Below are positions 1 to 30,896 of a stretch of 30,896 bases of DNA, one piece after another; position 1 is the first letter of the stretch; every line of letters begins with the position of its first letter. The stretch is from a virus, in IMG/VR virus record IMGVR_UViG_3300034068_000853, positions 1-30,896 of that record; one strand, written 5' to 3'. Under the pieces are notes generated by a model. It was not told the DNA's origin. It worked only from the letters and a program-made list of their open reading frames with translations, and made no database searches. Made by a program: the position numbers and the translations under genes.

Positions 1-1
1 C

Positions 2-439
2 GATACGGCCAGCCGGTTCACGGCCTACCAAACAGCCCGCACCGCTGGCATTTTGTCATTGAATGAGATTCGACAAAAAGAAGACCTTGCACCTTTGGCT
101 GAATTTGGTGATGAACATTTGTTGCCCTTGAACAGCGCATTGAATGGGGCTGACCTTTCCAAATTCAATTCATCAATGGAAGACACCGAAACCTTGAAGG
201 CCAAGACCGATGCTTTGGGCACGCTGGTGAGGTCGGGTTATGATCCGGCGGAAGCGTTGCGCATTGTTGGTCTTGATCCGATTCCATACCTTGATGTTCA
301 ACCGGTCACGGTTCGGCCTGTTTCTTTGTTGGATGCGCAGGTGTCGGCAACGGAAGCGCAAGCCGATTCGAACGAATCAAAGGGTGATTCTGTCGGGACA
401 CAATCTGATGCGACCACGGAAGGCACACCACAACAATGA
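2..439 (+). CDS. portal protein, C-terminal part (5' truncated by window edge)
   Basis: This is the C-terminal 145 residues of an HK97-type portal protein, the dodecameric ring through which DNA is packaged and to which the tail attaches. The frame is open from base 2 with no start. It begins DTASRFTAYQTARTAG and continues with LSLNEIRQKEDLAPL, which matches the end of the portal clip/stem region in siphophage portals. After about residue 60 the sequence becomes a polar, acidic, Ser/Thr/Gln-rich tail with no recognisable fold, ending at TGA 437-439. The stop overlaps the ATG of the prohead protease by four bases. The N-terminal part is at 30006-30896, at the other end of the window. Confidence 0.88.
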   Translation, partial: DTASRFTAYQTARTAGILSLNEIRQKEDLAPLAEFGDEHLLPLNSALNGADLSKFNSSMEDTETLKAKTDALGTLVRSGYDPAEALRIVGLDPIPYLDVQPVTVRPVSLLDAQVSATEAQADSNESKGDSVGTQSDATTEGTPQQ

Positions 440-1290
440 CCACAACAATGAAGCGTTCACAATTGCGCGAAACCCGATCATTGAATGTCCACGATTTGCA
501 GATGCGATCCAACGATGATGGATCACTGACCTTCAGCGGTTATGCTTCAATGACCGGTGTGCCCTATGCGGTCAATGATCTTCTTGGCGAATACCAAGAA
601 ACAATTGCGCGTGGCGCGTTCACCAAGGCTTTGCAAGAAAATGATGATGTGCGTTTGCTGGTCAATCACGATGGAATCCCTTTGGCCCGCACTAAGTCCG
701 GCACATTGGTTTTGTCTGAAGATGAAAACGGTTTGCGGTGTGAAGCGCAACTTGACCAATCTTCACCTTTGGTTCAAACTATCCGAAGCGCGATGCGGCG
801 TGGTGACCTTGATCAAATGTCATTTGCTTTTGCCGTGGTCAGGCAAGAATGGTCACAGGATTACACACAGCGCACAATCAATGAATGCAGGCTGTTTGAT
901 GTTTCCGTGGTGACCTACCCTGCCAGCCCAAGCACGACCGCTGATTTGCGGTCGGCTGTGGTTCGATCTGTTGCGGCCAATGTTTCCACCGGTCGGGTGG
1001 ATGAAATCCTGTTTGAATTGCGGAACAATCGCGATTTGTCACCGGCCAATCTTGCGTTGCTTGAACAATTACTTTCAAGCATCAAAGATGCGGCTGAAAC
1101 AATTCACAGCGTGGGTGATGGTCTTGATGAAGCATCTGGCGCGGTTGCCGAAATGATCGGCACACCAACCGAAGATGCGCCGGCCGAAGATGCACCAATG
1201 GATGAAGTGCCCATGGAAGATGCACCAATGGAAGAAATTTCGCGCGGCATTGATCTTTCATTGGCCCGCGCCAAGGCTAGGCGTATCTGA
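436..1290 (+). CDS. prohead maturation protease (HK97 gp4-like)
   Basis: A 284-residue serine protease of the HK97 prohead (U35) family, which cleaves the capsid scaffold domain inside the procapsid. The core (about residues 15-170) shows the SGYASMTG strand, His78 in LLVNHDG and Ser129 in QMSFAF. Glu150 in INECRLFDVSVVTYPA is a plausible third catalytic residue. Residues 175-235 are probably helical. An acidic repeat (three copies of DAPM/DAPA-type units) follows near residues 245-265. The last residues, DLSLARAKARRI, closely resemble the end of the next gene. The start overlaps the portal stop (ATGA) and the stop overlaps the next ATG (TGATG), so translation is probably coupled. Confidence 0.92.
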   Translation: MTTTMKRSQLRETRSLNVHDLQMRSNDDGSLTFSGYASMTGVPYAVNDLLGEYQETIARGAFTKALQENDDVRLLVNHDGIPLARTKSGTLVLSEDENGLRCEAQLDQSSPLVQTIRSAMRRGDLDQMSFAFAVVRQEWSQDYTQRTINECRLFDVSVVTYPASPSTTADLRSAVVRSVAANVSTGRVDEILFELRNNRDLSPANLALLEQLLSSIKDAAETIHSVGDGLDEASGAVAEMIGTPTEDAPAEDAPMDEVPMEDAPMEEISRGIDLSLARAKARRI

Positions 1291-1697
1291 TGCCGGTTGC
1301 CACAATCTGCGACATTGACGACACCCTACTTTCCAAAGGTTCACCGGTTCAGTCTGTCATTGATTATGTGAACAACCTTGATGGTGTGGTGTTTGTTGTC
1401 ACGGGCCGGAACGAATCAGAGCGTGCCGGCACGATTGCTGATTTGAAATCCGCTGGTGTGGTGTATGAAAAACTTTTCATGAACCCCGATTCGGCCACCA
1501 CAACATCAGAATTCAAAGGCAAGGTCGCTGAAGATTTGTTGAAAGATTATGATGTGACCTTGGCCATTGACAACAACGCCGACAACAGGGCCGCGTTTGA
1601 TGCGTTGGGAATTCCCACCCTTGATCCTGCCGACATTGCTTCTTCTTCGCGGTGTTTGCATTTGTCCCTTGCGCGTGCAATTGCCCGCAGGGTTTGA
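1290..1697 (+). CDS. HAD-superfamily phosphatase, like the phosphatase half of polynucleotide kinase
   Basis: A 135-residue HAD phosphohydrolase. Motif I is DIDDTLL (nucleophile Asp8, acid/base Asp10), motif II is VVTGR (Thr38), a Lys at 76 or 78 could serve motif III, and motif IV is AIDNNADNR (Asp94, Asp98). The order and the LFMNPDS segment recall the 3'-phosphatase domain of T4 polynucleotide kinase, so removal of 3'-phosphates from nucleic acid ends is a reasonable guess; other small phosphate substrates are possible. It sits between the protease and the major capsid gene, an unusual place for an enzyme. Its final residues HLSLARAIARRV repeat the protease tail, which suggests joint targeting to the procapsid. 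Confidence 0.8.
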   Translation: MPVATICDIDDTLLSKGSPVQSVIDYVNNLDGVVFVVTGRNESERAGTIADLKSAGVVYEKLFMNPDSATTTSEFKGKVAEDLLKDYDVTLAIDNNADNRAAFDALGIPTLDPADIASSSRCLHLSLARAIARRV

Positions 1698-1706
1698 AAT
1701 AAGTTT

Positions 1707-1727
1707 CCGAACACAACCCGTGTTTGG
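1707..1727 (+). terminator. weak hairpin upstream of the capsid gene
   Basis: An 8-bp stem with one G-U pair (1707-1714 with 1720-1727, 5-base loop), followed by TTTGGTTGG. It lies in the 118-bp gap before the major capsid gene. It could be a weak terminator, an RNA processing site or an mRNA-stabilising 5' hairpin; the short T-run makes strong termination unlikely. Confidence 0.3.
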
Positions 1728-1815
1728 TTTGGTTGGCTGATTGCGCCGGAGAATCTTTTCAAGATTCCACCACCCGATTGCAACCGTTTTGTTCACTACC
1801 GAAAGGAAAGCCAAA

Positions 1816-3135
1816 ATGGCTTTGTCTGATCGCGTGGCCGAACAGCGCACCGAAATTCAATCCAAGATCGATGCGCTTATTGCCACCGCCGAAACCGAAT
1901 CCCGCACCGCTTTGACCGATGACGAAACCAGCACTTTCAATGCGCTGGTTTCTGAGCGTGACAGCCTTGATGCACAGCACACTTCTTTGATTGCTGAAGA
2001 AGCCCGCAAGGCCACGGTTGCTGATGCACCCGCCGCCCGCACCGCTTCGGTGCAGGTTGTGTCTGAGCCTTCGACCTACCGCAAGGGCGACCCTTCTTCG
2101 CCTTCGTACTTCCGCGACCTGACCGCCGCTTCGTTGAACCGTGGCGATTCACAGGGTGCTGTGGAGCGTTTGCGCCGTTCCGACATGGAACAGCGTGCCA
2201 TTTCCACCACCGATGGTGGCATTGGTGAATTCGTGCCACCAGCATGGATGACCGCTGACTATGTTGCCCTTGCCCGCGCTGGCCGTGTGACCGCTGACCT
2301 GTTCAGCAAGCAAGCACTACCAACCGGCACTGACAGCATCAACCTTCCGAAGATCACCACCGGTGCATCAACGGCCGAACAGTCTTCCCAAAACAGTGCT
2401 GTTTCCAACACTGACATGGTGACCACTTCGGTTGTCGGCAATGTTGCAACCATCGCTGGCCAGCAGGTCGTTTCGGTTCAATTGGTGGAGCAATCACCGG
2501 TGAACCTTGACCAGATCATCTTGGCTGACCTTGCGGCTGACTACGCCACGCGCCTTGATGTTTTCTGCCTAAGCAACAACGCAACCGGCAAGAAGGGCAT
2601 CTTGAATGTTTCTTCAACTTCGGCCAGCACTTACACTGACGCATCCCCCACGGTTGCGGAATTGTACCCAAAGATCGCGGATGTAATTCAGCAGATCGCA
2701 TCCAACCGGTTTTTGCCGGCTGATGCAATCGTGATGCACCCTCGCCGATGGGGTTTCTTCTTGGCCGCGCTTGATGGTCAGAATCGCCCATTGGTTGTGC
2801 CGGCGGCTAACTCACCTTACAACGCCGGTGGCGTTGCAGACAGCGTTGCTGGCCAAGGTTCGGTTGGCACGCTTCTTGGTCTGCCTGTGTACCTTGATGC
2901 CAACATTCCCACAAACAGTGGTGCTGGCACGAACCAAGACACCATCATTGCTGGTCGTTTCAGTGATCTGGTTTTGTTCGAAGGTTCACAGCGTGCAGAG
3001 GCATTCCGCGAAACGAAGGCTGACCAACTTTCCGTGTTGTTCCGTCTTTACAATTACGCGGCAATTGTCACTGAGCGTTTCCCCAAGTCCATTGGACTTG
3101 TCACCGGAACAGGTCTGGCCACCCCGACCTTCTAA
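1816..3135 (+). CDS. major capsid protein (HK97 fold) with N-terminal scaffold domain
   Basis: A 439-residue HK97-type major capsid protein. Residues 1 to about 75 form a charged, coiled-coil delta/scaffold domain; a linker to about residue 105 should contain the protease cleavage site. The mature part shows the usual pattern: QRAISTTDGGIGEFVPPAW, strands around LPKITTG, HPRRWGFFLAALD and the C-terminal FRLYNYAAIVTERFP. The ATG at 1816 is chosen because GAAAGGAAAG lies just upstream and because the protein then starts with the scaffold helix. The frame is open further upstream (from 1741), but that sequence has no family resemblance. It is the likely substrate of the protease at 436-1290. Confidence 0.95.
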   Translation: MALSDRVAEQRTEIQSKIDALIATAETESRTALTDDETSTFNALVSERDSLDAQHTSLIAEEARKATVADAPAARTASVQVVSEPSTYRKGDPSSPSYFRDLTAASLNRGDSQGAVERLRRSDMEQRAISTTDGGIGEFVPPAWMTADYVALARAGRVTADLFSKQALPTGTDSINLPKITTGASTAEQSSQNSAVSNTDMVTTSVVGNVATIAGQQVVSVQLVEQSPVNLDQIILADLAADYATRLDVFCLSNNATGKKGILNVSSTSASTYTDASPTVAELYPKIADVIQQIASNRFLPADAIVMHPRRWGFFLAALDGQNRPLVVPAANSPYNAGGVADSVAGQGSVGTLLGLPVYLDANIPTNSGAGTNQDTIIAGRFSDLVLFEGSQRAEAFRETKADQLSVLFRLYNYAAIVTERFPKSIGLVTGTGLATPTF

Positions 3136-3163
3136 TTTCGGTTCAACCCTTGGCGGGTTCTCT

Positions 3164-3192
3164 CACATCCAAACCCAAAAGGTTTGGGTGTG
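3164..3192 (+). terminator. 12-bp hairpin after the capsid gene
   Basis: A near-perfect 12-bp stem (3164-3175 with 3181-3192, one G-U pair) with a CAAAA loop. A smaller AACCC/GGGTT hairpin lies just upstream. No T-run follows, so it may act as a partial terminator or as a 3' stabiliser that raises capsid mRNA over downstream messages. Confidence 0.55.
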
Positions 3193-3237
3193 GGGGAATT
3201 TGCCAAAACATTTCACAACACTTTGATTGGATTGATG

Positions 3238-3420
3238 ATGGACAACGAAACCGCGATCAATGCTTACCAACGCGAATTGCATTCCGCAATCGTTCACAAA
3301 CTACCGCGCGAAAAGGTCGAAGCGATCCGCGCCGAATTGGCCGCGCTTGGTGTGAAGCCTGATGTTGAAACCGCTGGTGCGGGTTCAGCCGCTAAGCGCA
3401 CCCGCAAAACAGCATCCTGA
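3238..3420 (+). CDS. small hypothetical head-region protein
   Basis: A 60-residue protein, not recognised. It has a predicted helical body (AINAYQRELHSAIVHKLPREKVEAIRAEL) and a basic tail, AAKRTRKTAS. Two ATGs lie in tandem (3235 and 3238) with GGA about seven bases upstream; either could be used. Small proteins of this size commonly follow the capsid gene in actinophages, where decoration or connector-associated roles have been suggested, but nothing here proves a role. The preceding hairpin separates it from the capsid transcript. Confidence 0.6.
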   Translation: MDNETAINAYQRELHSAIVHKLPREKVEAIRAELAALGVKPDVETAGAGSAAKRTRKTAS

Positions 3421-3457
3421 TTTTTTCTTCAATACTTTGTGAAAGGTGGTGTGACCA

Positions 3458-5365
3458 ATGGCCAGCGCGTACCCATCGGGCTTTGATTCGTTAGCGAAAC
3501 CCACTGAAACCACGCTTGAAGACGACGCGGGTTTTGAACATGACATTGTTCACACCAATGAAGCCAACGCAATTGAAGCGGTGCAAACCACCCTTGGCTT
3601 GAACCCGCAAGGCGCGTTTGCCACGGTTGATGCACGCATTGATGACCTTGAAGTGTTGGGCAAACCTGTTTTGTCAAAGGTGCGAAACAGCACAGGTGCA
3701 ACCTTGACCAAGGGAACAGCGGTCTATTTGTCGGGTGCTACCGGCAACCATGTGAATGTGACCAAGGCTTTGGCCACATCTGATGCGACTTCGGCCCGCA
3801 CCCATGGTTTCATCTATTCCGACATTGCCAACAATGCTGATGGCTACGTCATCGTCGAAGGGTATTTGGAAGGCTTAGACACCAGCGCGGCGGCAAGCGA
3901 TGGGCAAATTGTGTATCTGTCTGGTTCTGTTGCTGGTGGGTGGACTGTCACCAAGCCTGTTGCACCAATTCACATGGTCTATTTGGGCGTAATTGCCCGC
4001 AAAAATCCTAGTGTTGGCGCAATCTATGTGAAGGTTCAAAACGGTTTCGAATTGGACGAAATCCACGATGTGTTGATTGTGTCTGAGGCCAATGGCGATT
4101 TGTTGAAATACGATTCGGCATCAGGGCTGTGGAAGAATGCGGCCCAATCAACTTTGACTGTCACGCAATCGCAGGTCACTAACCTGACCACCGATTTGGC
4201 CGGCAAGGTGGGAACGGCCCGCACGATCAGCACAACCGCACCTTTGGCTGGCGGTGGCGACCTTTCCGCTGATCGAACCTTGACCATTGCTGATGCAACC
4301 ACATCGGTGAAGGGTGCGGTTCAACTTACCGATTCAACTTCTTCAACATCGACCACCACGGCTGCGACACCCAACGCGGTGAAGTCGGCTTACGATTTGG
4401 CCAATGGTGCTGTGCCCAAATCCACTGTGACCACAACCGGTGATCTGATTGTGGCCAATGGCGCGTCATCTGTGACGCGGTTAGCGGCTGGCACTAGCGG
4501 GCAGGTCTTGACCGCGAACGGTGCGGGCGTTGCGCCGACTTACCAAGCGGCGGCCGGTGATGGCAAATTATTTGTGCAAACCGGTTCGGCAACACCAAGC
4601 AACGCCAATGGCAACAACAATGATTTCATGGTTTTGGTTTATGATGCTTCAGCCACAACCCGCGCCCGCCTGATCGGCCCAAAGACCGCTGGTGCGTGGC
4701 CTACCGGTGGACAAATTGACAGCGATGGAAACCAAATCATGTTGCCAATTCGTTCAAAAACGATGCGATCCGGCGATTTGATTTCCGGTTGGGAAGTCAG
4801 GTACGCAGATTTTACCGCAACAGGTTCAGCCCCTAGTGATTTTCAAAAAGATGGCACATTTGGTGGGGCATGGTATTCATCAACTAGCGGAACATCGGCG
4901 GCTTGGTGTCGCAACCGCACGCCGTCATCCGCGCCCCTAGCCTTTTTGTCTGTTCAATTTCAGATCACAACATTGCCCGAAGCAGGCCGGTTTTTGTATG
5001 TTGGGAACATTGCCTATTCTGGCGGTGTGTATGGTTATTGCGCAAAAATTTCAAGCACAGGCGCGGTTTTGTTGCAAAGCGAAGATGCGTTTTCCGGAAG
5101 CATAACTTTGGATAGTGGCATGACAGTGGCCGCTAATGATTTCATTTTGTTTGAACGGTTTGGCCATCGTTTGACCATTCAAAAAACATCTGGCACAGCG
5201 CGGGAATGGTTGGGCCAAGACAATGCCACGGTTGCAAACCGCCCGCTTATTGGCAGGGCGGAAGCAACACCATCAACTTATGGCGCAATTTTTTCGGTTC
5301 AATCCTTTGGTTTGTGCACAGATAGCGCAAGTGTTCGCATCAACAATCCGGTCTTTCAAGGGTGA
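3458..5365 (+). CDS. large fibre/decoration protein in the head module
   Basis: A 635-residue fibre-like protein. Residues 1-70 form an N-terminal attachment region. Residues 70-190 are rich in short beta motifs (TKGTAVYLSGATGNHVNV). Residues 230-370 contain segments typical of phage fibre shafts, such as APLAGGGDLSADRTLTI, ATTSVKGAVQL and TSGQVLTANGAG. The remaining 260 residues look like a beta-sandwich, lectin-like or receptor-binding head. GAAAGGTGG precedes the ATG. It lies between capsid and head-tail connector genes rather than near the tail tip, so a head fibre or capsid decoration role fits position; a tail-fibre role is the alternative. Confidence 0.75.
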   Translation: MASAYPSGFDSLAKPTETTLEDDAGFEHDIVHTNEANAIEAVQTTLGLNPQGAFATVDARIDDLEVLGKPVLSKVRNSTGATLTKGTAVYLSGATGNHVNVTKALATSDATSARTHGFIYSDIANNADGYVIVEGYLEGLDTSAAASDGQIVYLSGSVAGGWTVTKPVAPIHMVYLGVIARKNPSVGAIYVKVQNGFELDEIHDVLIVSEANGDLLKYDSASGLWKNAAQSTLTVTQSQVTNLTTDLAGKVGTARTISTTAPLAGGGDLSADRTLTIADATTSVKGAVQLTDSTSSTSTTTAATPNAVKSAYDLANGAVPKSTVTTTGDLIVANGASSVTRLAAGTSGQVLTANGAGVAPTYQAAAGDGKLFVQTGSATPSNANGNNNDFMVLVYDASATTRARLIGPKTAGAWPTGGQIDSDGNQIMLPIRSKTMRSGDLISGWEVRYADFTATGSAPSDFQKDGTFGGAWYSSTSGTSAAWCRNRTPSSAPLAFLSVQFQITTLPEAGRFLYVGNIAYSGGVYGYCAKISSTGAVLLQSEDAFSGSITLDSGMTVAANDFILFERFGHRLTIQKTSGTAREWLGQDNATVANRPLIGRAEATPSTYGAIFSVQSFGLCTDSASVRINNPVFQG

Positions 5366-5646
5366 TGGTTATGACACAGACACCGCCAGAATTGCCTGAA
5401 GGGGTTGAAGCCCCAACGGTTGAACAATTGGCCGCCTACGCAATCGCGCGTGATGAACAAAACGACTACATTGCGGCCAAGGATCAGGCCGAAGCCGACC
5501 GGCAAACCGCCCTTGCGCAACCGCTTTCGCCGTTGCCGGTTGAAGGTGCAACGGTTGCCGAAGTGAAAGCCAGCGCAGACACCGCTATTGCTGACCTTGC
5601 CACACAAATGCAAACAAAGATTGATGCAATCCTTGGCGGTGTGTGA
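5365..5646 (+). CDS. small helical protein after the fibre gene
   Basis: A 93-residue, Ala/Glu/Gln-rich protein, probably mostly helical: a proline-rich start (TPPELPEGVEAPT), a charged helix (residues about 20-55), then a second helix ending in MQTKIDAILGGV. No family is recognised. The ATG at 5365 overlaps the fibre stop (TGATG); a second in-frame ATG at 5371 and a GTG at 5362 are alternatives. Tight coupling to the fibre gene suggests a fibre-associated protein or assembly helper, which is inference from position only. Confidence 0.6.
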   Translation: MVMTQTPPELPEGVEAPTVEQLAAYAIARDEQNDYIAAKDQAEADRQTALAQPLSPLPVEGATVAEVKASADTAIADLATQMQTKIDAILGGV

Positions 5647-5846
5647 TGGCACAATTGTACCGGTCGGGGTTTGAATACCGGAACGGTGGCACATACCGTG
5701 GATCGGCTTTCACACCACCAACACCATCGAAGGTTGATGCTTTCAATGCTGGCCGGCAAACCGTTGGTGGTTATGTGCCAGCCAAAATTTCTGTGACCAG
5801 AGCAAATCCAAGTGAAGTGAGGGTGAACCGTTTTGACTACCTATGA
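5646..5846 (+). CDS. small hypothetical protein in the head-connector region
   Basis: A 66-residue protein, unrecognised. It starts MAQLYRSGFEYRNGG, is rich in Tyr, Gly, Arg and Pro, and has no membrane segment. The ATG overlaps the previous stop (TGATG) and its 3' end overlaps the next gene by 14 bases, so it sits in a tightly packed operon. A structural role at the head-tail joint or on the head fibre is possible but unproven. Confidence 0.55.
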   Translation: MAQLYRSGFEYRNGGTYRGSAFTPPTPSKVDAFNAGRQTVGGYVPAKISVTRANPSEVRVNRFDYL

Positions 5847-6705
5847 AATCGGGCAGGTTTTGACCTTTGCTGTGACGGTGAAGGATGCCACCGGCACTTT
5901 GGTCAATACCGGCACAACACCGGTTTGCACCATCACCTTGCCCGATGGCACAACATCGCTTGGCACAATCACCAATCCTTCAACCGGAAACTATGTTGCC
6001 ACCCTTACATCGACCCTTGCGGGCCGTCACCGCGCAAGGTGGACGGCAACAGGGGCAAATGCTGGTGGTTTTCCCTACACTGACACCGCCGATGTGTGGG
6101 CCACTGATCCACAATTAGTGATCAGCCTTGGTGATGCGCGGGCAGAATTGAACCTTGATGCCACTGAAACGGTCAATGATGATGAATTGCGGTTGTATGT
6201 TGCGGCCACAACACAGATCATGGTTGATTTGTGTTCACCTTTGAACATTGCTGTGTTGCCATCTAGTCGGGTTGAGGAGCATGAACCGGCTGGTTCGCAA
6301 TTAGTTTTGCGCCGTAAGTCACCAACCACCCCAACCAGCGCAATTGAATACATCGGGACAGCGGCCTACACCATCGCCTATTCTGCCACCCCAAATGCTG
6401 GTGGTGATTCGTTCACCTATGAACCACAAACCGGAATCTTGACCCGCCGCGTTGGTGGTGTGCCCTACCGCTGGCGGGGCACTGTGCAGGTGTCCTACAC
6501 ATGGGGAAGCACAGAGATCAATCCGCGCGTGGTGTTGGCGGCGCGTGCGCTAGTTGCGCACCTGTGGTCAATTGGAAACCGTGGGTGGCGACCAAGTTTT
6601 GGTGGCAATGAAGCGATCATGCAAACCCCCATGGGGTACGCAATCCCGCGCCGTGTGGTTGAAATGCTTGATCCGGCTGGTTCACCTTCCGTTCAGGTGG
6701 GGTGA
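5833..6705 (+). CDS. head-tail adaptor (HK97 gp6-like) with N-terminal Ig-like domain
   Basis: A 290-residue protein with two parts. Residues 1-92 look like an immunoglobulin-like beta-sandwich (GQVLTFAVTVKDATGTLV through YTDTADVWA). Residues 96-290 resemble gp6-type head-tail connectors: ISLGDARAELNL followed by a helical bundle, a beta insertion with EPQTGILTRR and RGTVQVSYTWG, and a C-terminal helix NPRVVLAARALVAHLW. Such proteins form a ring under the portal. The start is TTG at 5833, chosen because GAGGGTG lies just upstream and because the nearest in-frame ATG would remove half of the Ig-like domain. The gene overlaps both neighbours. Confidence 0.75.
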   Translation: MTTYEIGQVLTFAVTVKDATGTLVNTGTTPVCTITLPDGTTSLGTITNPSTGNYVATLTSTLAGRHRARWTATGANAGGFPYTDTADVWATDPQLVISLGDARAELNLDATETVNDDELRLYVAATTQIMVDLCSPLNIAVLPSSRVEEHEPAGSQLVLRRKSPTTPTSAIEYIGTAAYTIAYSATPNAGGDSFTYEPQTGILTRRVGGVPYRWRGTVQVSYTWGSTEINPRVVLAARALVAHLWSIGNRGWRPSFGGNEAIMQTPMGYAIPRRVVEMLDPAGSPSVQVG

Positions 6706-7157
6706 CCGTGGCCACATCAAAAGGCAAGGTTGTGAAAGCGAACCTGTTCACCCTTTGCCAAACCCTTTTTCCACCACCGGTTTTGGTGTCATACGGTTTG
6801 CCGGCAACGGATCAACCCAATGACATTGTGGCCATTTGTGAAGCCGGAACGGCCGACACAATGCGGGCCAACCAAGAAGCCAAAACCTATGGCCCACGCA
6901 CCCGCGAAGAAACCACCTTTGTTTCAATTCTCATTTCGTCTTGGCGTGGCACGATGGATCAACAGATTGTGTCCGAATTGGTTTTCGATGCAATGGCCAC
7001 CTTGGAAAATTCTTTGCGCACCGATCCAACAATTGCTGGTGCGGTGCGTGAAGCAAACATTGATTCTTGGGAATTGACCGAAACAGATTTCAACGATTTG
7101 CCAGCGGGTCGCTATGCCGAAATTTCGGTGATAGTTCGCGCCCGACACCGCATCTGA
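6702..7157 (+). CDS. tail terminator protein
   Basis: A 151-residue protein with the layout of siphophage tail terminators (lambda gpU/HK97 gp10 neighbourhood proteins), which cap the tail tube and join it to the head. Supporting features are RTREETTFVSILISSWRG, a helix with DAMATLENSLRTDPTIAGAV, and a closing strand AEISVIVRARHRI. It starts at GTG 6702, overlapping the previous TGA (GTGA); a second GTG at 6708 is possible. The same GTGACCGTGGC start context recurs at the tape-measure gene. Confidence 0.72.
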   Translation: MTVATSKGKVVKANLFTLCQTLFPPPVLVSYGLPATDQPNDIVAICEAGTADTMRANQEAKTYGPRTREETTFVSILISSWRGTMDQQIVSELVFDAMATLENSLRTDPTIAGAVREANIDSWELTETDFNDLPAGRYAEISVIVRARHRI

Positions 7158-7168
7158 AAGGAAAAAAC

Positions 7169-7375
7169 ATGGCAACAAACACCATCAAATTGGTGAACAC
7201 AAACCCGCTTGGCGCAATTGATCTTCCCATTCTTGGCCGCACAATTGAAGCCGGTGAAGAATTTGAAGTGGCCGCCGACCTTGGCAAAGCACTTCTTGAA
7301 CAAATTGGCAACTATGCCGAAGCAAAAACCACCAAGCCCGCGAAGGCTACTGACACACCGGAAGGCAAAGAATAA
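7169..7375 (+). CDS. small hypothetical protein before the tail tube gene
   Basis: A 68-residue protein, not assigned. It has a short beta-rich body (VNTNPLGAIDLPILGRTIEAGEEFEV), then a helix (LGKALLEQIGNYAEA) and a Lys/Thr-rich tail. Small proteins with an LGRTIEAGE-like segment occur beside tail tube genes in actinophages, but no function is known to me. The start at ATG 7169 follows GAAAGGAAAAAAC, a good ribosome-binding site. The stop overlaps the tail tube start (TAATG). Confidence 0.62.
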   Translation: MATNTIKLVNTNPLGAIDLPILGRTIEAGEEFEVAADLGKALLEQIGNYAEAKTTKPAKATDTPEGKE

Positions 7376-8391
7376 TGGCGACAACACAGGATTCCAGCGT
7401 TGGCATTGGAAAAGAATCCACCTACGGAACATCAGTGACCCCAACCCGCTGGTTCGAATTCACCGATGAAAAGTTTGAATTCAAGCCCATGCGGAAGCAG
7501 GGCAAGGGTTTGCGCGTTGGTGGCCGGCTGGCCCGATCTGGTCGCCGTGTGACCACCGGACTTGAAGTGACCGGTGAATTGAACCTTGAAGCGGTCACCA
7601 AGGGTCTTGGTTTGCTGTTTGAAGGTGCGCTTGGTTCAGGCACTTCAACCCTAGTTTCCGGCACAACCTACCAACAAAACTTTGTCATTGGTGACACCCT
7701 ATCTTCTTTCACGGTGCAAAAGGGTTTGGTGCAAGAAGATGGCACTGTCACCCCTTACACCTTCACCGGTTGTGTCATTGATTCGTTTGAAATCACTTCG
7801 GGCACTGATGAAGTGGTGTCGCTGAAGTTTGGTTTTGATGGCAATGGTGGGGTCAGCACAGCGACTTCATACACCACGCCTTCATACCCAACCACGCCTT
7901 CATTGTTCACTTTCACCCAAGGTGTTTTGACTTCAGGCGCATTCACCGCACCCACCAACACCACGCTGGCCAGCGGTGCAACGACCATTGCCAATGTCAC
8001 CGAATTTTCGATCAAGGGTGAAAACAAACTAACAGGTGGAATGCGCACCTACGGTTCAGCGGGTAAGCGTGGCACAAAGCCGCGTGCCGGCGATCGTGCC
8101 GATGCCATCAATGGCAAGGTGAAAGTCATCTACACTGACACCACCTTCCGCGATGCGTCATTCAATGACACCGATCTTTCACTGATCTTGACCTTCACCA
8201 CCACGGAAGCATTGTCCACCGGCAATGCAACCCTTCAGATTGCCATTCCGGTTGCACGCCTTGAACCAGAAACCCCACAGGTCAATGGTGGCGAAGTGAT
8301 CGAAACCGACTACACCTTCACTGTGTTGGATGGTCTGTCGGCCGCGCAACCAATTTGGGTCATTCTGCGCACCGCCGATACCGCCCTGTAA
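7375..8391 (+). CDS. major tail protein (tail tube)
   Basis: A 338-residue tail tube protein, the subunit stacked as hexamer rings along the tail. The N-terminus SSVGIGKESTYGT is typical of this family, followed by beta-rich sequence with Thr/Gly/Ser runs, and late strands including TTEALSTGNATLQIAIPVAR and GEVIETDYTFTVLDG. Location directly before the chaperone pair and tape measure fits the canonical order. No Ig-like extension is obvious at the C-terminus. The start overlaps the upstream TAA. Confidence 0.88.
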   Translation: MATTQDSSVGIGKESTYGTSVTPTRWFEFTDEKFEFKPMRKQGKGLRVGGRLARSGRRVTTGLEVTGELNLEAVTKGLGLLFEGALGSGTSTLVSGTTYQQNFVIGDTLSSFTVQKGLVQEDGTVTPYTFTGCVIDSFEITSGTDEVVSLKFGFDGNGGVSTATSYTTPSYPTTPSLFTFTQGVLTSGAFTAPTNTTLASGATTIANVTEFSIKGENKLTGGMRTYGSAGKRGTKPRAGDRADAINGKVKVIYTDTTFRDASFNDTDLSLILTFTTTEALSTGNATLQIAIPVARLEPETPQVNGGEVIETDYTFTVLDGLSAAQPIWVILRTADTAL

Positions 8392-8393
8392 TC

Positions 8394-9008
8394 ATGGCCA
8401 AAGAGGCTGTGAAGATCAGTGTTGATGCGGCTGAATTCGTTGCCTTCGCTGGCAAAACATCACAATTGCCAGCGAAGGTGAAAACCGAATTGCGCAAGAC
8501 CGTGAAAACCGAAGGTGAAAGGGTGCGTGATGCTGTCCGGTCTGATGTAATGAAAGCCCCACGCACCAAGGCTAAGCGCAAGATGGATGGCAACATTCCA
8601 TCGCATCGCGGGTTGCGCCAAAAAATTGCTGATGGTGTTTCTTCAACCACTAAGGCAACGGAAGGCCAAGCCAAGATTGGTGTGTTCATTGTTGCATCAG
8701 GGAAAAACCTTCCCGCCTCGCAAAAAAAATTGTTGAAACGATACAACAAAGAAAACGGTTGGCGACACCCTGACCTTGCGACCGCTGAAAAATTGTCAAA
8801 GATTGGCAAGCGTGCGGCCCGTGTTGGTGGTAAGTCCGGCAAGAATCTTGGTGCGGCGGCTAAGACTAGGGCACGCAACAAAGGCAAATGGTATCCCCAA
8901 AAGGGACGACCGTATTTTGGAAAAGTCATCGGGGAAAATGAAGCCAAATTTGGCAAAGCCCTTGAAGACGCAATGGAAACAGCCCGCAAAAAAGCAGGGT
9001 TGCAATAA
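8394..9008 (+). CDS. HK97 gp10-like minor structural protein
   Basis: A 204-residue, very basic protein (many Lys, Arg). The beginning, KISVDAAEFVAFAGK followed by KVKTELRKTVKTEGERVRDAV, and the end, GRPYFGKVIGENEAKFGKALEDAMETARKKAG, resemble the HK97 gp10 family of head-tail joining or tail-completion proteins. Ala/Lys/Gly-rich sequence at residues about 135-165 is low in complexity. It lies after the tail tube gene, whereas gp10-type genes more often precede it. ATG 8394 comes two bases after the tail tube stop; an upstream in-frame ATG at 8355 would overlap that gene. Family assignment is moderate. Confidence 0.6.
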   Translation: MAKEAVKISVDAAEFVAFAGKTSQLPAKVKTELRKTVKTEGERVRDAVRSDVMKAPRTKAKRKMDGNIPSHRGLRQKIADGVSSTTKATEGQAKIGVFIVASGKNLPASQKKLLKRYNKENGWRHPDLATAEKLSKIGKRAARVGGKSGKNLGAAAKTRARNKGKWYPQKGRPYFGKVIGENEAKFGKALEDAMETARKKAGLQ

Positions 9009-9027
9009 CTAAGGGAATGGGCAAACA

Positions 9028-9366
9028 ATGAAGATCAAAATTCAAGGCACAGAATACGAAATGGCCAGCATCGGCAAAGCAACCCTGTTTGATGTAATGG
9101 AAATCAAGAAGCAAACCGGCATGACCATTGGTGAAGTTGAAGATCATTTGACCAGCGTTGCCAACAGCGGTGATGATGAAACCAATGGCGCATCTTTGTT
9201 GTCCAATCCTGAAGCATTAGTTGCTTTGGGTGCTTTGATTTGGCTAACGCGCCGCAGGGCTGGCGAGATTTTGACCCTTGAACAGGCTTGCGATTTTCCC
9301 CTTGATGAAATGGAATTCATCAGTGAAGATGGCGATGAAACCCCTGTTGGTGATTCGGGAAAATAA
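9028..9366 (+). CDS. tail assembly chaperone, short form (gpG-like)
   Basis: A 112-residue protein upstream of the tape-measure gene, matching the gpG position. It has a short beta start (MKIKIQGTEYEM), a central helix (FDVMEIKKQTGMTIGEVEDHL), a second helix ALVALGALIWLTRRRAGE and an acidic tail ending DSGK. GGGAATGGGC precedes the start. The last two sense codons, GGA AAA, form the slippery heptamer with the preceding G, and the TAA follows at once. Ribosomes that slip by -1 would make the longer product ending at 9590. Confidence 0.82.
   Translation: MKIKIQGTEYEMASIGKATLFDVMEIKKQTGMTIGEVEDHLTSVANSGDDETNGASLLSNPEALVALGALIWLTRRRAGEILTLEQACDFPLDEMEFISEDGDETPVGDSGK
9357..9363 (+). promoter_or_regulatory. 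-1 programmed ribosomal frameshift site GGGAAAA
   Basis: The heptamer G GGA AAA matches X XXY YYZ in the zero frame and lies directly before TAA 9364-9366. A six-base inverted repeat follows (9365-9370 AACCCA with 9383-9388 TGGGTT), which could be a stimulatory stem although the spacer is short. The -1 frame is open to 9590 and encodes the expected chaperone tail. Confidence 0.85.
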
Positions 9367-9590
9367 CCCACGCCAATCAAGTTGGGTTTCGGTCGGGCCG
9401 TAAGTCACCATCGAAATCTACGCGGGCGGCGTTGGTTGATGTTGAATCCCATGTGTATGAACGCCTCACCACGGTTTGCCATTTGTGGCCAGCGATCAGC
9501 CCATGGAATGTGTTTGATCTTGAAGTTGATGTGTGGTTGATGTTTGCGCGTGCCGCCGATGATTACAACAAAAGCATGAAGGATGTGTGA
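9357..9590 (+). CDS. tail assembly chaperone, frameshifted C-terminal part (gpT-like)
   Basis: This frame has no good start codon of its own and is reached by -1 frameshifting from 9028. After ...SGK the fusion continues ITHANQVGFRSGRKSPSKST, then a helical region (VDVESHVYERLTTV) and the ending DVWLMFARAADDYNKSMKDV. That ending is typical of the second chaperone ORF in siphophages. The fusion would be about 187 residues. The fused form is expected in small amounts and to bind the tape measure during tail assembly. Its stop overlaps the tape-measure GTG (GTGA). Confidence 0.82.
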   Translation, partial: GKITHANQVGFRSGRKSPSKSTRAALVDVESHVYERLTTVCHLWPAISPWNVFDLEVDVWLMFARAADDYNKSMKDV

Positions 9591-11566
9591 CCGTGGCAAA
9601 AGATTCAATGACTTTCAAACTGTTTGGGCAAGATGTAAGTCTTTCCAAAACATTCAAGGGTGCTGGTGGCGCGGCTGGCGATTTTGAAAAGAAAGCCAAA
9701 AATCACATTGGTGGGGTTGGCAAGGCTTTTGGCGGAATGGCAAAAATTGCCGGTGGTGTTGCTGGTGGCATGGGTTTGGCTTCCCTTGGTGGCGATCTCA
9801 TGAGTTTTGGCAAAAATTCCATGGCCGCATTTGAAGACACAGCCAAGGGTGCAATGAAGATGCAACGCTACATGGGCGGATCAATTGAAGATGCTTCACG
9901 CCTGAATCATGCGTTTGCAATGAAGGGCTTGGGCGTGGATGATGTTGCAAAGTCCCTTGGAATTTTTGCAAAAAATTCGTCCATTGCCGGTTCACAAATG
10001 ACAGATTATGAAGACAAAGTGGCAATGGCGGCACAAACGGGCAAAGCGTTCAAGGGAAATTTGGGCAGTATGGCGGCGGCCATGTCGCAGGTGGGTGTGA
10101 AACTTCGGGATTCCAACGGTGAAATTCGCCCCATGAAAGAATTGCTTGGTGACGCGGCCGAAGAATTCAAGAATATGCCTGAAGGTGTAGATCGAACAGC
10201 CTTGGCCATGAAATTGTTTGGCAAAAGTGGCATGAACATGATGCCTTTTCTGAAAGAAGGTCGGGACGGCATCAATAAGTTGATGACCGAAAGCGACAAA
10301 TTGGGCACAACAATTGGCCCGAAAGATCAAGAAGCGGTCAAAAAATCAATTGTGAACAAACGCAAATTGGGTGAGGCTGTCAAAGGTTTGCAAATTAGTT
10401 TTGGAAAAAACCTTTTGCCGATGGTGGAAAAGGTAATTTCTTGGATGACTGAAAAGTTAGTGCCCGCGCTTGGCAAAGTTGGTGATTGGATTTCAACCAA
10501 ATTGATGCCTTGGGTTAGCAAACTTGCCAGCCAAATTGGCCAAAAATTGCAACCGGTCATCCAAAACATCACTGAATGGTTTGATAAAAACAAAGACAAA
10601 ATCAAAGAGTTTGCCGACAAACTAATGGACGTGGGCAAAACCATTGCCGATAAGGTTGTGCCGGCTGTTGTCACCTTTGGTGGGTGGCTGGTGAAGTACC
10701 AAGGTTGGTTGATACCTGTTGCCGCTGGCATCCTTGCAATTGTTGCCGCGTTCAAACTCTACCAACTCTACGTCACGATCGTTTCGACGGTCACCAAAAT
10801 CTGGACAGGAATCCAAGCGGCATGGAATGCTGTCATGCTCATGAACCCAATCGGTCTGATTGTGTTAGCGGTGATCGGCCTCATTGCCGCAATTGTAGTT
10901 GCTTACAAACGATCAGAAACTTTTCGCAACATTGTTGATGGTGCTTTCAAGGCTGTGTTGGGTGCGGTGAAGGCTGTGTGGAATTGGGTCAAACAAAATT
11001 GGCCATTGTTGCTTGCCATCATCACCGGCCCAATTGGCATTGCTGTTTTGTTGATCACCCGCAATTGGGATAAAATCAAGGATGGCGCGAAGAAGGCTGT
11101 TGATTGGGTCAAAACAAAATTCAGCGCATTGGTTGATTTCTTCAAGTCGTTGCCGGCCAAGATCACTAGCGCGGTTTCATCCATTTGGGATGGGTTCAAA
11201 TCCGGCTTTGTTTCCATGGTCAATTTCTTGATTGATGCGTGGAATGCCATTGACTTTGGAATCAACATTTCCATTCCGGATTGGATTCCGGTTATTGGTG
11301 GCAAGGGCATCAACATTGATGACATTCTTCCTGACATTCCACGCCTTGCCATGGGTGGAATTGTGACCAGCCCAACATTGGCTTTGATTGGTGAGGCTGG
11401 CCCTGAAGCGGTTGTGCCTTTGGGCCGTGGTGGGATTGGTTCAACGGTCATCAACATCAACCCTGTGGTGATGGCTGGCACTGAAGATGTGATGGCACGC
11501 GCCATTGTGAAATCTTTGAATGACTACCAACGCCGTGGCGGTCGTCTGCAATTCTTGGGGGCATGA
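9587..11566 (+). CDS. tape measure protein
   Basis: A 659-residue tape measure protein that sets tail length and enters the cell envelope on infection. A Gly/Ala-rich start (residues 25-75) leads to a helical region with phage TMP features (FEDTAKGAMKMQRYMGGSIEDASRL). A Trp/Lys-rich helical stretch follows (residues about 280-360), then strongly hydrophobic segments at about 365-440 and 470-495. The end, LAMGGIVTSPTLALIGEAGPEAVVPL, is typical of TMP C-termini. At about 0.15 nm per residue a tail near 100 nm is expected. It begins at GTG 9587 (overlapping TGA) or GTG 9593. Confidence 0.92.
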   Translation: MTVAKDSMTFKLFGQDVSLSKTFKGAGGAAGDFEKKAKNHIGGVGKAFGGMAKIAGGVAGGMGLASLGGDLMSFGKNSMAAFEDTAKGAMKMQRYMGGSIEDASRLNHAFAMKGLGVDDVAKSLGIFAKNSSIAGSQMTDYEDKVAMAAQTGKAFKGNLGSMAAAMSQVGVKLRDSNGEIRPMKELLGDAAEEFKNMPEGVDRTALAMKLFGKSGMNMMPFLKEGRDGINKLMTESDKLGTTIGPKDQEAVKKSIVNKRKLGEAVKGLQISFGKNLLPMVEKVISWMTEKLVPALGKVGDWISTKLMPWVSKLASQIGQKLQPVIQNITEWFDKNKDKIKEFADKLMDVGKTIADKVVPAVVTFGGWLVKYQGWLIPVAAGILAIVAAFKLYQLYVTIVSTVTKIWTGIQAAWNAVMLMNPIGLIVLAVIGLIAAIVVAYKRSETFRNIVDGAFKAVLGAVKAVWNWVKQNWPLLLAIITGPIGIAVLLITRNWDKIKDGAKKAVDWVKTKFSALVDFFKSLPAKITSAVSSIWDGFKSGFVSMVNFLIDAWNAIDFGINISIPDWIPVIGGKGINIDDILPDIPRLAMGGIVTSPTLALIGEAGPEAVVPLGRGGIGSTVININPVVMAGTEDVMARAIVKSLNDYQRRGGRLQFLGA

Positions 11567-13377
11567 TGGCAACGGCTATGCCGAACATTCAGGTTGAATT
11601 GTATTCGACTTTTTATGCTTCATGGGTTGATGTTTCAGAATACTTGATGACGGATCAGGGCGTGTCAATCAAGCGCGGCCGTGGCACGCGCTTTGACACT
11701 TCCGGTGTTGGCACTTGCGCATTTGTTTTGGATAACTTCACCGGCAATTTCACGCCAGCCAATAGTGCAAGCCCGTTGGGTTTTACTTATGGCACAGAAT
11801 GGGCAAGCAAAAATCAACAGGTGCGGGTCACCATTGATTCGATCCGCGTTTTCACCGGCTTTGTTGATTCGTGGTCGGCATCTGTTTCATCAAATGGTGA
11901 ATGCAAAACCGCCGTGGTGGCATCTGATCGCATGAAATTTTTGGGCACAAACCCTTTGGGTGCGTATGGTGTGGAGCGTGCCAAACAAATTGCTGGCACA
12001 AATGGTGTGGTGTATCCGTTGGCATCAAACATTGCCGCTGATACGGCCGCCCAATTTTCTGCTTGGCGTGATTCTTCGGCTGGTCGGGCTTCGATCACCA
12101 CTGTTGGGTCTGATGGGCAATGGGAATTTGTTTCCGATGCGCCGCCTTTTGGCGCGGGGTCTTTCCGTGGTGCGGCTAATGACACTTCATCCAATGGCCG
12201 TGGAATAAGTGTGCCCAAGACAATTGACATTTCAACCGGTGGCACAATCTTTGGTGCATTTCGAACCAACAGCCCAAACAATGTGACCCTTTATTACATG
12301 GACAGATCATCAGCCACCGCACAATTTGCTTGGGTGTATGTGCGTGGCTCTGATGGCAAATTGGTGTTTTCAATCCAGCCATCAAGTGGCACATTGACCA
12401 CTTTTGCTTCAACCACATCTGGCTACAATGATGATGGTTGGCACACTTTCACCTTGATTTTTTCCGCCACCGGCAAAACAGCCACATTGTATGTTGATGC
12501 AACCCTTGAAGGGTCGGCGACCGTTGCCACCACATGGACAATTTCTTCATCGGGTCGCCGGAACACTTTTGGCGTGACCACCCTTGGTGGGTCAGCATTG
12601 GTTGGTTTTTTGTCCACCATCGGGGTGACAGATACGGTGTTGGCCAATGGCACAACAATACGCAACGCTATCTTGAATGGTGACAGTGGCGACACCATCA
12701 CCACCAGATCACAAAATGTGATGAAATGTCTTTACCCAACAGGCACACCAACCATTGCCATTGCTAACGCATCGGCAATCACGCTGGCTGGTCAAGCCAC
12801 TAATGGGCAAAGCGCAATGTCAGTGTTGAATGAAATTGCTGACACTGAACGCGGCATTGTGTATGTGGACAGGTCGGGTGACACCAAATTCAGGGGATCG
12901 GCGGCCAGATCGTTGGCCTTTTCGCTGACCTTCGATGCGCTGGCAGACCTTGACGGCAACCAAGATTGCACCCTGATCGCTGATGATTCAACCTTTGCAA
13001 ACCGTATCTTGGCAACCGGCCCTGCCGGATCGTTCATCGCCGAAGACGCAACATCAATTGCCACCCTTGGAATCATTTCCGAATCGTGGTCTTGCATTGC
13101 AACATCATTGACCGGTGCAACCGATCCACCAACCAACAGGTTGAATGACCGGTTGAATGTTGAACCCCGCATCGGTCAGGTCACGGTTGATTTGATGACG
13201 GCCACCGCCGTTTCAAAATCTTCAGCGGTGCAAATCATCCCATTGGATTGTGTCCGGTTCACCAACCTGCCCACACAATTGGGTTCAGCAACGCGGGACG
13301 CAATCGTTGAAGGGTATTCGTTGAATGCTTCGGTTTCGTCATACACCTTGACCCTTGATCTTTCCCCGACCGGTTAG
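11563..13377 (+). CDS. distal tail/minor tail protein with LamG-like insert
   Basis: A 604-residue tail-tip protein. Residues 5-150 (IQVELYSTFYASWVDVSEYL, RGRGTRFDTSGVGTCAF, VTIDSIRVFTGFVDSW) resemble the base domain of actinophage minor tail proteins near the tape measure. Residues about 220-375 look like a concanavalin/LamG sandwich, with IFGAFRTNSPNNVTLYY, DDGWHTFTLIFSATGKTATLYVD and a closing LVGFLSTIGVTDTVL strand. The remainder (SVLNEIADTERGIVYVDRSGD) returns to tail-tip sequence. The insert probably binds surface glycans. ATG 11563 overlaps the tape-measure stop (ATGA). It seems to combine Dit-like and receptor-binding roles. Confidence 0.78.
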   Translation: MMATAMPNIQVELYSTFYASWVDVSEYLMTDQGVSIKRGRGTRFDTSGVGTCAFVLDNFTGNFTPANSASPLGFTYGTEWASKNQQVRVTIDSIRVFTGFVDSWSASVSSNGECKTAVVASDRMKFLGTNPLGAYGVERAKQIAGTNGVVYPLASNIAADTAAQFSAWRDSSAGRASITTVGSDGQWEFVSDAPPFGAGSFRGAANDTSSNGRGISVPKTIDISTGGTIFGAFRTNSPNNVTLYYMDRSSATAQFAWVYVRGSDGKLVFSIQPSSGTLTTFASTTSGYNDDGWHTFTLIFSATGKTATLYVDATLEGSATVATTWTISSSGRRNTFGVTTLGGSALVGFLSTIGVTDTVLANGTTIRNAILNGDSGDTITTRSQNVMKCLYPTGTPTIAIANASAITLAGQATNGQSAMSVLNEIADTERGIVYVDRSGDTKFRGSAARSLAFSLTFDALADLDGNQDCTLIADDSTFANRILATGPAGSFIAEDATSIATLGIISESWSCIATSLTGATDPPTNRLNDRLNVEPRIGQVTVDLMTATAVSKSSAVQIIPLDCVRFTNLPTQLGSATRDAIVEGYSLNASVSSYTLTLDLSPTG

Positions 13378-13392
13378 GCAACAAACTTTGTC

Positions 13393-13710
13393 ATGTTCAA
13401 TCAAGATGATGGGGAAGCAACAATTGTGGCAAGCATCATTGGTGCGGTTGCGGCAGGCTCACCAATTATGGCCGGCGTGATCCTGACCAGCGACAATGTG
13501 GCCGGTGCAACCACCTTTGTGATTGCCCTGATGGTTGGGCTGGTTTCTGTTGGCACAGGCATTGGCAAATTGTTCAGCCGGTGGAAAGCACAAATTGAAT
13601 CTGACTTGAAGCGTGATGAATTGTTGTGTGATTTGGTTGATCGAATCACGCGCATTGAAGACCGACAATTGAAAATCATTGAAACGATAGAGAAACAGGG
13701 CCGCCCCTAG
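13393..13710 (+). CDS. holin-like membrane protein 1
   Basis: A 105-residue protein with two hydrophobic segments (residues about 9-31 and 38-62) and a charged C-terminal helix (KAQIESDLKRDELLCDLVDRITRIEDRQLKIIETIEK) with coiled-coil character. Two membrane spans plus a cytoplasmic charged tail beside an endolysin gene fit a holin, which opens the membrane at lysis. Holins are too diverse to assign by sequence, and an envelope protein tied to the tail tip is an alternative. The start lies 15 bases after the tail-tip gene with no strong ribosome-binding site. Confidence 0.6.
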   Translation: MFNQDDGEATIVASIIGAVAAGSPIMAGVILTSDNVAGATTFVIALMVGLVSVGTGIGKLFSRWKAQIESDLKRDELLCDLVDRITRIEDRQLKIIETIEKQGRP

Positions 13711-13714
13711 TCTT

Positions 13715-13778
13715 GGTGGTGGCGGGTTGTGCTTTGTCCCTAGCCGATCACCCCGCCCTAGTGATCCCCGCCACCATC
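13715..13778 (+). other. two-part stem-loop between the holin-like genes
   Basis: An outer 12-bp stem (13715-13726 with 13767-13778, one G-U) encloses an inner perfect GATCAC/GTGATC hairpin (13746-13751 with 13761-13766) that abuts the outer 3' arm. No T-run follows, and translation of the second holin-like gene starts 31 bases later. It could limit read-through or time lysis gene expression; this is inference from position. Confidence 0.5.
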
Positions 13779-13808
13779 AAACCACCCCACAATGAAAGGC
13801 AAACCGCC

Positions 13809-14057
13809 ATGAATCAATTGATCCGTTCAGCAATCACCACCTTTGTGACCGCCTTTGTTGGCCTCATTCCCCTTTCGGCTTTCGCCAATCAGGATTTTTC
13901 TTGGCTTCAATCCGCGTTGATCGCGGCGGCCTTGACCACGGTGCGCACCTTGGTTGCTTACCTTGACCCCAACAACACCGCTTTTGGTGTGGGTGCTGAT
14001 CCTGTTTTGGTTGATGATGCTGGTTCGGTCACTACTGACACAGGGGATTTGGCGTGA
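13809..14057 (+). CDS. holin-like membrane protein 2
   Basis: An 82-residue protein with two hydrophobic stretches (ITTFVTAFVGLIPLSAF, residues about 8-25, and LQSALIAAALTTVRTLVAYL, about 33-52), then an acidic soluble tail. Small two-span proteins directly before an endolysin gene are usually holins; the tail side of the membrane is not clear. The ATG at 13809 follows GAAAGGC. The reading frame is open upstream, but that region forms a structured RNA. Its stop overlaps the endolysin GTG (GTGA). With the protein at 13393 it may form a holin pair. Confidence 0.7.
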   Translation: MNQLIRSAITTFVTAFVGLIPLSAFANQDFSWLQSALIAAALTTVRTLVAYLDPNNTAFGVGADPVLVDDAGSVTTDTGDLA

Positions 14058-14752
14058 ATAGTTTTGCACCATGGGTTGGTGCTGAGCGTTGCACCGGTGG
14101 CGCGACTAAGGGTGCAACCGTTTTGATGGCGTACCTGTTGCGCCGTTTCCCTTCCACCAAGTCAGATGGAATCTACAATTGCCGAAGTGTGCGTAGTGGC
14201 CAATCGTATTCTTGCCACGCTGAAGGTCGTGCCCTTGATGTGCGTTGTGACAAAGCCACCGGTGATGCCATTGTGAAGTTGGTTGCGGCCCACGGTTTGC
14301 CCTTGGGTGTTCAGGCAATCATTTGGTGGGATCGCATCTGGTCTGCAAAGTCACCCAATGGGCGTGCATACAATGGGGCCGACCCGCACCATGGCCATGT
14401 TCACATTGAATTGACCCGCGCGGCTGGTAAGAATTTGACCCTTGCCCGCATCCAATCGGTGCTTGATCCTAAGCCGGTCAAGCCCGTGAAACCATCAAAG
14501 CCTTCTTCGACATTCCCTTTGCCAGCCGGCCACGCCTTTGGGCGAACCGTTGGTGCAAGGGTTCACAACGGAACGCGCAACAGCGAAGACAAAGCGGATG
14601 TGAAAAGGATTCAACGCAAATTGAAAGTCGTTCCGGTGTCCGGCCTGTTCGGCCGGATCACGCAACGCAAGGTGAAGTTGTGGCAAATCAAGCACGCCAT
14701 GAAGCCGACCGGTCTAGTTGGTCGCGCTGAATGGGACAGGTTGGGTTTGTAA
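14054..14752 (+). CDS. endolysin: M15-like peptidase with C-terminal peptidoglycan-binding domain
   Basis: A 232-residue endolysin. Residues 1-125 show an M15/VanY-like zinc peptidase signature: SCHAEGRALDVRC (His55 and Asp62 as likely zinc ligands) and HHGHVHIE (His115 or His117 as third ligand and nearby catalytic residues). It would cut a peptide bond in peptidoglycan stem peptides or crosslinks. A Lys/Pro linker (residues about 137-150) leads to a PG-binding-1-like domain (ADVKRIQRKL...SGLFGRITQRKVKLWQ...GLVGRAEWDRLG). There is no signal peptide, so release depends on a holin. The start is GTG 14054, overlapping the holin stop. Confidence 0.85.
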   Translation: MNSFAPWVGAERCTGGATKGATVLMAYLLRRFPSTKSDGIYNCRSVRSGQSYSCHAEGRALDVRCDKATGDAIVKLVAAHGLPLGVQAIIWWDRIWSAKSPNGRAYNGADPHHGHVHIELTRAAGKNLTLARIQSVLDPKPVKPVKPSKPSSTFPLPAGHAFGRTVGARVHNGTRNSEDKADVKRIQRKLKVVPVSGLFGRITQRKVKLWQIKHAMKPTGLVGRAEWDRLGL

Positions 14753-14786
14753 TCTGCAACCCCAAGGGCTACCGAAAGGCAATGCA

Positions 14787-15029
14787 ATGTCATTGGCCGA
14801 TGATCTGCAACAAAACACAGAGCCGAAACCACCATGGCAAACCTGTTCAGTGGCTTGGGCAATAAGCCTGACCGATGGTGAAAACAAAACAGCCCTGATC
14901 AGGGCCATCAACGGCCGGCACATGAGTGGTGACAAAATCGCCAAAGCGGTTCGGGATCATTTGTCAATCGCAATTTCTGGTGAATCAATCCGCCGTCACC
15001 GCCGCCAATCCTGCCGGTGCGAAAAATGA
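14787..15029 (+). CDS. small putative DNA-binding protein (RRHRR-x2-CxC tail)
   Basis: An 80-residue protein. The C-terminal half has a helix-turn-helix-like arrangement (TALIRAINGRHMSGDKIAKAVRDHL...SGESIRRHRRQSCRC). Short actinophage proteins ending in a basic RRHRR and CxC are known to me, but their role is not established; they may bind nucleic acid. CGAAAGGC precedes ATG 14787. The stop overlaps the exonuclease ATG (ATGA). It is the first gene after the lysis cassette and may belong to the same long transcript. Confidence 0.62.
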   Translation: MSLADDLQQNTEPKPPWQTCSVAWAISLTDGENKTALIRAINGRHMSGDKIAKAVRDHLSIAISGESIRRHRRQSCRCEK

Positions 15030-15793
15030 GCCTAGCCAAAGCATTGCAACGGCCACGCATCCTGACATTGGACATTGAAACCAGCCCCGCAATTGTGCAA
15101 ACCTTCGGGCTACACCAAACCAACATTGGCATTTCACAAATTGTTGAACCAACGCGGGTGTTGTGCTTCGCCGCGAAATGGCATGGTGAAGATGAAGTCA
15201 TGTTTTTCAGTGAACACCACCATTCACGCGCGGTGATGGTTCAAGCGGCATGGGATTTGTTGAACCAATGCGATGCGCTCTGCACCTACAATGGCCCATC
15301 CTTTGATGTGAAACATCTTCAGGCAGAATTCCTGCTGGCGGGTATGACACCACCGCGACCTTTCAAAAACATTGACCTGTTGCGCGTGGTGCGTTCCCAA
15401 TTCAAATTCAATTCAGCCAAATTGGATTGGGTGGCGCAACAATTGGGCTTGGGTTCGAAGGTATCGCACGAAGGTTTCGGGTTGTGGACAGCGTGCCTTG
15501 CCGGTGATCCCGATGCGTGGGAACGATTCAAGGCATACAACATCCAAGATGTGGTCTTGACTGAACAACTACTTGACCGGCTTGGGCCGTGGGTGAAAAC
15601 ACACCCACACTTTGGGATGTTCAACGGTGATGATTCATGTTGCTTCCGTTGTGGTGGCACTGATTTTGAATCCCATGGTGACAATGCCCGCACCGATTTG
15701 GCGGTGTTCGAATTGTTCAAATGTGTTGGTTGTGGTGCGTGGTCGCGTGGCGCAAAAAGGGTTTTCGGAATCAAGGTCAGGGGTCAAAAATGA
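15026..15793 (+). CDS. DnaQ-like 3'-5' exonuclease with zinc-ribbon tail
   Basis: A 255-residue RNase H-fold exonuclease. Exo I is TLDIETSP (Asp16, Glu18), Exo II is CTYNGPSFDVKHL with its Asp, and the Exo III region is YNIQDVVLTEQLL with a conserved Asp. Residues about 200-250 add a four-cysteine ribbon (CFRCGG and CVGCGA) followed by a basic end. It probably trims DNA 3' ends, either for proofreading or during replication and repair; no polymerase other than the primase-polymerase at 23228 is visible. The start overlaps the previous stop and its own stop overlaps the next ATG. Confidence 0.82.
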   Translation: MSLAKALQRPRILTLDIETSPAIVQTFGLHQTNIGISQIVEPTRVLCFAAKWHGEDEVMFFSEHHHSRAVMVQAAWDLLNQCDALCTYNGPSFDVKHLQAEFLLAGMTPPRPFKNIDLLRVVRSQFKFNSAKLDWVAQQLGLGSKVSHEGFGLWTACLAGDPDAWERFKAYNIQDVVLTEQLLDRLGPWVKTHPHFGMFNGDDSCCFRCGGTDFESHGDNARTDLAVFELFKCVGCGAWSRGAKRVFGIKVRGQK

Positions 15794-16116
15794 AACGGCC
15801 AACACAGGTTTTCATTTCACCTTTTCGGTGGTCTGTCAAATGGGGCAAACATGAGGTGTTGAAGCATCACCCCAATGGGGATGCGTGCGGGTCTTGCGAC
15901 ATGGTTTCTTTGACCATTGCGGTTGATGCTGGCCGGTCTGAAGATTATGCAAAAGCCATTTTGTTGCACGAAATTTTGCACGCTTGCATCAGGTCAAGTG
16001 ACCCAACCCTTGATGATGAAGCGGAAGAAACAGCGGTGGCCGCGATGACTTCACCTTTGCTTGCCACGCTTCGGGACAATCCCGATGTGCTGGCGTACCT
16101 GTTGGATCGGTCATGA
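15790..16116 (+). CDS. small HExxH metalloprotein
   Basis: A 108-residue protein with a zincin-type motif HEILH (residues 60-64) in a hydrophobic helix (AKAILLHEILHAC) and an acidic segment after it (LDDEAEETAVAAM) that could give a third metal ligand. It starts with beta-like sequence and holds a CGSC pair at 33-36. Metallopeptidase activity is plausible; small SprT-like or minimal metallopeptidase-fold proteins are recurrent in phages, with unknown targets. ATG 15790 overlaps the exonuclease stop; the stop overlaps the next gene (ATGA). Confidence 0.68.
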   Translation: MKRPTQVFISPFRWSVKWGKHEVLKHHPNGDACGSCDMVSLTIAVDAGRSEDYAKAILLHEILHACIRSSDPTLDDEAEETAVAAMTSPLLATLRDNPDVLAYLLDRS

Positions 16117-16319
16117 TTGGTGTGCTGTTGGCGGCTGGTTCGATCTTCGGCCTGTGGTTGGCTGGTCGCCACCCCAAGGTTGGGTGGTTGTGGTGCATGG
16201 GGATGGAAGTCCCTTGGTTGATCTATGCTGTGAGCATTGACCAGACCGGTTTGGCCCTGTTGTGTGGGGCGTATTTTGTGGTGTATCTATTGAATGGGAT
16301 GAAGGCAAAAAATGGGTGA
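16113..16319 (+). CDS. small membrane protein
   Basis: A 68-residue protein that is mostly hydrophobic, with likely membrane segments at residues 2-18, 24-42 and 47-62 and a basic end, GMKAKNG. No family recognised. It overlaps both neighbours, so it is co-translated with the HExxH protein and the DUF6378-like protein. It could be an envelope-modifying or superinfection-related protein, but there is no direct evidence. Confidence 0.6.
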   Translation: MIGVLLAAGSIFGLWLAGRHPKVGWLWCMGMEVPWLIYAVSIDQTGLALLCGAYFVVYLLNGMKAKNG

Positions 16320-16560
16320 TGAAATTGATGTGTTGTTGGATCAGCGCGGTTCGGTGTATGGCGACCCATTGACCAACCACACCCGCATTGCGGGGTTGTG
16401 GTCGTCTTACCTTGAAACCCCGATCACGCCAGCGCAAGCCGCCATGTGCATGATGTTGGTGAAGGTTGCAAGGTTGTGTCAGACACCTGATCATGAGGAT
16501 TCAATCAAGGATGCGGTGGGGTATTTGGAAGTGTACCGGCGCATCATGGACACCACCTGA
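16312..16560 (+). CDS. DUF6378-like phage protein
   Basis: An 82-residue protein with the pattern known for DUF6378-type phage proteins: LDQRGSVYGDP near the start, an IAGLWSSYLETPITPAQAAMCMMLVKVARL helix and EDSIKDAVGYLEVYRRI. The conserved Asp/Glu positions recall all-alpha nucleotide-handling folds, but the biochemical role is not known to me. It is the last gene of the long rightward transcript and is followed by a strong terminator. Confidence 0.75.
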   Translation: MGDEIDVLLDQRGSVYGDPLTNHTRIAGLWSSYLETPITPAQAAMCMMLVKVARLCQTPDHEDSIKDAVGYLEVYRRIMDTT

Positions 16561-16619
16561 TTGGTGTCTTGGGTGTGTGATAGTTTTGTGTTGATCCTTT
16601 CGGTTGGTTGTCGAAGGAT

Positions 16620-16664
16620 GAAGCCGGTTGTGACCTTCCCCCAAGGTCGCAACCGGCTTCTTTT
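16620..16664 (+). terminator. strong rho-independent terminator of the late operon
   Basis: An 11-bp stem (16620-16630 with 16650-16660), one T/G position, then a further 6-bp stem (16632-16637 with 16643-16648) closed by CCCCC, followed by TTTT at 16661. It lies between the rightward late genes and the convergent leftward gene ending at 16680, so it may also stop leftward transcription, although the minus side has a weaker T-run. Confidence 0.88.
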
Positions 16665-16679
16665 GTGTGCTGGTTCAGG

Positions 16680-17042
16680 TCAGTATTCATCCCCTGCATC
16701 AACAAACCCCAAGGGCTTGAACGGCCCTTCAAGATCGGTGCGCACCCACCGCTGTGCATTGCATTGGGGGCATGGGTTCAGGGTTGATGGTTTGGTGACC
16801 CTTTCGGTGATGTACGCCAGACACCCACAGTTGGGGCACGCCACCAAGGTTGATGCACCCTTGGTCATGGCAATGGTCGGGTTGATTTGCGTGGTGTAGT
16901 TGGCATCGAAGTGCGCACTGATCGCTTCACGGATCACCCCTGATGCGTTGGTGCTGGTGTTGGCGGCAATGGCACTGATCACATCCCACAATTCATCGGG
17001 GATGCGCACTGATCGCGCTTGGGTCTTCGGCTGGTTTGGCAT
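16680..17042 (-). CDS. ribbon-helix-helix regulator with zinc ribbon (paralogue 1)
   Basis: A 120-residue protein. Residues 1-50 (MPNQPKTQARSVRIPDELWD then AIAANTSTNASGVIREAISAHF) form a CopG/Arc-type ribbon-helix-helix domain, which binds DNA as a dimer. Residues 74-100 carry CPNCGC and CPQCN pairs, a zinc ribbon. The first seven residues are identical to those of the protein at 17715-17867, so the two are paralogues. The start at 17042 follows CGAAAGGATCACCACC; the frame is open further upstream but overlaps a separate small gene. It is the last gene of the leftward cassette starting near 17500. Confidence 0.75.
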   Translation of the reverse strand: MPNQPKTQARSVRIPDELWDVISAIAANTSTNASGVIREAISAHFDANYTTQINPTIAMTKGASTLVACPNCGCLAYITERVTKPSTLNPCPQCNAQRWVRTDLEGPFKPLGFVDAGDEY

Positions 17043-17064
17043 GGTGGTGATCCTTTCGGGTTGG

Positions 17065-17193
17065 TTATTCGTTCCAAAATTCGGGGCAGGTTTCGTCACA
17101 GTCCGAACCAGCCGCGCACCCACACAATGGGCACGCAAATGCGCGGGTGACTTCAGCCCATGGGTTGGTGTATTGGCCATCTTTGGTTGTCAT
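17065..17193 (-). CDS. 42-residue cysteine-rich small protein
   Basis: A short gene hidden in another frame of the leader of the ribbon-helix-helix gene. ATG at 17193 overlaps the stop of the upstream gene (ATGA) and the frame ends at TAA 17065-17067. The product starts MTTKDGQYTNPWAEVTRAF and holds CPLCGC plus two more cysteines (SDCDETCPEFWNE), so it may bind one zinc ion. Reasons to believe it is real: perfect translational coupling, a sensible composition and no gap between cassette genes. No function can be given. Confidence 0.62.
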   Translation of the reverse strand: MTTKDGQYTNPWAEVTRAFACPLCGCAAGSDCDETCPEFWNE

Positions 17194-17459
17194 GCGGTGG
17201 CCTTGCGTGCCGCCGCATCGGCTTCAAGAATTGCAAGCACATTTTCAGGAACAGCAACGCGCAATGTCTTGAATTCGCGTTGCATGAATGAACCGTCTTT
17301 CTTCAATTTCCAACCGCAAGCGAATACCCAATTGCCGGAACCGTAGAAACAGTGAACAACAACCGTGGAGCCATCGCGGTCTGTTGTTGTGTATTCTTCA
17401 ACGCTGACAACAATTCCGTCTTCATCGTGTGTGCGCGTAATGTTTGCTTCGGTGTTCAT
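17190..17459 (-). CDS. hypothetical protein, first gene of leftward cassette A
   Basis: An 89-residue protein of unknown function, with beta-like sequence (DEDGIVVSVEEYTTTDRDGSTVVVHCFYGS), an aromatic core (NWVFACGWKL) and a helical end (ENVLAILEADAAARKATA). It has no similarity that I can see to the first gene of the other leftward cassette, although the leaders are near identical. The start at 17459 has CGAAAGGG upstream; an in-frame ATG at 17498 would add MATSQHHQRKGHT and lies where transcription is expected to begin, so a leaderless longer form is possible. Confidence 0.65.
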   Translation of the reverse strand: MNTEANITRTHDEDGIVVSVEEYTTTDRDGSTVVVHCFYGSGNWVFACGWKLKKDGSFMQREFKTLRVAVPENVLAILEADAAARKATA

Positions 17460-17575
17460 GGTGTGTCCCTTTCGTTGGTGGTGCTGGCTGGTTGCCATGG
17501 GTCAATTAGATCATGGGTGTGTGACACCGCGCAAGTGTTTGGGCAAAAAAGATTTTCGGGCGTGTCCCCAACCCA
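17460..17575 (-). repeat. leader repeat A (direct repeat of 25958-26073)
   Basis: This 116-bp region is about 87% identical, by eye, to 25958-26073, in the same orientation. Differences cluster in the -10 region and palindrome centre; one insertion and one deletion compensate each other. It contains a leftward promoter, a palindrome and the 5' end of a leftward gene. Confidence 0.85.
17505..17534 (-). promoter_or_regulatory. leftward promoter A with palindromic operator
   Basis: On the minus strand, -35 TTGCGC (17534-17529) and -10 TCTAAT (17510-17505) have an 18-bp spacer. The spacer contains the 13-bp palindrome GGTGT-N3-ACACC (17516-17528) touching the -35 box, a position where a bound protein would block RNA polymerase. 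The expected transcription start is close to the ATG at 17498. Box matches are partial (the -10 differs from TATAAT at one base; the -35 is weaker). Confidence 0.6.
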
Positions 17576-17660
17576 CCCTGAACACCCCAAAACCAGCCCC
17601 ACAGGATGCCCCACAATGGACAAACCAGCCGAACCCCGACCTGACACCCCAAGGCACACC
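17576..17660. other. non-coding spacer between leftward transcripts
   Basis: C- and A-rich sequence on the plus strand between leader repeat A and the terminator of the regulator gene. A partial copy of the terminator's CCCCACAGGAT arm occurs near 17598, perhaps a decayed duplicate. Open frames across it on the plus strand lack ribosome-binding sites and run through the promoter, so I see no gene here. Confidence 0.5.
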
Positions 17661-17692
17661 AAAAACCCCACAGGATCGCCCCTGTGGGGTTT
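17661..17692 (-). terminator. rho-independent terminator of the regulator gene
   Basis: A perfect 12-bp stem (17663-17674 with 17681-17692) with a six-base loop. Read leftward it ends in a TTTTT run, 23 bases beyond the stop of the ribbon-helix-helix gene at 17715. It separates that gene from leftward cassette A. Confidence 0.85.
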
Positions 17693-17714
17693 GGTGAGGG
17701 GCTAGGCGTAGGGG

Positions 17715-17867
17715 CTAGTTGGTGGATCGGCGCAAGAAATCAGCCAACGCCAGCCGGACAACTTCCGACAACGAAATTTTGTGCTGGTCAGCCACCTTGG
17801 CCAGATGCGCCCATGTTTCATTGTCAATTCGAATTGATCGGTGCGGTGTTTTCGGTTGGTTAGGCAT
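17715..17867 (-). CDS. ribbon-helix-helix regulator (paralogue 2), candidate repressor
   Basis: A 50-residue protein that is essentially a single CopG/Arc-type ribbon-helix-helix: a basic strand (HRSIRIDNETW), helix 1 (AHLAKVADQH) and helix 2 (SLSEVVRLALADFLRRS). It begins MPNQPKT like its paralogue at 16680-17042 but lacks the zinc ribbon. The start at 17867 follows a GAAAGAAGA sequence. It is transcribed alone, ends at its own terminator, and its upstream region holds a cluster of palindromic half-sites, the usual arrangement for autoregulation. It is the best candidate for the factor that binds the three GGTGT sites. Confidence 0.78.
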   Translation of the reverse strand: MPNQPKTPHRSIRIDNETWAHLAKVADQHKISLSEVVRLALADFLRRSTN

Positions 17868-17908
17868 CGGCTGTCTTCTTTCATAGGCTTGAACCGGTGA
17901 TCGTACAC

Positions 17909-17932
17909 CACACCAAAGGTGTGCGACACACC
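17909..17932. promoter_or_regulatory. operator cluster C: three alternating CACACC/GGTGTG half-sites
   Basis: Half-sites lie at 17909-17914 (CACACC), 17918-17923 (GGTGTG) and 17927-17932 (CACACC), each separated by three bases, so two overlapping perfect palindromes exist. The arms share the GGTGT/ACACC core of the sites in promoters A and B. The cluster is in the divergent region between the ribbon-helix-helix gene (leftward) and the gene at 18017 (rightward). TACGAT nearby on the minus strand could be a -10 box; no clean -35 was found for either direction. Confidence 0.65.
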
Positions 17933-18016
17933 GGCAATTTGTGAATGGCCGCAATGAAGGTGGTGGGATCAGGTACATTTGAAACGCACCAACCAACCAT
18001 GAAAGGATCAACAACC

Positions 18017-18349
18017 ATGACCGAATTCCACACCGGCGATCTAGTCAAATTGGCAAGCGGTGTCACACCCGAAATCGGAACAGTCGGCGCAACCGGAACA
18101 GCACACCTTGGCGGTCGCGCCGTCAGCATCATTGAAGTTTTGTGGCCCATCGGGTCAGTTCCGGAAACCACCACGATCAACGGTGCACGAAAATTGCACA
18201 CCAGCACAGAATTGGTCACCCTTACCGCTTGGGAACAGGCCACCCACATGATCAACAAATGCGCTGATTGCATGAACGGTGTTGATGTGTGTGAAACCCA
18301 TTCAGCATTGTTGAACCTGATTGCTGATGGCGGTGATTTGGGTGCGTAA
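18017..18349 (+). CDS. hypothetical protein, first gene of the rightward early operon
   Basis: A 110-residue protein. Residues 1-65 look like a small beta-barrel (TGDLVKLASGVTPEIGTVGATG... SIIEVLWPIG), and the end has a helix and a CADCMNGVDVC cysteine cluster. No family recognised. ATG 18017 follows GAAAGGATCA, the same leader word used at several other genes of this phage. It is the first gene after the divergent regulatory region, so its expression probably depends on operator cluster C. Confidence 0.68.
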   Translation: MTEFHTGDLVKLASGVTPEIGTVGATGTAHLGGRAVSIIEVLWPIGSVPETTTINGARKLHTSTELVTLTAWEQATHMINKCADCMNGVDVCETHSALLNLIADGGDLGA

Positions 18350-18506
18350 TCCATTCCGCCGCAAATACCGTTTCGATCCGGCCAAATCCGTTGGCCAAAG
18401 GGTGCAAGAAAACATCACCAAACGCGCCGACAACCACACACCACACACCAACACAACCACCAGCAATGCACGCATCATTGGGAAGGATCAAAACCATGAC
18501 CGCTGA
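18342..18506 (+). CDS. small basic hypothetical protein
   Basis: A 54-residue basic protein starting at GTG 18342, overlapping the previous gene by eight bases. It reads VRNPFRRKYRFDPAKSVGQR, then an Asn/Thr/His-rich tail, and ends inside the next gene. Codon choice in the first half looks like its neighbours, but the ribosome-binding site is weak and the tail is low in complexity, so it may be non-coding spacer with an open frame. Confidence 0.45.
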   Translation: MRNPFRRKYRFDPAKSVGQRVQENITKRADNHTPHTNTTTSNARIIGKDQNHDR

Positions 18507-18615
18507 CACCCTGTTCACCCTGTTCACCATCACCTTTGTTGGGCTGGCCATGTTCGGCATTGGCAACCTTTACGGTTTCGCCAAAGGATTCAAAGAAGCC
18601 AAAAATGATGACTGA
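18496..18615 (+). CDS. 39-residue single-span membrane protein
   Basis: A short gene with a good GGAAGGATCA ribosome-binding site before ATG 18496. The product has one hydrophobic span (LFTLFTITFVGLAMFGIGNL, residues 5-24) and a charged end (KGFKEAKNDD). Orientation by charge suggests a cytoplasmic C-terminus. Early single-span phage proteins often act on host envelope proteins, but nothing specific can be said. Confidence 0.6.
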   Translation: MTADTLFTLFTITFVGLAMFGIGNLYGFAKGFKEAKNDD

Positions 18616-18808
18616 AAACCAGCCCAAACCAGCACGCTTCATTGAAGGTGAACCAACACCAAGGATGCTGGCCGTGATTGAAGACGCAGAATTTTTGGCA
18701 TCTAACGGTTGCACCTTGGACACCATCAGCAACCGCCTTGGATTAGCCCCTGCAACCATCAAACGCTATTTCAGCGCGGCGGGTAGGGAATACCCATGGC
18801 AGACCTGA
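18608..18808 (+). CDS. small helix-turn-helix protein
   Basis: A 66-residue protein. The C-terminal part, TLDTISNRLGLAPATIKRYF (residues about 39-58), is a clear helix-turn-helix of the type found in resolvases and LuxR-like proteins; the rest (RMLAVIEDAEFLASNG) is a supporting helix. It may bind DNA as a regulator of the early operon. Two tandem ATGs exist (18605, 18608); both overlap the previous gene. Its 3' end overlaps the next gene by 13 bases. Confidence 0.66.
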   Translation: MTENQPKPARFIEGEPTPRMLAVIEDAEFLASNGCTLDTISNRLGLAPATIKRYFSAAGREYPWQT

Positions 18809-19029
18809 ACCCCGAAAACATCACCGCCGATGATGTGCGCAAAATCCGCATCTACCTTCACCGCTTGCGCGTTGTCGCCGAAGACCAAAACGCGATGCTT
18901 GATTACATCCAAGCAATCCACACTGAACACCCCGACATTGAAGGGTGCTGTTGGGAATGTTTGCAACAATGGCCATGCCGCACCACGCGGGTGCTATTTG
19001 GGGAAATGGAAAACACAGATGAAGATTGA
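18796..19029 (+). CDS. small protein with WECLQQWPC motif
   Basis: A 77-residue protein: a helical N-terminal half (ADDVRKIRIYLHRLRVVAEDQNAMLDYIQAIH), then GCCWECLQQWPCRT, a Cys-x2-Cys plus WPC arrangement that is common in small actinobacterial and actinophage proteins and probably binds zinc. No function is known to me. It overlaps both neighbours. Confidence 0.62.
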   Translation: MADLNPENITADDVRKIRIYLHRLRVVAEDQNAMLDYIQAIHTEHPDIEGCCWECLQQWPCRTTRVLFGEMENTDED

Positions 19030-19168
19030 ATTGTGTTCGATCACCGGTTGCACCAACCCACCCCAACACAGCATTGCACCTGATGATCGTGAAACAATTG
19101 TGTTGTGTGATCAGCACAATGTGATGGTTGCGGAAATCGTTTCCGCCCTGATACCGGAAGAAGACTGA
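19019..19168 (+). CDS. small zinc-finger-like protein
   Basis: A 49-residue protein with two cysteines at the start (CSITGC), a CDQH motif later and a helical, acidic end (VAEIVSALIPEED). The spacing C-x4-C...C-x2-H is compatible with one zinc site. ATG 19019 lies within the end of the previous gene and GGAAA precedes it. The stop overlaps the nuclease start (TGATG). Confidence 0.6.
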   Translation: MKIELCSITGCTNPPQHSIAPDDRETIVLCDQHNVMVAEIVSALIPEED

Positions 19169-19512
19169 TGACAAACGCCAGCAAAGGCAAAGGCACAGCA
19201 TGGGAAACCGCCTGTGTGCGATGGTTGAAACCCTTGTTTCCCCATGTTGAAAGGCGCACCCTTCAGGGCAACAAAGACAGGGGCGACATTGCCGGCATCG
19301 CTGGTGTGGTCATTGAATGCAAGGCCGCGAAATCGCATGACCTTTCAGGTTGGGTTGATGAATTAGAAACTGAAATGGTCAATGACAATGCCGAGATTGG
19401 TTTTTTGATCATCAAACGCCGTGGCAAAACATCACCGGCAAATGCCTATGTGCTGACCACCCCTGAATCAATGCTTGCCATCTTGAAGGATCGAAACGGT
19501 GGTGTGCAATGA
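19168..19512 (+). CDS. Holliday junction resolvase-like PD-(D/E)xK nuclease
   Basis: A 114-residue nuclease of the PD-(D/E)xK fold, closest in layout to archaeal-type (Hjc) resolvases. Visible catalytic residues are Glu13 (KGTAWETACV), Asp40 (KDRGDIAG) and Glu50/Lys52 (VVIECKAAK), with Arg/Lys residues before the core. It probably cuts branched DNA made by replication and recombination before packaging. The start and stop both overlap neighbouring genes by a base or more, so it belongs to the early operon. Confidence 0.78.
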   Translation: MTNASKGKGTAWETACVRWLKPLFPHVERRTLQGNKDRGDIAGIAGVVIECKAAKSHDLSGWVDELETEMVNDNAEIGFLIIKRRGKTSPANAYVLTTPESMLAILKDRNGGVQ

Positions 19513-20027
19513 CAGAAAACCAATTGAAGGTGGCATTGGCGGTCATCGTTTTGGCACTAACCATGGCCATCTGGTTGATTGAAGGCCCGAATTCTGCGAC
19601 CAATCCGGCAAAGCCAACACCAACAGTGACCGACAAAGCCCCAAGGATCACGCCAAAGCCGAAAGCCGAACCAGCCGCAACACCCAAACCAAGGATCAAA
19701 CGCACCCACAGGGTGAACCGATCAATGGTGCGCGGCTACAAATTCACGGTGCAAACAAACACCCCATCGAAACGCTACGCGCGAACCCTAGTCAATGGCA
19801 CACAGTGGCCTTGCCTTCACGAATTGTGGATGCGTGAAAGCGGCTGGTCACCCACCAGCGACAACCCCACATCATCAGCCTACGGAATCCCACAAATCCT
19901 TGGTCTAGAAAAACGCACCGGCAACGATTACCGCAAACAGGTGCACGCCGGTTTGGGATACATTTCGCACCGCTATGGCACACCCTGTGAGGCGTGGTCA
20001 TTTTGGCGTGCTCACCGGTGGTACTAA
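19509..20027 (+). CDS. membrane-anchored lysozyme-like (SLT-type) protein
   Basis: A 172-residue protein. Residues 7-24 form an N-terminal membrane span or uncleaved signal, residues 30-65 a Pro/Lys/Thr-rich wall-spanning linker, and residues 85-172 a small lysozyme-like domain: LWMRESGW with probable catalytic Glu110, SSAYGIPQIL, then GLGYISHRYGTPCEAWSFW. It would cleave peptidoglycan glycan strands outside the membrane. It sits among early and replication genes, far from the holins and endolysin, so a role in early envelope change or in lysis cannot be separated. Confidence 0.75.
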   Translation: MTENQLKVALAVIVLALTMAIWLIEGPNSATNPAKPTPTVTDKAPRITPKPKAEPAATPKPRIKRTHRVNRSMVRGYKFTVQTNTPSKRYARTLVNGTQWPCLHELWMRESGWSPTSDNPTSSAYGIPQILGLEKRTGNDYRKQVHAGLGYISHRYGTPCEAWSFWRAHRWY

Positions 20028-20170
20028 TGGGCGCACCAACAATTGCCCAAATCGGGTTGGCGGCGCAAGCCCTGTGGGATGCGTTCAATTACGCCTTGCC
20101 CACTGACCCGCGCGAAGTTGCAAGGGTGGCCCTTGAAGCCGTGATGAAAGATGAAACCAATGGTGTGTGA
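20027..20170 (+). CDS. 47-residue hypothetical protein
   Basis: A short gene whose ATG overlaps the previous TAA (TAATG). The product is helical: MGAPTIAQIGLAAQALWDAF then TDPREVARVALEAVMKDETNGV. No cysteine cluster or membrane span. It may be a small protein-protein interaction module; the tight packing and codon choice support coding. Confidence 0.55.
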   Translation: MGAPTIAQIGLAAQALWDAFNYALPTDPREVARVALEAVMKDETNGV

Positions 20171-20411
20171 TAGTGATGTGACCAAGATGCGCCGTGGTGG
20201 CTATCGGGCAGAGTGTGTCTGTGGCTGGTGGCAAGATGGTCACAGCGAAGAAATGGCAAACCAAGAAGCCAACAACCATGTTGGATACCAACAACACCGA
20301 TTCAAACCGACAGCCAAACCAAAAGGGGCAAACAATGAACCAACCATTTGCAACAATTCGACCGGAAATTCCGCGCGACCACTACAACCGGCCATTGGTC
20401 ACACCACCTGA
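20160..20411 (+). CDS. small cysteine-containing protein overlapping the RecB-like nuclease
   Basis: An 83-residue frame. The first part, MRRGGYRAECVCGWWQDGHS and MANQEANNHVGYQQH, looks like a genuine small zinc-binding unit (CxC, two or three His). The last 25 residues lie inside the next gene in another frame and look unstructured. ATG 20160 has GAAAG nine bases upstream; ATG 20151 is an alternative. The 77-base overlap is long for this genome, so the original stop may have been lost by a small indel. Confidence 0.5.
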   Translation: MVCDSDVTKMRRGGYRAECVCGWWQDGHSEEMANQEANNHVGYQQHRFKPTAKPKGANNEPTICNNSTGNSARPLQPAIGHTT

Positions 20412-21141
20412 AGGCGGCAAAGCCAAGGGGTACACCCGATGCACCACTTTTGTTGGCGCGACTGAAGACCTGTTTCTACTTCAGCAATGGGAAAAGCGCA
20501 TTGTTGCCCTTGGGCTGGCGGCGCGGCCAGACCTGATCCAAACCATTGCCGGCTACCCAACGGACAACAAAGTTTTGAACCAAGTGTGCATGGATGCCAA
20601 AGACGCGGCCAACGGTTCAAGGGCCGCCGACATTGGCACAGCCATTCATGGCTACACCGAAATCATTGATGGTGGTGGCACGATGGATCAAATCCCCGCC
20701 GAATACCGCGCCGACCTTGAAGCCTATGCACGCGCCACCGAAGGTTTCAACCATGAACACATTGAACAATTCATGGTGCATGACGGTCTTTCCATTGGTG
20801 GCACACCTGACCGCATTTCGCGCACCAAAGATGGCCGGTTGATCATCATGGATGTGAAGACCGGTGGCAGGGCTGGTGAAAAATTGTTGGGCATCGGCAA
20901 GATGGCACAGCAATTGGCGGTGTATTCGCGATCGGTGAAATACGATTTCGAAACAAACACCCGCACCGATCTTGGCATTGAAACCGCTGTTGGTGTGATC
21001 ATTCATTTGCCAGCCGGTGCGGGCCAATGTGATCTGGTCACCCTTGACTTGAACCTTGGGTGGGAAGGTGTGCAATTGTGTGCCGACATTTACGCGCACC
21101 GGAAGGGCAAATTCATTGCCAGCGAAGCGGTGGTGTCATGA
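20335..21141 (+). CDS. RecB/Cas4-like PD-(D/E)xK exonuclease
   Basis: A 268-residue nuclease. The fold is shown by GTAIHGY (His105), GGTPDRI (Asp159) and IMDVKTG (Asp173, Lys175), the order typical for RecB-like and Cas4-like exonucleases, followed by a QLAVYS helix. Phage members of this group act in recombination or replication fork processing, often next to an SSB-like protein, as here. AGGGGC precedes ATG 20335. The frame is open further upstream, but that part belongs to the previous gene in another frame. The four cysteines of a Cas4 iron-sulphur cluster are not seen. Confidence 0.82.
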   Translation: MNQPFATIRPEIPRDHYNRPLVTPPEGGKAKGYTRCTTFVGATEDLFLLQQWEKRIVALGLAARPDLIQTIAGYPTDNKVLNQVCMDAKDAANGSRAADIGTAIHGYTEIIDGGGTMDQIPAEYRADLEAYARATEGFNHEHIEQFMVHDGLSIGGTPDRISRTKDGRLIIMDVKTGGRAGEKLLGIGKMAQQLAVYSRSVKYDFETNTRTDLGIETAVGVIIHLPAGAGQCDLVTLDLNLGWEGVQLCADIYAHRKGKFIASEAVVS

Positions 21142-21350
21142 CCACAAACACCAATGATCCGGTCAGCCTTGAAACCCTGCCCAATCTGATCCGTTGGCGT
21201 TTCACGCCATTTGCGTTTTTGTGTGATTGCGAAGGCACTGAACCGGAATGTTTTGCAACGCGCCGCAATCCGTCCATGATGGCAACGCATGAAACCATTG
21301 AACGCATCGCCAGATTTATTGAAACATTGGCGGCCGGTGATCAACCATGA
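21138..21350 (+). CDS. small hypothetical protein
   Basis: A 70-residue protein that overlaps both neighbours by four bases (ATGA at both ends). The sequence has RWRFTPFAFLCDCEGTEPECF, with three cysteines, then a helix HETIERIARFIETLA. No family is recognised; its place between a nuclease and a methyltransferase does not reveal a role. Confidence 0.6.
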   Translation: MTTNTNDPVSLETLPNLIRWRFTPFAFLCDCEGTEPECFATRRNPSMMATHETIERIARFIETLAAGDQP

Positions 21351-22423
21351 ACCAAATAACACTGCACCACGGTGATTGCATTGAAGTTATGCGTGGCATG
21401 GCTGACAACTCAGTGGATTCTATCGTCACCGATCCGCCTTATGAACTTGGTTTTATGGGCAAATCGTGGGACTCAACAGGTATTGCTTACAACGTAGAAA
21501 TGTGGAAAGAAGTTTTCCGTGTCTTGAAGCACGGTGGTCACTTATTGTCTTTTGGTGGTTCTCGGACTTCCCATCGAATGGCTTGCGCCATTGAAGATGC
21601 CGGCTTTGAAATCCGCGATCAAATCATGTGGCTGTATGGCTCAGGGTTTCCAAAGTCGCACAACGTGAGCAAGGGGATTGACAAGGCCGCCGGTGCTGAG
21701 CGTGAAGTTATTGGCAAAACAATCAAAGGTGCACAATCACTATCAACAGGTCGTTATGGCGCTTGGGGCGATGGCATAACACCAACCGCCCCCGCTACCC
21801 CCGCCGCGCAACAGTGGGAAGGCTGGGGCACAGCGTTGAAACCCGCGCACGAACCAATCGTGATGGCACGCAAACCCTTCGCCGGCACAGTGGCCAACAA
21901 CGTCCTGCAACACGGGACAGGTGCGCTCAACATTGACGGGTCACGGGTTGGAATTGACGGCGGCACATTCAAAGCATCAAAGCCTGAAGGAACGTCAAAT
22001 GGTATTTACGGTGAAGGAATAAATGGAAGAGTGGATGTTGGACAATTAAACGCTGGTCGTTGGCCCGCGAACGTAATCCACGACGGCAGTGACGAAGTAG
22101 TGGACGGGTTCCCAGACAACGGTAGCGCGGCCCGTTTCTTTTATTGCGCGAAAGCCAACAAGCGTGACCGCGACGAAGGGCTAAACGAAAACGCAAACAA
22201 TCACCCAACAGTGAAACCAACCGACCTAATGCGCTACCTAGTCAAACTCATCACCCCACCCGAAGGCGTAGTCCTTGATCCGTTCATGGGTTCAGGCTCC
22301 ACAGGCAAAGGCGCAGTCATTGAAGGTTTCAACTTTGTTGGCATTGATCAGGACGCTGACTACCTTGACATTGCCCGCGCCCGTATCCGGCACGCACAGC
22401 CCAAAAATAAAGAAACACCATGA
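21347..22423 (+). CDS. DNA methyltransferase (DPPY class, N4/N6)
   Basis: A 358-residue amino-methyltransferase. DPPY at residues 29-32 is the catalytic motif IV, and FMGSG at 313-317 is the SAM-binding motif I, so the order is the beta class (as in many adenine- and cytosine-N4 enzymes). HPTVKPTDLMRYLV is the usual helix before motif I. A long middle part (residues about 120-270) should hold the target-recognition region. No restriction nuclease is adjacent, so it may protect phage DNA from host restriction or alter host expression. Some stretches use codons (CTA, GTA, TTA) that are less frequent in neighbouring genes, which may point to separate acquisition. Confidence 0.9.
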   Translation: MNQITLHHGDCIEVMRGMADNSVDSIVTDPPYELGFMGKSWDSTGIAYNVEMWKEVFRVLKHGGHLLSFGGSRTSHRMACAIEDAGFEIRDQIMWLYGSGFPKSHNVSKGIDKAAGAEREVIGKTIKGAQSLSTGRYGAWGDGITPTAPATPAAQQWEGWGTALKPAHEPIVMARKPFAGTVANNVLQHGTGALNIDGSRVGIDGGTFKASKPEGTSNGIYGEGINGRVDVGQLNAGRWPANVIHDGSDEVVDGFPDNGSAARFFYCAKANKRDRDEGLNENANNHPTVKPTDLMRYLVKLITPPEGVVLDPFMGSGSTGKGAVIEGFNFVGIDQDADYLDIARARIRHAQPKNKETP

Positions 22424-22761
22424 CGGCCATTGAACGGTTGCCACAAAATTGCAAATCTTGCAAAAAATTGGTGTATCTGATCCACACCGGTGGTCGCATT
22501 GCGATTGAAATACCGGTTGAAACAGACCCCATCGCTGTGGGTGCGCGTGGCTGGCCACCATTCTTTGAAGTGCGCGGCCAAAGGTTTCAACAAATGTGGG
22601 GGCAACAAACCCCGCAACATCGTGGCTACCCAATCCACAGCGTGCATCATTGCGAACCCCCAAAGATTTGCTGGTGGTGTCACCACCAGCATTTGCCCGA
22701 ATCAACCGAATCGGGCACACCTGAAAATGCAAATGAAAGTGAAAATGCAAATGTCAAATGA
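22420..22761 (+). CDS. small zinc-finger-like protein
   Basis: A 113-residue protein with NCKSCKKLVYLIHT at the start and HHCEPPKICWWCHHQH near residue 85, giving up to five cysteines and several histidines for zinc binding. The centre is beta-like (GGRIAIEIPVE). Actinophages often encode such small proteins beside replication genes, but I cannot name this one. It overlaps the methyltransferase (ATGA) and the next gene by 11 bases; the last 20 residues are repetitive (ENANESENAN). Confidence 0.62.
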   Translation: MTAIERLPQNCKSCKKLVYLIHTGGRIAIEIPVETDPIAVGARGWPPFFEVRGQRFQQMWGQQTPQHRGYPIHSVHHCEPPKICWWCHHQHLPESTESGTPENANESENANVK

Positions 22762-23134
22762 TCCATTCAACCCGCCATCAACATCAACCGGCATCCAATG
22801 GGATGACCACAAAGGTGAATTGCTGTTGATAACAGTCAAAGAGCAACGCACCGGAATTCAAACCGCTTTCGGTGAAGCCGATGCAATCGAAGCAACCGTG
22901 ACCTGCCTTGATGGGGCACATGAGGGAACAACCTTTGATGACATTCTGATTTTCCCGAAGGTACTTCAATCCCAATTGCGCCCATCAATGGGTGGCATGG
23001 TGTTGGGCCGGCTAGGTCAAGGTGACAAAAAGGCTGGCCAATCAGCGCCATGGAAATTGGCTGAACCTACCGAAGATGACCGCAAAAAGGGGTTGGCTTG
23101 GCTTGATGCAAACCCCATCGCACCACCCTTCTAG
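22751..23134 (+). CDS. putative single-stranded-DNA-binding protein
   Basis: A 127-residue protein with an OB-fold-like strand pattern: GELLLITVKEQRTGIQTAFG, DAIEATVTCLDGAHEGTTFDDILIF and GMVLGRLGQG, ending with a Trp-containing segment (SAPWKLAEPTEDD) and a Pro-Phe terminus. This layout matches small actinophage proteins thought to act as SSBs, and its neighbours (nucleases upstream, primase downstream) support that. ATG 22751 is used here; ATG 22745 would add two residues. There is no acidic SSB-type tail except the last few residues. Confidence 0.6.
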   Translation: MSNDPFNPPSTSTGIQWDDHKGELLLITVKEQRTGIQTAFGEADAIEATVTCLDGAHEGTTFDDILIFPKVLQSQLRPSMGGMVLGRLGQGDKKAGQSAPWKLAEPTEDDRKKGLAWLDANPIAPPF

Positions 23135-23144
23135 GATGTGACAG

Positions 23145-23196
23145 GTTCAGCCCTTGCGGGGCGTGGTGGGGAAGCCACAAACCGCAAGGGCTGAAC
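23145..23196 (+). other. large perfect stem-loop upstream of the primase gene
   Basis: A perfect 15-bp stem (23145-23159 with 23182-23196) with an inner GTGG/CCAC hairpin in its 22-base loop. It fills most of the 93-bp gap between the SSB-like gene and the primase. No T-run follows, so it is not a standard terminator; a regulatory RNA element, processing site or single-strand replication signal are possibilities. Confidence 0.7.
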
Positions 23197-23227
23197 ACAA
23201 CCCGCCAACGAAAGAAGACAACCAACC

Positions 23228-23821
23228 ATGAACGATCAAGAAACAGCCGAAATTGCGCACCACCACGCATTGTGCCTTGAAGACCCACAGCATTGGTTTG
23301 ATGTGGTTGCACCACAAATTGATGCGAAAGCGCACCCACAACAATTGTTGAAGCGCAATGCAACCAACGCGCTGGCCCACGCCGCGCAATGGTATGCAAT
23401 CAATGGGATGCGCGTTTTTCCCATCACAGCCTTGAAGAAGAATCCACCATTGGTGAAATGGGGAAGCCAAGCCAGCAACGATGTTGAACAGGTGAAAGCG
23501 TGGTGGGGCAAATGGCCCAATGCCAACATTGGTTTGGTGTGCGGTGAAATCTTTGATGTCATTGATTTGGACAATGTCGAAGCGATCCAACAATTCAACG
23601 CAATGCCACCAAGCGTGCAACCACCAATTTTGGGGTGCGTGAAAACCCCACACGGCCGGCACATCTTCATCACCCCTGAACCATCCCTAAGCGTTGAAGT
23701 TGGGATGCTTGATGGTTGGGATTATCGCGGGGCTGGTGGCTATGTGGTCGCGCCACCATCACGCAACGCCGAAGGGCAAACCTATGAATGGCTGAAGCCA
23801 CCAACATGGGTGCAACGGTGA
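23228..23821 (+). CDS. bifunctional primase-polymerase (prim-pol), N-terminal catalytic protein
   Basis: A 197-residue prim-pol (AEP-type) domain that starts DNA synthesis and may also extend it. Residues 48-65 hold the HAAQWYAINGMRVFPI entry; NPPLVKWG and WWGKWPNANIGLVCG follow; VIDLDN gives metal-binding Asp113 and Asp115, and TPHGRHIF (Arg144, His145) is the second active-site motif. Usual prim-pols are fused to a helicase; here the helicase is a separate, coupled gene, and the frame ends right after the catalytic domain. ATG 23228 lies beyond the large stem-loop, with GAAAGAAGA upstream. Confidence 0.85.
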   Translation: MNDQETAEIAHHHALCLEDPQHWFDVVAPQIDAKAHPQQLLKRNATNALAHAAQWYAINGMRVFPITALKKNPPLVKWGSQASNDVEQVKAWWGKWPNANIGLVCGEIFDVIDLDNVEAIQQFNAMPPSVQPPILGCVKTPHGRHIFITPEPSLSVEVGMLDGWDYRGAGGYVVAPPSRNAEGQTYEWLKPPTWVQR

Positions 23822-25329
23822 GCGAACCCACGAATTGGCTTGAATGGGTGCGGTCACAGGCCGAACCAAAACCCGAAAGCGAACCGGTCACACACCTTGG
23901 GGGCACGCGCCCAAATGTTAGTGCCGAAGAAGGCCGCCGGTACGCTGAAGCCGCGTTGCGTGCCGAAACCCACAATGTTGCCACCGCACCCGAAGGCACA
24001 CGCAACCATGCCCTGAATTCAAGCGCGTTCAGCATTGGTCAATTCGTGGCATCAGGTTATTTGACCGGTGAAGAAGCATCACAGGCTTTGACCAGCGCGG
24101 CACAAATCAACGGCCTTGAACCCCACGAAATCACCAACACCATCAGATCAGGTTTCACAGCCGCCCAAGACCACCCGCGCATCATTGAACCCTTACCCAA
24201 CCGCACCCACACACCCATTCCCCCATTCATCCCACCACAGCCCGACACACCAGCCGACACACCAGCATGGGAACACCCATGGACAGACCTTCAATGGGTC
24301 GCTGACGGTGAAATCAGGCCCACACACCCACCCACCATTGGCGCACGCACCGATGGTGTCCCGCTGTTGTATCGAAACAGGATCAATGGCATCTTCGGCG
24401 CACCCGAAACCGCCAAAACATGGATTGCCCTACACCTGATCACCCAAACCTTGAACCAAGGTGACAACGCTTGCATCATTGACATTGACCACAACGGTGC
24501 AAACGACACCCAATCACGGTTGATCAAACTAGGTGCAAACCCACAACACATTGGTGACCCTGAAAGGTTCAGGTTGTATGAACCCGAAGACACCACCACC
24601 TTGATTGCGGTGCGTGATGATGTGGCGATCTGGCAACCCGCGCTGTGTGTCTTGGACAGTGTGGGCGAATTGTTGCCCATGCTAGGTCTTGATTCAAACA
24701 GCAATGATGACATAACCCGCGCCTACCGCCACATCGTGCAACCCATGGCCACCACCCAAACCGCCATCTTCACCATTGACCACCTAGCCAAACACACCGA
24801 CAACGAAAACGCCTTCGCCATCGGTGGCATGGCAAAGAAGCGTGCCATTTCCGGTTTGTACCTGCACGCCAGCGCACGCCAAATACCCGCACCCAAAGCC
24901 ATTGGCCGCATCACCTTGACAATCAGCAAAGACCGATCCGGAATGGTCAGGGAATACGCCACCAACAGTGCCACCGGTGCTGTCCTTGGCACATTCATCC
25001 TTGATTCAACCAACCCCAATGGGAGCATTGAAGCCGGCATTGAACCGGTCATCCCAAGCATCAACGAAGCCGGCGAATTCACCCCAACCATGATCATGGA
25101 AAAGGTGTCGAAACTATTGGAAGAATTCAGGGAAGAAGGATGCAACACCACCATGATTCAAGCCGAAATTGGGGGCAAAAAAGATCATGTGAACCTTGCG
25201 CTGGCCCGCCTAGTCAAAGACCACTTTGCGAAGGTCACCACGCGCGGCAAAGCCAAGGTGTATTTCACAACCAAACCATTCAGGCACGCCGACACCACCA
25301 CCGAACCTTTCACCGGATTCAACGCATGA
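23818..25329 (+). CDS. RepA/RecA-like helicase with primase-associated N-terminal domain
   Basis: A 503-residue protein. Residues about 35-120 (EEGRRYAEAALRAE, RNHALNSSAFSIGQFVASG) are the helical domain often found between prim-pol and helicase parts. Residues 194-201 carry GAPETAKT, a P-loop of the RepA/AAA_25 type, CVLDSVGE (Asp280) is Walker B, and TIDHLAKH is the sensor region. The C-terminus looks like a winged helix (TMIQAEIGGKKDHVNLALARLVKDHF). GTG 23818 overlaps the primase stop (GTGA); in-frame ATGs at 23788 and 23806 would lengthen the overlap. It probably acts as the replicative helicase with the primase. Confidence 0.82.
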   Translation: MSEPTNWLEWVRSQAEPKPESEPVTHLGGTRPNVSAEEGRRYAEAALRAETHNVATAPEGTRNHALNSSAFSIGQFVASGYLTGEEASQALTSAAQINGLEPHEITNTIRSGFTAAQDHPRIIEPLPNRTHTPIPPFIPPQPDTPADTPAWEHPWTDLQWVADGEIRPTHPPTIGARTDGVPLLYRNRINGIFGAPETAKTWIALHLITQTLNQGDNACIIDIDHNGANDTQSRLIKLGANPQHIGDPERFRLYEPEDTTTLIAVRDDVAIWQPALCVLDSVGELLPMLGLDSNSNDDITRAYRHIVQPMATTQTAIFTIDHLAKHTDNENAFAIGGMAKKRAISGLYLHASARQIPAPKAIGRITLTISKDRSGMVREYATNSATGAVLGTFILDSTNPNGSIEAGIEPVIPSINEAGEFTPTMIMEKVSKLLEEFREEGCNTTMIQAEIGGKKDHVNLALARLVKDHFAKVTTRGKAKVYFTTKPFRHADTTTEPFTGFNA

Positions 25330-25330
25330 A

Positions 25331-25365
25331 GAAACCGGATCACCCAACGCGGGCGATCCGGTTTC
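25331..25365 (-). terminator. terminator between convergent transcripts
   Basis: An 11-bp perfect stem (25331-25341 with 25355-25365), extended inward by CCC/GGG after one mismatch, closed by AACGC. It lies right after the helicase stop and 14 bases beyond the leftward gene ending at 25380. The leftward side ends in TTTCTTC and the rightward side lacks T's, so it suits the leftward transcript better, but may work both ways. Confidence 0.7.
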
Positions 25366-25379
25366 CGGTGGTGGCGTGG

Positions 25380-25649
25380 TTATCGCTTACTATCCCAAGC
25401 GGTGGCATAAGCGGTTGCGGCCGCATCGGCAAGCCTTTGCGCGGTGGCTGTTGCCTTGGTCACTTCTGCCCATTCTTCGGGTGAACGAAAAATTTGGTGG
25501 CCGTCATCAAGGGTGAACAGGTAGAAATTGGATTCGCGGGTCATTTTGTGTTGAATTTCAGTGACGGTGCGTTGAAAAACATTCAATGTGCCAAGGCCAA
25601 ATGTGATGGTGTCGCCAACTTCGATGCGGGTAATTTGTGTGCTGGTCAT
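25380..25649 (-). CDS. hypothetical protein, second gene of leftward cassette B
   Basis: An 89-residue protein, unrecognised. The first half is beta-like (TRIEVGDTITFGLGTLNVFQRTV and NFYLFTLDDGHQIFR), the second an Ala-rich helix (EVTKATATAQRLADAAATAY). The start at 25649 follows CGAAAGGATCACCACC, the same leader as at 17042; the open frame further upstream crosses a hairpin and is unlikely to be used. A regulatory or host-takeover role is guessed from the cassette context only. Confidence 0.65.
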   Translation of the reverse strand: MTSTQITRIEVGDTITFGLGTLNVFQRTVTEIQHKMTRESNFYLFTLDDGHQIFRSPEEWAEVTKATATAQRLADAAATAYATAWDSKR

Positions 25650-25671
25650 GGTGGTGATCCTTTCGATTGGT

Positions 25672-25695
25672 GGGGCTGGCCGTGTTGCCAGCCCC
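25672..25695 (-). other. hairpin between the two leftward genes
   Basis: A perfect 9-bp GC-rich stem (25672-25680 with 25687-25695) with a six-base loop, lying between the stop at 25709 and the ribosome-binding site of the gene at 25649. Without a T-run it may act as a partial attenuator or as a processing site. Confidence 0.5.
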
Positions 25696-25708
25696 GCGTG
25701 GTGGTTGG

Positions 25709-25957
25709 TTAGTAGTTGCACTTCGTGCAAAGGCGATCAGCGTTGATGTTGTTGGCGTTCAATTCGTTGGCAATCAAGGCACGCTTTTCCGCGTGCGTTG
25801 ATCCGGCGGGAATCACAACGATGGCAACATTGGTGCGCTTTGTGCTGGTGCGCGGGCCGTAAGCAACACCGCACGCACCTTGGTGAATCTTTGTGCCGTG
25901 GCCTTGGCGAAACAAAACAATGGTCACTTCTTCTAAGTAGGTGTATTTGGTGAACAT
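25709..25957 (-). CDS. hypothetical protein, first gene of leftward cassette B
   Basis: An 82-residue protein of unknown function: a beta-rich start (KYTYLEEVTIVLFRQGHGTK), TNVAIVVIPAGSTHAEKRALIANELN, and an ending CTKCNY with a cysteine pair. It is unrelated to the first gene of cassette A, though both share the leader. The start at 25957 follows CGAAGGG; an in-frame ATG at 25996 would add MATSQHQPTKGHT and sits where transcription should begin, allowing a leaderless longer form. Confidence 0.65.
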   Translation of the reverse strand: MFTKYTYLEEVTIVLFRQGHGTKIHQGACGVAYGPRTSTKRTNVAIVVIPAGSTHAEKRALIANELNANNINADRLCTKCNY

Positions 25958-26073
25958 GGTGTGTCCCTTCGTTGGTTGGTGCTGGCTGGTTGCCATGGGT
26001 CAAGTATTGCATGGGTGTCACACACCTGTCTAGTGTTTGGCCAAAAAAGTTTTTCGGGCGTGTCCCCAACCCA
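25958..26073 (-). repeat. leader repeat B (direct repeat of 17460-17575)
   Basis: The 116-bp partner of leader repeat A, in the same orientation and about 8.5 kb away. Shared blocks include the in-frame leader codons, the palindrome arms and an upstream AAAAAAG...TTTTCGGGCGTGTCC segment that may act as an UP-like or anchoring element. Confidence 0.85.
26003..26032 (-). promoter_or_regulatory. leftward promoter B with palindromic operator
   Basis: On the minus strand, -35 TAGACA (26032-26027, five of six consensus bases) and -10 AATACT (26008-26003, four of six) have an 18-bp spacer, the same geometry as promoter A. The palindrome GGTGT-N3-ACACC (26014-26026) again fills the spacer and touches the -35 box. 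The central three bases are inverted relative to copy A. Confidence 0.62.
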
Positions 26074-26083
26074 ACCCACAGCC

Positions 26084-26092
26084 TGTGGATAA
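26084..26092 (-). promoter_or_regulatory. perfect DnaA-box-like 9-mer
   Basis: TTATCCACA on the minus strand, the consensus DnaA box, next to A/T tracts of leader repeat B and the hairpin at 26159-26193, in the non-coding gap where strand composition switches. A single box is weak evidence of an origin, since it could occur by chance. Confidence 0.4.
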
Positions 26093-26158
26093 CCTGACCC
26101 GATCAGGCCAGCCCCACCATTAGGCACAAAAAATCGGTTGTCCGGTGCGTGTGGTAGG

Positions 26159-26193
26159 CTGTCAGCCAGCCCCTTGGGGCGGCCGGCTGACAG
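26159..26193 (+). other. stem-loop upstream of the DNA-binding protein gene
   Basis: A 9-bp perfect stem (26159-26167 with 26185-26193), extended by GCC/GGC after one mismatch, with a nine-base loop. It lies 56 bases before the start of the rightward gene at 26250, after TAGGCT, which could be an actinobacterial-type -10 box without a visible -35. It could be a 5' untranslated structure, a terminator relic or part of an origin. Confidence 0.5.
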
Positions 26194-26249
26194 ACCCTCA
26201 CTGAACCGGCGGAAATCACACCCAACCCAAACCAACCCTTGGATGTGCC

Positions 26250-26978
26250 ATGGATAGGGCCACCGATCTTGCCACCGCACTTGACCACATCCCCCACCTT
26301 TTCGATCAACTAGCGCACCACCTACCCAACACCGCGAACCCCAACCATGGGGAGCGCACCACGACCAGCCGCCACCACCCATTGCCTTACCGTGACAATG
26401 TGAGTGTGGCCCGCATCAACCTTGAAACCTTGCTGGTTTCGTGGGCGCGGCTGGTCAGTGACAAACAGGGCATCGGCGCACCCCAACCCAATGCTTTGGC
26501 CGTGGTCAAATACTTGGTGCGCCACCTTCCGTGGATCATTGATCAGGATTTCATGCCGATCATGTGTGATGAAATTGAAGAAGCAATGGACAGCGCGAAC
26601 CGCACCATCACCGACCACACCCACACCCTGACCATCGGGTCATGCCCTGCCCCAACGGTGAGCGGTGAACCTTGCACCGGTGTGTTGATGGTGACCCCCA
26701 ATGATCGGCAGGTGGTGTGCCCGCGTTGTGGTGAGGATTGGCAGGCAAGTGAATGGCCACGCCTTGGCGCGTTGCTTGGGTGTGAACCTGTCGGGCTAGT
26801 TGATGCCTATGCTGGCGCGGCCCGCTTGCATGACCTTGGTTTCAGCATCACCCCTGCCACAATCCGCAAATGGGCGGAGCGTGGGAAGGTTGGTCGAAAG
26901 GGTAAGGGTGCGCGAAAGCGCGTGCTGTATGACCTTGCCGATCTGGTGAGCATGGCACAGCAATCCGTTTCGGCTTAG
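26250..26978 (+). CDS. zinc-ribbon and helix-turn-helix DNA-binding protein
   Basis: A 242-residue protein of a type widespread in actinobacterial phages. Residues 1-110 are helical with the PLPYRDNVSVARINLETLL segment. Residues about 130-170 hold a four-cysteine ribbon (CPAP, then CTG, VVCPRCGEDW). Residues 185-235 form a MerR-like helix-turn-helix (GAARLHDLGFSITPATIRKW with a basic GRKGKGARKR wing). It may regulate the packaging and structural genes that follow. The ATG at 26250 has only a weak ribosome-binding site. Confidence 0.75.
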   Translation: MDRATDLATALDHIPHLFDQLAHHLPNTANPNHGERTTTSRHHPLPYRDNVSVARINLETLLVSWARLVSDKQGIGAPQPNALAVVKYLVRHLPWIIDQDFMPIMCDEIEEAMDSANRTITDHTHTLTIGSCPAPTVSGEPCTGVLMVTPNDRQVVCPRCGEDWQASEWPRLGALLGCEPVGLVDAYAGAARLHDLGFSITPATIRKWAERGKVGRKGKGARKRVLYDLADLVSMAQQSVSA

Positions 26979-27040
26979 TTTGCCAACACCAACAATAGTG
27001 TGTCACAATTAGTTGCGACTACATAAGCACGCCCAAATTC

Positions 27041-27064
27041 AAGCCCGCACATTGTGTGGGCTTT
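27041..27064 (+). terminator. hairpin after the DNA-binding protein gene
   Basis: A stem of nine pairs with one bulged G (27041-27051 with 27055-27063) and a TTG loop, ending in TTT. It is in the 104-bp gap that also holds AGTGTGTCACAA (near 26997), a weaker relative of the GTGTGNGACAC sites. It is probably a weak terminator. Confidence 0.55.
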
Positions 27065-27082
27065 CACCATTGGTGGTGATTG

Positions 27083-27235
27083 ATGCCCACCCGCGAAGAA
27101 GTCTTGACCGCCCTAGTGTTGGCTAGGCAATCACGCCTTGACCGGATCAGCACTGATCAGCCCACAGCAATGGTTGATGTGTTCATTGATTCGTTGTTGG
27201 ATCAACTAACCCTTGCCGGTGAACCTTGCGGGTGA
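27083..27235 (+). CDS. 50-residue hypothetical protein
   Basis: A short gene from ATG 27083 to TGA 27235. The product is helical and acidic at its centre: MPTREEVLTALVLARQSRLD and TAMVDVFIDSLLDQLTLAG. TGGTGG precedes the start at a distance of about seven bases. It overlaps the HNH gene by four bases (GTGA), and this coupling supports coding. No family recognised. Confidence 0.6.
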   Translation: MPTREEVLTALVLARQSRLDRISTDQPTAMVDVFIDSLLDQLTLAGEPCG

Positions 27236-27498
27236 GCGGTGGCCGGCAATCCCGCGCTTGGCAAAAGGCCCGCGCCGAAGTGCTGGCCACTGAACAGGTG
27301 TGTGGGTTGTGTGGTTTGCCATTGGACTTTCAAGCCCCACGCTTCACACCCTTTGCGCCGACTGTGGATCACATCGTGCCGCTGTCGCTTGGTGGTGATC
27401 TGTTGGATCGAAGCAACCTTCGGGCCGCGCACTTCAAGTGCAACACCGCAAGGGGCAATGGTACGCGCCAGCAAAAGCCTCATGTGCGGTCGTGGTAG
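27232..27498 (+). CDS. HNH endonuclease next to terminase genes
   Basis: An 88-residue HNH nuclease. A first cysteine pair (CGLCG, Cys24 and Cys27) and a second site around Cys70 (HFKCNTARG) hold zinc; the active site is VDHIVP (Asp46, His47) with the Asn of SNLRAAH and the final His. HNH genes next to terminase genes are known in several HK97-like phages, where the nuclease works with terminase in cutting packaged DNA. GTG 27232 overlaps the previous stop. It is followed by a non-coding stretch that may hold the cut site. Confidence 0.87.
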   Translation: MSGGRQSRAWQKARAEVLATEQVCGLCGLPLDFQAPRFTPFAPTVDHIVPLSLGGDLLDRSNLRAAHFKCNTARGNGTRQQKPHVRSW

Positions 27499-27717
27499 TG
27501 CCTGAACAGGGGCGGGGACACCAAAAACTTCAAAAATCGTGTGTACGGCAGACCCCGCAAATTTGCTTTTTTTTGCGTTCAAGACCCCCCATGGGGTTCA
27601 GGTTTGGATTGTGCGGGCGCAGGATGCCCACAGGGCTGGTTTGGTTGTGGTTGGCTGTGTAGGGATACCCCCAAAGCGTGGGTGGCTTACAACGCCACAC
27701 AGGGATTCGGGGTGGTT
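27499..27717 (+). other. 219-bp non-coding region, candidate packaging (cos) site
   Basis: No convincing gene. It holds a perfect palindrome GCAAATTTGC (27557-27566) followed directly by eight T's (27567-27574), a second palindrome CCCCATGGGG (27587-27596) and, near 27693-27709, a GTGGC/GCCAC hairpin. The T-run could end the upstream transcript. Placement between HNH and terminase genes is where cos sites lie in related phages, but no cut site can be defined from the sequence alone. Confidence 0.45.
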
Positions 27718-28119
27718 ATGGTTAGGCGCGTGATCCTTTTGTGTGGCCCGCCGGCTTCCGGCAAAAGCACGCTGGCATCGTCCACGGTCTTTGATGGTCT
27801 GCCGGTGTTTGATGTTGATGTGCCGCCATGGTCGGGTGATGAAGTTTTGTTTGGTCAGGCTTTGCGCCAGATCGGTGTGACACCAGATGCGCAAGCGTTG
27901 GTGATCCGGTCGGGTGCAACTTTGGTGGCAAGAAAACAGGCCGCCGATTTGGTGAAGGCCACTGAAACAATTGTGTTGATGGTTGATGCGAAAACCTGTG
28001 TTGATCGCGTGATCAAGCGTGGCCGTTTGAACATTCCAATTGCCCGCCAGATCGCTGGTGTGCGTTATTGGTGGGATCATTTCGAACCCGAACCGCACCG
28101 CACTTCAAGGGATTGGTGA
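27718..28119 (+). CDS. P-loop kinase, polynucleotide kinase-like
   Basis: A 133-residue kinase. GPPASGKST (residues 10-18) is a Walker A loop, IVLMVDAKTCVDRVIKRGR near residues 84-102 is the lid region with arginines, and the end has VRYWWDHFEPE. The fold is like the AAA_33/T4 polynucleotide kinase group, which phosphorylates 5' ends of nucleic acids; small-molecule kinases of the same fold cannot be ruled out. The usual partner domain, a HAD phosphatase, is missing here but a stand-alone one lies at 1290-1697. ATG 27718 has CGGGGTGG upstream; the open frame before it crosses the non-coding region. Confidence 0.72.
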   Translation: MVRRVILLCGPPASGKSTLASSTVFDGLPVFDVDVPPWSGDEVLFGQALRQIGVTPDAQALVIRSGATLVARKQAADLVKATETIVLMVDAKTCVDRVIKRGRLNIPIARQIAGVRYWWDHFEPEPHRTSRDW

Positions 28120-28121
28120 AC

Positions 28122-28454
28122 ATGGCGAAACCTGTTTCACCAAAGATTGAACCGACACCGGATTTGCGCATTGTGGTTCGCGCGTGCATTGACCAGATGG
28201 GTTGGCTTACACCATCGGATCAGGCCACTGTTGCGCTGGCGTTGCACTACGCAGAAATGATTGAAACAGCCGAAGACCGCGCAAAGGTTTTGGGTTGGCA
28301 TGGGCCGCATTTGTTGAATACCCTTCGGGCTTTGGGCGGGACACCAGCGGATCGCAAATCCATTGGTGTTGAAGAAAGGGTGGGTGGCCGTCTTGCCGAA
28401 CTTAGGTCTTTACGGATCGGAAGCCCCACGGATAGCGACACCGCCGAAGCGTGA
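28122..28454 (+). CDS. terminase small subunit
   Basis: A 110-residue protein directly before the large subunit. It has a helical core (DLRIVVRACIDQMGWLTPSDQATVALALHYAEMIETAEDRA), then HLLNTLRALGGTPADRKSIGV and a charged tail. The TPSDQATVALALHYA segment is typical of P27-like small subunits, which recognise the packaging site and stimulate the large subunit. ATG 28122 follows CAAGGG and lies two bases after the kinase stop. It overlaps the large subunit by 71 bases, longer than other overlaps in this genome. Confidence 0.8.
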   Translation: MAKPVSPKIEPTPDLRIVVRACIDQMGWLTPSDQATVALALHYAEMIETAEDRAKVLGWHGPHLLNTLRALGGTPADRKSIGVEERVGGRLAELRSLRIGSPTDSDTAEA

Positions 28455-29841
28455 ATTGACGCGCGAAACCACGCGCGGTTTTGAAGTCATTGATTTTGCT
28501 GAAACCGTTTTGGGCATGGTGTTGCTACCGTGGCAAAAATGGTTGTTCATTCACGCACTTGAATTGGATGAATCGGGTTCATACCGTTTCGAAACCGTGG
28601 TGGTTGAAGTCGCCCGACAAAATGGCAAGACAGCGGCAATGAAAGTTTTGTCTTTGTGGCGAATGTATCTTGACCGCGCACCTTTGGTGATCGGGACGGC
28701 ACAGAATTTGGACACATCGGAAGAAGCATGGTTGTCGGCTGTCGAAATGGCAGAGAATGTTCCCGACCTTGCGGCCGAAATTGAAGCGGTGGACAAAGCC
28801 GCTGGCCGGAAACAACTACGGTTGAAGACCGGTGAACGGTACAAAATCGCGGCGGCTTCTCGCCGTGGTGGCCGTGGGTTGTCCGGTGATCTAGTTTTGT
28901 TGGACGAATTACGCGAACACCAAACTTGGGATTCGTGGTCGGCTGTGACAAAAACTACGATGGCCAGACCGCAATCACAGGTGTGGGCTTTTTCCAATGC
29001 GGGTGACCGTTTCAGTGTGGTGTTGAAACACCTTCGATCACAGGCAATCACCAGCATTGAAAATGGTGAAGATTCGCCGTTGGCTTTGTTTGAATGGTCT
29101 GCCCCTGATGATTGTGATTTGTCTGACCGTCAGGCTTGGGCACAGGCCAACCCCGCGCTTGGTCATTTGATTTCGGAACGCTCCATTTCTTCGGCTTCAA
29201 CCACTGACCCTGAACCTGTTTTCCGCACCGAAGTTTTGTGTCAATGGGTTGATGTGATTTCTGATCCACCGATTGATCTTGATGCGTGGGCTGTGTGCCG
29301 TGATGTGTCGGCTAGTTTTGATGGCGCGTTTGCCATTGGTGTTGATGTTGCACCGAACGCTGGTTCGGCCGCTATCGCGGCGGCTGGTTTCCGCGCTGAT
29401 GGTGTGTTGGTCATTGATGTGATTGAACACCATGGCGGTTTGGATTGGTTGTTGCCAAGGCTTGAACAGATTGTGAAGGATCACAAACCCGATGTGGTGG
29501 TGATTGATCCACGATCAGAGGCCGGCCAATTGTTGCCTGATCTTGCCAAAGCCGGCATTGATGTTTTGGCTTTGAAAACTTTTGATGTGGTGCAAGCGTG
29601 TGGTGGGTTTGTTTCGTTGGTGAAGGCTGGCCGGTTGCGCCACCTTGGGCAGGATTCGTTGGATGTTGCGGTGTCTGGTGTGACGCGCCGAAGGGTTGGC
29701 GATGCGTGGTGTTTTTCGCGCCGTGACATTTCCCTTGACATTTCCCCTTTGTACGCCGTGACTTTCGCGGCCCACGCTTTGAAAGCCGCACCACCACCGG
29801 CGGCTGTTTCTTCCATTGTCAATTTGAATGATTACCTGTGA
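28384..29841 (+). CDS. terminase large subunit (ATPase and nuclease)
   Basis: A 485-residue packaging motor. The ATPase has Walker A ARQNGKT (residues 77-83) and Walker B LVLLDE (170-175), with RRGGRGLSGD between, strongly like actinophage large terminases. The nuclease domain has GVDVAP (Asp321) and VVIDPR (Asp375). It cuts concatemeric DNA and drives it through the portal. GTG 28384 is preferred because GAAGAAAGG lies five bases upstream and PNLGLYGSEAPRIATPP follows at the usual family start; an upstream TTG (28363) is possible. Confidence 0.94.
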   Translation: MAVLPNLGLYGSEAPRIATPPKRELTRETTRGFEVIDFAETVLGMVLLPWQKWLFIHALELDESGSYRFETVVVEVARQNGKTAAMKVLSLWRMYLDRAPLVIGTAQNLDTSEEAWLSAVEMAENVPDLAAEIEAVDKAAGRKQLRLKTGERYKIAAASRRGGRGLSGDLVLLDELREHQTWDSWSAVTKTTMARPQSQVWAFSNAGDRFSVVLKHLRSQAITSIENGEDSPLALFEWSAPDDCDLSDRQAWAQANPALGHLISERSISSASTTDPEPVFRTEVLCQWVDVISDPPIDLDAWAVCRDVSASFDGAFAIGVDVAPNAGSAAIAAAGFRADGVLVIDVIEHHGGLDWLLPRLEQIVKDHKPDVVVIDPRSEAGQLLPDLAKAGIDVLALKTFDVVQACGGFVSLVKAGRLRHLGQDSLDVAVSGVTRRRVGDAWCFSRRDISLDISPLYAVTFAAHALKAAPPPAAVSSIVNLNDYL

Positions 29842-29850
29842 GGCGGTCGC

Positions 29851-30009
29851 ATGATTTCAACGGTTGTTGAATTGGTTGGGTTTGCTTTGCTGGTTTTGTC
29901 GGCATTGGTTTTGTTTGGTGTTGGTGTTGCGCTGGCCGTTGCCGGTGTTTGTTGTTTGGTGATTGGTTATTTCGCGGCCGGTTTGCCAACGAAAGGTGAC
30001 CGGTCATGA
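29851..30009 (+). CDS. 52-residue membrane protein between terminase and portal
   Basis: A very hydrophobic short protein (residues 4-44), enough for one long or two short membrane spans, with a small charged end, PTKGDRS. AGGCGG precedes ATG 29851. Its stop overlaps the portal ATG (ATGA). A membrane protein is not needed for packaging, so it may have another role such as membrane modification or superinfection control; no family is recognised. Confidence 0.62.
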   Translation: MISTVVELVGFALLVLSALVLFGVGVALAVAGVCCLVIGYFAAGLPTKGDRS

Positions 30010-30896
30010 GCATTCTTCGCCGTAATGTCGAACAAAGATCAGGGCCTTTTCCCGATCCGATCATTCCGCCAAATTCACAGGCTGGCATTTTGTCAAGTGC
30101 TGGCACATTGGTCACCCCTGATTCGGTGTTGCGCATCGCGACTGTGTATGGGTGCGTGCGCATCATTGCTGAATCTGTGTCTTCAACCCCGCTTTATGTG
30201 TACCAAATGAATGGGAACATCAAGCAACGCGCCACCGATCCGGCCATGACGGATCGTTTGAACAACCTTTTTGTTGATCTGAATGGTGACCCTTTGCCTT
30301 TGTGGAATGGTGTCCACCGGTGGATCATGTCATTGGCGGTTCGCGGGAACGCTTACAGCGCAATCGTTGAACGCTCTGGCAAGTACCCAACCGGCATTGT
30401 TCCCCTGCACCCTGATGATGTTTCGGTGAAGCCGAAGCGCGAAGGCCAGCGCATTAGTGGCTGGTCGTGGGAAGTCGGGCGCGAACCCTTCCCAACCGAA
30501 GATTTGGTTCACATTCCCTTGATGGTTTCTGGTGCTGGCCCACTAGGCATTGGCCCATTGGAAGCGAAAGAAACCTTTGGGTTGGCTTTGGCGGCCCAAC
30601 AATTTGGTTCATCCTTCTTTGGTCAGGGCGCAACCGTGTCTGGTGTCATTGAAGTTGATGGTGCTTTGACCGCCGATGATGCCCGCGTGATTGCGGCTTC
30701 ATGGAATGAATCACATGGTGGTTTGAACAAAGCACATTTGCCAGCGGTTTTGACCGGTGGTGCATCGTTCAAACCAATCAGTGTGACACCGGAACAGGCA
30801 CAATTTTTGGAAACCCGCGCCTTTCAACGCACTGACATCATGGCTTTGTTTGGTGTCCCGCCACACATGGTTGGTGACACAGCGGCTTCAACATCA
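30006..30896 (+). CDS. portal protein, N-terminal part (3' truncated by window edge)
   Basis: The first 297 residues of the HK97-type portal protein, open to the last base. Recognisable parts are SVLRIATVYGCVRIIAESVS (residues 40-59), the helical crown region, LNGDPLPLWNGVHRWIMSLA, and the late FQRTDIMALFGVPPHMVGDT segment. That segment is normally followed in this family by about 45-55 residues before the point where base 2 of the window begins. The ATG overlaps the stop of the membrane protein gene. Confidence 0.93.
   Translation, partial: MSILRRNVEQRSGPFPDPIIPPNSQAGILSSAGTLVTPDSVLRIATVYGCVRIIAESVSSTPLYVYQMNGNIKQRATDPAMTDRLNNLFVDLNGDPLPLWNGVHRWIMSLAVRGNAYSAIVERSGKYPTGIVPLHPDDVSVKPKREGQRISGWSWEVGREPFPTEDLVHIPLMVSGAGPLGIGPLEAKETFGLALAAQQFGSSFFGQGATVSGVIEVDGALTADDARVIAASWNESHGGLNKAHLPAVLTGGASFKPISVTPEQAQFLETRAFQRTDIMALFGVPPHMVGDTAASTS

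Follow-up and report, generated by a model that had tools for sequence, protein, structure and literature searches.

It is poorly understood by which route the maturation protease enters the shell in HK97-type phages whose capsid protein includes its own scaffold, and the internal enzymes of small siphophages have been little explored. Both issues are raised by the head gene locus of the uncultured virus analyzed here (the window, the whole stretch of 30,896 nucleotides), in which the prohead protease and the product of the adjacent gene, a HAD phosphatase, end in nearly the same C-terminal tail. Such a tail, common to the protease and a neighboring enzyme, is a candidate docking peptide, and the question is whether, as a sequence-only reading of the locus had proposed, it is a signal that brings the enzyme into the head.

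Gene organization of the head locus

The window starts with the C-terminal part of the portal protein (positions 2–439). The portal gene is split across the window ends (30006–30896 and 1–439), suggesting a complete genome of approximately 31 kb, opened inside this gene. On the plus strand follows the S78 prohead (head maturation) protease of 284 amino acids (436–1290; Pfam Peptidase_S78, 2.6e-38; PHROG 80, head maturation protease, 1.8e-54), the assignment of which is secure (132 bits versus a curated cut-off of 21, flanked by portal and capsid families). It is followed by the HAD phosphatase of 135 amino acids (1290–1697, plus strand; Pfam Acid_phosphat_B (HAD), 2.8e-9; PHROG 415, 2.4e-13) and by an HK97-type major capsid protein (MCP) with an N-terminal scaffold (delta-like) region (ATG at 1816, extending to 3135, plus strand; Pfam Phage_capsid, 2.3e-18; PHROG 2263, 2e-57). 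The protease and HAD genes overlap by 1 base in a TGATG stop-start motif (1288–1292, plus strand), and their translation is likely to be coupled, as inferred from the sequence alone. A frameshift fusion of the two was considered and rejected, given that the open stretch of the HAD frame begins only 3 codons before the ATG and that no classical slippery sequence was seen.

In the structural model of the protease, an acidic, Pro/Met-rich variable linker (amino acids 241–272; 1156–1251, plus strand) is predicted to be disordered (pLDDT about 33–39), whereas the C-terminal tail (amino acids 274–284; 1255–1287, plus strand) is predicted to form a short helix (residues 274–283) with low to moderate confidence.

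The protease and the HAD phosphatase share a C-terminal tail

The protease ends with SRGIDLSLARAKARRI, its tail being LSLARAKARRI, and the HAD phosphatase ends with SRCLHLSLARAIARRV, with the tail LSLARAIARRV (amino acids 125–135; 1662–1694, plus strand) located outside the HAD fold. In the clade of the window, the C-terminal BLOSUM62 scores of the 2 proteins are 46–54, compared to a mean of 12 and a maximum of 36 in a null distribution built from about 30,000 random pairs of C-termini (Gumbel p of about 3e-6 to 2e-7 for the pairs of the clade), which rules out chance resemblance. The tails are identical at 9 of 11 residues, but none of the 9 shared residues is encoded by the same codon; hence, the tails are not a recent DNA repeat, and a recent DNA duplication can be excluded as their source. 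Thus, 2 claims of the sequence-only reading, namely, that the adjacent proteins end in nearly the same tail and that the underlying DNA has diverged at synonymous sites, held, with the open reading frames and tails being as described. The arrangement also does not qualify as a nested protease-scaffold pair of the herpesvirus or lambda type, since the HAD phosphatase is encoded by a separate gene, in another frame and with different codons.

The tail is rare. When 2.9 million viral contigs were scanned for the translated motif, LSLARAxARR followed by a stop codon was recovered in only 7 of them, in 6 of which it occurs twice. Within the window, no further tail-bearing proteins were found, the only other match being an internal LTLAR in another open reading frame.

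The tail is conserved and is a functional element of the protease

Six related contigs, representing only about 3 lineages, carry both genes with both tails, the amino acids of which are unchanged. Codon differences among these relatives are exclusively synonymous in both tails, with no nonsynonymous change in that of the protease, unlike in the acidic linker of the protease and the body of the HAD phosphatase, which accumulate amino acid changes between the window and its relatives. The tail was also compared with that of a further contig, L118, the protease of which is 62% identical to that of the window and in which no HAD gene was found in the sequence examined. The L118 tail is identical at all 11 residues even though 9 of the 11 codons differ, all by synonymous changes; in the linker, by contrast, the amino acid is changed at 26 of the 32 codons. 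Given that the tail is present, with its amino acids kept, where no HAD gene was found, it is a functional part of the protease in its own right. The same plan is retained in more distant S78 proteases, which have a catalytic domain, a variable linker and a short tail, the latter often resembling LxLARAxA (L122, L123, L125, L152, L154, and L187).

These results support the earlier claim that the amino acids of the tail are under selection. Absence of the tail from homologues of both proteins would have refuted the sequence-only reading as a whole, but it is conserved in clade homologues of the protease and of the HAD phosphatase alike. Its interpretation has to be refined in one respect: the tail is the protease's own and is best seen as a docking peptide borrowed by the phosphatase, rather than as a signal invented for the latter.

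The HAD tail might instead be a leftover without function, generated by a duplication or insertion event at the protease gene's 3′ end, but this is highly unlikely. The adjacency of the 2 genes, together with a fused protein in which a HAD domain sits between linker and tail (L023, see below), would be compatible with such an origin. However, accumulation of synonymous changes without a single amino acid change in both tails disfavors it, as does the independent repetition of the pattern in a second protein family and with a different tail.

Alternatively, the tail could be mainly a processing site, with both proteins being trimmed by the protease at an arginine before the tail, which would then be a propeptide without a targeting role. 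Indeed, before most tails there is an arginine with a small and then a hydrophobic residue after it (SRGI, SRCL, ARGI, SRSL, PRGL), similar to the probable MCP junction ExRAI. Nevertheless, we consider this explanation very unlikely: the arginine is missing in L118 and L122, so that a shared cleavage motif before the tail is only partial, and 11 invariant residues downstream would not be needed for cleavage.

The HAD phosphatase is repeatedly joined to the prohead protease

The AlphaFold model of the HAD phosphatase has a pLDDT of about 91–95 over residues 1–110, and its best Foldseek match is the 3′-phosphatase of T4 Pnkp (5uj0/1rrc; TM 0.68–0.75). Residues D8, D10, T12, and K76, corresponding to the DxDxT nucleophile motif and the catalytic lysine, are invariant in 32 relatives. 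Thus, by fold and catalytic residues, the protein is a Pnkp 3′-phosphatase-like HAD, although its activity and substrate are inferred. While sharing the fold and the DxDxT catalytic residues with the T4 Pnkp domain, it lacks the kinase domain and instead carries the protease-like tail; residues 119–135 lie outside the confident core, with pLDDT under 50 for most of them. No isolate encoding this HAD phosphatase, or the Cys-rich protein of contig L279 described below, was found among 50,697 phage records, and neither searches of bacterial genomes nor a sequence search of solved structures with the protease yielded anything useful.

Profile scans for the HAD domain revealed many uncultured phages in which it is fused N-terminally to the S78 protease, mostly with the MCP gene next. 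In one scan, the 2 domains were found in a single open reading frame at 67 of 74 newly fetched HAD loci, and 5 of the 7 loci without a visible fusion run off the end of the sequence examined; among non-redundant representatives, 23 of 36 HADs are fused. A different arrangement is found in L023, with the MCP 78% identical to that of the window over the part compared. Here, a single polypeptide has the order protease-HAD-linker-tail, with the HAD located between the protease domain and the acidic linker, which ends with RGLGLSLARAKAARVRI. Collectively, the HAD phosphatase is repeatedly joined to the prohead protease, either by fusion or, in the clade of the window, by a copied tail. A common origin of the HADs of the window and L023 is neither demonstrated nor rejected (AU p 0.096), and the former tends to group with free-standing HADs (support 93/61). 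Separately, L060, L241, L264, and many other loci contain large multi-domain open reading frames combining a Pnkp-like HAD with the S78 protease, sometimes together with a Cys-rich domain or a DUF5824-like region.

Homologous HADs encoded away from a protease lack such a tail and have other ends (often KKFW...). This bears on the possibility that the tail, being basic, serves to bring both enzymes to DNA by binding nucleic acid, without any relation to loading. The basic character of the tails, in the window as well as in the Cys-rich family considered next, and the resemblance of the HAD fold to a polynucleotide 3′-phosphatase would be consistent with this scenario. However, if the tail bound DNA in general, homologous HADs encoded elsewhere should carry it too, but they do not, and its sequence should not track that of the local protease or scaffold, rendering this alternative very unlikely.

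Cys-rich proteins encoded next to the protease carry similar tails

Every protease C-terminus was compared with every other open reading frame in the fetched loci, against the score null. A single additional pair scored above it, in L264: a HAD-protease fusion is followed there by the gene for a Cys-rich (weakly HiPIP-like) protein (4610–4966) which ends with KLDMKRRRLDLLKSI, the protease ending with LLALKKKRLEMLKGI. A dedicated scan identified 9 contigs in which a stand-alone Cys-rich gene adjoins the S78 protease gene, lying between it and the MCP gene, and encodes a protease-like basic tail (L264, L252, L256, L259, L262, L267, L268, L276, and L278). All 9 proteins extend 22–30 amino acids past the domain and are basic at the end, resembling protease tails, whereas most of the 42 distinct non-adjacent stand-alone copies end 5–14 residues past the domain, without such tails (Mann–Whitney p 1.3e-6). 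This p value overstates the evidence because related contigs are not independent. Furthermore, the scores of the tails with those of their own proteases vary from 14 to 39, being weak in L252 (14), L256 (22), and L276 (22); L264, L267, and L268 stand out as the strongest individual cases. Similar to the HAD, the Cys-rich domain is also fused into the protease open reading frame, in L060, L239, L241, and several others. L281 contains a single open reading frame of 609 amino acids (2861–4690) joining the Cys-rich domain, the S78 protease, and the MCP domain.

As a neighbor control, a small conserved open reading frame between the protease and MCP genes (MATKEQII...KETR) showed no protease-like tail. 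This small protein (MATKEQII..AILEVAGNP...KETR) is encoded in several related phages (L019, 6534–6761; L115, 4816–4995; L245, 4973–5149; L190, 4455–4616).

A tail copied from the scaffolding protein

Of the individual observations, the one that speaks most clearly for docking, although it comes from one contig only, is that in L279. The Cys-rich protein of this contig shares 62% identity with the L264 protein and is encoded between the genes for a scaffolding protein (PHROG 4708, 4.5e-36) and the MCP, with the scaffolding and Cys-rich genes being adjacent (the pair occupies 2215–2979 and 2995–3378). The C-terminus of the Cys-rich protein, DTMTSEEVMAAKSAGRLDFLLGK, copies that of the scaffolding protein, QSMSPEEVNAARRAGRLNKLLGIN (score 52, p about 3e-7), but does not resemble protease tails (scores of only 11–22). 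Thus, the tail matches whichever procapsid-entering core protein is encoded locally. Across the HAD phosphatase, the Cys-rich family, and L279, the same rule holds: a stand-alone protein has the tail only when its gene adjoins that of the protease or scaffold. The check proposed in the sequence-only reading, to look for the tail on other proteins encoded next to protease genes, was passed in this form, with the Cys-rich family obeying the rule.

The L279 case also bears on the possibility that the 2 tails contact each other, with the phosphatase being carried into the head through its attachment to the protease and not to the shell. Near-identity of the tails, both predicted to be helical, and the covalent fusion of HAD and protease in other phages could be cited in its favor. 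However, the full tail is kept in L118 without a HAD and a single tail is present on the fused protein of L023, indicating that it functions without a second tail-bearing protein, and the tail copied in L279 is that of the scaffold. We therefore regard tail-to-tail contact as unlikely. Counting against the docking interpretation itself, a uniformly amphipathic tail helix is unsupported, with hydrophobic-moment percentiles ranging from 6 to 98 across lineages.

Proposed mechanism and relationship to known systems

In the scenario we favor, the C-terminal tail would be a short procapsid-docking peptide. The S78 protease, with the tail at the end of its flexible acidic linker, would be incorporated while the shell assembles, the tail probably binding the MCP or its N-terminal scaffold region (the docking partner is inferred). 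The adjacent, TGATG-coupled HAD gene carries a copy of the tail, and the phosphatase would be co-assembled into the procapsid; related phages would reach the same end by fusing the HAD to the protease. Subsequently, the phosphatase might be retained or ejected with the DNA, perhaps healing 3′-phosphate ends. The comparative evidence supports this interpretation because the tail is conserved in the clade, absent from unlinked HADs, replaced by fusion elsewhere, and repeated in the Cys-rich family and with a scaffold tail. Tail sharing, amino acid conservation, the fusions, tail absence away from the protease, and the scaffold swap in L279 are shown. Loading of an enzyme into the head by a docking peptide borrowed from a core protein is likely, but docking, loading, and ejection are inferred rather than measured. 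The corresponding claim of the sequence-only reading is thus supported by comparison, in the absence of procapsid or virion data.

Short terminal peptides that carry internal proteins into the prohead are known. The capsid-targeting sequences (CTS) of T4 (IPII, IPIII) and the N-terminus of P1 DarB are sufficient for prohead entry of reporters (PMC9958956, PMC9024508). However, these are N-terminal and have not been described as copies of a protease or scaffold C-terminus, whereas the sequence shared in the window lies at the extreme C-terminus, is common to the protease, and occurs in a small HK97-type phage. It thus does not meet the positional definition of a T4-type CTS, and, whereas a T4-type CTS is cleaved off by the prohead protease as the head matures, an arginine-containing motif before the tail, a possible cleavage site, is present in some lineages only. 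In herpesviruses, the protease precursor and a second protein (UL26/UL26.5) share C-terminal residues required for capsid assembly (PMC12474303), but in that case one gene yields both, the second as a nested product, unlike the separate genes, unrelated enzyme, and different codons of the window. The protease of phage SPN3US retains activity when truncated by 26 residues at the C-terminus but is then missing from proheads, and its C-terminal propeptide has been proposed to target the protease into the prohead (PMC7411985); a second protein bearing that tail is not known to have been described. Finally, the basic C-terminus of the P22 scaffold binds the coat protein and carries fused cargo in (PMC9962691). 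That tag is engineered; L279 would be a natural counterpart, while the window uses the protease tail instead. In the proposed scenario, the window would unite features of these systems, with an enzyme bearing a copy of the tail by which the protease itself docks. In the open-access literature searched, we found no paper describing a borrowed C-terminal tail, which is not proof of absence. Thus, whereas capsid-targeting sequences are known from T4 and P1, a C-terminal form of such sequences, borrowed from the protease or scaffold and varying with the core protein encoded nearby, appears to be new.

Implications for phage biology

A bolder reading, towards which the evidence tilts only modestly, is that a C-terminal address code that can be reprogrammed is in use among many uncultured tailed phages, whereby an enzyme gene beside the head genes copies the C-terminus of a docking core protein, either the protease or the scaffold, and its product is loaded into the head and perhaps delivered to the next host. 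Such a code would encompass at least 2 cargo families (Pnkp-like 3′-phosphatases and Cys-rich, HiPIP-like proteins) and 2 tail sources, with direct fusion as the alternative. Comparison of the C-termini encoded between the portal and MCP genes would predict new virion-internal proteins from sequence, and the tail provides a compact tag, placed at the C-terminus, with which cargo could be directed into HK97-type shells. For phages of the window type, the shared tail suggests that they carry a 3′-phosphatase in the particle.
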